Below, one piece after another: positions 1 to 64,000 of a DNA stretch of 64,000 nt. Each line of letters begins with the position of its first letter. Positions within the stretch are counted from its first letter, which is position 1. The position numbers were made by a program, and so were the translations under genes. Source of the DNA: Cliona cf. orientalis (Eukaryota > Porifera > Demospongiae > Clionaida > Clionaidae); the NCBI GenBank assembly GCA_963930775.1, contig OZ005689.1, positions 7,355,569 through 7,419,568 on the forward strand. Reading direction: 5' to 3'. Under the pieces are notes generated by a model. It was given only the letters and a program-made list of their open reading frames with translations, was not told the origin of the DNA and did not search any database.

Positions 1-345
1 AAGTGGTGTAAAATCGTGCCATGTAATACTGATGGCTAACAGTAACTGGAGCAGAGATTTACGTGTGACCTTTGACCTCACTTAAAATCCTCCCATAATA
101 ATAACAATGCACATCTATACTCTGCTAAAACTTTAAGTGTGAACTTTGACCTGGTGTAAAATGCTCCCTTGTATATAGCCACTGAATCCAGACTCAGGTA
201 GGTTTTTAAGTGCGTACCGAATCCTCGCTTGCTGTGGGTGTGGCTGAAGTGCACGCACTTGGTGGGTGGGGCTATCCTGCAGCCGCAACAGCTACTTCGC
301 TAACAGAATGGTAGGTGGAGCTCACCACGTGCACGATCTACGAGT
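1..345 (+). repeat. Left arm of the long inverted repeat
   Basis: Starts with GGTGTAAAATCGTGCC (5-20) and has a second related motif near 152 (GGTGTAAAATGCTCCC). It matches the reverse complement of 10060-10402 over nearly its full length, diverging after about 345. The arm probably continues to the left of the window. Confidence 0.85.
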
Positions 346-389
346 TAGAGTTCTTCAGTACATGTGTATACATGTATGTGTATTTCACT

Positions 390-648
390 TTAGGCCACTC
401 CAATATGATTCACTGTTTCCCCTTTCATCAGAAAGCCAGGGGCATGCGGGCGGGCGGTTCATTATTCATTATTCATTATCACTATACGTATTAGAGCGCC
501 AGCAATATTGACGACCCATGCCAAAGCTACTGTTAGACAACGAGATAAGAGCGGGTATACTAATACACTATAATGAATAAAATCTGGAAATTGTGGAAAG
601 GATGCGGGCGGGAAATGGGAAACAACTAATCATATTGGAGTGGCCTTA
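390..648. mobile_element. MITE-like element with ~40-bp TIRs
   Basis: The left end TAGGCCACTCCAATATGATT is repeated in reverse complement at the right end (about 628-648), and similarity continues inward through a GTTTCCC tract and a GCGGGCGGG block. There is no coding capacity. It lies just inside the left arm of the larger element, so it is probably a nested insertion. Confidence 0.7.
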
Positions 649-941
649 GTATGACTGATATATCATTATCAGGTGTGGGAGCTGTGATTGCTGGTGTTGT
701 TGGACTCATGCTAGCTAGTAGTGGCTGTTATTACTGTATACTTCTGATGTAGACATACATGTATACTATAGGAGAAGGAATGATGATGAGGCATGAAGCA
801 TGTCAGCGTATCTCTGCAGTACAGCCTTGTGTTAAGAGTAATAAGGGTAGAATTGATATGATCACCATTGACATAGATATTACAACAAGTATAATACTTA
901 TACAATAATTTTTAGAGTTGATAGTACTAGTAATCATGACT

Positions 942-3900
942 CTAATTTATAATTTCTAAGTCTTCGTCATCAAACGATGCCTCTTCAGTTTGTCCGTCTG
1001 AAGGAAAATAGATGCTATATTTCCCTGTAATAACATTATATGAAGAGACTACACCCTCATACCACTCTTCTTCTCCTTTCTTGCCTTGAAATTTCATTCT
1101 TGCACATTTACCCATAATTTCAGGGTGACCATTAGGAGTGCATTGAATAATCTTGTTATCTATGTTTACCACTTGACGTTTTGGAGCGGTACTTGAAGAT
1201 GGTAGGTTTGCTGCAGCTCGCTTCCTAGAGGATGTTGGAAAGTTTGCGGCACGGTCTGGTGGTCCATACTGACATTCAGGATCAGCTGTAAACTTTAGAC
1301 GCTGATTTTGCTTACTTATAGCATTATTTCTTCTAGCTTCTTCTGATCTTGACCTATACGATAAAGCTACTCCTTCTTGTGCTGTCATGTGCTTCAAGCA
1401 AGCGACTTTATCAACTTTGTAAACTTTGATCATCGCGAGTTTCAGGCATTGTGGTGTATCACTTTTGCAATCCTTGTTTCTACGTTCTACTGCATTGGTA
1501 CTGCTTGGACATCGCTTCCAAATATCATCATCCATCGCTGAAAACGACTTTGATAGCATCTTCAAATGGTTAGCTCTGGCCCACCACTGAGCCCAATGCT
1601 TTGCAGCTGACCAATTACAATTATCATCAATGAATTGGGCATCGTCAGTGCTACAGAGTGTTGGAAGGATATCTACAAGCTGAGCTACAGACCGGACACC
1701 ACAAAGGGTTTCAAAACAAGCAACGATACTTAATGTACTACTTAGTATTTGTATTTGTGAGCAAATCTTTAAGAATATATCCTTTTCTCTTTTTCTATCA
1801 TGCGAAGATAGTACCTTGTCAGCAACACGCTGGCATGATCGCTGCCAGTGAACTTTACATCCCTTAAGTAACTTTTCAGCTGTTCTCTTTCCCACCGCCA
1901 TCTTCAATCCGTTAATTTCAGCATCAGACCAGTCTGTAACTACACCTTGCAAAGTGGATCCCAGTTCAAAGTCTTCATTGCTACTTCTACACTTGTCAAA
2001 CACTTTCTTAAAGGACAATGCATAAGCAGCTGAAGTTTGTGAATCCAATCGCAATCTTGCCACAACCATCCATTCCATGGATATTTTATCAAAAGCCACA
2101 GCGTTGAAGATATAGGGATAATCTTTGCATTCGTCATACGTTATATCACACTGAATGAAATCAGCCTCACTGGCAACTTTGGTCATCAGAGGAGACATTG
2201 TAAAAATATATTTGATCCCTTCATCTATACCAGATGCTATTAAATAGGGCCGTCCATGCTGTCTGTATATAGTAAGCCTACTATCGTCATCCGCGCCTCC
2301 ACGTTGGTTGTCCTCAGTATCAATTGTATCAGCAACTTCTTCAAATTGCATTGGTGACCAGTCACGATCCATTAGTCCATGTTTTTTCTTTGTTTTTCTG
2401 ATCTCTTGAGACACCTTACCTGTGTGACTACTGGCGCTGTCAACTGCAGAAGGAATGAAACCTAAACCTTTCCCACATGCTATATCAGATGGTGTCAGTG
2501 TTGGATTAGCTGCAACTGCATCACTAATTCTTTCTTTAACATGTTGGGTAATTTTACTTGCTGCATGGATTGTATGATTGTGTAAATTCTTTGATGGTGA
2601 TTTTTGGCAACGAACAACCCCACCTATCCAACGTCTGTTATCGTTACTATCCTTTGGATATAAATATACAAACTCAACGGGACAATCAGTTGTTTTCTGT
2701 AGGGGAATGTTATGCTTCGGACAGTTTCTTCTTTCACGAATAGGCACTACATGCTTGCAGCCATCCATGGGACAGTATTTAACTCCTAAGCATGGTGCTG
2801 ACCGGTAGTATAATTCTTCATTCTTATCATTTATTTCAATCTTTATCAAACGGTCCTTATTGAGCTGCCCTTTAGATAGTTGTACATCCTTCCATAAAAA
2901 AATGGGGATCATCACAAGATTGGTGTAGGTTGGATACATTTTCTGCATAACAGAGCTGTTGAAGGGAAGATTTTGGCAATACACCCGGAAATTGATAACT
3001 ACTCTTATTATCTATTTTGATCCAATTTTCTTGCTCCGACATTAACTTTCTCACAATAGTTAAAACAAAGCTACCCTTTCCCACTCGTTTCTTTGTTATG
3101 CTGTGTGATGCTGAATCCTGGGTACATTCAACTCTTGGACCATTATCATTAGGATTTTTTGGTAGCATTACTGGTTCAGATTTACTTATTGCTTCAATAC
3201 CTTTCTGACTGGGATAGTACACTCCATTAACGGCATATAAACCACTACCTTTGATCATTGATTTGAGTTCTAATTGTACATATGAGGCAGCATAACATTG
3301 TTTGATAAATGTCCTCCAAAAATTTATATCTCTGCCCTTGTGATTTCCATATGAAAGACAATTTTTATCGTAAGCACTTGTCCAGGCTATACTAGAGCCT
3401 CTTATCCATTCAGCTATCTTAACCTCACCCTTCCCCCCAACATGGTTCATTGCATCAATCAAAACTTCCAGCTCTTCTTTATAATCCACTTTATCATCAC
3501 CCGTTTGCGAACAACAAACATCACAGCAATCTCCAGTAGCAACTGATTCAGATGTTTGCTCACCAAACAGATCTAAATGCAGCCTTCTACGACATATTCC
3601 AGCCAAGTGGGCATAGACATACTTCCATGACTCTGAAAAACTGGAAAGTATACGCTTGCACCTATCTTGATCGCTTAAATTATTTAAGACCCATGGATTG
3701 GCATGTCCCATGTCAGTTTTATGATACAGTATTGTAGCACATGCTTGAATACCATCTCTACCAGCTCGCCCCAATTCTTGAGCCCAGGAGAGCATGCTCT
3801 CTGGTACTCCATTCCTGATTACATGGCGAATATCAGGTTTGTCTATGCCCATCCCAAATGCTTTTGTTGCTACAATTGTTTGTACCTGACCCAATTTCCA

Positions 3901-5491
3901 CTTCACATATGATTCTTGTCTTGATGGTGCATCCATCTCGCCATAATAGCCAACTGCTTCTACCCCAATTTCTTGTAGAGCACTAACAATTGGCCCAATA
4001 TCTGCAATGAAGTCAGTATAGATGATAGATGAAGTGGAATCAATTATCTCTGCTGCTCGCTTTGCAAAGGAAATCACAGGTGGCGTAGACTTGTTATGTG
4101 GTAACTCTTCCACTTTTAGGGTTACATTGGGCCGATTCATTGAGTTTTTGCTGGTAATAGGATTTCTCAAAAGAAGTTTGATGTCTTCCTCCACGTTTGC
4201 TGTTGCAGTGGCTGTCAGTGCCATAATTGGAATGCTAGGAAAATCTGATTTCAACTTTCTAAGATTACTGAAGGCACTCCTAAAGTCATTCCACTCAGTA
4301 AATAGATGTGCTTCATCTATGGCAATAAGTGATAGCTCATTAGCTTGAATAAGGGAATGTAATCTTGGTTGATTAGCTGGCTTAGTTATCCACTCTGGAG
4401 TGACAAATATCAAATGCTCCCTACTTCCGGGCTTCAATGCATGCACTTCAACTTGTTTATCCAGTTGAGCTGACCCTAATAACACTGATGATATTCCGAT
4501 GCTATTGAGTTTATGCACCTGATCTTGCATTAAACTAATTGTTGGAGTTACAATTATTGCCTTCTTTTTGAGATAAACTGGAATAAACTGAAAACATAAA
4601 CTTTTACCGCTTCCAGTTGGTTGAATCACTAATGTATCTCTCCCTTCCAAAGCAGCTGTGATGATTGTTTTTTGAAACGGTTTAAAGGAGGTGAGAGTAA
4701 ATTTCTCAGCTAAGGTTGCAACTAGTGTGGCATGCTGGAATGAATCTTCAGCTGATGATGAATTGAAAATGTCATCATACTCATCGTCCATACCATATTC
4801 ATCTAGACCAGTTGCACTATCATCTCCCAGAGTATCCTTCTGGGCTAGAACCTGAATGTGTAATAATAATTATTAATTATCATTACTATTCTTAGCAATA
4901 ATAATTATTATGCACAATATCACAATAATATTATTAGCACCTTAGTTTCATGATCTCTTCTTTTTGGATGTTTATGCCATTGTTCATTGCAAGGTGCACA
5001 TCTTGATGACTTACAAGTATTACAGTAAATAGTAGCATGTTCGCCACATGATATACATTCATCTAACAATTCATCATCGGATTCTGTAAGTGAGCATATA
5101 ATAATATTATTGAATAACATTATGGTGGCATTGTATAAGTTTATCATTAGTTTTTAATTAATAATATACCTGTATCAGAGTCTCCATTTCCACCAACACC
5201 TTTTACTGATAGGTGAACACAACAATTATCTTGTAAACCATAGTCCTGTAATTTCTTGTTTGGACGTATGAGTTTAGTTCCATAGGATAACAACTGCATA
5301 TTAGTGGGAACACCAGTCATTTCTTCCACTTTCTCAAATAGGTGCTTTCCTAGGGCTTCTGGATCTGTATTTTCGATGATGCAAGTAACTATCCCTCCAG
5401 ATGGACATTTAACTGTAATAGTCAGAGAACTAGAACTAGGAATAGAATCTGACATTATGTCAGGAATTTCACTGTCACTAGACAATGCCAT
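942..5491 (-). CDS. Ubiquitin-like/B-box/RecQ helicase/MULE-like transposase fusion
   Basis: Exons: 5491-5170, 5083-4941, and 4851-942. Exon 1 (ATG at 5491) encodes a beta-grasp, ubiquitin-like domain (~residues 22-100). Exon 2 gives a B-box-type zinc finger (CxxC...CxxC...CxxC...H). Exon 3 starts a RecQ-type SF2 helicase with Walker A GSGKS, DEAH, TATAT and QELGRAGRDG. It then passes, through a frame change near 2880-2985, into a 600-residue transposase. That part has a WRKY/FLYWCH-like zinc finger ending HNHTIH and acidic residues in QCDITYDE and VTDWSDAE. It also has the MULE-like GCKVHW and STNAVERRNKD motifs and a Tudor-like C-terminus (WYEGVV...Y...G...DDEDLE). Total ~1445-1457 residues. 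The helicase and transposase frames differ by one base. Either a one-base slip in a run of seven T (about 2898-2904) or a ~40-base intron (GTATTG...TATGCAG) would join them. Presumed role: DNA transposition in the nucleus. Domain assignments are by motif only. Confidence 0.8.
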
Positions 5492-7972
5492 CAGCAGTAT
5501 AAAAAGTCCAAGAAAATTCTTTTGACAATGGTTAATGATCCCCTTCCTATATTATTATGAATTGAATATTATGAAAGATCAGTGACAAGAAATTTATTAT
5601 CACAGCATTTTTATACAAGATCAGCATGCATGATAATACAACTATCATACTAAGTCTTACCAGTTTATAGAAAGCTGAGCAGAAAGCTTTATAAATTCAA
5701 TGAAGCTGATCAACCTTAGGAGACTATAGTATATATTATATAGTATAATTAGAACTAAAAACAGGTCACAAAAGTTGCTAAGAACTGACCTTATAAGGAT
5801 TCTGAACGACACATTGATCAGACGAGGGGGAATTAAACCCTGTAGATATCCATCTGAAGGTCAATCATGATGAGAAAGACAATAAACACATGTACAGGTT
5901 TGAATCACTCATGGTATTTAGGGAACGAGCGATGCGAGCCCTCCCGCTTGTAATTTTTAGAAAATCAAGGGGGCAAGCGTCTAGCTGCAGCTTCCCCCCC
6001 ACAACCATGGATTCTATCATGTCCATAGGCTCAATTTGTTGGTTTAGACTGCCCAACTGAACATGTTGCCTGGTTCTGGCTTAGAATGTGATCATGGACA
6101 GGCCATCCCCAAGGCACTATTGCATGCTCAGTATTTATCATCCATCTCAGAAACTCAATCAAGGTGCTCATTAAAGTAATAATAATATAGTCAATAATAT
6201 TAATATTATTGCTGTGCAATCATTGTGGCTATTAGTAAAAATTTACTAACGCATGCACACTGGAACGCCTCCACATAGTCCTCGCGACCATTACCAGATG
6301 TAACGACCCTTACCTTTGTGCTAGTGACTATGATACCACTATTCTGGTATGTACAAGCTGGTCTTTTTCCTTAAATGACTATAATAGTTTATATATTATG
6401 TAGGAAGAGCCCCATTTATGCACACGTATGAAGTTCTAATAGTGGTGAGGTGCTCGGAGCATCCTTTTTCTGAGTAGGTGTCTGGATACAGTGGAACCTC
6501 AGCTCAACGGATACCTGTCAGCCACTGACACCTATGCCATATTTAAACTGGTAAGTTTGAACATCCAGTATCTCCATTCAACCTCCCCCCCCCCCCCCCC
6601 CCCACCCCAGGCTGCGTCTCTGCATTCAAACCCAGTCAACTAGCAGCAGGCATCCCAATCCATGGGTTTGTTTCACCGACACTATAGTGGAGTACGAATG
6701 GGTGGAGCCCCTAATAATTCAACCGATGATGTATGGATACCTTGATGTAAAAGGACAAATCTCTCAGGGTTCCATAGTTGGATTCCACTATCACTGATAG
6801 CTATCTCCCTTTGAAGGGGGGCAGGGCCATAAAAATAATAACTTAACTCTTGTAATTTTTTTGGTTTGTGAATCTGGGGAGTATGGCCCTAATCTCAGTA
6901 TACGTAGCCACACCCTTCAATCTCAAGAGGAAGAGGGTCTGGTGATCATGACCATGCGAACTGCTAATTATTATATGTAGTAATTACATCATAGGTAACT
7001 GCAAACCAATGCCGGACTCTGGGCTGACTGTATGCATGTGTAATGAATTCAAATCTTGAATCCGATTGGATGCGATTGCGACCAAATTCTATCAGCAGAA
7101 CAACTTATTGTCATCAGACCCCTCTTTCCATTGGATTGGGGTGTGGTACACGAGATTAACTGTATGCCCCTAGCCCCTCCTAATTTGAGTATACTACTGC
7201 ACGCAGTGATTTAAAGATCCTAGCTATAATGTATACGTACCCTGACTCAAGATCTCTAACTTTGCTTTTCCATACACCACTCAGCATATAGAGACTATGT
7301 ACAAAAAAATGCTGCACCCATACCTGTTGTGACGCAAATGCAAGCTGCCAAAACTTAGAAAAAAAATTCGACAGAGAAAAAAAGGTGAAAGTGTAGCTAC
7401 AGCAAGATTTGAACCCGTTCCATTCTGTTCCACACACAAGAGCCCAAGCACTTGACCACCACCATTGACACTGCTGGTTGCTGCTGGTAGCTTTTATTTT
7501 ATAGACAAAACCTACACAACCCAGCCCCTCCCACACAAATCCTGCTAACCATTTACAACCCGGTCCCAGACCTCCCAGCCCCTCCCATCCGTACACTCCA
7601 CGTATAGACAACCCTGGAGACTAACCCTGATAACCATTCGCAACCCATCCCCAAACCTCCCAGCCCCTCCCATCCATATTGTCCAGTGATCGCAGCAACG
7701 TACAAACTGGCGTATCGCGATCAGACCAGGATCGCATTTGCGTCATTACAATGCCTCCCTGGCCATATAGGATTCTCCTAGGCCTCATAATGTTGGCTAT
7801 GAAGACTTAACTTTCAGAGTAAAAAATTAATAGCTACTGCAGTTTACTCTGTATCAGGTGTCACTACCAAAGAGGGCTTACAACTAATAAAACTCATGCA
7901 TTAATGTGATTATACCTTGCGTACATCATGAGTGAGGATAGTGGTTTACCACAAGATATAGTATACATTTGA
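5492..7972. other. Spacer without convincing genes
   Basis: AT-rich non-coding DNA upstream of the transposase gene, so it probably includes its promoter. It contains a poly-C run at about 6584-6603 and a fragment at about 6490 resembling the CAGTGGAACCTC termini common in small DNA elements. It also holds a tRNA-like segment near 7390-7475. Open frames here are short and lack recognisable domains. Confidence 0.5.
7390..7475 (-). repeat. tRNA-like (SINE head?) segment
   Basis: On the minus strand an A-box-like stretch (GGTGGTCAAGTGCTTGGG) is followed about 45 bases later by a B-box-like GGGTTCAAATC. A short spacer and then a run of T follow. No clean cloverleaf can be drawn, so a decayed tRNA-derived SINE is likelier than a working tRNA gene. 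Confidence 0.3.
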
Positions 7973-8398
7973 TCAGAGCCACCTACCTGAGATACAATAA
8001 TGCTTGACAATGATGACCCTCTTCTTAGTGAGGGGATTTATCCTCGAGACAACAGCTGTACATACAATCCAAACGAGTATGATAATGGCCCAAGCGATAG
8101 CTCCAAGCAGAAGCAGCATACAAACTCCACCAACCGTCATTGATATCACTGATACTGGATCCAAGAACAGGAGAGACACATGAGTATGACTACTCACTCT
8201 TGAAGTGAGGGAGTGTGGTCCAGTCTCGGCATGTACAGGCTCAGCTATGGTCAATGGTGCCACGATCTTTAGCTTGCAAGGGAGTGCCTCCGGTTGTGAC
8301 TGACAGGTGAGGGTTACTTTCTTCTGCTGACCATCAAGTGGTGCCTGTCCAAGAGTGCTGAAAAGCACTAGCACCAAGAAGGTAGCTCTAGCCAACAT
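7973..8398 (-). CDS. Small signal-peptide/single-TM protein, unknown family
   Basis: ATG at 8398 opens a 141-residue frame. An N-terminal hydrophobic stretch (residues 1-20) ending near LGQAPLDGQQ looks like a signal peptide. A short ectodomain with two Cys follows, then a strong hydrophobic segment (~residues 78-112) and a basic cytosolic end with KKR. A CAG/GTAGGT donor lies at 7987/7986, so it may instead be a first exon; I did not find a downstream partner. It sits inside the inverted-arm interval and could be transposon cargo or a host gene. No family recognised. Confidence 0.45.
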   Translation of the reverse strand: MLARATFLVLVLFSTLGQAPLDGQQKKVTLTCQSQPEALPCKLKIVAPLTIAEPVHAETGPHSLTSRVSSHTHVSLLFLDPVSVISMTVGGVCMLLLLGAIAWAIIILVWIVCTAVVSRINPLTKKRVIIVKHYCISGRWL

Positions 8399-9074
8399 AA
8401 CTTTCAAGCACAGCTGAAAATCTCTGGACTCCCTTCACAAACACTGTAAATCCCTCCAAAACACCTTACAGTTTCCCACCAAAATCCCTCCAAAATATTT
8501 ATTACTGAGCATGTGCATACACTCATGTTAACCACAGCCTTTAGCATCTGTGAGAACACCTTGTATCTTCCCACCAAAATCCCTCCAAAACTGATCCTGA
8601 GCTAGTGAGCATGTGCAGGTATACATCTGAATTAGTAATAATGGTACATGTGCAATACATGTGCATGCAATAAAATTATTGCACACCATATTGATTAGAA
8701 TTAATTACAGTTTAATTGCTATGAGGTCCCCGCTTGCCCTGTTCTATCTAGAGTTCTGCTGGTTCGTGACCAGAGTTAAGTGTTGGTGGAAGCGCCTGTG
8801 TGGTAAGCTAGCTGCCGGACCTCTACCATGCACCGGCCTGGGGGCCCACAGAGATGAGTACTCTGAGATGCCGAGCGGGCCCCCAGACCCCGTGCATCAG
8901 CGGCGCCTCCTAATGCAGAAGGCTTGGGGTCCATATAACCAGGGGGAGTGGCGCCACTTCCCCCACATCCAACATCACCACACAGGGCTAATCATGCCAA
9001 CTATTGTCGGCGGAGGTGACAAAAATAAACAAACAAACAAATAAAAGAACACACGTACACACGCATGCACGGAG

Positions 9075-9124
<50 letters not shown>

Positions 9125-10059
9125 CCATACAACCATACAGGGGGAGGGAGGGTGGGGCAATGAACAATTCTCCGTGCTCCCTCTTCCTGATGCTTCAGCT
9201 GAGTTAAGCTGGTAGCCAAGCCAAGACACCCATGACCTGCAGTCAAGCAGCTTTAAGTACATGTAGGATGGGCTACCTCCTGCCAAACCGGTTGCAACCT
9301 GCTGAGGGCTATGTAGCTATCGATATGGCGCTGTGTTATGGCGCCGAACTTATATTTGGCGGCATGCTGGCCCTTGTGTGCGCAAGTCGTTTGGCGCACC
9401 TGCGTGCGCAGGGCAGGGGACTCCCCGACCAATTAACCTGCTTTAAATGTGGTCATTAAAACCTTATTATATAGGATTTTATAACACAATGTGCTTTGTG
9501 TTATAGTACATTAATTTTGTCCAATTTGATATTGCAATGGCTATAGCTGTCAGTTCATTACTCATTAATTAGCTTGTGCAGACTACAGTTCCATTAACTC
9601 TGCATAACTATTGTGATGATAATAATAATAAATGAAAATAATAATCGTAATAATTATTATGATAATGAATACGTCATATCCATTCAGTTACAGGAGAACC
9701 ACATGATATCCTTGGCAAAGAACACTAGTCTATGTGTCCAGTCATGGTAGGTCTATAACTACAGGAAGCTTTTATAAATTTGAACTCACTCAATTGTACT
9801 CTATTTTTATTTCATAGTATTTACGAATACATACTATAGATATAGCTAAATCACCATTGACTCAAAGAGAATTAGCTATCATATTAAAAACTAAATCTAG
9901 TAGCTACTGCCAGGAATCACTCATGGCTAGTCTTGAATCCAGACCCCTCCTATTTCTACAGCACTCTGGGATGTACTGCACCACCAGCACGCATCACTCA
10001 TGTGTTTGGTAAAATTTATTATAATCATTGTCATCTCCAATTCACATAAATTATGGCCA
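8399..10059. other. Spacer with short duplications and a CA tract
   Basis: Two nearby copies of TTCCCACCAAAATCCCTCC (about 8468 and 8569), each followed by a GAGCATGTGCA stretch, lie just upstream of the small membrane ORF. A GC-rich patch is at 8800-8960, then a CA microsatellite, then AT-rich DNA. No supported gene. Confidence 0.5.
9075..9122. repeat. (CA)n microsatellite
   Basis: About 24 uninterrupted CA units. Confidence 0.95.
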
Positions 10060-10402
10060 GACATGGCTTCGCGAAGAATCGTGCACATGATGAGCCCCAC
10101 CTACCAAGTAGCTGTTGCGGCTGCAGGATAGCCCCACCCACCAAGTGCGTGCACTTCAGCCACACCCACAGCAAGCGAGGATTCGGTACGCACTTAAAAA
10201 CCTACCTGAGTCTGGATTCAGTGGCTATATACAAGGGAGCATTTTACACCAGGTCAAAGTTCACACTTAAAGTTTTAGCAGAGTATAGATGTGCATTGTT
10301 ATTATTATGGGAGGATTTTAAGTGAGGTCAAAGGTCACACGTAAATCTCTGCTCCAGTTACTGTTAGCCATCAGTATTACATGGCACGATTTTACACCAC
10401 TT
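10060..10402 (-). repeat. Right arm of the long inverted repeat
   Basis: Reverse complement of 1-345, including the GGCACGATTTTACACC terminal motif at 10383-10398. Confidence 0.85.
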
Positions 10403-10700
10403 CAGTACCTGTGGTGGCAACTGGTGTAAAATCGTCCCTTATATATAGCAGAGGTAAGGTATATATGGGAGAATTTTACATGAGTAAGCCCCTTAATTTT
10501 GATGTGGTGTAAAATCCTCCCTTATAATATGCTTGATATACGATTAAATACTCAGGATTTTACACTAATTTCGCTGGTGTAAAATCGTCCCTAGAGTTAC
10601 TCTAGGTTTTATTGGTGTAAAATCGTCCCATGAGTTACTCTAGGTTTTGCTGGTGTAAAATCGTCCCATGAGTTACTCTAGGTATAAAACTCTATTTTAC
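10403..10700 (+). repeat. Array of GGTGTAAAATCGTCCC motifs
   Basis: Direct copies or close variants start near 10423, 10506, 10575, 10613 and 10652; inverted variants occur near 10387 and 10485. The last three are spaced 38-39 bases and share an AGTTACTCTAGGTTT spacer, so they form a short tandem repeat. The same motif is in both arms of the large element, suggesting subterminal transposase-binding sites (inference). Confidence 0.75.
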
Positions 10701-10723
10701 ACTAAAATATGTAGGACCATCAC

Positions 10724-11590
10724 GTACCAAATCCAAAGTCTTTGTGATAAACCACGTGTGAGCTAGAGACAAAAATGTTCACCCGTCTGATTTATGCAAC
10801 TACCAGACGTTTGTACCAAATTTCAGACAATTAGTTCCCTCACCGCTAAAAATGATGTGTGAAGTGCCAGATTTGGAAGTTATGACCACCTACCCTTGCT
10901 GTCACTGGCTACCAAATTTTAGCCCACAGTGTTACTTAAATTGAATACGACAAGGCTTTAAGTAGATACTCCTCATGTCATCAATATTCAGACACTTTTT
11001 AAGGAAATCAGGTGCAATTGCAAGACTTGGCTAAGAAATTCAAAATTGGGTAAAAGATCTTCAATTCATTAAATTAAGACAAATACAGCCTAGTTATATG
11101 TTCTATTGATCAATTTGTGATTATCCAAGGGTTGCAAAGGTGATCTTAAAAATTTTATATAATTTTGAATCCTTGAATCAGGAAAAATGGAACAAAAGTG
11201 TCTGAATATTGATAACGTGAGTAGAATCTATTTAAAACCTTGTCACATTCAATTACAGAAACATTGTACACTAAAATTTGGTGGCCAGTGACAGTAAGGG
11301 TAGATAGTCATATGTTCCAAATCTGGCAGTCCACACATCATTTTTAGCGGTTAGGGAACTAATTGTCTGAAATTTGGTACAAACGTCTGGTAGTTGCATA
11401 AATCAGACAGGTGAACATTTTTGTCTCTAGCTCACACATGGTTTATCGCAAAGACTTTGGATTTGGTATGTGATCAGCATTCAACTAGAGCTACCAGTCA
11501 GCGCAAGAATGATGATCATAGCTCTTTCCATTCCTGAGATACAGGTGTCTGATTATATGTGGTGGCTGATATTTGATTGCTGACTCTATA
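10724..11590. mobile_element. Palindromic element, copy A (one end truncated)
   Basis: Two arms of about 270 bases (10724-10995 and about 11200-11480) are inverted copies around a unique centre. The right end reads GGTGGCTGATATTTGATTGC then TGACTCTATA. The same family is found in the other orientation at 23650-25321, where both ends are present. No protein-coding capacity. Confidence 0.85.
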
Positions 11591-11775
11591 TACTTCACGT
11601 CAAGACTATGCTATACAGTACTTTTCTAGAGTAGCATTCATGATAATTATTATATGACATTGTATTAAAATTAATAGTTATACTACAGCTAATAGGTTTT
11701 CTAAGGTGTAGCTATGGGTATTGGGTATTGTATTATAATTGCTCGTGCTTCGACCATTATACCTAAGAAAACCAT

Positions 11776-11961
11776 ACCGTAGCTATAGCCGGAAATATTG
11801 GCGGGCATTAAATTTGGCGGTTGAGCCCCAAATCGCTATTAGAAGAATATTGGCGGATTTAAATTTGGCGGTTTGGTACGGGATCGCCATACGTGTATAT
11901 GCGAGTAGGAAATTTTGGCGGTTGTAACCGCCAAACCGCCAAATTTTCCGGCTATACAGTA
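11776..11961. mobile_element. MITE rich in TTGGCGG motifs
   Basis: The ends ACCGTAGCTATAGCCGGAAA and TTTTCCGGCTATACAGTA are inverted copies with a small indel. The interior carries several AAATTTGGCGG/CCGCCAAATTT repeats. About 186 bases, non-coding. Confidence 0.75.
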
Positions 11962-12065
11962 GTATAATAATAATATTATACAGCTGACTTACATATTAAT
12001 TTTTCATACACCTTAGAAGTCCTAGCTATAGCTGTTTCTCCTTTGAAGTGTGGCTTCGTCATAGT

Positions 12066-12300
12066 AAGGGGGCTTGTCCAAAGTCCTTGTGGAAAAATTA
12101 GCGTCATTATGACGTTAGGGGGGGAGGGGTCTTAGTCCATGACGTTATGCAATTGCATTGCTAGAAAAGTGGGCGGGACTCGCAAAAAGGGGCGTGACTA
12201 ACCGAACTGCTGTGACGCTAAGAGGAGGGGGGGAGGGGGGTAAAAAGTTAATGTCACAATGACGTTAATTTTTCCACACAGACTTTGGACAAGCCCCCTA
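12066..12300. mobile_element. MITE with ~45-bp TIRs
   Basis: AGGGGGCTTGTCCAAAGTC at the left is repeated inverted at the right, and the match continues through GGAAAAATTA-CGTCAT. TA flanks both sides, compatible with a TA target duplication. Interior is G-rich. Confidence 0.8.
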
Positions 12301-12371
12301 ACTACAAGTATGGTTGTAGCTACCACGGTCCACAACTTTAAGCACTGATCCAAGGATCGTAGCTAAACTAT

Positions 12372-13323
12372 AATCAGTCTACGCTAAGACCTCCTTAAAT
12401 GGTACTATGGAATGTTATCATCAATCAACCGCGGTTGACGTATACGCGCGCCACAGTCAGGAAGGGTGGTCTATGAATATAATTATTTGCGCATGCCTCG
12501 CGTAAGCTAACAGCGGTTAAAGCCCTATGCATGACATCACACCACTGGTCGACACGGCTACAAATTCACTTTTTTGAGATTTTGTGCAGCTATATCTGAA
12601 CACGAGCAAGGATTTACCGGAAGCCAAAGCAGGCCAATGATCTATGGGATGGAATGTTCATGTGACCAATTAATCAAGCAGCCAGGACAGTTTGCTGCAG
12701 GTTGAACACTCGCTTGAACTTCGCCGAAACAGAGCGATGACTGGAGATGGCCATGAAGATCGGTTCATAAATAACAAACAGTTGTAGGTAGGGAGTTGAA
12801 ACCTGTTACAGAGACTAGTAGTAAGGTAGATCTATTAGCCTCAGTTCAGTTTAGTTAGTACTACAGTACTGTACATGAAGCTATTTATGTGAGAATTGTT
12901 GAATTATTTCTGATATTTGAGCTGGTGTTTCTGGAGGTAACGACAACGGTATATCTCCAGTATTTGTCAAGATACTTACCTGAAAGTTAGCTCCCAGATT
13001 TGTAACTATGAACTGCTGGAGGCTATTTGCTGCATGTTGAACACTCGACTGAAGTTGGAGGCGGCCAGACTCGCCTAAGGACCGTTTGACCTTGTTCTGC
13101 TCGAATGACCGGCCAGAATCTATGATCTTGTACTCCCAGGTGTTCTATAATCCCTTTGCACTGTGTGTTTTAAGTGTGTAGCTTACATCTCTTATGTCTA
13201 GGTAGCTACGAAAATTTTAGTACATGCATTATTCCACCATGCGGTCGCCCATATACTACTGTACAGCTGCTCAAACCACATTCCAGAGCCAATTAAGGCG
13301 GTCTTAGCGTAGACTGAATATTG
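12372..13323. mobile_element. ~950-bp element with ~27-bp TIRs
   Basis: CAGTCTACGCTAAGACCTCC near 12379 reappears inverted near 13298-13318 (GGCGGTCTTAGCGTAGACTG). The interior has two related TTTGCTGCANGTTGAACACT segments (about 12700 and 13025). No coding frame. Confidence 0.7.
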
Positions 13324-13489
13324 TAAGGGAAGTGGTTGATTAATGATGTTCAACTTGGTCATGGACGCTTTCTATTCTATTAAATTTGCATAACTTGAGG
13401 AACTATAGTGAAGGAGGTGATTATAGTCTCCCTAGCTCTATCCAGGCCAGCTAGAGAGTGACATGGATCATCTCAGTACATGTACAAGA

Positions 13490-14575
13490 CCGGGAATATG
13501 AATTCGGTGGACTGGAATGGTGGAATGGAACGGTGGAGTGGACTACTGGAGCGGAGTACTGGACTGGATTACTGGAGTGCCACGCCCACAAATGCACAAT
13601 TTGGTCCAACTTCCATGGCTACAAATTTGATTTCTAAACGCTAAGAGGCTGGCAGGGGATGGATGACATCACTTGGTGACCAAGTCTACCTAGCTAGTCA
13701 TGATGTCAGAATGAGGCTGCCATCAGAGACTCACTTGCTGACCGTTGTATAGCTGGCTCTCTTAAATTATAAATAGACTGTGAAGTGGTAATTAGGACAT
13801 GGGTACCATGCAGGTATTAACCTATTCCTGTTCACAAAGAGGATATCAAATTACTCAATACTGATGAAGCCTGGGTGGCTGAACACGTCTCACTCACTGA
13901 CATGTAGCGGGTACATGTATTACAGGACATGCCTCCAGGGTCGGGAGTGTATAGACAGCGGACTGGACTAGGTCTGACCGAGAAATACTACTTTCTCTAA
14001 TACAAATTTGACGCTGAACAATAGTAACAGACCTTCATCTAATCTATGCTCAGATCATGATCAGATTATGCTTCTGGCAGCAGTCTGTGACAACGGGTCG
14101 GGTAGCTAGCATAATCCCTGGTTCATGCTCAAGTTTATGAGTTCCCTGAGGTATAGTCTAGCTATGTAGTACCATATGGATGAGTCTAATGAGCCTCTTT
14201 CAGGCTCTGGGGCTTGTAGTTCTCTAGACTACCTCGAGCTCCATTGTATACAGAGTTGTGTTATATCATAGATTATATAATCTATGGTTATACAGTACCA
14301 TAGATTATAATATATATAATCTATGACAGTACTGTGCCTCCGAGTCCTGCCACTCTCTGAGCATACTAAGGGGAAGCTATAGCATTTACAAGTGCATTGG
14401 CTAGCTAGATGATTGCGGATGGGGAGATTTAATGGCAGCCTTTTGGTGTTGATTAGTCTAACTAATTTCGATCTAGCCATGACCAGTGTATTTGTGGGCG
14501 TGGCACTCCAGTAATCCAGTCCAGTACTCCACTCCAGTAGTCCACTCCACCATTCCATTCTAATTCACATACCCT
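13490..14575. mobile_element. ~1.09-kb element with ~90-bp TIRs
   Basis: A repetitive left end (GGAATGGTGGAATGG, GGAGTGGACTACTGGAG, GTGCCACGCCCACAAAT) is mirrored at 14485-14575. The centre includes an AT palindrome around 14255-14330 (ATAGATTATATAATCTAT). No coding frame recognised. Confidence 0.8.
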
Positions 14576-15029
14576 ACAAGACCATAGTAGAACCATCACA
14601 CTGTCTGTCAACACCTCTATGATTTACAGATTGATTTACGTACCAAGCATGTGCAATGCAGTGTACAAGTATGCGTTAATTGGTGCATGTGTATTAAAAG
14701 AATGTAGCTACAAGGCAAATCACCGGTATGGAATTCCAAAGCGGACAAAATTGGATGATACACAAAATAAATGTCAAACAGACTTACACATAAAACAATT
14801 GTCAAACTTGTCTAGAACAATTGTCAAGCTTGTCCAAAATAATTATCAAACAGCTACAAACACAATATTGTGCACACTTTGCCTTCAGTCCTTGTACAAA
14901 ACTATTGTCAAAGACACATTTGCAATGGTCAAAACCACACACGTTTGTCATGCGCAAACGTACAAAATCGTTATGCTCAACCCACGCACCAATTAAGGTT
15001 GGAATCGGATATGGAATCCAATTACGTCA
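14576..15029. other. Spacer
   Basis: Non-coding. Several short CAATTGTCAAACTTGT-like repeats around 14800-14910; nothing else recognised. Confidence 0.4.
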
Positions 15030-15157
15030 TTACGCACTGCTGGTGTGATCTAAATAAAGTGCACCCTGCATGGAGAGCGAGACTCAGTCGAGCTGTCGCA
15101 CGAGGAAGCGAGGCTATAATTATGTGCTATTGGGATGGACGTGGAGTGCGAGTATTC
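15030..15157 (+). repeat. Dispersed repeat X, intact copy
   Basis: Matches in reverse complement the two segments 22500-22562 and 21847-21915, which in that copy are separated by a LINE fragment. Shared text includes GTGTGATCTAAATAAAGTG and GATGGACGTGGAGT. Confidence 0.75.
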
Positions 15158-15161
15158 TTAA

Positions 15162-15457
15162 TAGGTAGCCGTAATGCCGGAGTTTGGCGCAAAATCAGTC
15201 AGCGTGGCTTCGCTAGACTATAGTGTAGCTTGCTTATAATATTAATATATCCAGACTCCCCCAAATTCAATTTATGCACGAAGATATAATATATGTATAG
15301 TCTTTTGCAGACATTAGGCGGGGATCAAGCTGCTTGGCAAAACTATCTGGACATCGAGATACACCAACACGCATCACTAGTCTCACAATCGCGCAAAGCC
15401 ACCGTACACTGGCTCCGTGACTGATTTTGCGCCGAACTCTGACATTACGGCTACCTG
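15162..15457. mobile_element. TTAA-flanked ~296-bp MITE
   Basis: Inverted ends TAGGTAGCCGTAATGCC and GACATTACGGCTACCTG continue inward to GGCGCAAAATCAGTCA. TTAA abuts both ends (15158-15161 and 15458-15461). The right TTAA is also the left boundary of the next element. Confidence 0.8.
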
Positions 15458-15461
15458 TTAA

Positions 15462-16210
15462 GGTACCATTAAATTGCGTGGGCGTGAGGCGGGGGATATG
15501 ACACCTAAACCACATCAAAGTCATTAGTGAGGTGCATGTTGTGTAACCACGCCCTTTTAATTGCACAGGTCTCAGGGGTGTGGCTGCTAGAGCCGGAAGT
15601 GTTCATTTAATATCCTCCATGGACCGGAAGCCGAGCCGGAAGGGAGGGGCCAGGCCACGCCCAAAACAGCCCCACCCTGTTCTCCAAGGACCACCATTCT
15701 CAATCAAGTGCCTACTAACCACCGGATGTCCACCGGAAGCCCACAATCAATCCCAATTAAAACACACAGCTTCCTCAAGGCCAAAACACACACAAACACT
15801 TGGAGGCCGTTCTGCCACACCGCCCACACAAGAGCTCACCTCATTTCCTGTGTGGGCGGAGTAACAACACGTCATCGCAACCACATCCGCTTCAAACCAT
15901 CGTCAGCTTCCGTCCGGCCGTACAGGCCCCTCGATCGCACCGCCGTACAGTGCCTCATTAACAGACATGGCCTCACCTTTGACCTCCTGCCACGCCCCCA
16001 AAGCCTCCTGGACGGGTTCAAAGGTCACCACCGCATCCGGGACACGCCCACCTATCGCCGCAGCCAAGTCCCCGGCCCCGATGTCCAAGCACTGGCCCGT
16101 GAAGCCACGCCCAATCGGAAGCAATAAAACCTGCATTAACGCACACGCACACACTCCACACAGTGCCAGGAACACGCCCACATGCTTAATTAGCTTTTTT
16201 TTTTTTTTTT
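15462..16210. mobile_element. GC-rich TTAA element, copy E1 (interrupted)
   Basis: Begins GGTACCATTAAATTGCGTGG after TTAA and is nearly identical to copies at 19827 and 20843. At its oligo-T stretch (~16195) it passes into a tandem array. The 21 bases that follow the oligo-T in the other copies (GTCGTTGCGGTTAATAGTTA...) reappear at 18677, so the array interrupts E1. It carries a minus-strand frame (16181-15903) with a hydrophobic start and GQCLDIG...VVTFEP. Confidence 0.8.
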
Positions 16211-18676
16211 CAAGGCAACCTGAACACTAAGCAGAAAAAAAAATATTGTCTAAAAACCACCATATAATCGAGCTGGGTGCATAGTGGAATCATACAATGT
16301 AAGCAGGCAGCCTAAATTTCAATTTTGTCAAAAGGTTGGTAAAGGTCGTCACGTTTATGTGCGCGCGTGGCCCCGCCCCTCACGTAGCGCGTGGGCGGAA
16401 ACATTGCAAACGCATGGCTTCCCTGTACAAACATATGGGGAAACTTCAAAGGGCCGTAACTTTGATTCTAAGGCGTGAATCAAAATTCCTGAAGGTCAAA
16501 TCTCTGCATTCGATCCATTCTGCACACCGGTGCAAAAATTATGTCCCCAAGTGCTCCCAGTTCCCCCCTGAATTAATTAATTAAAAATCTTTTTTTTTTT
16601 CAAGAAGTGGACCAACTAAGCAGAAAAAAACAGTCCATAAACTACCACATAGTTGAGCTGGATGCACAATAGACCCATGCAATGTAAGCAGGCAGCCTAA
16701 ACTTCAATTTTGACAAAAGTGGGTAAAGGTCGTCACGTTACTGTGCGCGCGTAGCCACGCCCCTCACGTAGCGCGTGGGCGGAAAACATTGCAAATGCAT
16801 GGCTTCCTATACAAACGTATGGGGGTACTTCAAAGGGCCGTAACTTTAATTCTAAGATATGAATCAAAATTCCCCAAGGTCAAATCTCTAATTTCAACCC
16901 ATTCTGCGTGCCCATGAAAAACTTATCTCCCCAGATGCTCCCAACCCCCCCGTGAATTAATTTATTTTGTTTTTTTCTACTTAGTTGGTAACTACTTAGT
17001 GTTTAATTAACTTAGTGTTTAACAAGGCGACCAGAACACTAAGCAGAAAAAAAAATTGTCCAAAAACCATCATATAATCGAACTGGATGCATAGTGGAAC
17101 CATACAATGCAAGCAGGCAGCCTAAATTTCAATTTTGTCAAAAGTTGGTAAAGGTCGTCACATTTATGTGCGCGCGTGGCTCCGCCCCTTACGTAGCGCG
17201 TGGGCGGAAACATTGCAAACGCATGGCTTCCCTGTACAAACATATGGGGAAACTTCAAAGGGCCGTAACTTTGATTCTAAGGCGTGAATCAAAATTCCTG
17301 AAGGGTCTGCATTTGATCCATTCTGCGCGCCGGTACAAAAATTATGTCCCCAAGTGCTCCCAATTCCCCCCTGAATTAATTAAAGTTCTTTTTTTTTCTA
17401 CTTAGTGTTTAATTTCAAGGAGACCACACACTAAGCAGAAAAAAAATTGTCTGTAAACCACCACATAGTAGAGAGGGATGCTTAGTAGAGCCATACAATA
17501 CCAGCAGGCAGCCTGTAATCCAATTTTGACCAAATCCGGTAAAGGTCGTCACATTTATGTGCGCGCGTGGCCCCGCCCCTCACGTAGCGCGTGGGCGGAA
17601 AACATTGCAAACGCATGGCTTCCCTGTACAAACATATGGGGAAACTTCAAAGGGCCGTAACTTTAATTGTAAGGTGTGAATCAAAAATCTGTCCGGTCAA
17701 ATCTCTAGTTTCGACCCATTCTGCGTGCCCATGTAAAAATTATCTCCCCAAGTGCTCCCAAACCCTCCATGAATTAGATTATTTAATTATTTAATTATTT
17801 AAATCTTTTTTTTTTTCAAGAAGCGGACACACTAAGCAGAAAAAAACAGTCCTGACCATCACATAGTTGAGCTGGATGCATAATAGACCCTTGCAATGCA
17901 AGCAGACAGCCTAAACTTCAATTTTGACAGAAGTTGGTAAAGGTCGTCACGTTACTGTGCGCGCGTAGCCACGCCCCTCACGTAGCGCGTGGGCGGAAAA
18001 CATTGCAAATGCATGGCTTCCTATACAAACATAATTATGGGGATACTTCAAAGGGCCGTAACTTTAATTCTAAGGTGTGAATCAAAATTCCGTCCGGTCA
18101 AACCTATTACTTTGACCCATTCTGCGTGCCCATGTAAAAATTATGTCCCCAAGTGCTCCCAAATCCCCCGTGAATTAGATTATAAAAGTTTTTTTGTTTT
18201 TTTCTACTTAGTTGTTAACAAGAAGCGGACACACTAAGCAGAAAAAAACAGTCCTGACCATCACATAGTTGAGCTGGATGCATAATAGACCCTTGCAATG
18301 CAAGCAGACAGCCTAAACTTCAATTTTGACAGAAGTTGGTAAAGGTCGTCACGTTACTGTGCGCGCGTAGCCACGCCCCTCGCGTAGCGCGTGGGCGGAA
18401 AACATTGCAAATGCATGGCTTCCTATATAAACATATGGGGATACTTCAAAGGGCCGTAACTTTAATTCTAAGGTGTGAATCAAAATTCCGTCCGGTCAAA
18501 CCTATTACTTTGACCCATTCTGCGTGCCCATGTAAAAAATTATGTCCCCAAGTGCTCCCAAATCCCCCATGGATTAGATTATAAAAGTTTTTTTGTTTTT
18601 TTCTACTTAGTTGTTAACTACTTAGTGTTATTTAATTTTATTTAAATCTTTTTTTTTTCTACTTAGTGTTTAATTA
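16211..18676 (+). repeat. Six-unit tandem array of a ~400-bp TIR-bearing unit
   Basis: Units begin near 16211, 16601, 17022, 17416, 17817 and 18218; the landmark GTAAAGGTCGTCAC recurs at intervals of about 382, 427, 391, 399 and 401 bases. Each unit starts with an ACACTAAGCAGAAAAAA stretch and ends in TTTTTTCTACTTAGTGTT, an inverted pair, so the unit looks like a MITE amplified head-to-tail. Each holds a GC-rich box (GTGCGCGCGTGGCCCCGCCC, then GTAGCGCGTGGGCGG). Units 2, 5 and 6 resemble each other, as do 1 and 3. Short frames (82-103 residues) are conserved only because the DNA is. Confidence 0.9.
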
Positions 18677-19253
18677 AGTCGTTGCGGTTAATAGTTAACC
18701 GATTATACGCGAGATGCGCCTTAAGGCGCATGCGCGTGCATGTCATTAAGCGCGAGAGACGCCTTAAGGCGCAAGCGCCATTATTGCTGTACTATAGCCG
18801 CGCCCATCATTCCATAGTAGATTAGTTTGGGCTTGGCATCCTGTCTGAGGTTAGTACAGGAAATACCTTACTCCAGTGTGGCTTCGCGGTCACTTGTTGA
18901 CCTTCAGAAAGGAAGTACTAACGAGATTACTTATCAAGATCGAGATGGCCACGATCGACCTAAGCGTTGAAGTAGCCTTGTTTTCTGCCACAGTACGTGC
19001 AGTACAGACATATCGCTAAGCATACAGTTAGACTAGGTCTATATCTACCTTACTGTGTAGACAAAGTGAGATGAAGAGTTCTACTAATCACGGATGGACT
19101 TAAGACGGCGACGGTTTGGAGGTAAGTAAGCTTTTAAGCTTTTATGTTCAGAAACAGCGTACTATATGTACATACGAAGCTAAAGTAACTAACTACGAAG
19201 GTTGTACAATGACTCCTTCGTGTCAATAAAGCGTCCATAGCTATGACAACCGT
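18677..19253. other. Spacer
   Basis: Starts with the E1 remnant, followed by a patch of GCCTTAAGGCGCA-type inverted repeats (18715-18780). No gene recognised. Confidence 0.4.
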
Positions 19254-19261
19254 TCTAGGAC

Positions 19262-19772
19262 CAGTGGCGTAGCTAGGAGTGTTAGTTTGGTCGGGCACAG
19301 GGTATGAGGTTGGCACGGCGGCTCCTCCTAGGGGGGTCTGGGGGCATGCCCCCCCTCCCCCCACCCCCCCAGAAAATTTTGAGATTTTAGGTGCTCTGAG
19401 ACACTTTCTGGAGGCTCCTGAGGCCATCATTGAATATCATTTTTTTTTGTTGCCAATAGTATCCATAAAGTATACAACCGTTTAATATGTAAGAACAAGT
19501 CTAACCTTCTATCACTAAACGTTTCTCGCTTCCATATCTCAATCAAGGTAGGCTGCTCTAATGTGCACGATGTCATTCTATACTCCTAATTAGTGCACAT
19601 CGTTCAGCCTTTAATTCTAAATAAAGCACAAGATCGATCAAGACTTTGTATTATTAAAAATTTAATGGTAAACTCAGTTAACCAATTCCAATGAAACCAT
19701 TAGTGATCATGGGCCCGTGATGATGATGCCCGGGCACAGGCCCGTGTAGGCCCGGGTGTGGCTACGCCACTG
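19262..19772. mobile_element. hAT-type non-autonomous element
   Basis: Ends CAGTGGCGTAGCTAGG and GTGGCTACGCCACTG are inverted, and a perfect 8-bp duplication TCTAGGAC flanks it (19254-19261 and 19773-19780). An 8-bp duplication with CAGTGGCGTAGC termini is typical of hAT elements. Interior is G/C-rich and non-coding. Confidence 0.9.
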
Positions 19773-19826
19773 TCTAGGACGCTGTATAATGACTATTAGC
19801 TAGTACACTATTTTTACATAAATTAA

Positions 19827-20838
19827 GGTACCATTAAATTGCGTGGGCGTGAGGTGGGGGATATGACACCTAAACCACATCAAAGTCATTAGTGAGGTGC
19901 ATGTTGTGTAACCACGCCCTTTTAATTGCACAGGTCTCAGGGGTGTGGCTGCTAGAGCCGGAAGTGTTCATTTAATATCCTCCATGGACCGGAAGCCGAG
20001 CCGGAAGGGAGGGGCCAGGCCACGCCCAAAACAGCCCCACCCTGTTCCCCAAGGACCACCATTCTCAATCAAGTGCCTACTAACCACCGGATGTCCACCG
20101 GAAGCCCACGATCAATCCCAATTAAAACACACAGCTTCCTCAAGGCCAAAACACACACAAACACTTGGAGGCCGTTCAGCCACACCGCCCACACAAGAGC
20201 TCACCTCATTTCCTGTGTGGGCGGAGTAACAACACGTCATCGCAACCACATCCGCTTCAAACCATCGTCAGCTTCCGTCCAGCCTTACAGGCCCCTCGAT
20301 CGCACCGGCGTACAGTGCCTCATTAACTGACATGGCCTCACCTTTGACCTCCTGCCACGCCCCCAAAGCCTCCTCGCGGGGTTCAAAGGTCACCACCGCT
20401 TCCGGGACACGCCCACCTATCGCCGAGGCCAAGTCCCAGGCGCCGATATCCAAGCACTGGCCCGTGAAGCCACGCCCAATCGGAAGCAATAAAACCTGCA
20501 TTAACGCACACGCACACACTCCACACAGTGCCAGGAACACGCCCACATGCTTAATTAGGCCTAATAAGGCTTTTTTTTTTTTTTTTTTTTTTTTGTCGTT
20601 GCGGTTAATAGTTAAGAAAGAATGCTTTGATCTTGCTTTGAAGTGGGCAATTACCGGTGTTTTCTTCAGGGGCCACTTCCGGTCGCTAATTACACGCGCA
20701 TAATCATCCCTGGCTGATTCTAGACACGCCCACCTTCGACCAAAAGCACTCGTATGGCCTCTTCGGCCACGCCCCTTCACGATTCGCTAATTGAATTAGC
20801 CAATCCTGACGCTCACGCCCACGCACTTTGATGCTACC
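19827..20838. mobile_element. GC-rich TTAA element, copy E2
   Basis: TTAA then GGTACCATTAAATTGCG at the left. The right TIR (CGCTCACGCCCACGCA...GCTACC) is followed by TTAA (20839-20842) that is fused to the next copy. A 170-residue minus-strand frame (20780-20268) runs through the oligo-T as poly-Lys. Its later part (VGVFLALCGVCACALMQVL, GQCLDIG, GRVPEAVVTFEP) is also in E1 and E3. The function is unknown; it may be a captured gene fragment. Confidence 0.85.
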
Positions 20839-20842
20839 TTAA

Positions 20843-21842
20843 ATTGCGTGGGCGTGAGGTGGGGATATGACACCTAAACCACATCAAAGTCATTAGTGAG
20901 GTGCATGTTGTGTAACCACGCCCTTTTAATTGCACAGGTCTCAGGGGTGTGGCTGCTAGAGCCGGAAGTGTTCATTTAATATCCTCCATGGACCGGAAGC
21001 CGAGCCGGAAGGGAGGGGCCAGGCCACGCCCAAAACAGCCCCACCCTGTTCCCCAAGGACCACCATTCTCAATCAAGTGCCTACTAACCACCGGATGTCC
21101 ACCGGAAGCCCACAATCAATCCCAATTAAAACACACAGCTTCCTCAAGGCCAAAACACACACAAACACTTGGAGGCCGTTCTGCCACACCGCCCACACAA
21201 GAGCTCACCTCATTTCCTGTGTGGGCGGAGTAACAACACGTCATCGCAACCACATCCGCTTCAAACCATCGTCAGCTTCCGTCCGGCCGTACAGGCCCCT
21301 CGATCGCACCGCCGTACAGTGCCTCATTAACAGACATGGCCTCACCTTTGACCTCCTGCCACGCCCCCAAAGCCTCCTGGACGGGTTCAAAGGTCACCAC
21401 CGCATCCGGGACACGCCCACCTATCACCGCAGCCAAGTCCCCGGCCCCGATGTCCAAGCACTGGCCCGTGAAGCCACGCCCAATCGGAAGCAATAAAACC
21501 TGCATTAACGCACACGCACACACTCCACACAGTGCCAGGAACACGCCCACATGCTTAATTAGGCCTAATTAGCTTTTTTTTTTTTTTTTTTTTTTTTTGT
21601 CGTTGCGGTTAATAGTTAAGCAAGAATGCTTTGATCCTGCTTTGATGTGGGCAATTACCGGCCTTTTCTTCAGGGGCCACTTCCGGTTGCTAATTACACG
21701 CGCATAATCATCCCTGGCCGATTCTGGACACGCCCACCTTCGACCAAAAGCACTCGTATGGCCTCTTCGGCCACGCCCCTTCACGATTCGCTAATTGAAT
21801 TAGCCATTCCTGACGCTCACGCCCACGCAATTAAATGGTACC
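20843..21842. mobile_element. GC-rich TTAA element, copy E3
   Basis: Head-to-tail with E2. It lacks the first bases of the left TIR and joins E2 at a TTAA shared with the TIR. The right end ...AAATGGTACC is followed by TTAA (21843-21846). The body is nearly identical to E1. Confidence 0.85.
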
Positions 21843-21846
21843 TTAA

Positions 21847-22562
21847 GAAGAGAGACACTCATACTCCACGTCCATCTCAATAGCACGTCATTTTAGCCTC
21901 ACTTCGTACGACAGCTTTGAATTGAATTGAATTGAATTGATTTTATCCATACATGGAACGGGTTGTACAAAAGGTAATCCTATAGACATACTTCCCTTAA
22001 CACACAAAAGAACATAGAGAGTAATTTAGTAACAGAGGTAAAACAAGAATAAATAAAAATAACATAGTACAGGAAACACGAAAAATAAAGGACACTAAGC
22101 ACGCGCTTGAGATAAAAGTATAGACTTAAATAATTTTGTTTTGAAACTAGCAGGTGATAAAGAATTTACAATTTCGTGAGATAAATCATTCCATAAATGA
22201 GGTGCATTTACAAAATAACTAAACCTAAAAGCATTAACACGTGACTGTGATACAAAAAGAGAGTAGGTATGTGATCGTAGGGGACGAGGCTTGAATTTGA
22301 AGTAGTCACTGAAGGGAATACAGTCCAGACTGTGTACTATTTTGTATGTTTGACATGCGTTCAGAAGCTTCCTCCTGTTTTCCAGAGTAAGCCAGTTTAG
22401 CTCATCACAGCAGTCAGCGTAAGTCTTGGACCAATGGTATCTCTCGTTGTCCCAGCGTGCTCCACACACCCACCTTGCTGCTCTCTTCTGTACCTTGACT
22501 GAGTCTCGCTCTCTGCAGGGTACACTTTATTTAGATCACACCAGCAGTGCGTAATGACATAA
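21847..22562 (-). repeat. Dispersed repeat X, copy split by a LINE fragment
   Basis: Segments 21847-21915 and 22500-22562 together match 15030-15157 in reverse complement. The material between them is the LINE fragment. Confidence 0.75.
21916..22500 (-). pseudogene. 5'-truncated non-LTR retrotransposon (LINE) fragment
   Basis: The minus-strand frame 22469-22095 (and upstream in frame to about 22500, VQKRAARWV) matches the conserved C-terminal region after the reverse transcriptase domain of Jockey/CR1-like LINEs. Recognisable parts are RRKLLNACQTYKIVHSL, RSHTY and FVNAPHLWNDLS. The 3' end is a short tandem tail (TTGAA)n at 21917-21940, as found in some LINE clades. No RT core remains, so it is dead. 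Confidence 0.8.
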
Positions 22563-22668
22563 TTGTGTAAAGATATCTCCGTTGCACAAAGCGAATAACG
22601 TCGATTTTAAGCCATACCGCCCGGGGGCAAGAAGAGCTGTTCAACGGGACGGGAGATATTCAGGTAAA

Positions 22669-22892
22669 TACCGTATTTCTTCTAAAAATTCGGCCCTTCT
22701 AATTATTCGGCACCCTTTACCGAATGATTGAATATAGTCTCTAATTTTTCGGCAAAGGTCGTCATACGTATATGCTATAAACGGGAATGAAATGCGCACG
22801 CAGACAGAATGATTAATATTAACCTCTAAAAATTCGGCGAAGCTAAAGCAATATTATTATTTCCATGCCGAATTTTTAGAAGAAATACGGTA
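22669..22892. mobile_element. MITE with TACCGTATTTCTTCTAAAAA ends
   Basis: Inverted ends TACCGTATTTCTTCTAAAAA / TTTTTAGAAGAAATACGGTA, with further ATTCGGC and GCCGAAT repeats inside. It contains GGCAAAGGTCGTCATACG. An almost undisturbed copy that serves as reference for the disrupted copy at 23426-26339. Confidence 0.9.
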
Positions 22893-23425
22893 GCCCTCCA
22901 TGATCGGTACATTTATCACACTTCGTGGTATTCTAGCTTAGTAGTATGACAGATCGACTTGCCCCCGTGATATTTATTAGTTAGGCATATGAATATTATA
23001 TAAGGCCTGGAGAAACAGTCGTCCAGGCTGATCTTCACCGCCGCCTTTGGCGATTTTGTCTTCAGAATAGCCATTACTCATGACGTCACCAGGAGGCAAC
23101 TAATAGTTGGGCGTGGTTATAAATTAGTTTGCGGTTAGAGAAATGGTTGGTCTACTTCATGATACAACTTTCTTGTCCATATCATGTTATCTTCTAGACA
23201 CAAAACTAGCAAAGATACAGCTAAAATCATGAGTCTGAATGGGTGTCCCAGTCCTTAGACAACCTGAGAACGGAAAGATCAGTCAAAATGAGTGTCACAG
23301 AAACTTGAATGTAGTAATTTGCTAGTTGAAAATATAAAAGCTATCATAAAGTGCAAGTTTCCGAACGAATTATCACAGATTAGCTAGCTATTATGCAAAA
23401 CCATGGTAAAAGATTGAGAGCATAA
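22893..23425. other. Spacer
   Basis: AT-rich, non-coding; nothing recognised. Confidence 0.4.
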
Positions 23426-23649
23426 TACCGTATTTCTTCTAAAAGTTCGGAATAGCTAAATATAACTAGAGCTCTATAGAGCACATACCCTGTGCACACA
23501 TTGCGCAACCTATAGAGCTGCTTTTGTTGCTGCTTGGTTGTATCAAGGGCTTATAGACCCCCATAAGCTCTTGGTTGTATAATAATTATAGGGCTCTTGG
23601 TGATATCAGCAAAAACACCACTGACTCTCTCTCTGCACCAGATCTAGAC

Positions 23650-25321
23650 TAGAGTCAGCAATCAAATATCAGCCACCACATATAATCAGACACCTGTATC
23701 TCAGGAATGGAAAGAGCTATGATCACCATTCTTGTGCTGACTGGTAGCTCTAGTCAAATGCTGATCACATACCAAATTCAAAGTCTTTGTGATAAACTAC
23801 GTGTGAGCTAGAGACAAAAATGTTCACCCATCTGATTTATGCAACTACCAGACGTTTGTACCAAATTTCAGACAATTAGTTCTCTCACCGCTAAAAATGA
23901 TGTGTGGACTACCAGATTTGGAACATATGACTATCTACCCTTGCTGTCACTGGCCACCAAATTTTAGCCTACAATGTTTCTGTAATTGAATGTGACAAGG
24001 TTTTAAATAGATTCTACTCACGTTATCAATATTCAGACACTTTTGTACCGTTTTTCCTGATTCAAGGATTCAAAATTATCATAAAATTTTAAAATTACCT
24101 TTGCAACCCTTGGATAATCACAAATTGACCAATAGAACATAAAATTAGGCTGTATATGTCTTAATTTAATGAATTGAAGATCTTTTACCCAATTTTGAAT
24201 TTATTAGCCGAGTCTTGCACCTGATTTCCATAAAAAGTGTCTGAATATTGATGACATGAGGAGTACTCAGTGCCTTTAAGGACTGTCTCAAGTCTTATCG
24301 CGCGCGCCGTACTAACGGCCACTTAGCGTGCATGTTTGTGGCCAATTAAGCGGTTAGACGTGACGTCACCCGATAGTGGCGTAGTACAAGCCACGGCTGT
24401 GTAGCCGCATAGCTGCAATAATCGAGCAAATTTTTCGTTCTGCGAGTTCCAACATTGTTCCAGGGGTTGTTTCGCAGTTTGAATGATGGAAAGCTAAACT
24501 TCCTGATATTTATTAAGGATCTGCCGAGGGAGCAGTTGACTGCTCGCTCGGCTTTGTGGGCGTGTGCGAAAGATCGTACCGTCAGGGTAGCTAGCTGAAA
24601 AGGCGTTTTTTGCAATTATTTTCTTAACACGATGTTATTTCCGAATCTCCCTCGGTGAAAATCAAGAAAAGCAGCTTAGATTTAACTTTGTCTACTTAAG
24701 GTAAGAAAAATCTGACAGGAACAATGTTGGAAAACTACAAATAGTGTTTCAGAGGGCATGGCTAATCGCGGTTATACCGCTTAATTGATTAGATATTTGT
24801 GGTTTATTGTTTCATATTATGAAAGTACTAGAGTTGGGCTTCAATTTCAACATCATGATCAGTACTCAATTGTCACACAAGACACTAGTATTAGCTCCTG
24901 AAAATGTGCATATTTCATTGATGAACACAGATGAGACAGTCCTTAACTGCACTGAGTATCTACTTAAAGCCTTGTCACATTTGATTTAAGTAACACTGTG
25001 GGCTAAAATTTGGTGGCCAGTGACAGCAAGGGTAGGTGATCATAAGTTCCAACTCTGGCACTTCACACATCATTTTTAGCGGTGAGGGAACTAATTGTCT
25101 GAAATTTGGTACAAACGTCTGGTAGTTGCATAAATCAGACGGGTGAACATTTTTGTTTCTAGCTCACACATGGTTTATCACAAAGACTTTGGATTTGGTA
25201 TGTGATCAGCATTTGACTAGAGCTACCAGTCAGCGCAAGAATGGTGATCATAGCTCTTTCCATTCCTGAGATACAGGTGTCTGATTATATGTGGTGGCTG
25301 ATATTTGATTGCTGACTCTAT
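23650..25321. mobile_element. Palindromic element, copy B (both ends present)
   Basis: The ends AGTCAGCAATCAAATATCAG and CTGATATTTGATTGCTGACT are inverted, with arms several hundred bases long. It is collinear with the reverse complement of copy A (10724-11590), except for an extra 687-base block at 24268-24954. Confidence 0.9.
24268..24954. mobile_element. 687-bp insertion with CAGTG termini inside copy B
   Basis: Ends CAGTGCCTTTAAGGACTGTC and GACAGTCCTTAACTGCACTG are inverted. The block is absent from copy A, where the flanks join as GGAGTATCTACTT. Flanking AGTACT/AGTATCT suggests an imperfect target duplication. hAT-like by the CAG terminus (inference). Confidence 0.8.
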
Positions 25322-25349
25322 GTACATATAGGTATCTTACATTCTGATT

Positions 25350-25745
25350 CGATGGGGCTTTGCATTCCAGTCTGCGGATAGCTTACCAGCCAAACGTATG
25401 CCGCTAGCATTATTGACGACCTTTACCTTCCATAAGTTATGCGCATGAGCAGAAAGCACAAGGCCTGCATGCATAATGCATTGAGTGGGCACTGTCGATA
25501 GGCGTGGTTACGAAGGCTAACAAAAAGTCACCATTTGTGACGCTCGTGGACCATATCCCTCGATTCGAAGCACACTGAAGCCCGTTTTTCGCCAAATGCG
25601 ACTGATTGATTGTGCTTACTAGTCGCTCAGGTGCCTAGACCTCGAGATATGGCGATTTTTCTGCTAACAACAACAACAACTACAACAACGACAACGACAA
25701 CACGACCGATTACTTTACCGCCTTGCGCATGCGCGCGGGGTAATA
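25350..25745. repeat. Dispersed repeat Y with NRF1-like GCGCATGCGC ends
   Basis: Contains CAGAAAGCACAAGGCCTGCA, GTCGATAGGCGTGG and an ACAACAACAAC tract, and ends near TTGCGCATGCGCGCGGGGTA. Related segments: 50410-50645 in the same orientation and 53440-53750 inverted, plus a partial copy at about 53110-53290. Confidence 0.6.
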
Positions 25746-25781
25746 ATATTGCTTTACCTTCGCCGAATTTTTAGAGGTTAA

Positions 25782-26193
25782 AGGCATTGTGTCATGCTAT
25801 AAGCGCTGATTGCCTGCTAATTGAAGCCGCACGCGCCCACGCGGTAAATGAACACTGGGCGTGGCCGATGGCTGATAAGTTCGCGTGTACATTCAAATCT
25901 GTCCGCTGAGGCTCGCTCTGCTGGGCGTTCGACTTTCTAGGTGTCGTGTAGGCTCTCGATCCTATACTTATCAGTTTTCTTACTCTTTAGCTGTCCATAA
26001 CCGAAGATTGCAGGCTTCTCAACTCGACCGTCGCGAATGTCTTTTGCGCTGCACGTGTTCGATCTCCGCGTACTTCCGTGGACTATACCGTGATATTGGG
26101 CGCGCCCGTACTTCCTGTGCCCACTTTAATTGAATTTTTGAACTAATGAGCTCATTAAGAAGCAATTAGGCCTTATGTATGGACACAATGCCT
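25782..26193. mobile_element. 412-bp TTAA element (piggyBac-type target site)
   Basis: Inverted ends AGGCATTGTGTC and GACACAATGCCT, flanked by TTAA on both sides (25778-25781, 26194-26197). The intact MITE at 22669-22892 shows the empty site, with a single TTAA in the same context (GGTTAATATT). No transposase inside. Confidence 0.9.
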
Positions 26194-26339
26194 TTAATAT
26201 TCAACGTTCTGTCTGCGTGCGCATTCCATTCCCATTTATAGCATATACGCATGACGACCTTTGCCGAAAAATTAGAGACTATATTCGGTAAAGGGTGCCG
26301 AATAATTAGAAGGGCAGAATTTTTAGAAGAAAAATGGTA

Positions 26340-27658
26340 GATACAAAACAATAAGCATAATCGGCTTGCTGTTGGGAATTAGCTAGAGCCTATAAACAAA
26401 GCCGGCATAATGCATAATGTGTCCCTAGACATGTATACATGTAGACGCCAGTCCACTCCCCTTTAATAATACGCTTGGAGAATTTTTAGGCTTGCGGTTG
26501 TATCACAGATTATTGTATCATTATTTATACTTACTATCCGAGGAGAAAGTAGACGACGAAGCTCGAAGCTAGCTTTACACCTCGTGTACACGTAATGGAG
26601 CTAGGAGACACGTGGACTGCGCAGTGCTCAGTAACGACCATTTCCAACATCAAAATTTTCAATCATGTCACAAGGAACTGCCATGGCCTCTACCTCTAAG
26701 CATAACATTGGCTAAGAGGTAGCTAGTCTGGTACAGCTGCATAAAAATTAAGCATTATTAATATCTTGGAAATCACGGCAATGACTGCAGCCAATACCCT
26801 GACATTTCAAAATTCTGCAGGATCGATGACTTGTGGTCCGGCTCGTTGCAGCAGTCAATGAAAGGGCTGGCATCCAGTGTGTGTGAGACAAATTAGATAA
26901 TATTATCAGGCCGGGGCGTAGCTAGCCCATGAACAATGATGTGGCTGAAGTATAGCTAATACAGGAAGGCCCAGTGGATGACTGAGAAGAATTTGTCATA
27001 GCCAAGATTCCCAGGATCAAAACAATCTCAGTTGTGAACGCTGGTATGGCAAGAGCCATACTCTGCCAAACACCCTGGCTATGCCACTGATATTATGCAG
27101 TTTATGCCAAGCACCTGGGAAAGTTATTAGAAGCCTTCGCACTCATAATTATTTCCCTAACTAGCTACATCCTGGGTGATTAGTCTGGGGTACCAGCCCC
27201 TTCACAAGAGAGAGGGTCTCGTATTAAACATCGCTATACCCGTGTTGTGCTCATGTCTGGAATGTGGATAATATGGCCAATAAGATCACAGTGTGGTATT
27301 ACAGCATAAATTATTATAGCAGAAGTGCATGGAATTTTGATCCACCCACGCAGTAGCTATAATAATATTATTATAGGCTTCTAGTCTCACAAGCCACACC
27401 CTTCAAAGGTGTACATGGCTTGCGAGACTAGTAGGCTTCAAGATATTTAGTTGCGAGATAACGACACAGTACTCTGTGCCAGCCATCCTCTCTACACTAG
27501 CCTTGTTGTGTGGTCATCACCTAAATGCTTCCAACTATCAGAGCAGGGGTGTGGGTAATTATGATCATAGAGTACTGGCTATATAGATAGTCACAGATGA
27601 TGATACTTATTATAAAGCGAGATTTTACAGCATTGTATAACATAATAATTATCTGAAT
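26340..27658. other. Spacer downstream of TMEM147
   Basis: Non-coding. Holds an hAT-like MITE (26907-27089) and a small hairpin (about 27374-27438, GGCTTCTAGTCTCACAAGCC inverted). Nothing else recognised. Confidence 0.4.
26907..27089. mobile_element. Short hAT-like MITE
   Basis: CAGGCCGGGGCGTAGCTAGC at the left and GGCTATGCCACTG at the right. ATATTAT flanks both sides (26900-26906, 27090-27096). Related to the element at 19262-19772. Confidence 0.65.
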
Positions 27659-30600
27659 CTATTTATTTTGTGGCGGATTGATGGCAGTATACATCTGCAG
27701 TGACACAGTCCCAGTCATGATCACCATCAGGAACTTGGTGACCAGCACGACCCAGGGGTCCACCCCATAGTAGTGCCGGATGGCTTGAATGACCAGGGGT
27801 TGGTAGCAGATGAATGTTAGGAGGAAGGCAACAAGAGGAAAGAGGGATTTGTTGAGGTCCTTCCGGTTCCACAGCCAGAGAAGGGTGCTGATCACCATTA
27901 GGAAGAGCTGAGTGTGGGTGTGAAGGTGTGAAGAAGCATATTATGTAAGAATAGGAAGGGGAAACAGTGGCGGATCCAGGATTTCTTGAAGGGGGTTTCT
28001 GTTATACGGTTGCGTGTGAAGCGCGCGCAAAATTTTTGGAAGCCACGCCCATTTTAGTGAACCCCGCCCATTTCGATCGTTTTGAGCGAAAGTACCAGCC
28101 CAATCGATCTGCTTTCGAGAACTTCTCTGCGGCTAACACATGCTAAGGTGAGCCATAGCAGCAGTTTTCTTAGGTCTGTAGCCAGAGCGGGGTTTCCATT
28201 TCCTGAAAATCAAAGCCTCTCCATAATGTGCTTGTATTTCAAGTCTGCCAAAGGGGGTTTCCACGGAAACTATGGAAACCTGTCTGGATCCGCTACTGGG
28301 AAAGGGATAGAGGAAAGGGAGGGAGAGAGAGAGGGTTAGGGAGAGGGGAGAAGGAGGGAGAGAGAGAGGAAGGGAGGGAGAGACAAGAGAGGAGTAGTCT
28401 CGTCCCCAGACCCCACCCTCGAGGAGGGAAAAGGGTCTGGTGAATCTGTACACAATCCTTGGGCCAGGGAAAGGAATTTGAGCGCTCCAATGAGATTGCA
28501 GCTTTAGCGTAGTAGTCATATTATTATGACTCACCAACCGCAGTTGTTGGCCCGCACGCCCATGACCGTCAACCAATCAGATCCTAGGTTTGTTTCACTA
28601 CCACAGTGTGCACGCGCGCCCACCGAGCCGGCTAAACCAAGGAAACAGTCCAAATTCACCAGACCTCTTTCTCCCTTTTTTTGGGGTGGGTCTGGGCACG
28701 AGACTAAGATAGGAGAGAGAAGTATTATCATCATCAGCTAGCTAGCGTGTATGCTATCTGTATGTATGTATGTACGGTACACAGCACAAGTCCACACTGC
28801 AAAGTGAGACTCACTAGGTTGATATTTGAGTCAAGAGCTCCTTGAAGGTTGGCCCACTGAAACTCCACCCCCCTAGCTCCAAACCACAGAGGAACGACCT
28901 TTGTCACTGCCATCTCAGCTGTTCCCCAGCCTGCATCATATCAATATATACCACAATTAGAAAACATTACTATACATACAAAGTTCTCTCTCTCTCACCC
29001 TCTCCTTCTCTCTCACTTTCTCTGTCTCTCTCCCTCCCTCTCTCCCCCCTTATCTCCCTACTCTCACATTCTCTGTGTACACATTACACACAATCATACA
29101 CAATCATAATACAATGATATGCTTTTAGTGTGAACCTATTCACTACGAGCCACAATGGAGACAAAAATAATCTGTATGACATTGTACAATGTTAGTCACA
29201 TGCGACCACATAACATGCGGCAAACAATAACTACATGTACATGGGCACCTAATGTACGTGCATGACGTACTCTTTACCAAACATTACATATCGCTACTAT
29301 TATGATGAAGCGCTGAGTGCTTACCTACAGCGGTGACCATGATCTTCATCTCTGTCCTCCCCAGCAGCCTGGTCATCACAAAATATAGACCCAATATGTC
29401 CAGCACATCAACAGTGCACTTCAATGCCTCCTAGAATACAAAAAAATGATAAGAGACTCTGTAATCACACAATGTATACCATAATGTTTTTTTTTTTCAA
29501 AATTAATAGAAGATATACCCTAAATAATAGGAGCTCGAAATATACTGTAGTAGCCACACACATGCCCAAACTCATGATAGAATGTGACAAAATTACGATC
29601 ACATAATGTATTGAATACGTGTCCTATTCACTTTACTATTATGTATGCGTGTATCAATGTTTCATCCCGATTCCCATTCCACTGTACGGTATACCATGGA
29701 TATAATAATTATTATTATCATAGTATACGTTTGTATGCAGGCATGTTCAGTGGAACCCCTCCACAAGGACACCCCTGAAATAAGGACGTTAAGGACACCA
29801 TTGAAATCATCACTTAGTAGAATTACGTCAATGCAATTTTGAGCACACCTAAAAAATTAGTTAATGTAATTTTCAGACATTTGCACCATGCAAGGTTGCA
29901 ATGTTTTGAAACATTTCCAGAGGAAAGTAGCATTATATTTCATTATCTACAGCACCCAGCTTAATTCAATTTTTTATAAATTTATGCCATTTAAGGTTGT
30001 GCGTTTGAAAATATTTCCTGAGGGATAGATTCAGCAATAAACACAGAGCCAATGCTTAGAAGCATAAAATTTGTATTTTAGAGGCAATTGACCGAAACTA
30101 AAAAAGTTTATCACCTTAAGGCAACACGAAATCGAGAACAATGCAGCTATATAACCCATAGTATATTATGTAGTTGTACACGTACCGCTATGACAGGGTT
30201 GCTGCCCTCCTCTGCCAAGTGTATTGGAAACACCGTGGCTAGGATCAACATCTGCAATGATAACAACAGTCAAAGTATATGTACATTATTGAAGAACAAA
30301 CAAAAATCAACACTAAATACACACTGAATCAAGATAACTGCTCTTTCATCTCTTCTCACACTTGGTCACTTCAATTTACCAGTAATAAGGTTAGAAATCA
30401 ATATTTACAAGCCGCTGTTCTACCAATTGTTGTATAATCAGCCCAACAAAATAAATTGAAGTGACCTGGACACGGTACTCACTGAGGAGCTTAATGTAAG
30501 GTAAACCTGGGTAATTTCGTATGAGGGGAAATTTCGTTTCTTCATCACAATGATTTCTGCTACACAACGCGCGTAGTCGCCGCGCTTCCAAGTGTCCTAC

Positions 30601-31054
30601 GTAGATACCAATAGCTACTAGGTATACCGTCAGATCGCTTCGTAAATGCTCGCATTATTGAACGGGGAATGCGAGGATACGAAATTACCCCGGTTTACCT
30701 TACAGTACGGTCTGGGAAGAGACACATCATAATTTATTCGCTAATTCCACAGCCATGATATACCTTTACTGTTTGTGTAACTAGATATGCTGCTCCAGCC
30801 TTCACACATCTCCAAAAGGCACTGTACTCCGAGCTATGCATAGAAAAATAAAATCATCAGGCTTGACTAGCCACAAATATTTCAAATAGAGCGCACCAAC
30901 TCGTGGCTGGACGATTGTCTAGACCATGTAGACACTGGCCCGGTATTAAAATCTGGTACATATAAGCAACTTACAGTCCTGAGTATCGATAGGAGATGAA
31001 GTAGGGCGCATAAGCAGCTCCGACACAGTTTATAAAATGTAGTAAAGTCATCAT
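27659..31054 (-). CDS. TMEM147: TMEM147, ER multipass membrane protein
   Basis: Six exons: 31054-30975, 30833-30764, 30251-30186, 29430-29325, 28930-28815, 27907-27659; all phases agree. The product is 228 residues (227 if the second ATG at 31051 is used), against about 224 in vertebrates. Family landmarks are MTLLHFINC...PYFISY at the N-terminus, SEYSAFWRCVKAG, ALKCTVDVLDILGL, GRTEMKIMV, and PLWFGARGVEF...NLQGALDSNI. It is a seven-TM-type ER protein. In vertebrates TMEM147 is part of the back-of-Sec61 complex with Nicalin and NOMO that assists multipass-protein insertion. The intron between exons 5 and 6 is filled with MITEs and a GA tract. It is divergently paired with the Reeler gene. Confidence 0.95.
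27968..28301. mobile_element. MITE in TMEM147 intron
   Basis: CAGTGGCGGATCCAGGATTT at the left and CTGGATCCGCTACTG at the right form inverted ends. Both ends also have GGGGGTTTC near the interior. Non-coding. Confidence 0.65.
28310..28390. repeat. GA-rich simple repeat
   Basis: Imperfect GAGAGAGGGAG tract between two MITEs. Confidence 0.85.
28393..28708. mobile_element. Second MITE in TMEM147 intron
   Basis: TAGTCTCGTCCCCAGACCC at the left and GGGTCTGGGCACGAGACTA at the right are inverted. An inner pair (GGGTCTGGTGAATCTG / AATTCACCAGACC) extends the arms. Confidence 0.75.
28985..29055. repeat. TC-rich simple repeat
   Basis: Imperfect TCTCTCTC/TCTCCC tract in the TMEM147 intron 4. Confidence 0.85.
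30495..30706. mobile_element. MITE in TMEM147 intron 2
   Basis: GTAAGGTAAACCTGGGTAAT and ATTACCCCGGTTTACCTTAC are inverted ends that extend to TTTCGTAT. About 210 bases, between exons 3 and 2. Confidence 0.8.
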
Positions 31055-31239
31055 TCCTGTCGGGACGGGCTATGGGCTAAGTGTGTAGATCGATCGCACT
31101 TATATTTGCACGACCATTGGGCGTGACCAACACTTGAATTAATACGCATGCGCAGAGCATTAACCCGACAACAATAAAAACCAGGTAATGAATGCTAAAA
31201 TTTAATGATGCCAAAACATTCAACGACTTGACTCCAAGA
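31055..31239. promoter_or_regulatory. Bidirectional promoter of TMEM147 and the Reeler gene
   Basis: Only 185 bases separate the two start codons. Visible elements: an inverted CCAAT box (CCATTGG, 31114-31120) and an NRF1-like palindrome (ACGCATGCGCAGA, 31143-31155). No TATA box in a clear position. Shared promoter use is inference from distance and motifs. Confidence 0.65.
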
Positions 31240-33499
31240 ATGTCTTTCTACGTTGCTGTTTTCGTTCTTGCGTCACTGTGCTTGCGAGAGGCCACTGCTC
31301 TCAGCGATGGTGCTCCTCCCCAGGCCTGCACTACCCTGACCCAGGAGCACCCCGGAGTCTTCGCAGCGACGCCCTGCCCCATCGCAAGCTGCCCGTACAC
31401 CGTCAGTCTCGCGGCTATCGACGGAGAAGAGACGAATGGCACGCAGTATAGATGTGGCTCCCGACACACTCGTAAGTCTCGGCTCTAGAATACGTATTAA
31501 ATCCAGGTAACCATTAAATACAATAACAATTATTATTATTGTTGGATTGGCCTCGCGAATTACAGACTGGCAGATTCCTATAGCTATTTATTTATAAGAT
31601 TCCAAGATAATCTAGCAACCAGTTTATATTAATACGTCAATATTCTATATAGACTTAGTAGAGCAAAAAAATTATCTATGATTTGACTTTCTCATGAATT
31701 TCACATTGAATCATCATGTATAGACAAATCATTGTGATACTAGCTATACTGTTCATGCATTATTATTTCCCTGCATGTATCCGAATGTTTAGTTCGATTG
31801 GAGTCCAGCGGTCAAGCATTCCGTGGTCTAGCAGTTCAGGTGCGTGAAGCAACTGGATCAACCACATTCTCCAACGATGCTGCATTTGTTGGTCAATTTG
31901 TTAATGCACCAATGGGTGGTGACTGGAGGATATGGAGCTGTGATGCCGTAAGTCATTAAGCATCAGCCATTAAGTCATTAAGCATTTAGCATCGAACCAC
32001 TAATTTATATCATCAAAAATAATATTATTATCTGAAGCAATCTGGAGGAAAAGTCTCCTAAATAGAATTCACCTCTACTAAAAATTCACCCGTATTATAA
32101 TAGTAATTATTATCATGCTTCCGCCTCAAACTTCTGTTGCTAGATGAAACCCTGTACAAGTGAGCATCTATAGGTCCTGGAATAGTCCTCCATGCACCAG
32201 TAGCACAATTTCAATTAGCAGCCTCAATCCACATGCTTGGTGACATGGTAGCTAGGTTGAAATTGAATGAATAGACAGATCAATAAAAAGGTTGTTTGGG
32301 ATACTCCCAGTACAGGAATGCTGTGATACTAGTACGGATATCTTCTAGACAAAATAATTGAAGTATAAGCTCATTTGGACGACCTACCCCGAAGCCTACT
32401 AGTAGCTTGTATTACTTCATCCAGTTCCATACATGCTCACAGACTGAGTGTTTATTTGTTAACTGGAGGCTAGCCATACAAATTTGTATAAGTCCTCCCA
32501 CTCTTACTGTCCAGAATAGCAAATGCACTCGTTTAGCATTAAGTGTGTGTACGTGTATGTGCTTGAACCTGGTGTGATACATACACCCTAGCTCACTTGC
32601 AGTTCACTCATGGATCCGTGCATGAACCAATACATACAATGTTATAGAGGAGATCTAGAAATAACCCCCCGATCTGTGGATCGGGGTTTAGGCTCCATGG
32701 GATTTAGGGTGCATACAATGATGTATGGCTATATACTTCAAGTCATTGCAACCAGTCTACATGTTACATTTACATAAGTTATAATACTGCAATAATTGAA
32801 ACAACAAGCTTATTTCTTTAAAATTAATATGGGTATGACACCCATTAATTATTACTTATAATGTAGCCCTCGGCAACTCATACTGGAGCTAGCGATAAGA
32901 CTGCTGTTGATATGACGTGGGAGGCTCCTGGTGGACCAACGATGACCTCTGTCACTGTGTGGTATGTTAATAACAAATTGAACAATTATCAGCTATATAG
33001 TAGTTAATTATAGTCAATTATCAGCTTGTATATGGATAGACACATAATGCACGGCGACAGTGAGTGCACCATAAATTCCAATTAATTAAGCCAATAATTA
33101 AATTTTGTTCTTAGTATAATCATAGCTATCCGGCCACTGTTGATCACTCACATAGATCATAAATATTTCTTACAAAAGTCCATAAAGTTTTATGGTTGTG
33201 GCCCCTTTTTTAGTGGTTTAAGAATGAAATTTCCAATCAATCTACACTAAAACCAAGCATTCAAATTCAGTGGCATTAATTTTATGCAAGAATAATTATT
33301 GTCAACATTCAGGTTTGCTATCACCCAGAATTTCATCGTTATTCATCCACAACTAATGGGAGTGACACTGGTAATACTATTATTGCCGTCAATAATGTGG
33401 TTAATAATTCTAGTACATTGCAATTTCAGAGCCCAGATCCTGCCTTCTGTGCACCAACACCCACAACATCACCCCCACCAGGTAGAGTGCTCTCTCTAG

Positions 33500-33530
<31 letters not shown>

Positions 33531-36500
33531 CTCCCTCTCTCACTCTCCCTCTCCCCCTACCCCCTTTCTTCTCTCTCCCCCTCCCTCTCTCTTTCTCTTC
33601 TGCCCTCCCTCTCTCTCACTCTTCCTCTTTCTCTGAGTCTCTCTCTAATATGTATACAACCTGAAGGTGGAGCAGGGTATTACTTCATCATACGCATTGC
33701 TATGATTAATTGGCATTTCCTAGAGCTTCTGTTGTCATCCTGTGTGGTCTATGTGGGTACCACGCACCTTCAGCAGTTGATGCAGTGCATGATGATATAA
33801 TATATTATAATTAGCAGTTGGTTCAATAACAAGGTAGGCTTCACAAAAATCACCTTGATAGATCTACTGCAACTGTAGTTATTGAATGTCAACCAACTGG
33901 CATATTAATAATATGAGTATCAAGGTTGCTATTAGAATTCCATTTGATAATAATTAGGAGCTAGCTGCTTCTGATTACAATCACACATAAAGCTGTACAT
34001 ATCACATTGTAGGTCATATTAATCATCCATAACTGTTAATAATATGAGGTTGTTCGGTAAAATTGAACATTTCCTAACACTCTAGCTCCACTGGAGTTGA
34101 ACTTCATCAATGACAGTCCTCGAGTTTCCGGTGGCAACATCTCAGCGGACATTCAGTTCAGTCGACCTGTCCAGTCACTCCGGTGTGCTCTAACTGGCTT
34201 TCCCTACCAAGACTGTAAGAGTCAACTAACATGCATGAATCCACCAATGTACAAATGCTTTCATAACATACAGTGCACTAAATTAATGCTGACATTGCAT
34301 ATTTCGTGACTCTTATACTTCTACTACTAATCCGCCTAAACCTTAGGGGTAACCATCCCATTGCCTGCTCAGGCAAACCTATAGATCCCAGCCTAAGGCA
34401 GAGCCACTTAGGTCCCTGGTCTAGAGAAGTAAGGGTAGTTGGTGCTGTGTGATATCATACCGGTGGTTAATTTAGTGAGTTGGTGGACTGTGAAGTGCTT
34501 TTAAAATATTTAATTTCCGATTTTAAACAGCAACATTCGAAGACAAAGCAAGATCCCACTTATAGGAAGAAAACCACAAGAGCATGTACAAGTCGTAACA
34601 AGTACAGCAAAGCCTTTAAATAATTAGTGAGGGCTAGAAATAGTTTTGTCTTCATGTAGTAAATTGAAAGGTTGTATACATCCGCCAAGTCAAGTGCACA
34701 CATACAGTACAGATAGTGCATACATACACTTTCACAAGTACACTCATATTATATACTCAGATATTATGGACATAATATCTAGCCTCGTCTCCAAGCCGCT
34801 CCCATGTTATGAATGTTGTACTTTTCTGTATGTAACATGTAAAACATGGGAGTGGTATCCGGGGGACAAGGCTAGCATCTATGTATTGCAATCATCGTAA
34901 GCTCTTTATCTGATACACACACACTAATTAGTCTTATGTGTGATAAATCATAGAGTCGGTAGACTCTATAAGTAGGAAAGCAAGAGTAGGGATGTATATA
35001 TAGTGGATTAGATTATCCCTACAAATCTTGTTTGTATACTTTTTGGCCCTACCATCCCTACTTCATCCTTCAATTTTTTATACTTGTATTATACATAGGC
35101 TCCAGTGGCACTGTTACTTTTGCTGATATTCCCCCGAGAGATGAGAAGAACCGTGTGTACATCATCAGAGCGGTGGGGAAAACTGCTGATGGAGTGAGGA
35201 CTGTTATTAGGAGAAAAGTAAGAGTAGGTAAGACAACTCAATCACTCCTATTCATTAATTTTAATGTCAGGGGTTTCCCTAGGCCAGAGGAGAGTGGTGC
35301 TGCACCTCTGTACTGGCATTTAGTTCCCTTTGATGTGGTCAGTAAAATGTATACAGGAATGTTGAAGCCTTTGATCTTTGACCAAAATGAGCAAGAATAC
35401 CACTCTACTCTAAATTTCTAGGGAAACCCTTGACTTTACAGCAGCAGTGCTATGATGCTTGGTAGATCTTGTATGTATGTATATGTATATGTAGTGCTCA
35501 CCTGTGTGTTTAAATTAAATTTTAGTGATTACATGCAATGTACAAACAGGACATGTAGGGCAGCTGCTTCCTTAGCCACAAAATATGTAATTTCTCAATC
35601 CCTTCAGTAATATAATTATAGCAGTTATCAGCCTTGATAATAAATCATGCTAGATCCACTTTCAAGAATAATAATTATTAGACTATGGTATGCATAATAT
35701 GCTTTGATCTTTTGAATTTAATGAGGTATCTAAAATAGTGTAGATACTCAGAATGGAGTAGTTAATTTTCGTTAGAAGACCTGTCATGAATTTGAATTGT
35801 ATTAAACAAAATGCATCAAAAAGGAAGAAATAGGCAGAAATCGAGTTTAATTATTGTCTGCATGATTGATTTTCGGATTGATGGTAAAATTTGTAGGTTT
35901 AGCAAAAACCTTGCTTTCTGGCAAAATTCAAATGGGGACTGAGCTGAGTCTACTGACACGCGGCACGAGTGCTAGTATTGGTGGCTCTTTTGAACGCCAT
36001 GTAGTCTCTCCTACCACTAAAAACTGTTGTGAGACGAGTCTCGCATGTGTAGAAGGGGGTGTCGCATGACACCCGGCTGAGACAGTTGCTCCTCAGCTGC
36101 TTGAAGCATAGAATCACCTTCATTCCCTGCGCAGTCCAGATCTCACGGTCAAAAGGTCCTAGAAAAATTCTCCTCTGGCTTTATAGCCAAGCCTTGGGTG
36201 TCTAAAACAGCTTTAGTAGCAAATAGGAGACCATACGTGGCGGTCAATAGATCTACAGAGCCACCAGCACTAGCACTACTACGTATACACAGGCGTTGCA
36301 GACTGAATAACGCACATGGCGGCCTTGTTAGCTTATATACGCGAAGGAAGTGTGACATCATTGCTGCATACTTCCTGCTCTGCAACATGAATCTGATTGG
36401 TCACTTTTCACTGCAGCACGGTTACTAAGCAACTACCCACAAAACCACGCTCACACAGATGATTGGTAACCTAGCAACAGGATGCACTATAGCAGACCAC

Positions 36501-36755
36501 AAATGCACAGCGCCGCGCGCCCCATAGTCTAAGCCGGTTATCGCCCACGCCTCGGCTCTACGGCTATTAGAAACCACTCGGGATGTTGCATAATCGCCTC
36601 GGGCTCCGCCCTCGGCGATTATGCAACATCCCTCGGGTTTCTAAAACGCCGTAGAGCCTCGGCTTAGGGCAATAACCTATACTTATTTTCCAAGAAGTAA
36701 TACCCTACCCCACCTTTAGGTTGTATACTTATTACAGAGAGGCTCAGAGAGAGGG

Positions 36756-36790
<35 letters not shown>

Positions 36791-37899
36791 GAGAAAGAGA
36801 GAGGGAGGGGGGAGAGAGAAAGAAAGGGGGTTGGGGGGGGGGGGGGGGAGAGGGAGAGTGAGAGAGGGAGGGAGGGAGGGAGAGAGAGAGGGAGAGAGAG
36901 AGATCTTGTATGTATGTAGGTATGTATGTATCTTCCAAGATATCAGGGGTACAAAATAGAAAATAGCTATAGCTTACTATGATACCTTATCTGATTCCCT
37001 TTGTGTGATTCCAGAGGAGGAAGGATTCTGTATTGTGCACTACATCAATGACGGAGTGACTGTTGATGGTGACTCAGCAACTATTGAATTTCAAGGCACC
37101 GGTGAATTTGATAGCTTCCTCTGTGATTTGAACAGGCAGGGACTAGAGCCATGTAAGGATTGATTTAATTATGACGAGTGTTCTCCCCAAGCAAAATTCA
37201 AGGCATGATAAGAGGGCATTGTGTGGGTGGAGTCTGTGACCACAACAAAGGTTTTGGGTTATTCCCATTCCCCACATCAATAGGAATTCCATAGTGAAGG
37301 CTTGTTGGGCCGACACGCTTCAGGTATGCTAGGGAGAACACTGATGATACTCTAGTCTATTTATCACATGATCATCAGTACTTCTTAGTGCTAGGTACAG
37401 CCCAAAGCGGGGTTGCTGTACATGTGCACCCCTAGATCCTGTTCTAGATCCGTCACTTAGAAATTAATAAAGGGCTTAGAACTGGAGTAATCTAATCCAC
37501 AAATTGACTTCCTCCCCTGGCCACCCGAATACTGAAATTAAGCCGAGAAAAGATCACATTAGACTAGGGTGTAGCTATGATTTTTAGTCCATTTTTGGAC
37601 AATTTCCCATACTCGTTTTTCGTTAGTTTGCTCAGATTCTCAATCCTTCAATACTGTTAATTATTGCACCTGGCAGGTATATAATATTTAATTTTGTGTA
37701 CATATGTTTCAGTGAAAGTGTGTACGTATCACGAATATATGATTTTTTTTTGTTTTGTTTATGCACACATGCATGTCCAGGCTCAAGCCCTCAGGTGTAC
37801 ACTGGGTTATCCCCAGGTGAGCACAGGCTCAAAGTTGTTCCATCCATTGATCAGTGTGGTCGCCGCCGACGTCCTCAAGTAATCAAGTTTACTGTTTAA
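31240..37899 (+). CDS. Secreted Reeler-domain protein with two beta-sandwich modules
   Basis: Nine exons: 31240-31471, 31793-31947, 32867-32961, 33313-33370, 33430-33481, 34086-34214, 35099-35227, 37015-37152, 37781-37899; 368 residues, all phases consistent. A signal peptide (~1-22) precedes a Reeler domain (~23-180: DGAPPQACTTL, FRGLAVQVREATG, WRIWSCDA, THTGASDKTAVDMTWEAP). A Thr/Pro-rich linker (PTPTTSPPPG) follows. Then come two related two-exon modules with a Cys pair (NFINDSPRVSGG... and HYINDGVTVDGDSATIEF...), probably Ig-like folds. It ends in a basic RRRRPQVIKFTV tail with no membrane anchor. Reeler proteins include reelin and insect defence proteins; the ligand is unknown. The introns hold simple repeats and a palindrome. 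Confidence 0.85.
33489..33645. repeat. TC-rich simple repeat in Reeler gene intron 5
   Basis: CTCTCTCTC tract with CCCTCTC interruptions immediately after the exon-5 donor. Confidence 0.9.
34973..35095 (+). repeat. Dispersed repeat Z (TAGGGAT...TCCATCCTTCAATTTT type), copy 1
   Basis: Shares GCAAGAGTAGGGAT, ATCCCTACAAATCTTGTTTG and CATCCTTCAATTTT with 43147-43255 and, inverted, with 55573-55665. It ends at the polypyrimidine tract before exon 7 (35099) of the Reeler gene. Confidence 0.75.
36535..36677. repeat. Long imperfect palindrome with CTCGGG motifs
   Basis: Arms of about 60 bases (GGTTATCGCCC...ATGTTGCATAATCGCC and its complement) around a TCGGGCTCCGCCCTC centre. Lies in intron 7 of the Reeler gene. 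Confidence 0.85.
36738..36902. repeat. GA-rich simple repeat with a G run
   Basis: Long GAGAGA tract interrupted by a run of about 15 G near 36833-36848; in intron 7 of the Reeler gene. Confidence 0.9.
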
Positions 37900-38618
37900 A
37901 GAATTATAGCTATGAGTTTTGCCGTTGACACTTTCTTTTACTGAATCAAGTTTTGTACAACTCACAACAGACTGGGAAATGCATACACTGTTCATGTATA
38001 ATAATAACAGATCTGTACGAATTACATAATAGATGATATTCAATGCACGTAATATCCATAGATTCTGAATCAGAATGAGATGGCCTAAAATTAGTCATCA
38101 ATAAGCACAGGAACAGTCTTATGATGTCCTGCCAAGTTAAGCTGATTATGGCTCGCTGTTTGATATCACGAAGTATGTTACATTATGTGCATGGTATCAT
38201 TTCTCTAATTAATATTCTAAATTCGTGCCTATAGCTATATGATAGGTCTATGTCTTGTCGAAAAGCTAGTGTGTAGCTGTAGTTTGTGTATAGCATGCAG
38301 CAATCATACTATTCAAGACTAGTTAGATATTATGGAAGACTGGCCATAATAATTATGTTGTGATGATGATAATAATAATTATTATGATTTTTATGTCAAT
38401 CACTAACATTATCGTATATCACACCACATCTGCAATAGCATAAACACTTCAAGGTAAACCAAACATCTACATAGGGGGTCTCTAATCAATTTTACTCTTA
38501 ATGTCACTCACAACATGTTTATCTCTAAGCATTGATCTAAGGCCTAAGTAGCTACAGTAATTATTGTATCTTTATTAATGTCAATATACTAATAATTATT
38601 GGATAATGTCCAGACTAT
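37900..38618. other. Spacer between convergent genes
   Basis: AT-rich 3' flanks of the Reeler gene (plus) and the SMB gene (minus); no gene or element recognised. Confidence 0.4.
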
Positions 38619-40225
38619 CTAATAATTATAATTATAGGGTGGAGGCCCAGGAGGGCGTGCGGCCACACGAGCTCTCCCCCTCTGGAACTCGTTGTACCTC
38701 ACTGCGTTTCCTCTCACCCGCTGCGTGCGAGCAGCCAGGGCCATCCTGTGGTGAATGTAGTCTCTGTCAACGTTAACGTTGTCACTGGCAGTGTTAACTC
38801 TCCTTCCCCGGTTGCTGTAGTAATCCTGCACTTGCTTTGCCTGCATGAGAGAGATTAAGCATGCACAATGTCGATAACGTTCAATTTACAAAAAAATCAT
38901 TGGTGCATGCATGAAAATTGCTAAGTCCTAAATCTAAGTCTATAGAGTAAGACCGGTATCCCATTGCCTGCATGCTCAGGCAAACCTAACTGTTGTAGAG
39001 TGCATGCAATGATAGCTCTATGTCAGTACCGTTAGCTCTTGCTCTAAAACTGACTGCAGTCTCGTTTGCTGGCTTCTCCAAGATTGCGAAGTGACACCTG
39101 AATTTGTAAAAAAAAAAGAAAAGTATAGATAGCTATCATAGCTATTCTAAGCTAAAGTTACTCACGATCATTGTTGCAGTGAGGGAGAACATCACTGCAA
39201 CAATCGCCAAACACTGCACAGTAGCTGTCGCAGTAGCAGTTGCCAACACTGACATAGCAGGAAGAGGGTGGGTTGGTACTCCACTGACAGCATCCTATGG
39301 CCTTGCGATGAAAGCCACATGTGACTGAAATTTAAAAGTCAAACCAATATGCTATAATGCTCAGCTTTTTACTTTTATCCATGTGAATAATAATAACTGA
39401 ACATCATCACCATGCATGCATGCATAAAAATTTTATGATGTTGTCAATAATTACTATTACAAAGACTGCAATCAGTACCCTGAAATAGTATAATTATTAT
39501 GGTACAGCATGTAATAATTATTACAACTCAATCTTAGCTTTTAAATTAACTAAATTGCCTAGTTTTAGGGAAATATGGATCAGCACACTTTTGGGCTAAG
39601 CTTTAGTTTATCACTTGCATAATATTATATCAAGTACATGCACAGCCTTAGATGACATTGTGATTTCATGAATTAATAGCTATACATTATTATGATGCAA
39701 CATGAATCGCATGGATTCACAGTAAATTAGATTGAACTCACGGGCACAGGCATCAGGACAGCAGTCACCCCTGGTATGGCAGGACGTGTCACAGAAACAG
39801 AGATCTTGACCGTTTCTGACTTCACAATCCCCTGGTGATGTAATATTGCAACAGCCATAAATGCCCACATGTGCACACATCGTTGGATCTGCAGAATAAT
39901 AATAGCTGTTAATATTAGCCATAATTGTACTCATTGCATGCAGACATAGCAAAAAATTATTATCGATGGCATACTTACTACTACGGCAGGCAACATCCAT
40001 ACAGCAGTCACTATTGTGACTTAAATGGCAATCATGAGCACAATAACAGTTTCCATCACTAGCTCGGCAATCATCACGGTTTGATGACTGTGGACAGCAT
40101 GAGGTAGAATGACCAATGCTAGCACAGGTACCAGTTAGCATTGGTCCAGGAGGTGGAAGCTGAGCATAGGCAGGTGCAAGCGAAATAGCAATGAACACCA
40201 CACTGGCAAAAATTATCCACTTCAT
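38619..40225 (-). CDS. Secreted protein with three somatomedin-B-like domains
   Basis: Exons: 40225-39979, 39888-39742, 39324-39166, 39097-39030, 38840-38619; 280 residues. The start is the ATG at 40225, giving a signal peptide [17 protein letters not shown]. Exons 1, 2 and 3 each encode one Cys-rich module of SMB pattern. In each the Cys run as CC near the start, then CxC, then DCC and a final C (TSCCPQS...NCYCAHDC...DCCMDVAC; GCC...CFCDTSC...DCC; GCC...CYCDSYC...DCC). The last two exons encode a helical, Arg-rich tail (EQELT, RGRRVN, RGRARVAARPPGPPPY). There is no TM segment. Exons 1-3 are close paralogues of the first three exons of the kinase gene at 56-62 kb. Exon 4 is the least certain; its frame is chosen by phase. 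Confidence 0.85.
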
Positions 40226-41664
40226 GATCAATGAAATTAATCAACGGCTAACTATCTCTGTGCTAGCTGCCAATTTCTTTTTGAAGATACTAATTTTTGC
40301 AGAATCTGACTCCAATTTAGAGATTCTGAAGCGGCAATGGTATGAGTGTGTACCTTTTATTAAGGCCATGTATGTTATGATAATAATATTGCTGTAAGTT
40401 AAACAGCAATCTATTTGTTGAAAACGACTGCGCTATCAAAACTGTTATGTTTGTATTGCATATGGGAGACACAAAAGTGAAAGTGAAATATTGATAACAT
40501 CTGCCTATGGACTGCTAATCTAGTCGACTTTTCGTCAACACTGGGGATCTAAAATACCACAGCTGCAGTTCTATTGCATGTCAGTACTGACCATTGCATG
40601 AGGTAGCTATACTATAGCTGTTGATTCTGCATAATTTATGTTTTAAGGTGAAGGCTAGCAAACAGCTAGTGAGGCTTATACTATACACGTTTAACTCCAT
40701 AATCTCACACAATGAGACAGCTTTGCGGGTGGTAATAATACTAATTTAATACACACATTCATTATCATGGGACTCTATAGGGGACACAAAATTTAATAAT
40801 AATGAGATTTTATCCCAATGCCTTACCCCCCCCCCTCTTGTTCTATTGCCATAATTATTATTATTATTGTAAAGTAGTAGCTATGCATGGCTATGCGCCT
40901 GATTACCCCACACGTCCTCCCCCTTATGGAGCTCAAGTTGGTAAACAATGTCATATTATAGCCTAGCAGAGCCAGTAAATATTGTATTATCTTGATTTAA
41001 TCAGTAATTGCTGTAACAGTTATGCATGCACTAACCATTCATTGCGCATAATAATGATAAGAATATTATTAAGCATGTCTAGTACATAGCTCATCGTAAA
41101 TCTCATTAATTGTTATGATAATATTATGCACATGATTATGGTGTTGTTGACCTACCTTCTTGTGTGCAATACAAGATTGAAACTCTGCATGCTGGATCCA
41201 GAGGGCCGGGCCTGCCCGGGGGGTGAGGCTGGTTTATATTAACAAGTCTAGTGATTAATAGCTAAAGATGTCAAGATTAAAATAGTATTAGCATTAATAT
41301 TATATTATGCAAGGATAACTAATAAATTTAATGATGGCTTAAATGAAATGCATCTAAATTAGTTAAACAATATTTTAATTATTAGGACCATGCCCAGTCT
41401 GTTAGTAACTTTGAATTCAAATGTAAGAATACTAGGGCCTGGGGTGTCCTCTCTGCAAAGAAAGACAGAATGATAAGCTTGGACATGAGGCTATAGCCAT
41501 GAAGTGCAAAAGACTATACCTCATAACTGGCAAAGTGAAAGGGGACTGTCGATAATATTATCTTCAATGTCGTACATATAGGTGTCATTGTATCAATTAA
41601 TCTGTTAATAGCAACAAACAAAGGTATAAGAAGGAAATAACAATATCATAGCTGAATCATGTAG

Positions 41665-41665
<1 letters not shown>

Positions 41666-41723
<58 letters not shown>
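41666..41723. repeat. (CA)n microsatellite
   Basis: About 29 CA units. Confidence 0.95.
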
Positions 41724-41725
<2 letters not shown>

Positions 41726-42279
41726 AATTATCATAATATTATAATAGTAATGTACAAATGTTAAGCTATATCATGATCAACTGTAGGTATCAGAATGCAA
41801 ATACATAGCATACATATAATATACTTATAGGAATGCTGTAACAATCATTCAACTGTAATCACCAGAACATGAAACAGTGTCATGCATGCATAGTAGTAGT
41901 ACACAAAATGTGCACATGCACACATGGGTGCATACTTTATATAAGGTAAAAATACATGGTATGTATAGTCTCAAAACACACAGCAAATTAGGGTTAATAA
42001 TATTTTATTTAACTCTCGCCGTGGCCAAGGGTTATGTGAAGTAAGGTTACATGAGACCTGCTTTACTGGTCGAGAGTAATGTACTATATTATAGATTATT
42101 ACTATCACAATATCAAGATACATAACTGTAACAATAGATAGAACCTAGATACAAAGTCTTAGAGTAATACTGGACTAGCTAACCCAGTAACTACATGAGG
42201 TCCAGCCACACTCACGTGACTCCTCAGGAATGTCAATATAATATTATATTATAGTGTCCTTACAGGTTATTGCAATATC

Positions 42280-42590
42280 ATTTTTGTCTGTCCGTTTGTC
42301 CATCTGTAAGGATCATCTGGGAAAGTATGTTATACCCATTAAAGGTATTAGCTATACTCAGCATAAAGAAATAGTGGTCATGTTAAGTCCTATATACACA
42401 GTAGTGTGAGATTGTACTTATGCAGCTGTTGCCCGCCTGTTTTTACATGGCACCTACATGACTGATTGCCATTCTGTGCTTTCCTGGTCAGTTGTCAATT
42501 CAGCACAGTGGCTCTCAAGTGCATAATTCAGTTTAGATAATAATGTCACAGAGGCTTTCAGTTTATAGTGACATAATATTATATATAGCC
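42280..42590 (+). repeat. Dispersed repeat W, copy 1
   Basis: Shares TCTGTCCGTTTGTCC-, CATGTTAAGTCC-, GGCACCTACnTGA- and CTTTCAGTTTATA-like blocks, in the same order, with 50745-51225. Confidence 0.55.
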
Positions 42591-42616
42591 GGGTGCCTTC
42601 CCCCTACTCCTAGATC

Positions 42617-42914
42617 ATGCACTTAGCTGACTCTGAAGAGAACAGCACCATCCTACCAGAACCATGTTCAGGTGCAGGGCATGTAGGTCAGTACTCCTGG
42701 CTACACATGCATGCATGAGTTATGCATGCATGTATAGCGGTGAGGGTTCTGCACTCAAGTGCATTCATTTATTGGTTATTATAACCCAACTTGGTTTACC
42801 TCAGTTGTACTTGTTTTGTATGCTCCAGGTTCACCATCTGATCACAAAGGGTCTAAAGCTTCAACTGACCACCAAGCATTAAAAGCAGTCATGAAAACCT
42901 TGGAAACCACTTAG
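42617..42914 (+). CDS. Two short spliceable exons, possible C-terminal end of a gene
   Basis: A frame opens at ATG 42617 and reaches a donor after 42686 (GTCAGT). An acceptor (TGCTCCAG) at 42828 restores the frame and ends with TAG at 42914: 51 residues in all, Ser/Lys/His-rich with no known domain. A pyrimidine tract and CCTAG just before the ATG could instead be an acceptor, making this the end of a longer gene. I found no further exons upstream. Confidence 0.25.
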
Positions 42915-43146
42915 CCTCTGATGATTAATGGTGCCAGCTAGATCCAATTGCAGACTGCATGCACTTGCAAATGCATTTAATTTAGCTACAAGACCACGTG
43001 CACCAGACGGACGCAAATATGGTGATATAGATAATCTCAGCCTAAAATAGCAGGGACAACATTTTCTCCCACAAGCAAGTCAAGAACACTTACTGAATAT
43101 ATAGCATGAACAAGTCGACATCATTACTAGGGGCATGATAATCGAG

Positions 43147-43255
43147 AAAAGCAAGCGTAGGGATATCCCTACAATCTTGTTTGTGTACATTTTGACTCTA
43201 CTATCCCTACTCCATCCTTCAATTTTATTCAATTGTTTTTATACTTATAATAATT
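43147..43255 (+). repeat. Dispersed repeat Z, copy 2
   Basis: GCAAGCGTAGGGATATCCCT and CATCCTTCAATTTT as in copy 1 (34973). Lies just downstream of the stop codon of the Death-domain receptor gene. Confidence 0.75.
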
Positions 43256-43323
43256 AATACAACTGAACTAATGAAAATTGGGGGATTCATTCAGACAATT
43301 GGTTACAAAAATTAATACTGCTT

Positions 43324-46300
43324 TTAAGATAATTTAGTATAAAGTTCATTGGCAACTTGCTTTTCACTCAATGCTGGAGTTTCAAGAGCAGTGAGGAGTG
43401 TTCCCCATGCAAACGCAGAAGGTCGTGCTTTTTTCCATCGTGTAAACATCTCTATGAAGGCTGTATCACACTGCTGCATGCCGTACGGTAGGCCTGCCTC
43501 GATACGTTCAAGGTCACTCACGTCAAGTCTTAGTTGTATACCAAGCTGTTTCCATTTTGTTGGGATTTTCGAAGCAACTTCGTTCATGAAGTCAGGTAGC
43601 TCAGGCTCTTGAGTCAGTACAGGATCATCCACTATGGAATGTGATCAATAACATTTAATAATTAACTGGAGAACTACCGTATAGCACCTTAATTTCGCGG
43701 ATAGCTAGCTCTCTACAAACTTTTCGTTGAATAAATTTCGCGGTTCCGGCCTGGTATGGGCTCGCACTCGTGGGCATTGGAATTTTCGTTGAATAATTTT
43801 CGCGGAAGCTGTTGTATCCGCGAAAACAGCGAAAATTAAGTCCCACGAAATTTAAGTGCTATACAGTATATACAAGTTCTAGTATCTAGCCTACATTCCA
43901 GATCTGATCCCACTGTATCCACATGATTAAATGAAGAGCGAGAACTCCTAGTTGAAGCACCATCGGAAGTAGCAAGAATCAATAGCATGACTCACCAAAC
44001 ATAATAATAAATAGAAACATACGCAGTTACCTTGAGGAACATGCTGTAAAATTATATTAATTTTGGTATTCTCTCTTGTTCCTTCAAACTGAAGACTGGC
44101 AACTGCTGATGTCTTAGCTTCATTGCTGCACACTGACAACACGAATCTTGGGGGGTACATTCTGTTCTCCTCCATCATTTTCAAAAGTTCATGCTCCTTG
44201 TTCCAAAAGTTTACATCATCAGCTCTGATCTGTGAGACCATAATAGTTCAGGCTAGCTATAAATTATATTATATCCAACTCACTCCTTCTTCGCCTTCTT
44301 GTACAGTCATAATCCATTCTTTAGTGCCAGTCTTTACAGTAACTTGAATTGGTTGAGAAGCATCTCTGAAATTAAACTTCTTAGTGCGGATGTCATATGA
44401 TTCATATCCATCATGACCAGGATGGCACAGCTGACCTTTGAATGTCTATACAGGTGTAGTATGCTTACATAATATTTCCAAGCTCACTGCTAATAGCTAC
44501 CTAGCTACATTAACTTACATCTATGCATGCCTGCAAGAAATTTGTGATTCCAATATTGATATTTACCACTGAACACTTAGGCCAAGGATTGGGGATTGCG
44601 TATATTAGACAATACCCCAATCTTGCAGCATTCTCTGGAGATACATTCGCCACCAAACATTTGAAGCAAAACTGGCTCGTGTGTAACACTCCACATGTTG
44701 TATCAGGGAATGTTACCCAGCCGTCTGCCTTTTGAAAATGAAAAACCTTGCTTCCATCTCTGTTAGCTCTGTAATTCAGATGATGAGCCTTGAGAAAAGT
44801 GATTTCATGTTTGAGAGGGTCATCATCTGTGAGGTCCGTAATGCAGTGAGGTAGCGTAATCAAAATAGGCTTTGGTAGTGGCTCCTTTGCTTGCATACAG
44901 ACCCATACAATTGGTGATATTGGCATCATATTGGATGGAAATTCGAATGGACCATATGGTACTATGCCTACTTCCAAATTTGACGTAGACGCAGATGGAA
45001 TGACTCCTGGTGGAACTTTCACCTCTACGCCATACTCTTCACAGGTGTATTCTGTACCATTGCTAGTCACAGGGATCGTTTCTCTTTTAATGAAGTGTAC
45101 AGATTCTGTAGGAGAGTTTAGTGATAAGCAATACTTTGTACCAAAGTAACAATAGCCCATACATACCCTTTATACTTGTTGATAAGAATGAGTTGTTCTT
45201 CTGATGTTGAGCAGAGTCAGGGAGATGAATTTTCGTTCTACAACGATGTTCTCCAGTTGCACTACACGTTGATCCCTCTGAACTTACTTCTTCATCTTTA
45301 TAATCTGTGATGAGGACAGAATCTTGGAGTAAATCAGCTGAAAATGAAACATTCAATTATTATATTAATTTTGCTACCTGTAATCATGTGAACAATGCAA
45401 ACCTTTAAATGGTATCAGTGGAAGATCCAATTGGTTCCTTTCAAGTTCCATACTGAATCGTGTAGAAGTTATAAGATCTTTATTTCTATCTTCTTCGAAA
45501 TTTATTAACGGACGATCCAAACTTGCATCTGTAGAGGTTGTGAGATTTTGAGCTTCTTCAAATAATATCAGAGGACGGTCTACTTGTTTCATCTCCAGTT
45601 TCATATTCGAACCTTTGGCATCGTCACTTGCTTCTTCCAGTGAAAGTAAGGGAATATTTTCATCAAATTCTTCTTCAAACTGTGACATATTTATAGCAAT
45701 TGATTTTGACTCGTGTAAATGATGTACGACAGGTGCTTGCTTGACAATGTGCTTCTTAACTTTCTTTGGTTTGATTTTGTGGATCTTCAGCTGAGATAAT
45801 GGTTCATCACACTCACTATCTCCCTCATCGACAATTTCTAGTTCCAAAGGATCAATTCGACGAACAAGATGACATTTTGTGACAGCGTTGGATGGTTTCT
45901 GCCCTGTGGCATCAGTGTCACTATCTAATGGTCGCGTAGACCTATATGAATACAATTCTCTCCTGCTTTGCCTGAACATACTGGTATAACCTTTGCGCTC
46001 TCCGGATCCTATAGAGTCAGAAGATAATGATTTATGTGCTGCAATTAAAGGATCCATACTACCAGTAACGTCCTGTCCTAGAGATGTATAGCACATATTC
46101 TTTGAATTAATGGATAGCCTTGGTTCACTAGTGCCTGCTTCAGACTCAGCAGCATCGTTTATCTCTGCAATTATAGTCAATTTTTCTGGTTGCATTTGAT
46201 TATTTCGGATTAACTCTTCTGCATCTGTATCCTCCTCAACATTAAGATCTTCAAGTGCAATTACAGTAGATGTAGGAGGATCCAAATTCGGTGGTTGTGG

Positions 46301-49300
46301 TAGTAGGGCTACTGTACTGTTTGACTCTTCACTCTCTCTATATGTAACTATGATTTCATCACGTGCGCGTGGTACTGGTTTAAGTTCAGGACATGCTGTT
46401 TCCTCAAAATAGTAGTTGTAATTATAAGGACCTTTCAAAGTAGGAAGTTCTACAACTGATTGTGAGGTATTTGATGAAACTGCATCAAATTGTTCATCTG
46501 GATGCTTGGTGATCCTTTTATATTTGAATCGAGTCCACTTACTTCCCATTGTTATCATAATTGTACCATGGTAAATGACCATCATGCAGAAAGCAAAGAG
46601 TGACAGCCCTACAGATGTACTAACTATAGCATCAATTGAGTATCCTTTCAAGATAGCTAACAAGGATAAAAGAGCTAGACATGTTAAATTTAGATGAACA
46701 GCTGCCTCAAGTATGCTAAACGCCCATTTTCGATAGATTCCACCAAATAAGCCATTCAAAACTATCAGTAAAATACTACTAATAGCAATCAAAACAAGAT
46801 TAATAGCAGTATCTGCTTCGGTGCTAGTTATTAAAAGAATACTGTACAGAACCGTTGTGAGTCCATTCCATGACCGAGCAATTATCTTATACTTGTACGG
46901 CGCCAAATATGCATCAAATATGGGCATAAACTTCCAGAACCGTAGACAACAAATTCTATATCCTCTTCTGGTTATTATAGGAGTGCAGACTATGATAAGG
47001 ATGTATGGAATGATAAAAAATATCAACAATCCACTAGATAAAACCATCAAGATGATGTAACTTGAGTGGTTGTAGTTATTTCCATCATAACGCCAAACTG
47101 AGAAATACTCTTCATTCTCATAGTGAAGGTTAGTGTATAGAAAAATAGCAATGGTTGCCCTGAAAAGTTTAAAAAATGAAATATGGAGTAATGTTGATAT
47201 AATTGAGACACCGCTGTTTCCCATTAATCGTGTCAGTCGTGTTGAATGTCGGCTTAAAATAATTATGATACCAATCATCATCAGAAGATAAGATGGAAAA
47301 ACAAACTGTAGGAATGCTTTCTGAAGCGCATCCATTCCATCATAAAAGCAAGCTTCAATACCAAAGTCCAGATTCATCCACGATACGAATACTGTTAGAG
47401 GATCAGTATGTCGATTTTTAAAAAAGAAAGTATCATTCGCATGAATAACATTTGCATAAAACATAAACGGGTTAGGTGATCCTTGTGATATCGTCATGTT
47501 GAAGAGTCTCAAAAATGCAATCAAACCTAATCCAGCTGCTCCAAATAAGAATACCAGTAGTGCTGCGTATGCATTACTACACTCAATACAGTTAGCTCGT
47601 CCAAGTGAAACACTGAGTCCAGGCACACATTTGCCACAAAGGATACCACATCGATTAGATGAACATTGTGCATCTGGATCATCTAGCGAGATACGTTTAA
47701 ATCCTTCAATACAGTATCCAAATGGACAGCTAAAACTATAAAGTATTGAATCGTTTTGTATAGTACTGTTATCACTATTGGTTCCAATCCAAACATCACT
47801 ATTAATTTGAAACATTTCATCATCTATGTGGCAAGTTATTCCTAACTGGTGAAACTGAGGAATGCAATCACACCTTGGAGATGTTTGTTGCAGAATGGTA
47901 AATCCAAGTGGACAGGGCAAAAGAAAGATTAAGAAATTTAGAGGATAAGCTGCACTGTAATCTACAATAGACATAGTGACCATTTCAACAGGATTGTAAG
48001 AAAACAGCATGAACTTCAAATTGGTACAGGAATATTGGGTCTTTTGATATTCACCAATAATATAACTTGAGTTAGAAAGGAAATCTTCATTTTCAACCAT
48101 GACACTGACAACACTTGGAACTGTTTCTCGCTTGTAATTTACAGTGGCTACCTGGAGATTAAAGGTACTTCCAGGAGCAACAGAAATGCTTACATTTTGC
48201 ATGTCACATTTCGGTTTATTATTTGTACACACACAAATTTCTTTTGCTATAGGCAGTGATGACGAACTTATAAATGATTGTGATGTATCCTGAATGTTGA
48301 AAATGATACCATGAGTGCTTGATTGAGCACAGGGATCAGTTAGTTGTCGTGGTCCATAGACAGCATTGCCACCATATTTTGCTTTGTTGCTTCTAAACAC
48401 TATTTGAGGTTGGACATCATCATACTCGATACTCTTAAAGGTTGCAAAACAAACAGGCGGAGTCTGAACTGAAATCAAGGGGCTCTCATAAATATACACA
48501 GCACCACCGTACTCATAAGCAAGATTATTATCAAAAATAAGGTATGATCCGTTCCATAAGAATAATTCGGAGTTTGATAATTGTAGCCCACCACCTCTGA
48601 TAGCACTGTTGCTAGCAAAAATCACAGTATTAGCAAATGTTACCTCAGAACGATCAACAAAAATTCCACTGCCTGTATTGTTTATCAATGTGCTGTCACT
48701 AATTAGTACATTTGCATCTTCCAATACAATAGTAGCATTCATACTGGTGAAAACGGGAGTAAATACTTTGTTGTGCCCAATAATTGTCTTGCTCATATTT
48801 ACAGATAAAGCTCTATTACTGCCCGATGTAAATAAAGCAGACCCACCTTGAATTGCTGCATTACGGTAGAGTACACAATCATTTATGTCAATAAGATAAT
48901 ATGCCGCTATGAAGTTGGAGGTCAGTAAATCATGCATACTGATGAAAATTCCACCACCCATGGATGCACTGTTCTGCTCAAATCTGCATGATGTAAAGGT
49001 GATCATATTTGTATCGTTGAGACCAGTTTCAAAAATATCACTATCAATAGCTGTATTGGTGAGGTTTATACTAACCGCTCCACCATAAAGACTGGTATTA
49101 TTGAAAAAGTTGCATTCATGTATCTCTGCCATAAAGTTAATCAGTCCATTGATGTCAAGATGAAGACCACCAATTCTACCTAAACCATTCTTGTTTTCTT
49201 TAAATAAACAATTTTTCACATTTAAGTGATATTGAGATGTGAGGGAATCTCCTTCAATCATAAAAGACATACCAGCTGCAATATTATTATCAATTGCCAA

Positions 49301-50221
49301 TCCTTTCATTACTACACTCTTTTCTAGTTGAAAATGGAAATCTTGGGATCGATTGTGCTGCTTAACATAAACAGCGATATTGCCACCATGGTTATCAATG
49401 AAAGTAGTATTAGTCAGAGTAACAAAGATACTTTTACATGATTGCTGATAATCAACATGCAAACCACTAGCTTTATTTCCACCACTAGTACCATAGGCAA
49501 ATGTGGAATTTTCGATGAGCATTAGAGTATAATCATTACGTGAGGCTGTACAGTCGTCGTCGTAGTACATTGACCATGACAGTAGCATATTACCACCTGA
49601 TTGACTTGAATTTGAGATAAACGAGCAGTCTGAAAGATGAGAAGTTCCAAACATATCGATACCTATCATCCCATACTGAACAGAATTCTTCACAATCATG
49701 CCATATAAAGTAACGTTGAAAGTGTTAATAAAGAGTAATGCAGCAGCACTGAAACTTCCTAAATTCCCACCGCAATTTTCAATCAACACATTACGTAGAT
49801 TCAAATAGTGAACATGCGTGAACACAAATCCATATCTTCCAATGCACTGAATTTTAGTTACCGGTTCCTGCAAGTCTCTTGAGAAATTGTTACTTCCAAC
49901 TATCGATAGATTTTGAAGACCATTAAACATTATTGAATTGTGTAGAAAATGGGTTCCACTATCTAACAGTAATATAGTGTTATTCTTAATAGGAGTATGC
50001 CTGGCATAATAATCCAATGAACAGTTAAAATTTTCAGCACATACATGTAAGGAATTCAGATTTGTCAACGACCTCACATGCAGTACCATGCTATCACATC
50101 CACGGTGCACCAAAATACCAACAAAGAGAAGTAGCAAGGGACCACATTTCTGGAAATTTCTGTACAAAATAATTTTTACAATGTTAAGTCTAGTACAGTC
50201 CTACCCAGCACTATCATCCAT
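43324..50221 (-). CDS. Beta-helix/polytopic membrane receptor with ZU5 and Death domains
   Basis: Exons: 50221-50205 (17 nt, tentative), 50159-45403, 45337-45167, 45105-44519, 44445-44284, 44229-44031, 43631-43324; 2066 residues in frame. Order: signal peptide; right-handed beta-helix with Pmp-like GGGI/YGGAV/GGNA turns (~30-640); Cys-rich stalk (~745-860, CGILCGKC). Then a polytopic membrane domain (~865-1205, some 7-8 segments), a long acidic/Ser-rich tail (~1206-1640), and a ZU5-like domain (~1655-1760, YGVEVKVPPGVIP). A UPA-like stretch leads to a C-terminal Death domain (~1965-2063, WKQLGIQLRL...WKKA). No ATG lies in frame before a stop just upstream of exon 2, and a good acceptor precedes it, hence the small first exon (45-base intron). 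ZU5-Death is known in UNC5 and PIDD1. Coupling to a polytopic beta-helix receptor suggests surface sensing linked to death-fold signalling (inference). Confidence 0.85.
43675..43869. mobile_element. MITE in the last intron of the Death-domain receptor gene
   Basis: ACCGTATAGCACCTTAATTT and AAATTTAAGTGCTATACAGT are inverted ends. The interior has repeated TTTTCGTTGAATAA and TTTCGCGG motifs. It explains why this intron (399 bases) is far longer than the others (45-73). Confidence 0.8.
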
Positions 50222-51328
50222 CTGATGAAGTGCACTTTAGTATAGCAGTTACTGTACTGAAGTTATGGTCATGACTGGGACTATAGCTAAGCTAATAATA
50301 TTATAGAGGGGTATTGATACAAGCTGTATTTCAAAGAATAGCACATAGCTACTCTGCACATGTTGTATCTGAATTCATATCTACATAGAGATAAAAGCTG
50401 CAGCAGCAAGCATGCGCCTGTACAGTAGACGATCCTTACCTATAAATTATGCTAGGTTGTGTGCATCTGCAGAAAGCATATGGCCTGCAGTGGGTAGAGT
50501 CGATAGGTGTGGCCAATAAAAACATTAACGCTGCTTTTTGTGGTGCTCGTAGGCCTTGCCAATCAATTCGAAGCATAATAAAGTTTTTCGACAATGTCGA
50601 TGGATCTATTGTGTTGCTCAGATACCTAGATCTCCAGATCTGGCTGACAGACGGACAGACAAATGATTGCAGTAACCCCTCCGCCTATGCTTTTATTAAC
50701 CCTTGCCGCAAAGCATAGGCGGAGGGGTTACTGCAATCATTTGGCTATTTTTGTCCGTCCGTCGCAACCCTCCTGTACTAAATGGTAGGGGTCGTCTGAG
50801 AGAAAGCATTCGAAATAAATCCGGTATAAAGGAATAGTATATAGTCATGTTAAGTCCTGCATGCCCAGTGGTGTAGTAGTGTGCAGCCTTTGCCCATCTG
50901 CATTTACAAGGCACCTACCTCAGCTACGTGATTGATTGGGTGGGACTGAACACACTTCGAATACATGCTGCATGCACTCTATAATAGAGTTACTTAACCT
51001 GTACATAGTTTGATAAGATCATAATAATATTATTATGGCAGAGCCTCCTTATAAAGTATGCATTGTATTACAATGAATGATTGCATCATAATCTCACATG
51101 CACACACCTACCATGCAAGAGTCTCACTCCTGACAAAAATTCAGCTCGAGATTTATGCAGTGTAAACAGGCAGTCACAGATTCTGTAACTTTCAGTTTAT
51201 ATAGAGACATAGCCAGGTTCATGTGTGCCTGCTGAAGAGGTTTCTCAAGAGGTTAACCACGCCAAGATCAATGCTATTACTAGGGCAATGAAACGGCTAG
51301 GCTGTGATAGTTTGAAAACGAGGTCTCT
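50222..51328. other. Gene-poor flank with repeats Y and W
   Basis: Upstream of the receptor gene. 50410-50645 is a copy of dispersed repeat Y and 50745-51225 a copy of repeat W; between them is a palindrome. Confidence 0.55.
50650..50763. repeat. Near-perfect palindrome
   Basis: CAAATGATTGCAGTAACCCC followed by TCCGCCTATGCTTT is repeated inverted after a 16-base loop. GACGGACAGAC/GTCCGTCCGTC extends the arms outward. Confidence 0.9.
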
Positions 51329-51480
51329 GCATGTCAAGGTGCTACTTCCGCATGCGGAGCAGGGTCTCTGCATGCCGAGAAGGTACCTCTGCATGCGGAG
51401 AACGTTCGCCCACACACGGAGCTGGCTCTCCGCATGCGGAGAATGTACGTCCACATACGGAGCTGGCCCTCCGCATGCGG
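51329..51480 (+). repeat. Minisatellite of ~20.5-bp units centred on CCGCATGCGGAG
   Basis: GCATG(C)-cored units start at 51329, 51350, 51370, 51391, (51411), 51432, (51452) and 51473; the degenerate ones read CACACACGGAG or CACATACGGAG. A 41-base higher-order period is clear in the last four. Non-coding. Confidence 0.85.
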
Positions 51481-52075
51481 AAATGGGCATCGCGCGGTAA
51501 ATTGCATTTCTCGGCTTCCATAGGTGTCAGTCCTGCATGGTTGCTTTGGGAAATTTTGGCAATACTATTGTATTAATTGTAAAAACAAGTTGTTTTATAA
51601 ACAATAAATCCCCCAGTCAGTTCTTGTGATGATATTAGAGTTGAAAAAAAGGGCATTGGGTGGAGTTACCATTATGCAGCTATAATAGCTAATTATTGCA
51701 CTATTAATTTTGTCAAGATTTTAGCTATGGAAAGGTTTAGGAATTTTTTATACAGAAAGTATTATCCACATCCATAATAATACCATTATTATACATGAAA
51801 AACTATGGCAGTCAGTCAAAATGGGCCTCCTGATAATGTTTCATACGTTGCTATAATGGCACGATAAAAATTTATGCAAAACAAATAATAATATTTATGC
51901 ATAAGTTGCAAAGATAAACTAACGCATAGACTTAGAATATAGTTGTAACAAATGCAATAATCTGATTGGTCAGTTGGAGGTCCATTATTTCACTTACAGA
52001 TCTCTCAGGTCACTTATACAAATGTAGATAGACCTCTTGGAGAGGTATAGGTCTATTATTGGTTTGCCATCTCTA

Positions 52076-52153
52076 CGCTTTTTAAGAGACCCTCAGGCCC
52101 TTAGTAGCACCCTCACTGCTACAGCCTCAGGCCTTTGGGTCTCTTAAAACACG
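52076..52153. repeat. Palindrome with nested hairpin
   Basis: TTTTAAGAGACCCTCAGGC is mirrored by GCCTTTGGGTCTCTTAAAAC. An inner GTAGCA...TGCTAC pair sits at the tip. Confidence 0.75.
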
Positions 52154-52306
52154 AAGAGACCTTGGACTCGGTCTCTAACTATTATTTATTCAACAGGCAC
52201 TTTTAGAAACTATGCAAAGCCGGACCACTTTTTAATCATAGCCACATCCACTTAATTAAAATTAACTTATGACTATCTGCGCAAGCTCAATAAATCCCCA
52301 TAAACA

Positions 52307-52425
52307 ATATGGGTAAAGTTAGCAATTAAATACTAAAATAAGCTGCAAGCCTGTTTATTTTAATATGGGTAAAGTTAGCAGTTAAACACTAAAGTAAGCT
52401 GCAAGACTGTTTATTTAATGCTACC
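52307..52425 (+). repeat. Tandem duplication, ~60-bp unit
   Basis: ATATGGGTAAAGTTAGCA followed by CTGTTTATTT-containing sequence occurs twice in a row with a few differences. Confidence 0.8.
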
Positions 52426-52507
52426 ACCTTTGAAATTTCTATGTCATGCACCCCTGCAGGTCAGCAACACCTTCATTAATTATTATCTCAGGTTCATGTA
52501 GCTCTTA

Positions 52508-52710
52508 CAGCAATGCCTCCAAGTATACGGATTTGTCAGTATTTTTACTGAATTCTGACCATAAATACTGATAAAATTTCAAAAATACTGAAAATTGGGA
52601 GAATTAAGTACATAGCTACATCATATATGGAGCCCTTTATAAAATACTGAAAAATACTGAAAAATGGGAATATTTATACTGAAAGATAGGAGAGAAGCTT
52701 GGAGGCACTG
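52508..52710. mobile_element. Small MITE with TGCCTCCAAG ends
   Basis: ATGCCTCCAAG at the left and CTTGGAGGCACTG at the right. The interior carries several AAATACTGAAAA repeats. TTACAGCA/TTACAGTA flanks could be an imperfect 8-bp duplication. Confidence 0.55.
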
Positions 52711-53439
52711 TTACAGTATTTTTTGCAGCACATTCGATTGCTAGGTTCATGTAAGAAGCTGGCCGTGTTAACAAGAACTGCAAATAAAATTAAAATAAAT
52801 TTTGTGCAGGCCAAGTCTATAGCTACATTCATCACCACGCCTGCCATGCCCTGCCCATGCCTGTGCGATGATATGGCTGTTGTTTGTGATTGAGGTTTGC
52901 TGACCATGCATCTGTGGTATGGTTTTAATACTTCCTCTTCCTGTCTTAATTCAATTAGTCATAGTCCCATAGTCCTAACCACCCGCCCACCCACATGCAC
53001 TTGAGACAGCTGGTGTGACCTGAAACTAATGATTGACTTGGAGTGGCTTTACCATCTCTACTTACATAAAATAATAATAATAGTGAGCATGATTATTTTC
53101 TAATTATCCCACGCGCATGCGCAAGGGATAATAAAGCAATTGATTTATCTGTCTGTCATCGTCATTATCGGCACAAAAATCATCAGATCTCGAGTTCTAG
53201 GTATCTGTGCATTCTATAAGTACAAGTAATCATTAGCTAGATATCGATGAAAAACTTACTGAAAAGGCTTTACTAGCTAGCGCTACAAATCGTGCATTTT
53301 CTGTTTAGTATGCCTGTTGTTTATCCACCACACTCACTCTACTGGCACATACTGATGGGACTGCACATGCATGCTCGAGCTCAGTGTAGGAAAGGGTATT
53401 CCAGCTGTGTTCCCAAGATTTATGATGTGGGAGTATCAC

Positions 53440-53750
53440 TGTCTTATTACCCCACACGCATGTGCAAGGGGTAAAGTAATCATGATTGTGTCGTCATTAT
53501 TGTTGTCATTAGCACAAAATTTGTGATATCTCGAGATGTAGGTGTCTAAGTGACTCATAAAATTAATAATAATAGTATTATAAAGAATCAATTGAATTCA
53601 GCAAAACTTTTTGACTTCAGTGGGCATCAAATCGAGGAACATGGTCCACGAACGTCCTAAATGTGCCTTTTTGTTGGCCACCGTAGCCACATATTATCGA
53701 CAGTGCCTACTCAATGCATCAATGCATTCCCATTGTACTTATATGCACAC
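53440..53750 (-). repeat. Dispersed repeat Y, inverted copy
   Basis: Matches the reverse complement of about 25440-25740: GACAGTGCCTACTCAATGCA, AAATCGAGGAACATGGTCCA and the CACGCATGTGCAAGGGGTAA end. Confidence 0.6.
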
Positions 53751-55133
53751 AACTCGGTGGACAAGTGTATAACTAGTAAAGATCATCGAACGTTCTGCTC
53801 GTGACTTCTATAGCACTAGCTACAGTAGCTATGGCTACTGTCCGGATCAGCTGACTGAAATCTGTAGCCGTAAGATAGCTATACTAGCTATTACAACAAA
53901 ATATTCATATCTTACTAGTCAGGGTTAGATCTGGGTGCAGAGAGTGCTTTTTTCATTGGGATCCCCAGTACAATTAAGAAGCATTTCCACTATAATTTTT
54001 CTGAAGTTCACAAACTTATAGCCATGCACAGAAAATAATCAGAGAACTAGCTAATGTACATACACAGCCAGTCAAAGCATAGAATCTGATACAAATGATG
54101 CACACAACAGCTAGTCCATTATCTCCCACTATATTATTATTATCACTTCATAATTTTAGCCACTGTTTTTGTTAGCATAACAATGTGTTCCATCTGTCAC
54201 TTCACTTTTATGGACAGTTCATGCACTCTTTATCACTACACACAAATCTCACATGTGCACACACACAGACAATTTCAATGGTGGGATCTACTCATTATTT
54301 TTATCAATTGCACAATGTGTGGGCTGGGTATGTGCTCTACAGAGCTCTAGTTATACATAAAAATAAAATCCTACAAGTGTTATGATCAGAGGCTGAGAAT
54401 ACCCAGGGAAACCACCCAATTAAGTCCCCATCTGTTATGTAATTACCACGCTCAAGCCTGAAGGTGCTTTTTTTTGCATAGTAGGTAGACTAGCTTTAGA
54501 TATTTTTCAAACTGCTTGAGAATGAGACTAGCTACACTGAGAGTGCAGTCTGGCAAGCATTAAGCTTTACAAAGTTATATTATGATATTACTAATAGTCC
54601 ATAGGCCCATCAAAACTTTAATTACACATCATGCATGCACTTCCACATAATAATTATGGATCCTCACATAGTTAGTAATTTCTTTCCCTCTTTCCCATTC
54701 AATACGACAATAATTAGCTTCTACTTATTGTACATAATATTTTATAACAAGAATAGGTAGCTAGATACTATTATAATACTCTGATTCTTGATTGCAATAA
54801 TTATTGCATGTTCTGAACACAGTTAGTCATAGTATAATTTGGAGCAACTCACTTTGCATCCATGATGCCACAGAGGGTACGTAGCTATGATGCAGTCCTG
54901 ACCTGGTAGTATATATTATTCTTAATACAGATCCTTGGCTGCAGTCGACATCTTTCACGACCACGGTCCTCCAGACTAGACTGTCGTAGTTAATCAAAAC
55001 ACGACAGGAAATAAATGCACTCCAACACCAATAGGCGGGGCTGACTTGCAAGGACTACGCATGCGCGCTACTATAAACCCACGATGAGACCGTTTTAGTC
55101 AGCAATGATACCTTACTTAATCTAATACTACGC

Positions 55134-55403
55134 ATGGAAAAAAAATTAATTTCAATTTTGAAAAACGCGCGTTTTTCTGGTAAAGGTCGTCAATCGCTCC
55201 ATAGGATCCTTGTAGGTGCTTACCATGCTGCTGGTGGTGGTGGTGGTGTTAAAGAGTTCAGTGTGCTAGATGTTGAAGGACTTGAAAAGAAGGTTTCGTT
55301 TACTCTTCATGGTGGTCAGCCTTTCTTACATACTGAGTTTGGTCCATCTTCCGCGGTGCTTACTCCCATCGCCAAACGAACTAGGTCCCGATTGAAGATG
55401 TAG
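55134..55403 (+). CDS. Hypothetical 89-residue protein
   Basis: ATG at 55134, single exon, ending RTRSRLKM before TAG. The middle has a Gly run (AGGGGG) followed by KEFSVLDVEGLEKKVSFTLHGGQPF. An NRF1-like ACGCATGCGC is at about 55056 and AATAAA follows at 55501, so a transcribed unit is plausible. The first 60 bases resemble the tandem-array unit (TTTCAATTTTG...GGTAAAGGTCGTCA), so part of the frame derives from a repeat. No family recognised. Confidence 0.35.
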   Translation: MEKKLISILKNARFSGKGRQSLHRILVGAYHAAGGGGGVKEFSVLDVEGLEKKVSFTLHGGQPFLHTEFGPSSAVLTPIAKRTRSRLKM

Positions 55404-55572
55404 CCCATGCTAGATGATTAATATAGTCTTATAACTGCTATTTCTTGTACACCTTAAATGGTGTGTTCACCGAAATTGTTATTATTATTAATATTATTAT
55501 AAATAAAGGTTATGAGAATTCATAAAAATTATTGCGTTAAATTGGATCATGCGTTGTATTCAATTAACTGCG

Positions 55573-55665
55573 GTAATATTAAAATTGAAGGATGAAGTAG
55601 GGATGCATGGCAGGGTCAAGAAGTACACAAACAAGATTTGGTGTAGGATAATCATATCCACTATT
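55573..55665 (-). repeat. Dispersed repeat Z, inverted copy 3
   Basis: AAAATTGAAGGATGAAGTAG and ACAAACAAGATTTGG are the reverse complement of blocks in the copies at 34973 and 43147. Confidence 0.75.
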
Positions 55666-55795
55666 ACATCCATACGCTTGCCTTTCTCTATTATCATGCA
55701 CCTAACTAGTTTGTTAAGCGCTCATAACTCTTGCATGACATTGTGGGAGACATTACTGGTTGTTTTTGTACCCCTCTATGCTCAAAAAGCAACTA

Positions 55796-56015
55796 ATTTA
55801 GTTGATGACATTTATTGTAAGGTGTGTATTCATCAGGATGAAGCAGTCGAGCTGGAAGCTCACCATCAGTGAATGTACTTTCTCTAGACGTTGAGAATTA
55901 ATCATCCCCCTTTGAAATTTAATCTTAATTGAATAGTAAGCATTATCAAATATACGATGCAGCGTAGACAAGGGGGAGGTATATTATAGATGAGCAACAG
56001 TCGAACCATATGCAC
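55796..56015 (-). pseudogene. Decayed copy of the 3' end of the 62.6-kb membrane-protein gene
   Basis: Collinear with 62654-62860: TTAGTTGATGACATTT, ATCATCAGGATGAAGCAGTC (with one change), GAGCTGGAAGCTCACCATCA and ATACGATGCAGCGTAGAC. Small indels break the frame, so it is a relic, not a gene. Confidence 0.85.
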
Positions 56016-56258
56016 AATTTTTATTGTGCAGCTACTTGGTAGCTAGTATTGAAAAAAATTATAATCTTTCTGCTCACATGTGTTAGCTAATTCAGTATGA
56101 TGTACACGAGTCCAATAGTAGATCTATATATACCATAATACACATTGAAACAGGAGGCTGCATGCAGCTGTTCAGTATAATGATGCTATTCAAAAAAATA
56201 TAATCACTATCAATTAATACAGTGTCTGCTAATAAGGTTTATGCCAGTGGGGTTAATA

Positions 56259-59200
56259 TTATTGAGGAACTTCAGGTCCATTTTCTCCAAATGCTCCAAT
56301 GTGCAAATATCCAGCCATTTCTTCCAGTGAGTTAGAGAGAGATTCAACCAGCTGAGTGAATGATGGTCGGTGTTCAGGCTCCCCTGACCAGCACTGGTAC
56401 ATGAACGAGTACCTAAGTTCAGAAATTTGTACTTTAAATTCGTATACAATGTACATTATATCCCGTTACTATGTTGTTGCTATGTAAAATATATGCCATA
56501 TTGCACTAACCGCAAACTCATATTGCACTAACCGCAACGATATTGCACTAACCGCAAACTCATATTGCACTGTCAAACGCGCTTCAGGCAAAAGTATTGC
56601 CGAGGATCAAAGAACTAGCCGCTTCTTCAGCGATTCTGTGGGGCTCTGTAAAGCTATATCAATGGCCGGAGCGTGTAGCGGGAAGAATGGCAGGAGAAAG
56701 CACAAAGCGGTTCGAAGCGATGGGCGGAGTCGTATCGTCGATCGGTCGGTCGATCGCAAGTCTACACAGACTGAGAGAGCTAGAGACTTACCAAGGTAAG
56801 CTTATCACGTAGAGGTTTTGGTATGGCAATAGGTATTCGCTTCTGTGCTAGGCAACAGCTTGAGCGACGAATATCAGATTCTAGTTCTGAACTCGATGGT
56901 GCTTGTCACGCGATCGAGTTTAGTGTCGATTTGACCACACCCCTCAGTCACGGGGCGCTCTAAGGAACGATCGACGTTCGAGAGCTGACTCAGGGAGCGG
57001 CTTAGTAGTCTGATATGACCAAGATGAGTTGTTCTTTCTTCTTCTTTTCAGTATCCATGGTAGCTAATGCCCACGGGATATAAAATAGTTATATCACGTG
57101 CACTCGGGATGTATGGCATTTATTGCACTCAGCCCTCGGGCCGCTTCGCGCCCTCGTGCTTCGGTGCAATAAATGCCATACATCCCTCGCGCCCGTGATA
57201 TAACTATTACATAATGTCATGTAAGACACTGTTATTATGCTCTGGCATACTGACCAGTAAGAGTGTCATGCCTGCATACTATTGTCCGTATAGCTAGCAT
57301 TTGCAACCTCGATCGGACCTATTCCACAATCTAGCTTACACTTCTTCACTGCAGGCATCGTTCGATGGTTTCTCTAGTCGATGTCCTTCTGCCAGCAGCT
57401 TAGGGATTTCTCTCACCATTAGCTCAGCATAAGGGACTTTTCCTCCACTAAAGATTTCCCAACAGGTCACTCCATAGGCCCACTGCATGTAACCGAAATA
57501 AAGCTATAAGTTAGCTAATAAGGATCTCTAACAAATGAAGTGCATCCTTGCATGGACTATTATAAATTATAAATAGCTAGTTAGATGCTGTTTAGGATGC
57601 TTCTACATGAGTTTGAAGACCAAAGAGCTGTATGCAAAATCCCAAGAGAATTAGTGAGAGTTATACTGAGCCCCGATCATGAGGTCTTCTAAAATCACGT
57701 AGAAATCGACAAAACAGTGTCTTGTAACTTTAGATCCTAGCAAAAATGCCTAAAGCTTAGTATAAACAGTTGCCTAGCAACAAATTAGTCATAAGAGGAG
57801 AGCCAAGCGGCGTCATTTTCAAGGAGTTCTTCATCACCGGAAATATTTCAATGATTCATGATACTTACAACATCTGATTTTTCTGAAAAGATGTGATCAT
57901 TTATGCTTTCAGGAGGTAGCCACTTTAGTGGTAGTTTCACTGCAGATGTGTCATCTTGACGGAAATACTCTTTCACCCCGATGCTCTCAGAAAGTCCAAA
58001 GTCAGCAACCTTGATCACAAAGGTATAATCAATCCTTGATTGAGGGAGAGTGGCCGTGAGAGAGAGATAAAGATAATAGCTTTGCATTAATTATAACTTA
58101 CATGCAATTCCTGGCTGCCAAGTCCCTGTGTACCACTTTCATGCTAGCAAGGTACTCCATTCCCTTGGCAACTTGAATACACATGTCCATTAGCCGCTTA
58201 CGAACCATCTCTACCTATACAACACATGAATAATTTTTAAATATTATAATACTAACAATAATGCCACTTTGGGACTGTATATGAATTATTAAGACTTAGC
58301 CATAATTACATCTTTGTCATCAGCATCCTCACTAGATATGACTAAGCTCTTTCTGTTCTTCTTGAGGTAAGCCAGTAGGCTGCCGTTGGCCATGAAGGGC
58401 ATGATGATGTAAGGAGCAGGCCCTCCATCAAGACAAACTCCCTTCAAGGTGAGGACATGAATGTGATCAAATGATAACATCCTTGAGCACTCTTTAAGCA
58501 TATCATTCACCATATCATGATCATAAAACCCTATAGAGCAACATTAATGTGAATCAAAGTACCAGTACATGCTTAAGGGAAGGAGGTACAGATTGTACTT
58601 ATGAGTATACCTTTGAGTGTTTTTATTGCTAGGTATTCTTCAATGGAGTGTGAATCATTTTTCTTAACATAGCCTTTGTACACTATACCAAATTCGCCTA
58701 ATACAGGAACATGTATATTAATCGTGACACATAATAATTATCAGGCACTGATCCAGAAAGTTTGCATGGAAGGTGGCTGATGGCATGGGGTGGCTACCCA
58801 TAGTAAACCATACTGGTGCAAATGGGGTGGCTGGTTAATAATGGTGGCATCTCCTATACTACGTTGCATATAAGAACTTGTGAAGGGGGGTGGCTAGCCA
58901 CCCTATCCACCCCCTGGATCAGCCACTGATTATTATGGCCAAGAATATTCTATGCATGTACCTTGTCCAATAATTTCAGTCAGCTTAATGGAGGATGATG
59001 GTATAATTAGATGTGGTGGTAGACTTAGCTCAAATGAACACTTAACGAAGAGTTCTTTTCTATCTTCACCAAATTCTGTTTGAACTATATGAGAAAAATG
59101 CAATGAAATTGACAAGTACAGTTTAAACTCTGCACTTACAGTAGAGGTGGTTATCATCACCTCCCTTCCACGGTCCATTACTGTAATAAATCATTAAAAC

Positions 59201-61930
59201 ACCAAAGGAACAATGAAACTATGTGTATAAAATAGATCAGTGGTGGGGTATATTATTCCTGATATAAATAATATTATTAATATCACACACCTGTTGACAA
59301 ATACATACACTATTTAATATAATAATGTGCTCACTGAATGGGTTCAGTCTTTTTAGAGGGCATCTTTGCAGTACGATGGTATCGTCGATACAAGCAGGAA
59401 ATTGAGAATAAGATTATAGTAGCTATGAGAATAGCCAATACGGTTCCTACGACACTGCCAATTAATTCAGTATTCACAGATCTGGGAACAGACTCTGTAG
59501 ATCGTTGTAACACAAAACTTAATACAAAGATTCATCTTGCAGTAAAATTCTTAATTATTATAGTGACAAAATAAACATAACTTGTCTAGTAACTGCTAAC
59601 TGAGGTGATAGGGCTACTAATCCAGTGCTATCTTACTATAGAAGAGCGCTTTGAGCAATCAGTTACTAGAAAGAAGTTCATTATTCATATACCTACTATA
59701 GTTGAACCAGTGGGAGTAACTCACCTATGATTTTCAGTTGGATAGATGCATTGACTGAGCCAATGAGTACATTATTCTGTAGAATTAGTCTCCCTCCATT
59801 TAGTTTGTGTGCTTCTGAACTGACAATAACATCACACCTCCAGACTCCAGCATCACTCAATACTGTGCGAGTAATATTTAATTGTACTACTTCTGGTCCA
59901 TTGTCAAGGTTGTATCTAGCATTATCTACTACTATAGTTCCATCAGGGGCTGTCCAGGTGATGGTGGCTTGGGGATTGCTGTCCAGACCAGTGCCACAGA
60001 CAAGGGAAGCACTGCCACCCAACAATGCAGAAGAATATGTAGGACCTTCTGTGATGAATGCTGGTGGATCTGCAACAGTATAATATTAAATGACACCAAT
60101 TTTAATTTATACAGGAACTGATCATGATCCAGAAATATTGCGAGGTGGGTATCTGGTCAGGATTTTATATTATAATAGCGCCATATATAGTTTGGGGGGA
60201 GGGGGGAAGGGAGCCTTCCTCTGCCCCACTCCCTCTGGTCCGCGTCATTATATGAGCTTATTAATCCCACACAATGTAGCAATACTTACACAACACATCC
60301 AAATGAAAGCTGCCAATATCACTTCCAACTTGCTGTGCGGTATTATCCAGCAAGAAATTGGTTGCATTGACTGTATAGTTACCAGAAATGTTTCTGGTTA
60401 CTAACAGGAAAGTCACATTGGAGTAGGTGAGAGATATATTATGATCATCTTGTAGTGGTTGTCCATCTTTGCTCCAGTTGAAGATACTTAGTTTAGGGAA
60501 AGGAGCAGGGTCTTGACCAAGGTCAATTGTAACTTCTGTATCCCCTTCCTGGATTCGTACATGAAGTGTTTTACGCAATTTTGGAGGGCCTGAATATTAA
60601 CAGTATAATCACAGTTAACAACTGGCTAATAATATTAAATTTGAACTTACGGTAAATTCTGAAGAAAAAATGTGCTTGTGCAGGGATTGTACTACTTCCA
60701 CAAAAAATTGTCACCTGATCCAAATCATTACTCATATTTAGAATTGTTAATCTATTTCGAAAAGTTCGAGTGGGTACAGTTCCAGGAATTGGATCGCCAC
60801 TGAAATGGAAAATTTCTGGAATGCTACTTAAAGTCTGAAACCTGGAGACACCTCTGAAGTTTGTTACACTCCATTCAGTGTTAATCTGATTCCTCGTACT
60901 AGTAACAATATCACAAGTGATGGTGGTTATATTTTTGGCACCTTCGAAGTCCACTATCAATGAATCGCTAGGAGGGTCAGTTATTTGACCTGAAATGATT
61001 GATATTAATTTATAATAACTGACTTAGTCTGTTGATACTTAATGTAGTATCATTAGATTCTATGTGTAAAGAATTTTAACTAACTATGGCACTGTTGTCG
61101 TAATACATCGATACAGCAGTCACGGAAGATGACGCAATACTTATCACAGTAGCAAGTGCCATCAGGGACATAGCATGAGTATGATGGTGATGTTTGGCAG
61201 CAACCTCTATGTTTACCAGCTCCAGCACAAGTTCGAGTTGAAACTACAATAATGATAATAATACACACAGTTGTACAACTGTTATGAATTCTATCTACAC
61301 AGAATTTAAACTAACTAATAATTATAAGGCCAGGGCAGTTTTGTGGTACTGGGTTGTACATCAATAATTATGAGCTTCATATTTAGCTTACTAGGACAGC
61401 CATCGGAACAACAGTCACCCCTATGGTGGCAGGAGACGTCACAGAAACAGATATCTTGACCATTTCTGACTTCACAAGCCCCTGGTAATGTACTATTGCA
61501 ACAGCCGTAAATGCCCACATTAGCACACGTACTTGGATCTACAGGAAATGAACCATTAAGTCCGCATATAGCTATACAAAATTACAATTATTGTATAATA
61601 ATAGTAGCACTAAATTATCAGGATTTGAGTGGGAATCAAGCTACTCAGGAATCAATATTCAGTTCAATACTTACTTCTAGGGCAGGCAACATCTGAACAG
61701 CAGTCATTATAGGAAGGTAAAAGGCAGTCATGACCACAATTACAGTTTCCATCACTAGCTCGGCAAGCAGCAGGATTTGATGACTGTGGACAGCATGAGG
61801 TAGAATAGCCAATGCTAGCACAGGTACCAGATGGTATTGAAGGCAATGGAGGTGGAGGAGGCTGAGCATAAGCAGAATATGATGCAAGAGAAATAGCAAT
61901 GAACACGCTGATAAAAATCTTCCACTTCAT
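56259..61930 (-). CDS. Receptor tyrosine kinase with three SMB-like and three Ig-like domains
   Basis: Fifteen exons: 61930-61675, 61538-61392, 61243-61085, 60989-60651, 60589-60290, 60069-59725, 59494-59335, 59180-59140, 59084-58962, 58697-58611, 58530-58310, 58214-58102, 58034-57869, 57482-57340, 56412-56259; 917 residues, every junction in phase. Order: signal peptide [17 protein letters not shown]-like 1-3 (~30-187); Ig-like 1-3 (~188-515); TM (~525-550) ending in YRRYHR; juxtamembrane; tyrosine kinase (~610-890). Kinase motifs: [18 protein letters not shown] (VAIK Lys), [31 protein letters not shown] and [10 protein letters not shown]. All catalytic residues are present. Ligand unknown. 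Ectodomain exons 2-6 are all phase 1-1, which favours exon shuffling. The gene lies 715 bases downstream of a polytopic receptor-like gene. Confidence 0.92.
56493..56580 (+). repeat. Short tandem repeat, ~22-bp unit
   Basis: About four copies of CATATTGCACTAACCGCAAA with a variable end, in the last intron of the kinase gene. Confidence 0.85.
56687..57083 (+). CDS. Possible two-exon micro-gene nested antisense in the kinase intron
   Basis: ATG 56687 opens a frame to a good donor after 56795 (AAG/GTAAGC). A strong acceptor (TTCTTCTTCTTTTCAG) ends at 57051 and continues the frame to TAA at 57083. The product would be 46 residues ([14 protein letters not shown]...), with no known domain. The stop lies at the edge of a palindrome. 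Could be a non-coding transcript or chance. Confidence 0.25.
57085..57208. repeat. Long palindrome with CCTCGGG/CCCTCG centre
   Basis: ATAGTTATATCACGTGCACT, then GGGATGTATGGCATTTATTG, is mirrored around a centre reading CAGCCCTCGGGCCGC. Same style as 36535-36677. In the last intron of the kinase gene. Confidence 0.85.
58743..58930. mobile_element. hAT-like MITE in a kinase-gene intron
   Basis: CAGGCACTGATCCAG at the left and CTGGATCAGCCACTG at the right. The interior has repeated GGGGTGGCTA blocks. Its ends resemble those at 27968. Confidence 0.55.
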
Positions 61931-62645
61931 GATGATGAGAAAATATTATGCAATTGGCTCTGAAAATACATAATAGAGCATATTAATATTATATAATTAT
62001 GATGTAGCAATAATCATTATTATGCCGGATTGTGGACAACTATCATTCTATCAAAACTGTCATAAACATAATTATATTTAATTTAACAGTTTTGATGGCA
62101 TAATCTTCCGTATTATTACAATGTCATGATATAGATACAAAGCTGTGATCTTAGCTGGTTTCAATAAGCATGCACCATTTCAACATCAGCCACCTATAGC
62201 TAGTTGAGTTGAAATGAGAATTTATCATAATAATATGCACCCATCCAAAATAATAATGATTATTATGCTATAAGTAATGGAGGATGGATCAATTATAGTA
62301 GCCCTGCATTATCATTAGATAAAACCTCTCTTATGTGGAACATCCCTGGGTGACGATGCTGTCACCAATGGCACTCAGATGCTCTAGTCATCAAGTCCAA
62401 TTCATCAAAGATTAATAAGTATAGTAGACTATAGCATTAAAGTTAGCACAGTACATAATTTTGGGGACTTGTATGCAAATGCTACAGTTACCGCTTATTT
62501 AATACTTAAGTCTTGATTCCATGAAATGCATCAATATTATTTTTCCTTGGAGATTCTCGTACCATACAATGTTCTGCAAGACAATTAATATGTGCTAGCA
62601 CCCTGTTATATAATACAAAAATAACCCTTATGTCAACCATCGTAA
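61931..62645. other. Spacer between two tandem minus-strand genes
   Basis: AT-rich. Contains the probable promoter of the kinase gene and the 3' flank of the upstream gene; no motif stands out. Confidence 0.4.
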
Positions 62646-64000
62646 TTACAACTGTTTTAGTTGATGACATTTGTTGTAGGGTACGTAATCATCAGGATGA
62701 AGCAGTCGAGCTGGAAGCTCACCATCAGTGAATGTACCTTCTCTAGACCTTGAGAACCATCTCCCTTTGAACTTTAATCTCTCTCTCAATTGTTGAATGG
62801 CAAGCATTATTAAATACGATGCAGCGTAGACGAGGGGGAGGTAAATGAGCAACAGTCGTACAACAATCGCTGTAGAAATTGATTCCTGTTCTGCTTGATT
62901 GAGTTCCGTAGCCTTGATATAAATATAAATCGAGAGCGCATTGATGACAGCCAGGTCTGAAAATATGAAAGCATCTACAATGTTATACCATGTTTTCTGA
63001 TACGGCTGCATAGCTAAATGAAAGGCAATTATTATCACTAATTCGATCCCAACTGCTACGTAAAACTGAGGTAAAGTCCTTGCTAGTGTGAAGGTGGTGA
63101 GAGCCAGCACTCTGTAGAGGAAATACAGTCCTGCAAAGAAGCGACAGTTGTCTTTGAAGCTGCTCTGAAATGAGTCAAGCAGGGGCTTCATTCGGTCAAT
63201 CATGAACACCCTTTCGATGAACTGTACACCTTTCAGCTCATAAAGGTGACATTTTGATAGCAACTTCCTACCAGCTGGATACCATATAAGGAAGAGGGGT
63301 GGGAGGGCTATTATGGTACAGATGACAATGACTGCAGGAAGAGCATACGGTAAATGCTCCCAAGAAAAGTACTTTATGTTTCCACTGTATTGCACCAGCT
63401 TTAAATTCCAATAACTAGCACCGACTCCTTCGAGGTATATGGGATTCAGGATTCGGAATGAGATCTGTGCACATTGGACGTAGCATGAAACGAGGAATGC
63501 TGCCAGGCCGTGGATGATGTAAGACTCCATCTTACTCTTCTTTAAGAGTCTTAGACGATAGTCACACTTCTTGATCAAAACGACTGTCACTAATATTAAA
63601 AGGAGCCCGTATAATATGGACACTAATTTGAATGCAAGCATGTCTAATGTTCTTGCTTCTTCCCACAAACAGAATGACAACGAGTTTATGTTGAAGAAAT
63701 CGAGGTTGAATATTCTGTAGATGAATTCGTACAAGTCTGTTAATAGAGTGGCTGCTGAAGGCGAATACACTCCTGAAATATCGTAGGCATTTAACGCTAA
63801 GCTGTCAACGACTTGTGCGAAAAATATGAACCCATTTAATGCTCCTGAGGTAAAACTGATATTGAACACTATGATGGCTACAAACATTAAGGTCAAAGGG
63901 AATAATTCGGAGAGAATATAGAAAAGCCATCCGATTTTGCACAGTCTGTTTGGTTTGCATTCATACCGCTTGGAATGATAAAAGACAGAGTGTCCACTGG
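62646..64000 (-). CDS. Polytopic membrane protein, 3' part (5' end outside window)
   Basis: The frame is open to the window edge at 64000 and ends at 62646; at least 451 residues. The part before the first in-window Met (63896) reads HSKRYECKPNRLCKIGWLF, matching a Cys-rich stalk entering the first TM. About eight hydrophobic segments follow. Blocks such as GFIFFAQVVDSL and NLDFFNINSLSFC parallel PFMFYANVIHAN and NLDFGIEACF in the receptor at 43-50 kb. The tail is short (RSREGTFTDGELPARLL) and lacks ZU5 and Death domains. An N-terminal beta-helix outside the window is expected by analogy (inference). A decayed copy of its end is at 55796-56015. Confidence 0.85.
   Translation of the reverse strand, partial: SGHSVFYHSKRYECKPNRLCKIGWLFYILSELFPLTLMFVAIIVFNISFTSGALNGFIFFAQVVDSLALNAYDISGVYSPSAATLLTDLYEFIYRIFNLDFFNINSLSFCLWEEARTLDMLAFKLVSILYGLLLILVTVVLIKKCDYRLRLLKKSKMESYIIHGLAAFLVSCYVQCAQISFRILNPIYLEGVGASYWNLKLVQYSGNIKYFSWEHLPYALPAVIVICTIIALPPLFLIWYPAGRKLLSKCHLYELKGVQFIERVFMIDRMKPLLDSFQSSFKDNCRFFAGLYFLYRVLALTTFTLARTLPQFYVAVGIELVIIIAFHLAMQPYQKTWYNIVDAFIFSDLAVINALSIYIYIKATELNQAEQESISTAIVVRLLLIYLPLVYAASYLIMLAIQQLRERLKFKGRWFSRSREGTFTDGELPARLLHPDDYVPYNKCHQLKQL

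Follow-up and report, generated by a model that had tools for sequence, protein, structure and literature searches.

A predicted multi-pass receptor carrying a Pmp-like beta-helix ectodomain and a C-terminal ZU5-Death module in the sponge Cliona cf. orientalis

A gene on chromosome 1 of Cliona cf. orientalis is predicted to join a beta-helix ectodomain and a polytopic membrane domain to a ZU5-Death module. That these parts form a single protein is strongly supported, because two paralogues hold the membrane domain and ZU5 in one frame, and at the genome level the fusion is present in three genes. The gene occupies positions 43324..50221 on the minus strand of the window (the whole stretch of DNA that was analysed, 64,000 nucleotides of contig OZ005689.1), corresponding to chr1:7398892–7405789, and the beta-helix, membrane domain, tail, ZU5 and Death parts reported there in a preliminary description are confirmed. 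The seven-exon, in-frame model of that description was also borne out: all introns have GT...AG borders (phases 2, 1, 1, 0, 0, 1), and the coding sequence of 6,201 nt, whose last base is 43324, yields under the model a product of 2,066 residues with no stop or frameshift. The predicted domain order is signal peptide, beta-helix, Cys-rich stalk, polytopic membrane domain, a tail of about 430 residues, ZU5, a probable UPA, and Death.

All features of the gene lie on the minus strand. The predicted exon 1 (50205..50221) starts at the ATG at 50221 with the beginning of the signal peptide and ends at a GT donor at 50204 in phase 2. Exon 2 (45403..50159), one open frame, encodes the rest of the signal peptide, the beta-helix (residues ~28–620), the Cys-rich stalk (~621–866), the membrane domain (~870–1205), and most of the cytoplasmic tail. 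Its donor, GTTTGC at 45402, is weak, and an alternative donor judged by eye, GTATGG at 45453, looks better and keeps the phase, so that the last 17 residues of the exon are uncertain. Exon 3 (45167..45337), which completes the tail and is open in phase 1-1, is the least certain; the frame survives its skipping, and no specific match to it was seen in the paralogues. Exon 4 (44519..45105) encodes the ZU5 domain recognized by Pfam, with a Q-F-C motif near the domain end. Exons 5 (44284..44445) and 6 (44031..44229) would form the two halves of a UPA-like region, the first assigned by its position and conserved 0-0 phase and the second by paralogue identity, and exon 7 (43324..43631) carries the Pfam Death domain and the stop codon. 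An AATAAA polyadenylation-type signal (43224..43229) lies about 95 nt beyond the stop.

A genome-wide search for the same domain order, proposed in the preliminary description, revealed two more genes, on chromosomes 9 and 5. In these paralogues, the beta-helix, membrane domain, tail, and ZU5 are read through without interruption in a single frame, 1,849 codons long on chromosome 9 and 1,773 on chromosome 5, and the UPA-like and Death exons follow downstream in order. The introns after ZU5 are at identical places and in phases 0, 0, and 1 in all three genes (paralogue boundaries set by eye). The locus might instead comprise two genes, the first encoding a multi-pass protein with a beta-helix and closing with exon 2, the second lying downstream on the same strand and encoding ZU5-UPA-Death. 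The weak exon 2 donor with an in-frame stop nine codons beyond it, the AATAAA motifs at 45506 and 45484 within the coding part of exon 2, and a duplicate of exons 4–7 on C7 that shows no membrane-domain match in the stretch read would all fit such a split. However, in the paralogues the reading frame runs from the membrane domain into ZU5 with neither intron nor stop between them, and the two halves occur together with the tail motif and the intron phases in three genes. The two-gene reading was rejected on these open frames and is considered very improbable. A separate ZU5-Death gene, the outcome named beforehand as fatal to the single-protein claim, is thus contradicted by the paralogues. 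The window gene may also produce a short isoform.

The membrane and signalling halves diverge in step across the three genes, with identities in the three gene pairs of 56, 34, and 33% for the membrane domain, 58, 37, and 40% for ZU5, and 58, 31, and 29% for Death. Between the window gene and the chromosome 9 paralogue, identity is 37% in the N-terminal part of exon 2, 39% in the ectodomain, 55–56% in the membrane domain, 58% in ZU5, and 65% in exon 6. The tail pattern D-[TI]-DATGQ has three matches in 217 Mb, one per fused gene, against one for the reversed control. Of the 107 places where the membrane domain was detected by protein score, three have a same-strand ZU5 domain no more than 15 kb downstream, and these are the three fused genes. 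A common clade of the three membrane domains was not rejected (AU p 0.437). The ZU5 clade of the fused genes is weakly supported (67/38), so repeated fusion may also have occurred.

The window ZU5 scores 20.4 bits against a Pfam cut-off of 21 (18.9 in the spliced C-terminal piece). It is taken as real because the ZU5 domains of the paralogues exceed the cut-off (27.4 and 33.1 bits) and a PDB search with a profile built from 29 ZU5 domains of the Cliona genome finds those of ZO-1 (7.3e-8) and UNC5B (0.22). The Death domain reaches 22.0 bits (E 1.8e-4; 18.2 bits in the spliced C-terminal piece) and that of the chromosome 5 paralogue 21.4 bits, against a cut-off of 22.6; the chromosome 9 paralogue gives no Pfam Death match, though its exon is ~57–58% identical to that of the window gene. 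The closest Death domains in PDB, both weak matches, are those of CRADD (E 0.031) and FADD (E 0.23). The UPA-like region, overlooked in the preliminary description, consists of two conserved exons that fit in place and size, and its identity as UPA is probable from position and exon structure. It gave no Pfam match and no match in PDB to the UPA of UNC5B, PIDD, or ankyrin; exon 5 and its chromosome 5 counterpart, assigned by eye, are 21% identical.

Purifying selection acts on this signalling module at the genome level. The omega of the signalling exons is 0.17 and 0.22 against two copies, the value for exons 4–7 against the duplicated cassette on C7 being 0.17 (Ka/Ks by exon: 0.18, 0.02, 0.22, and 0.22 for exons 4, 5, 6, and 7). 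Partial ZU5 copies, one split at C9:4445362 and one ZU5-UPA copy at C5:9.80 Mb with no Death exon within 1 kb, might be taken to indicate a decaying or non-functional chimera, but the 2,066 intact codons and the low omega values make this scarcely credible. The Cliona genome holds 38 ZU5 places above the Pfam cut-off, several of those read having other N-termini, and NACHT-ZU5 combinations have been published (PMC12909245). The earlier view that ZU5-Death is otherwise known from UNC5 and PIDD1 was therefore narrow. At two further ZU5 loci, the 5 kb upstream contain no member of the beta-helix/membrane family (best tblastn E 0.22); one of these loci has a 629-residue frame and, by eye, a Death-like frame on the same strand.

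The beta-helix resembles the passenger domains of chlamydial Pmp proteins, in which FxxN and GGA-type repeats form a beta-helix (PMC11166332 and PMC10715098), in its FxxN and GGA[ILV]-type repeats. The Pfam Chlam_PMP model matches the window protein at 20.2 bits (cut-off 20.6) and, with E values up to 1 allowed, 25 of the 29 relatives, the best at 1.6e-8. The ectodomain holds ten FxxN motifs, against a mean of 3.8 and a maximum of 10 in 2,000 shuffles, and four GG[ASG][ILVF] motifs (mean 0.28, maximum 4), while the 17 N-glycosylation sequons are not unusual against shuffles (mean 10, maximum 22). Unlike the chlamydial proteins, the sponge gene has introns and no autotransporter barrel by Pfam match, and there is no evidence for bacterial descent. 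Apart from the beta-helix models, the sole recurring Pfam match is DUF7630 in the stalk (20/29 relatives, best 7.5e-5).

Eight hydrophobic segments are clear in the membrane domain, marginal candidates lie around residues 902 and 935, and the loops after TM2, TM4, TM6, and TM8 are positive. If at least one marginal segment is a helix in addition to the eight clear ones, the C-terminus would be cytoplasmic, a topology that the sequence supports; the TM3–TM4 loop, which would then lie outside, is not acidic (K+R 2.9, D+E 2.6) and counts against it. With E values up to 1 accepted, none of the 29 relatives matched a Pfam 7tm or TRP model, and the membrane-domain profile matched no solved structure in PDB, so the preliminary statement that no named family fits stands for this domain. 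The only Pfam matches were single and at chance level, and none was accepted as an identity. Prokaryotic and viral relatives were likewise discarded: 120 pattern matches in viral contigs and 217 in genome contigs gave no relative by tblastn.

The membrane half is one of a large family in this genome: 107 places were found by protein score and another 75 by DNA motif alone. The clustered, diversified copies that the preliminary description proposed to test for were found in the ordinary family, where 98 of the 182 places have another one no more than 15 kb away. The three Death-domain genes are not clustered in this way, each standing alone among the counted places. Ordinary members share with the window gene the ectodomain type, the CGxC stalk, and the membrane domain, and are 26–34% identical to it over the beta-helix and membrane alignment, against 45% for the chromosome 9 fused paralogue. 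They differ in their tails, which run 38–94 residues to the stop in all 27 readable cases, and in showing no ZU5-UPA-Death match, none being found at 28 loci including 1.5-kb flanks. An interpretation of these short tails as dileucine signals was dropped, [DE]xxxL[LI] fitting only 7/27; an ITIM-like pattern fits 8/27. Nor were other C-terminal effectors retained: C13:6276603 and C10:3353387 end, by eye, after the tail without ZU5, in a check that read two of the six non-fused loci with frames above 1,440 codons.

To our knowledge, animal death-fold receptors are either single-pass or cytosolic. UNC5 netrin receptors have an Ig/thrombospondin ectodomain and one transmembrane segment, PIDD1 is soluble, and NLRP1 and CARD8 are cytosolic. 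Like UNC5 (3g5b), which the ZU5 profile finds in UNC5B at E 0.22, the window gene would encode a membrane receptor with C-terminal ZU5, UPA-like, and Death parts. It departs from UNC5 in its beta-helix, its 8–9 segments, and the ~430-residue tail ahead of ZU5, and no Pfam Ig or thrombospondin match was found in the window protein and 29 relatives. With PIDD1, which has LRRs and whose ZU5 domains are followed by an HF/S cleavage site (PMC3210808), it shares C-terminal ZU5 and Death and possibly, in Q-F-C or H-F-C, a cleavage motif at the ZU5 end, but it has one ZU5, Cys for Ser, no LRR match, and a predicted membrane-embedded part. In NLRP1 and CARD8, the FIIND likewise places ZU5-UPA before a death-fold domain (PMC3210808), which is a CARD where the window gene has Death, and the site is SF/S. 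Among the matches listed in a literature search that covered few subscription papers, none describes this architecture or family in sponges. The combination is surprising yet not unprecedented, since sponges have a known variety of death-fold architectures (PMC8195603).

The PIDD parallel raises a membrane-tethered PIDD/FIIND-like mechanism, in which ZU5 would cut itself at F-C, with Cys replacing Ser, and release a UPA-Death fragment upon activation. The Cys is invariant in 29/29 aligned ZU5 domains and a His stands two residues before it in 26/29; the window copy carries Q-F-C, as do its two cassette copies, and both paralogues have H-F-C. According to PMC3210808, the initiating residue in such reactions can be Ser, Thr, or Cys, Nup98 H862Q or H862A affects cleavage only slightly, and CARD8 S295Q has no impact. 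Against this, the PDB alignments end ~40 residues before F-C, short of the PIDD HF/S register, the residue preceding Cys varies (F 14/29, C 13/29, T 1/29, S 1/29), and the Cys may be structural, UNC5B having a disulphide in the same region (PMC3210808). Self-cleavage is accordingly judged unlikely. Somewhat less doubtful, though still a minority view, is a developmental guidance or dependence receptor in the manner of UNC5, in which a ligand keeps Death closed, its absence kills or moves the cell, and no immune role exists. The isolation of the fused genes, the selective constraint on the signalling module, and the ZU5-Death tail shared with UNC5 agree with it. Yet the large size of the membrane/ectodomain family, its clustering, and its repeats would fit diversified recognition, and against chromosome 9 the ectodomain is 39% identical and the other folded parts 45–62%; against chromosome 5 the ectodomain is not the least conserved part (27%, range elsewhere 21–37%).

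We lean, with some reserve, towards one gene encoding a multi-pass surface receptor with a beta-helix sensor outside and ZU5-UPA-Death inside, whose Death domain would be freed by a cue. Outside, a right-handed beta-helix of Pmp-like repeats would stand atop the Cys-rich stalk; inside, a long acidic tail, probably disordered, would bear ZU5-UPA-Death. For UNC5, release of the Death domain from ZU5/UPA has been proposed. The sponge ectodomain may similarly sense a surface or environmental cue that frees Death from ZU5/UPA, and the freed domain may recruit Death-domain partners, with a caspase or NF-kB-type output. Many such partners are present in the Cliona genome, including caspase domains adjoining Death exons (same strand, 0.3–2.7 kb apart, at C9:269641, C9:274158, and C10:6802856), a search that checks that a pathway exists and is not evidence of binding. 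A more far-reaching proposal seems doubtful: that an undescribed class of animal receptors pairs a multi-pass, possibly channel-like sensor, drawn from a several-hundred-member beta-helix family, with a self-cleaving, Cys-type ZU5-UPA-Death; that contact outside the cell, at the plasma or symbiosome membrane, sets a Death-domain fragment free; and that the Death exon cassette has been transferred to one or more membrane protein genes of unrelated origin.

Since the Cliona host keeps intracellular dinoflagellates (PMC12639293), the gene is a candidate sensor of symbionts or microbes; non-self glycans or microbes were suggested as possible ligands in the preliminary description. If true, the combination of a Pmp-like rod, a multi-pass domain, and ZU5-Death would widen the ways in which surface contact is coupled to death-fold signalling. 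The three fused genes indicate on which side of the membrane the C-terminus of the beta-helix multi-pass family lies and one pathway that the family can feed, and thereby make this family testable.

In Cliona cf. orientalis, which is described as harbouring intracellular Symbiodiniaceae (PMC12639293), the window (chromosome 1, 7355569-7419568) carries at 43324..50221 a minus-strand gene of seven exons with GT/AG ends throughout, and the in-frame model of the preliminary description holds over a reading frame of 6,201 nt (2,066 residues). The predicted product consists of a signal peptide, a beta-helix ectodomain to about residue 620, a Cys-rich stalk, a membrane domain (residues about 870-1205), a tail to about residue 1648, ZU5, two UPA-like exons, and Death, and an AATAAA lies 95 nt beyond the stop. 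The end of the tail is uncertain, since exon 2 ends at a weak donor (GTTTGC), with an alternative of equal phase (GTATGG) at 45453, and skipping of exon 3 would keep the frame; the domain order is unaffected by either.

Chlam_PMP, ZU5, and Death matches in the window gene each fall at most 1 bit under the Pfam cut-off, with the spliced C-terminal piece scoring 18.9 bits for ZU5 and 18.2 bits for Death. FxxN and GG-type repeats were above the shuffle average and equal to the highest among 2,000 shuffles. ZU5 of the two fused paralogues, located on chromosomes 9 (L069) and 5 (L070), scored 27.4 and 33.1 bits, above the cut-off, and a PDB search with a profile of 29 ZU5 domains matched ZO-1 (7.3e-8) and UNC5B (0.22). 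The Death domain of the chromosome 5 paralogue reached 21.4 bits versus a cut-off of 22.6, and the chromosome 9 paralogue had no Pfam Death match, though its exon is 57% identical to the Death exon of the window gene. No UPA profile was matched in the Pfam search, and UPA is therefore named from position and exon structure.

The possibility that the membrane domain and ZU5-Death belong to separate genes was addressed with the paralogues, in which one open frame, 1,849 codons long in L069 and 1,773 in L070, encodes beta-helix, membrane domain, tail, and ZU5, supporting the single-gene proposal. Of the exons farther downstream, tblastn detected Death and the two UPA halves in L069. In L070 it detected Death and the second UPA half, and the first half, 21% identical (10/47) to that of the window gene, was placed by eye on the basis of reading frame and splice sites. 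With the exons bounded in this way, the three post-ZU5 introns occupy the same places in phases 0, 0, and 1 in all three fused genes, whose predicted proteins have 2,066, 2,068, and 1,956 residues. Across the three pairs, identity drops in parallel in the membrane half (56, 34, and 33%) and in ZU5 (58, 37, and 40%) and Death (58, 31, and 29%). The tail motif D-[TI]-D-A-T-G-Q has three genome matches, all in tails of the fused genes, with one match for the reversed control. A single clade of the three membrane domains is compatible with the data (AU p 0.437), while in the best tree, built from sequences picked for similarity to the window gene, the only firm pairing among them is that of the window gene with the chromosome 9 gene (100/100). 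The best ZU5 tree groups the fused genes with the copies of the window gene's module, with weak support (67/38), and repeated fusion is a possible alternative. Given the linked frames, shared intron phases, parallel identities, tail motif, and trees, one ancestral fusion is the simplest reading of these sequences. The architecture put forward earlier is judged right, on stronger evidence.

The ZU5-UPA-Death module may be a moving cassette. Exons 4-7 and their introns are duplicated on chromosome 7, where three pieces matching parts of window 43246-45113 have a DNA identity of 86-95%. Chromosome 5 carries a copy of exons 4-6 near 9.80 Mb, with no Death exon found within 1 kb. Ka/Ks against the chromosome 7 copy was 0.18, 0.02, 0.22, and 0.22 for exons 4-7 (overall 0.17) and against the chromosome 5 copy 0.22 across three exons; these values are independent support for the way the module was divided into exons. 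In the chromosome 7 copy (L041 and L071, C7:8005500-8012500; C, chromosome), the Death exon contains a one-base gap, apparently near its start. Upstream of this copy lie two frames, one of 481 codons, unrelated and hydrophobic at its C-terminus, and one of 162 codons, possibly another receptor, to which the cassette may have been transferred. A split ZU5 at L043/L063 (C9:4445362-4445944), very like that of the chromosome 9 receptor and about 180 kb from it, looks like a broken partial duplicate.

The membrane domain is shared with a parent family of beta-helix multi-pass proteins. The membrane-domain search scored at least 107 places from 1,356 first-look candidates, a few with an internal stop, and the DNA pattern for CF[YF]DGM gave 117 matches (100 listed; none in the control). 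On chromosomes 1-12, the 97 listed pattern matches include 22 of the 76 scored places, the other 75 being found by pattern alone; the combined searches give at least 182 distinct places, and their overlap a rough estimate of 335 on these chromosomes from two samples that are not independent. Clustering of copies, which the preliminary description proposed to test, is seen in the parent family, with 98 of the 182 counted places within 15 kb of another, but not for the three Death-domain genes, whose nearest counted kin are 3.0, 4.2, and 1.0 Mb away. Another 28 loci were read. A stop interrupts the match in one of them, and all 27 remaining tails run 38-94 residues to the stop; the module gave no match (E up to 0.1) in any of the 28 loci with 1.5-kb flanks, and splicing to more distant exons is possible. 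Many of the short tails (L011-L038) end, by eye, in a T-x-S-V-x-L-x-E-P-L-L type motif, and an ITIM-like pattern fits eight of 27. Of 29 relatives, 20 have a DUF7630 match in the stalk. The literature matches listed contained no description of the family.

Among the places listed, three of the at least 107 membrane-domain places are followed on their own strand, at no more than 15 kb, by a ZU5 place (at least 92, merged from two ZU5 searches), namely the fused genes; rarer combinations may exist. Elsewhere, by eye, ZU5 shares a frame with other membrane-type sequence: at L001 (C12:864323) the frame begins like a signal peptide and has one hydrophobic segment, and at L008/L054 (C6:9913776) it has two segments and a start with weak resemblance to a Sina zinc finger (E 0.45).

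The membrane domain had no Pfam or PDB match, in agreement with the earlier remark that the architecture could not be matched to a named family. In hydropathy averaged over 29 sequences, eight segments are clear, and those around residues 902 and 935 are marginal. With segment ends set by us, K+R in the loops after TM2, TM4, TM6, and TM8 was 2.1, 6.3, 1.3, and 3.1 and D+E 0.1, 1.3, 0.1, and 0.3, while the TM3-TM4 loop is balanced (2.9 versus 2.6). Given an ectodomain outside, nine predicted crossings and a cytoplasmic tail fit these values.

Other frames in the window include minus-strand immunoglobulin-like exons at 59696-61023 (Ig_3, 4.7e-7, at 59696-60085; 60261-61023 by eye), probably of another surface protein gene. 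A secreted-looking Cys-rich frame of 186 residues (39680-40240, minus) matches no Pfam family at E up to 1 and contains two similar CC-rich units, which we take to resemble somatomedin-B spacing. The minus-strand frame at 2872-4869 is, by its motifs, presumably a RecQ-like helicase and is overlapped by a frame of 689 residues (942-3011) that matched nothing in Pfam. Three near-identical frames of 124-178 residues, noted by eye at 15591-16127, 19956-20330, and 20960-21496, suggest a recent repeat element.

The best-supported function is that of a surface sensor, in which ZU5/UPA would hold the Death domain and contact would release it. Cys is invariant in all 29 ZU5 domains aligned, preceded two residues earlier by His in 26 and by Gln in the window gene and its two cassette copies; the intervening position holds F in 14, C in 13, and T and S in one each. 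ZU5 may self-cleave at this Cys. Cys is reported to be a possible nucleophile in such autocleavage, and Nup98 H862Q and CARD8 S295Q are reported to have only a slight effect on cleavage and no impact, respectively (PMC3210808). Death exons are abundant (at least 150 scored of 1,292 candidates), and 47 caspase-domain places were scored, some of which are fragmentary or contain stops. Death-caspases are plausible partners, as same-strand pairs of a caspase domain and, 0.3-2.7 kb downstream, a Death exon lie at C9:269641, C9:274158, and C10:6802856; C9:269641-270869 and C9:274158-275412 are candidate Death-caspases. The window gene is regarded as a variant of the ZU5-Death receptors, its surprising part being the multi-pass beta-helix front, taken from a large parent family.
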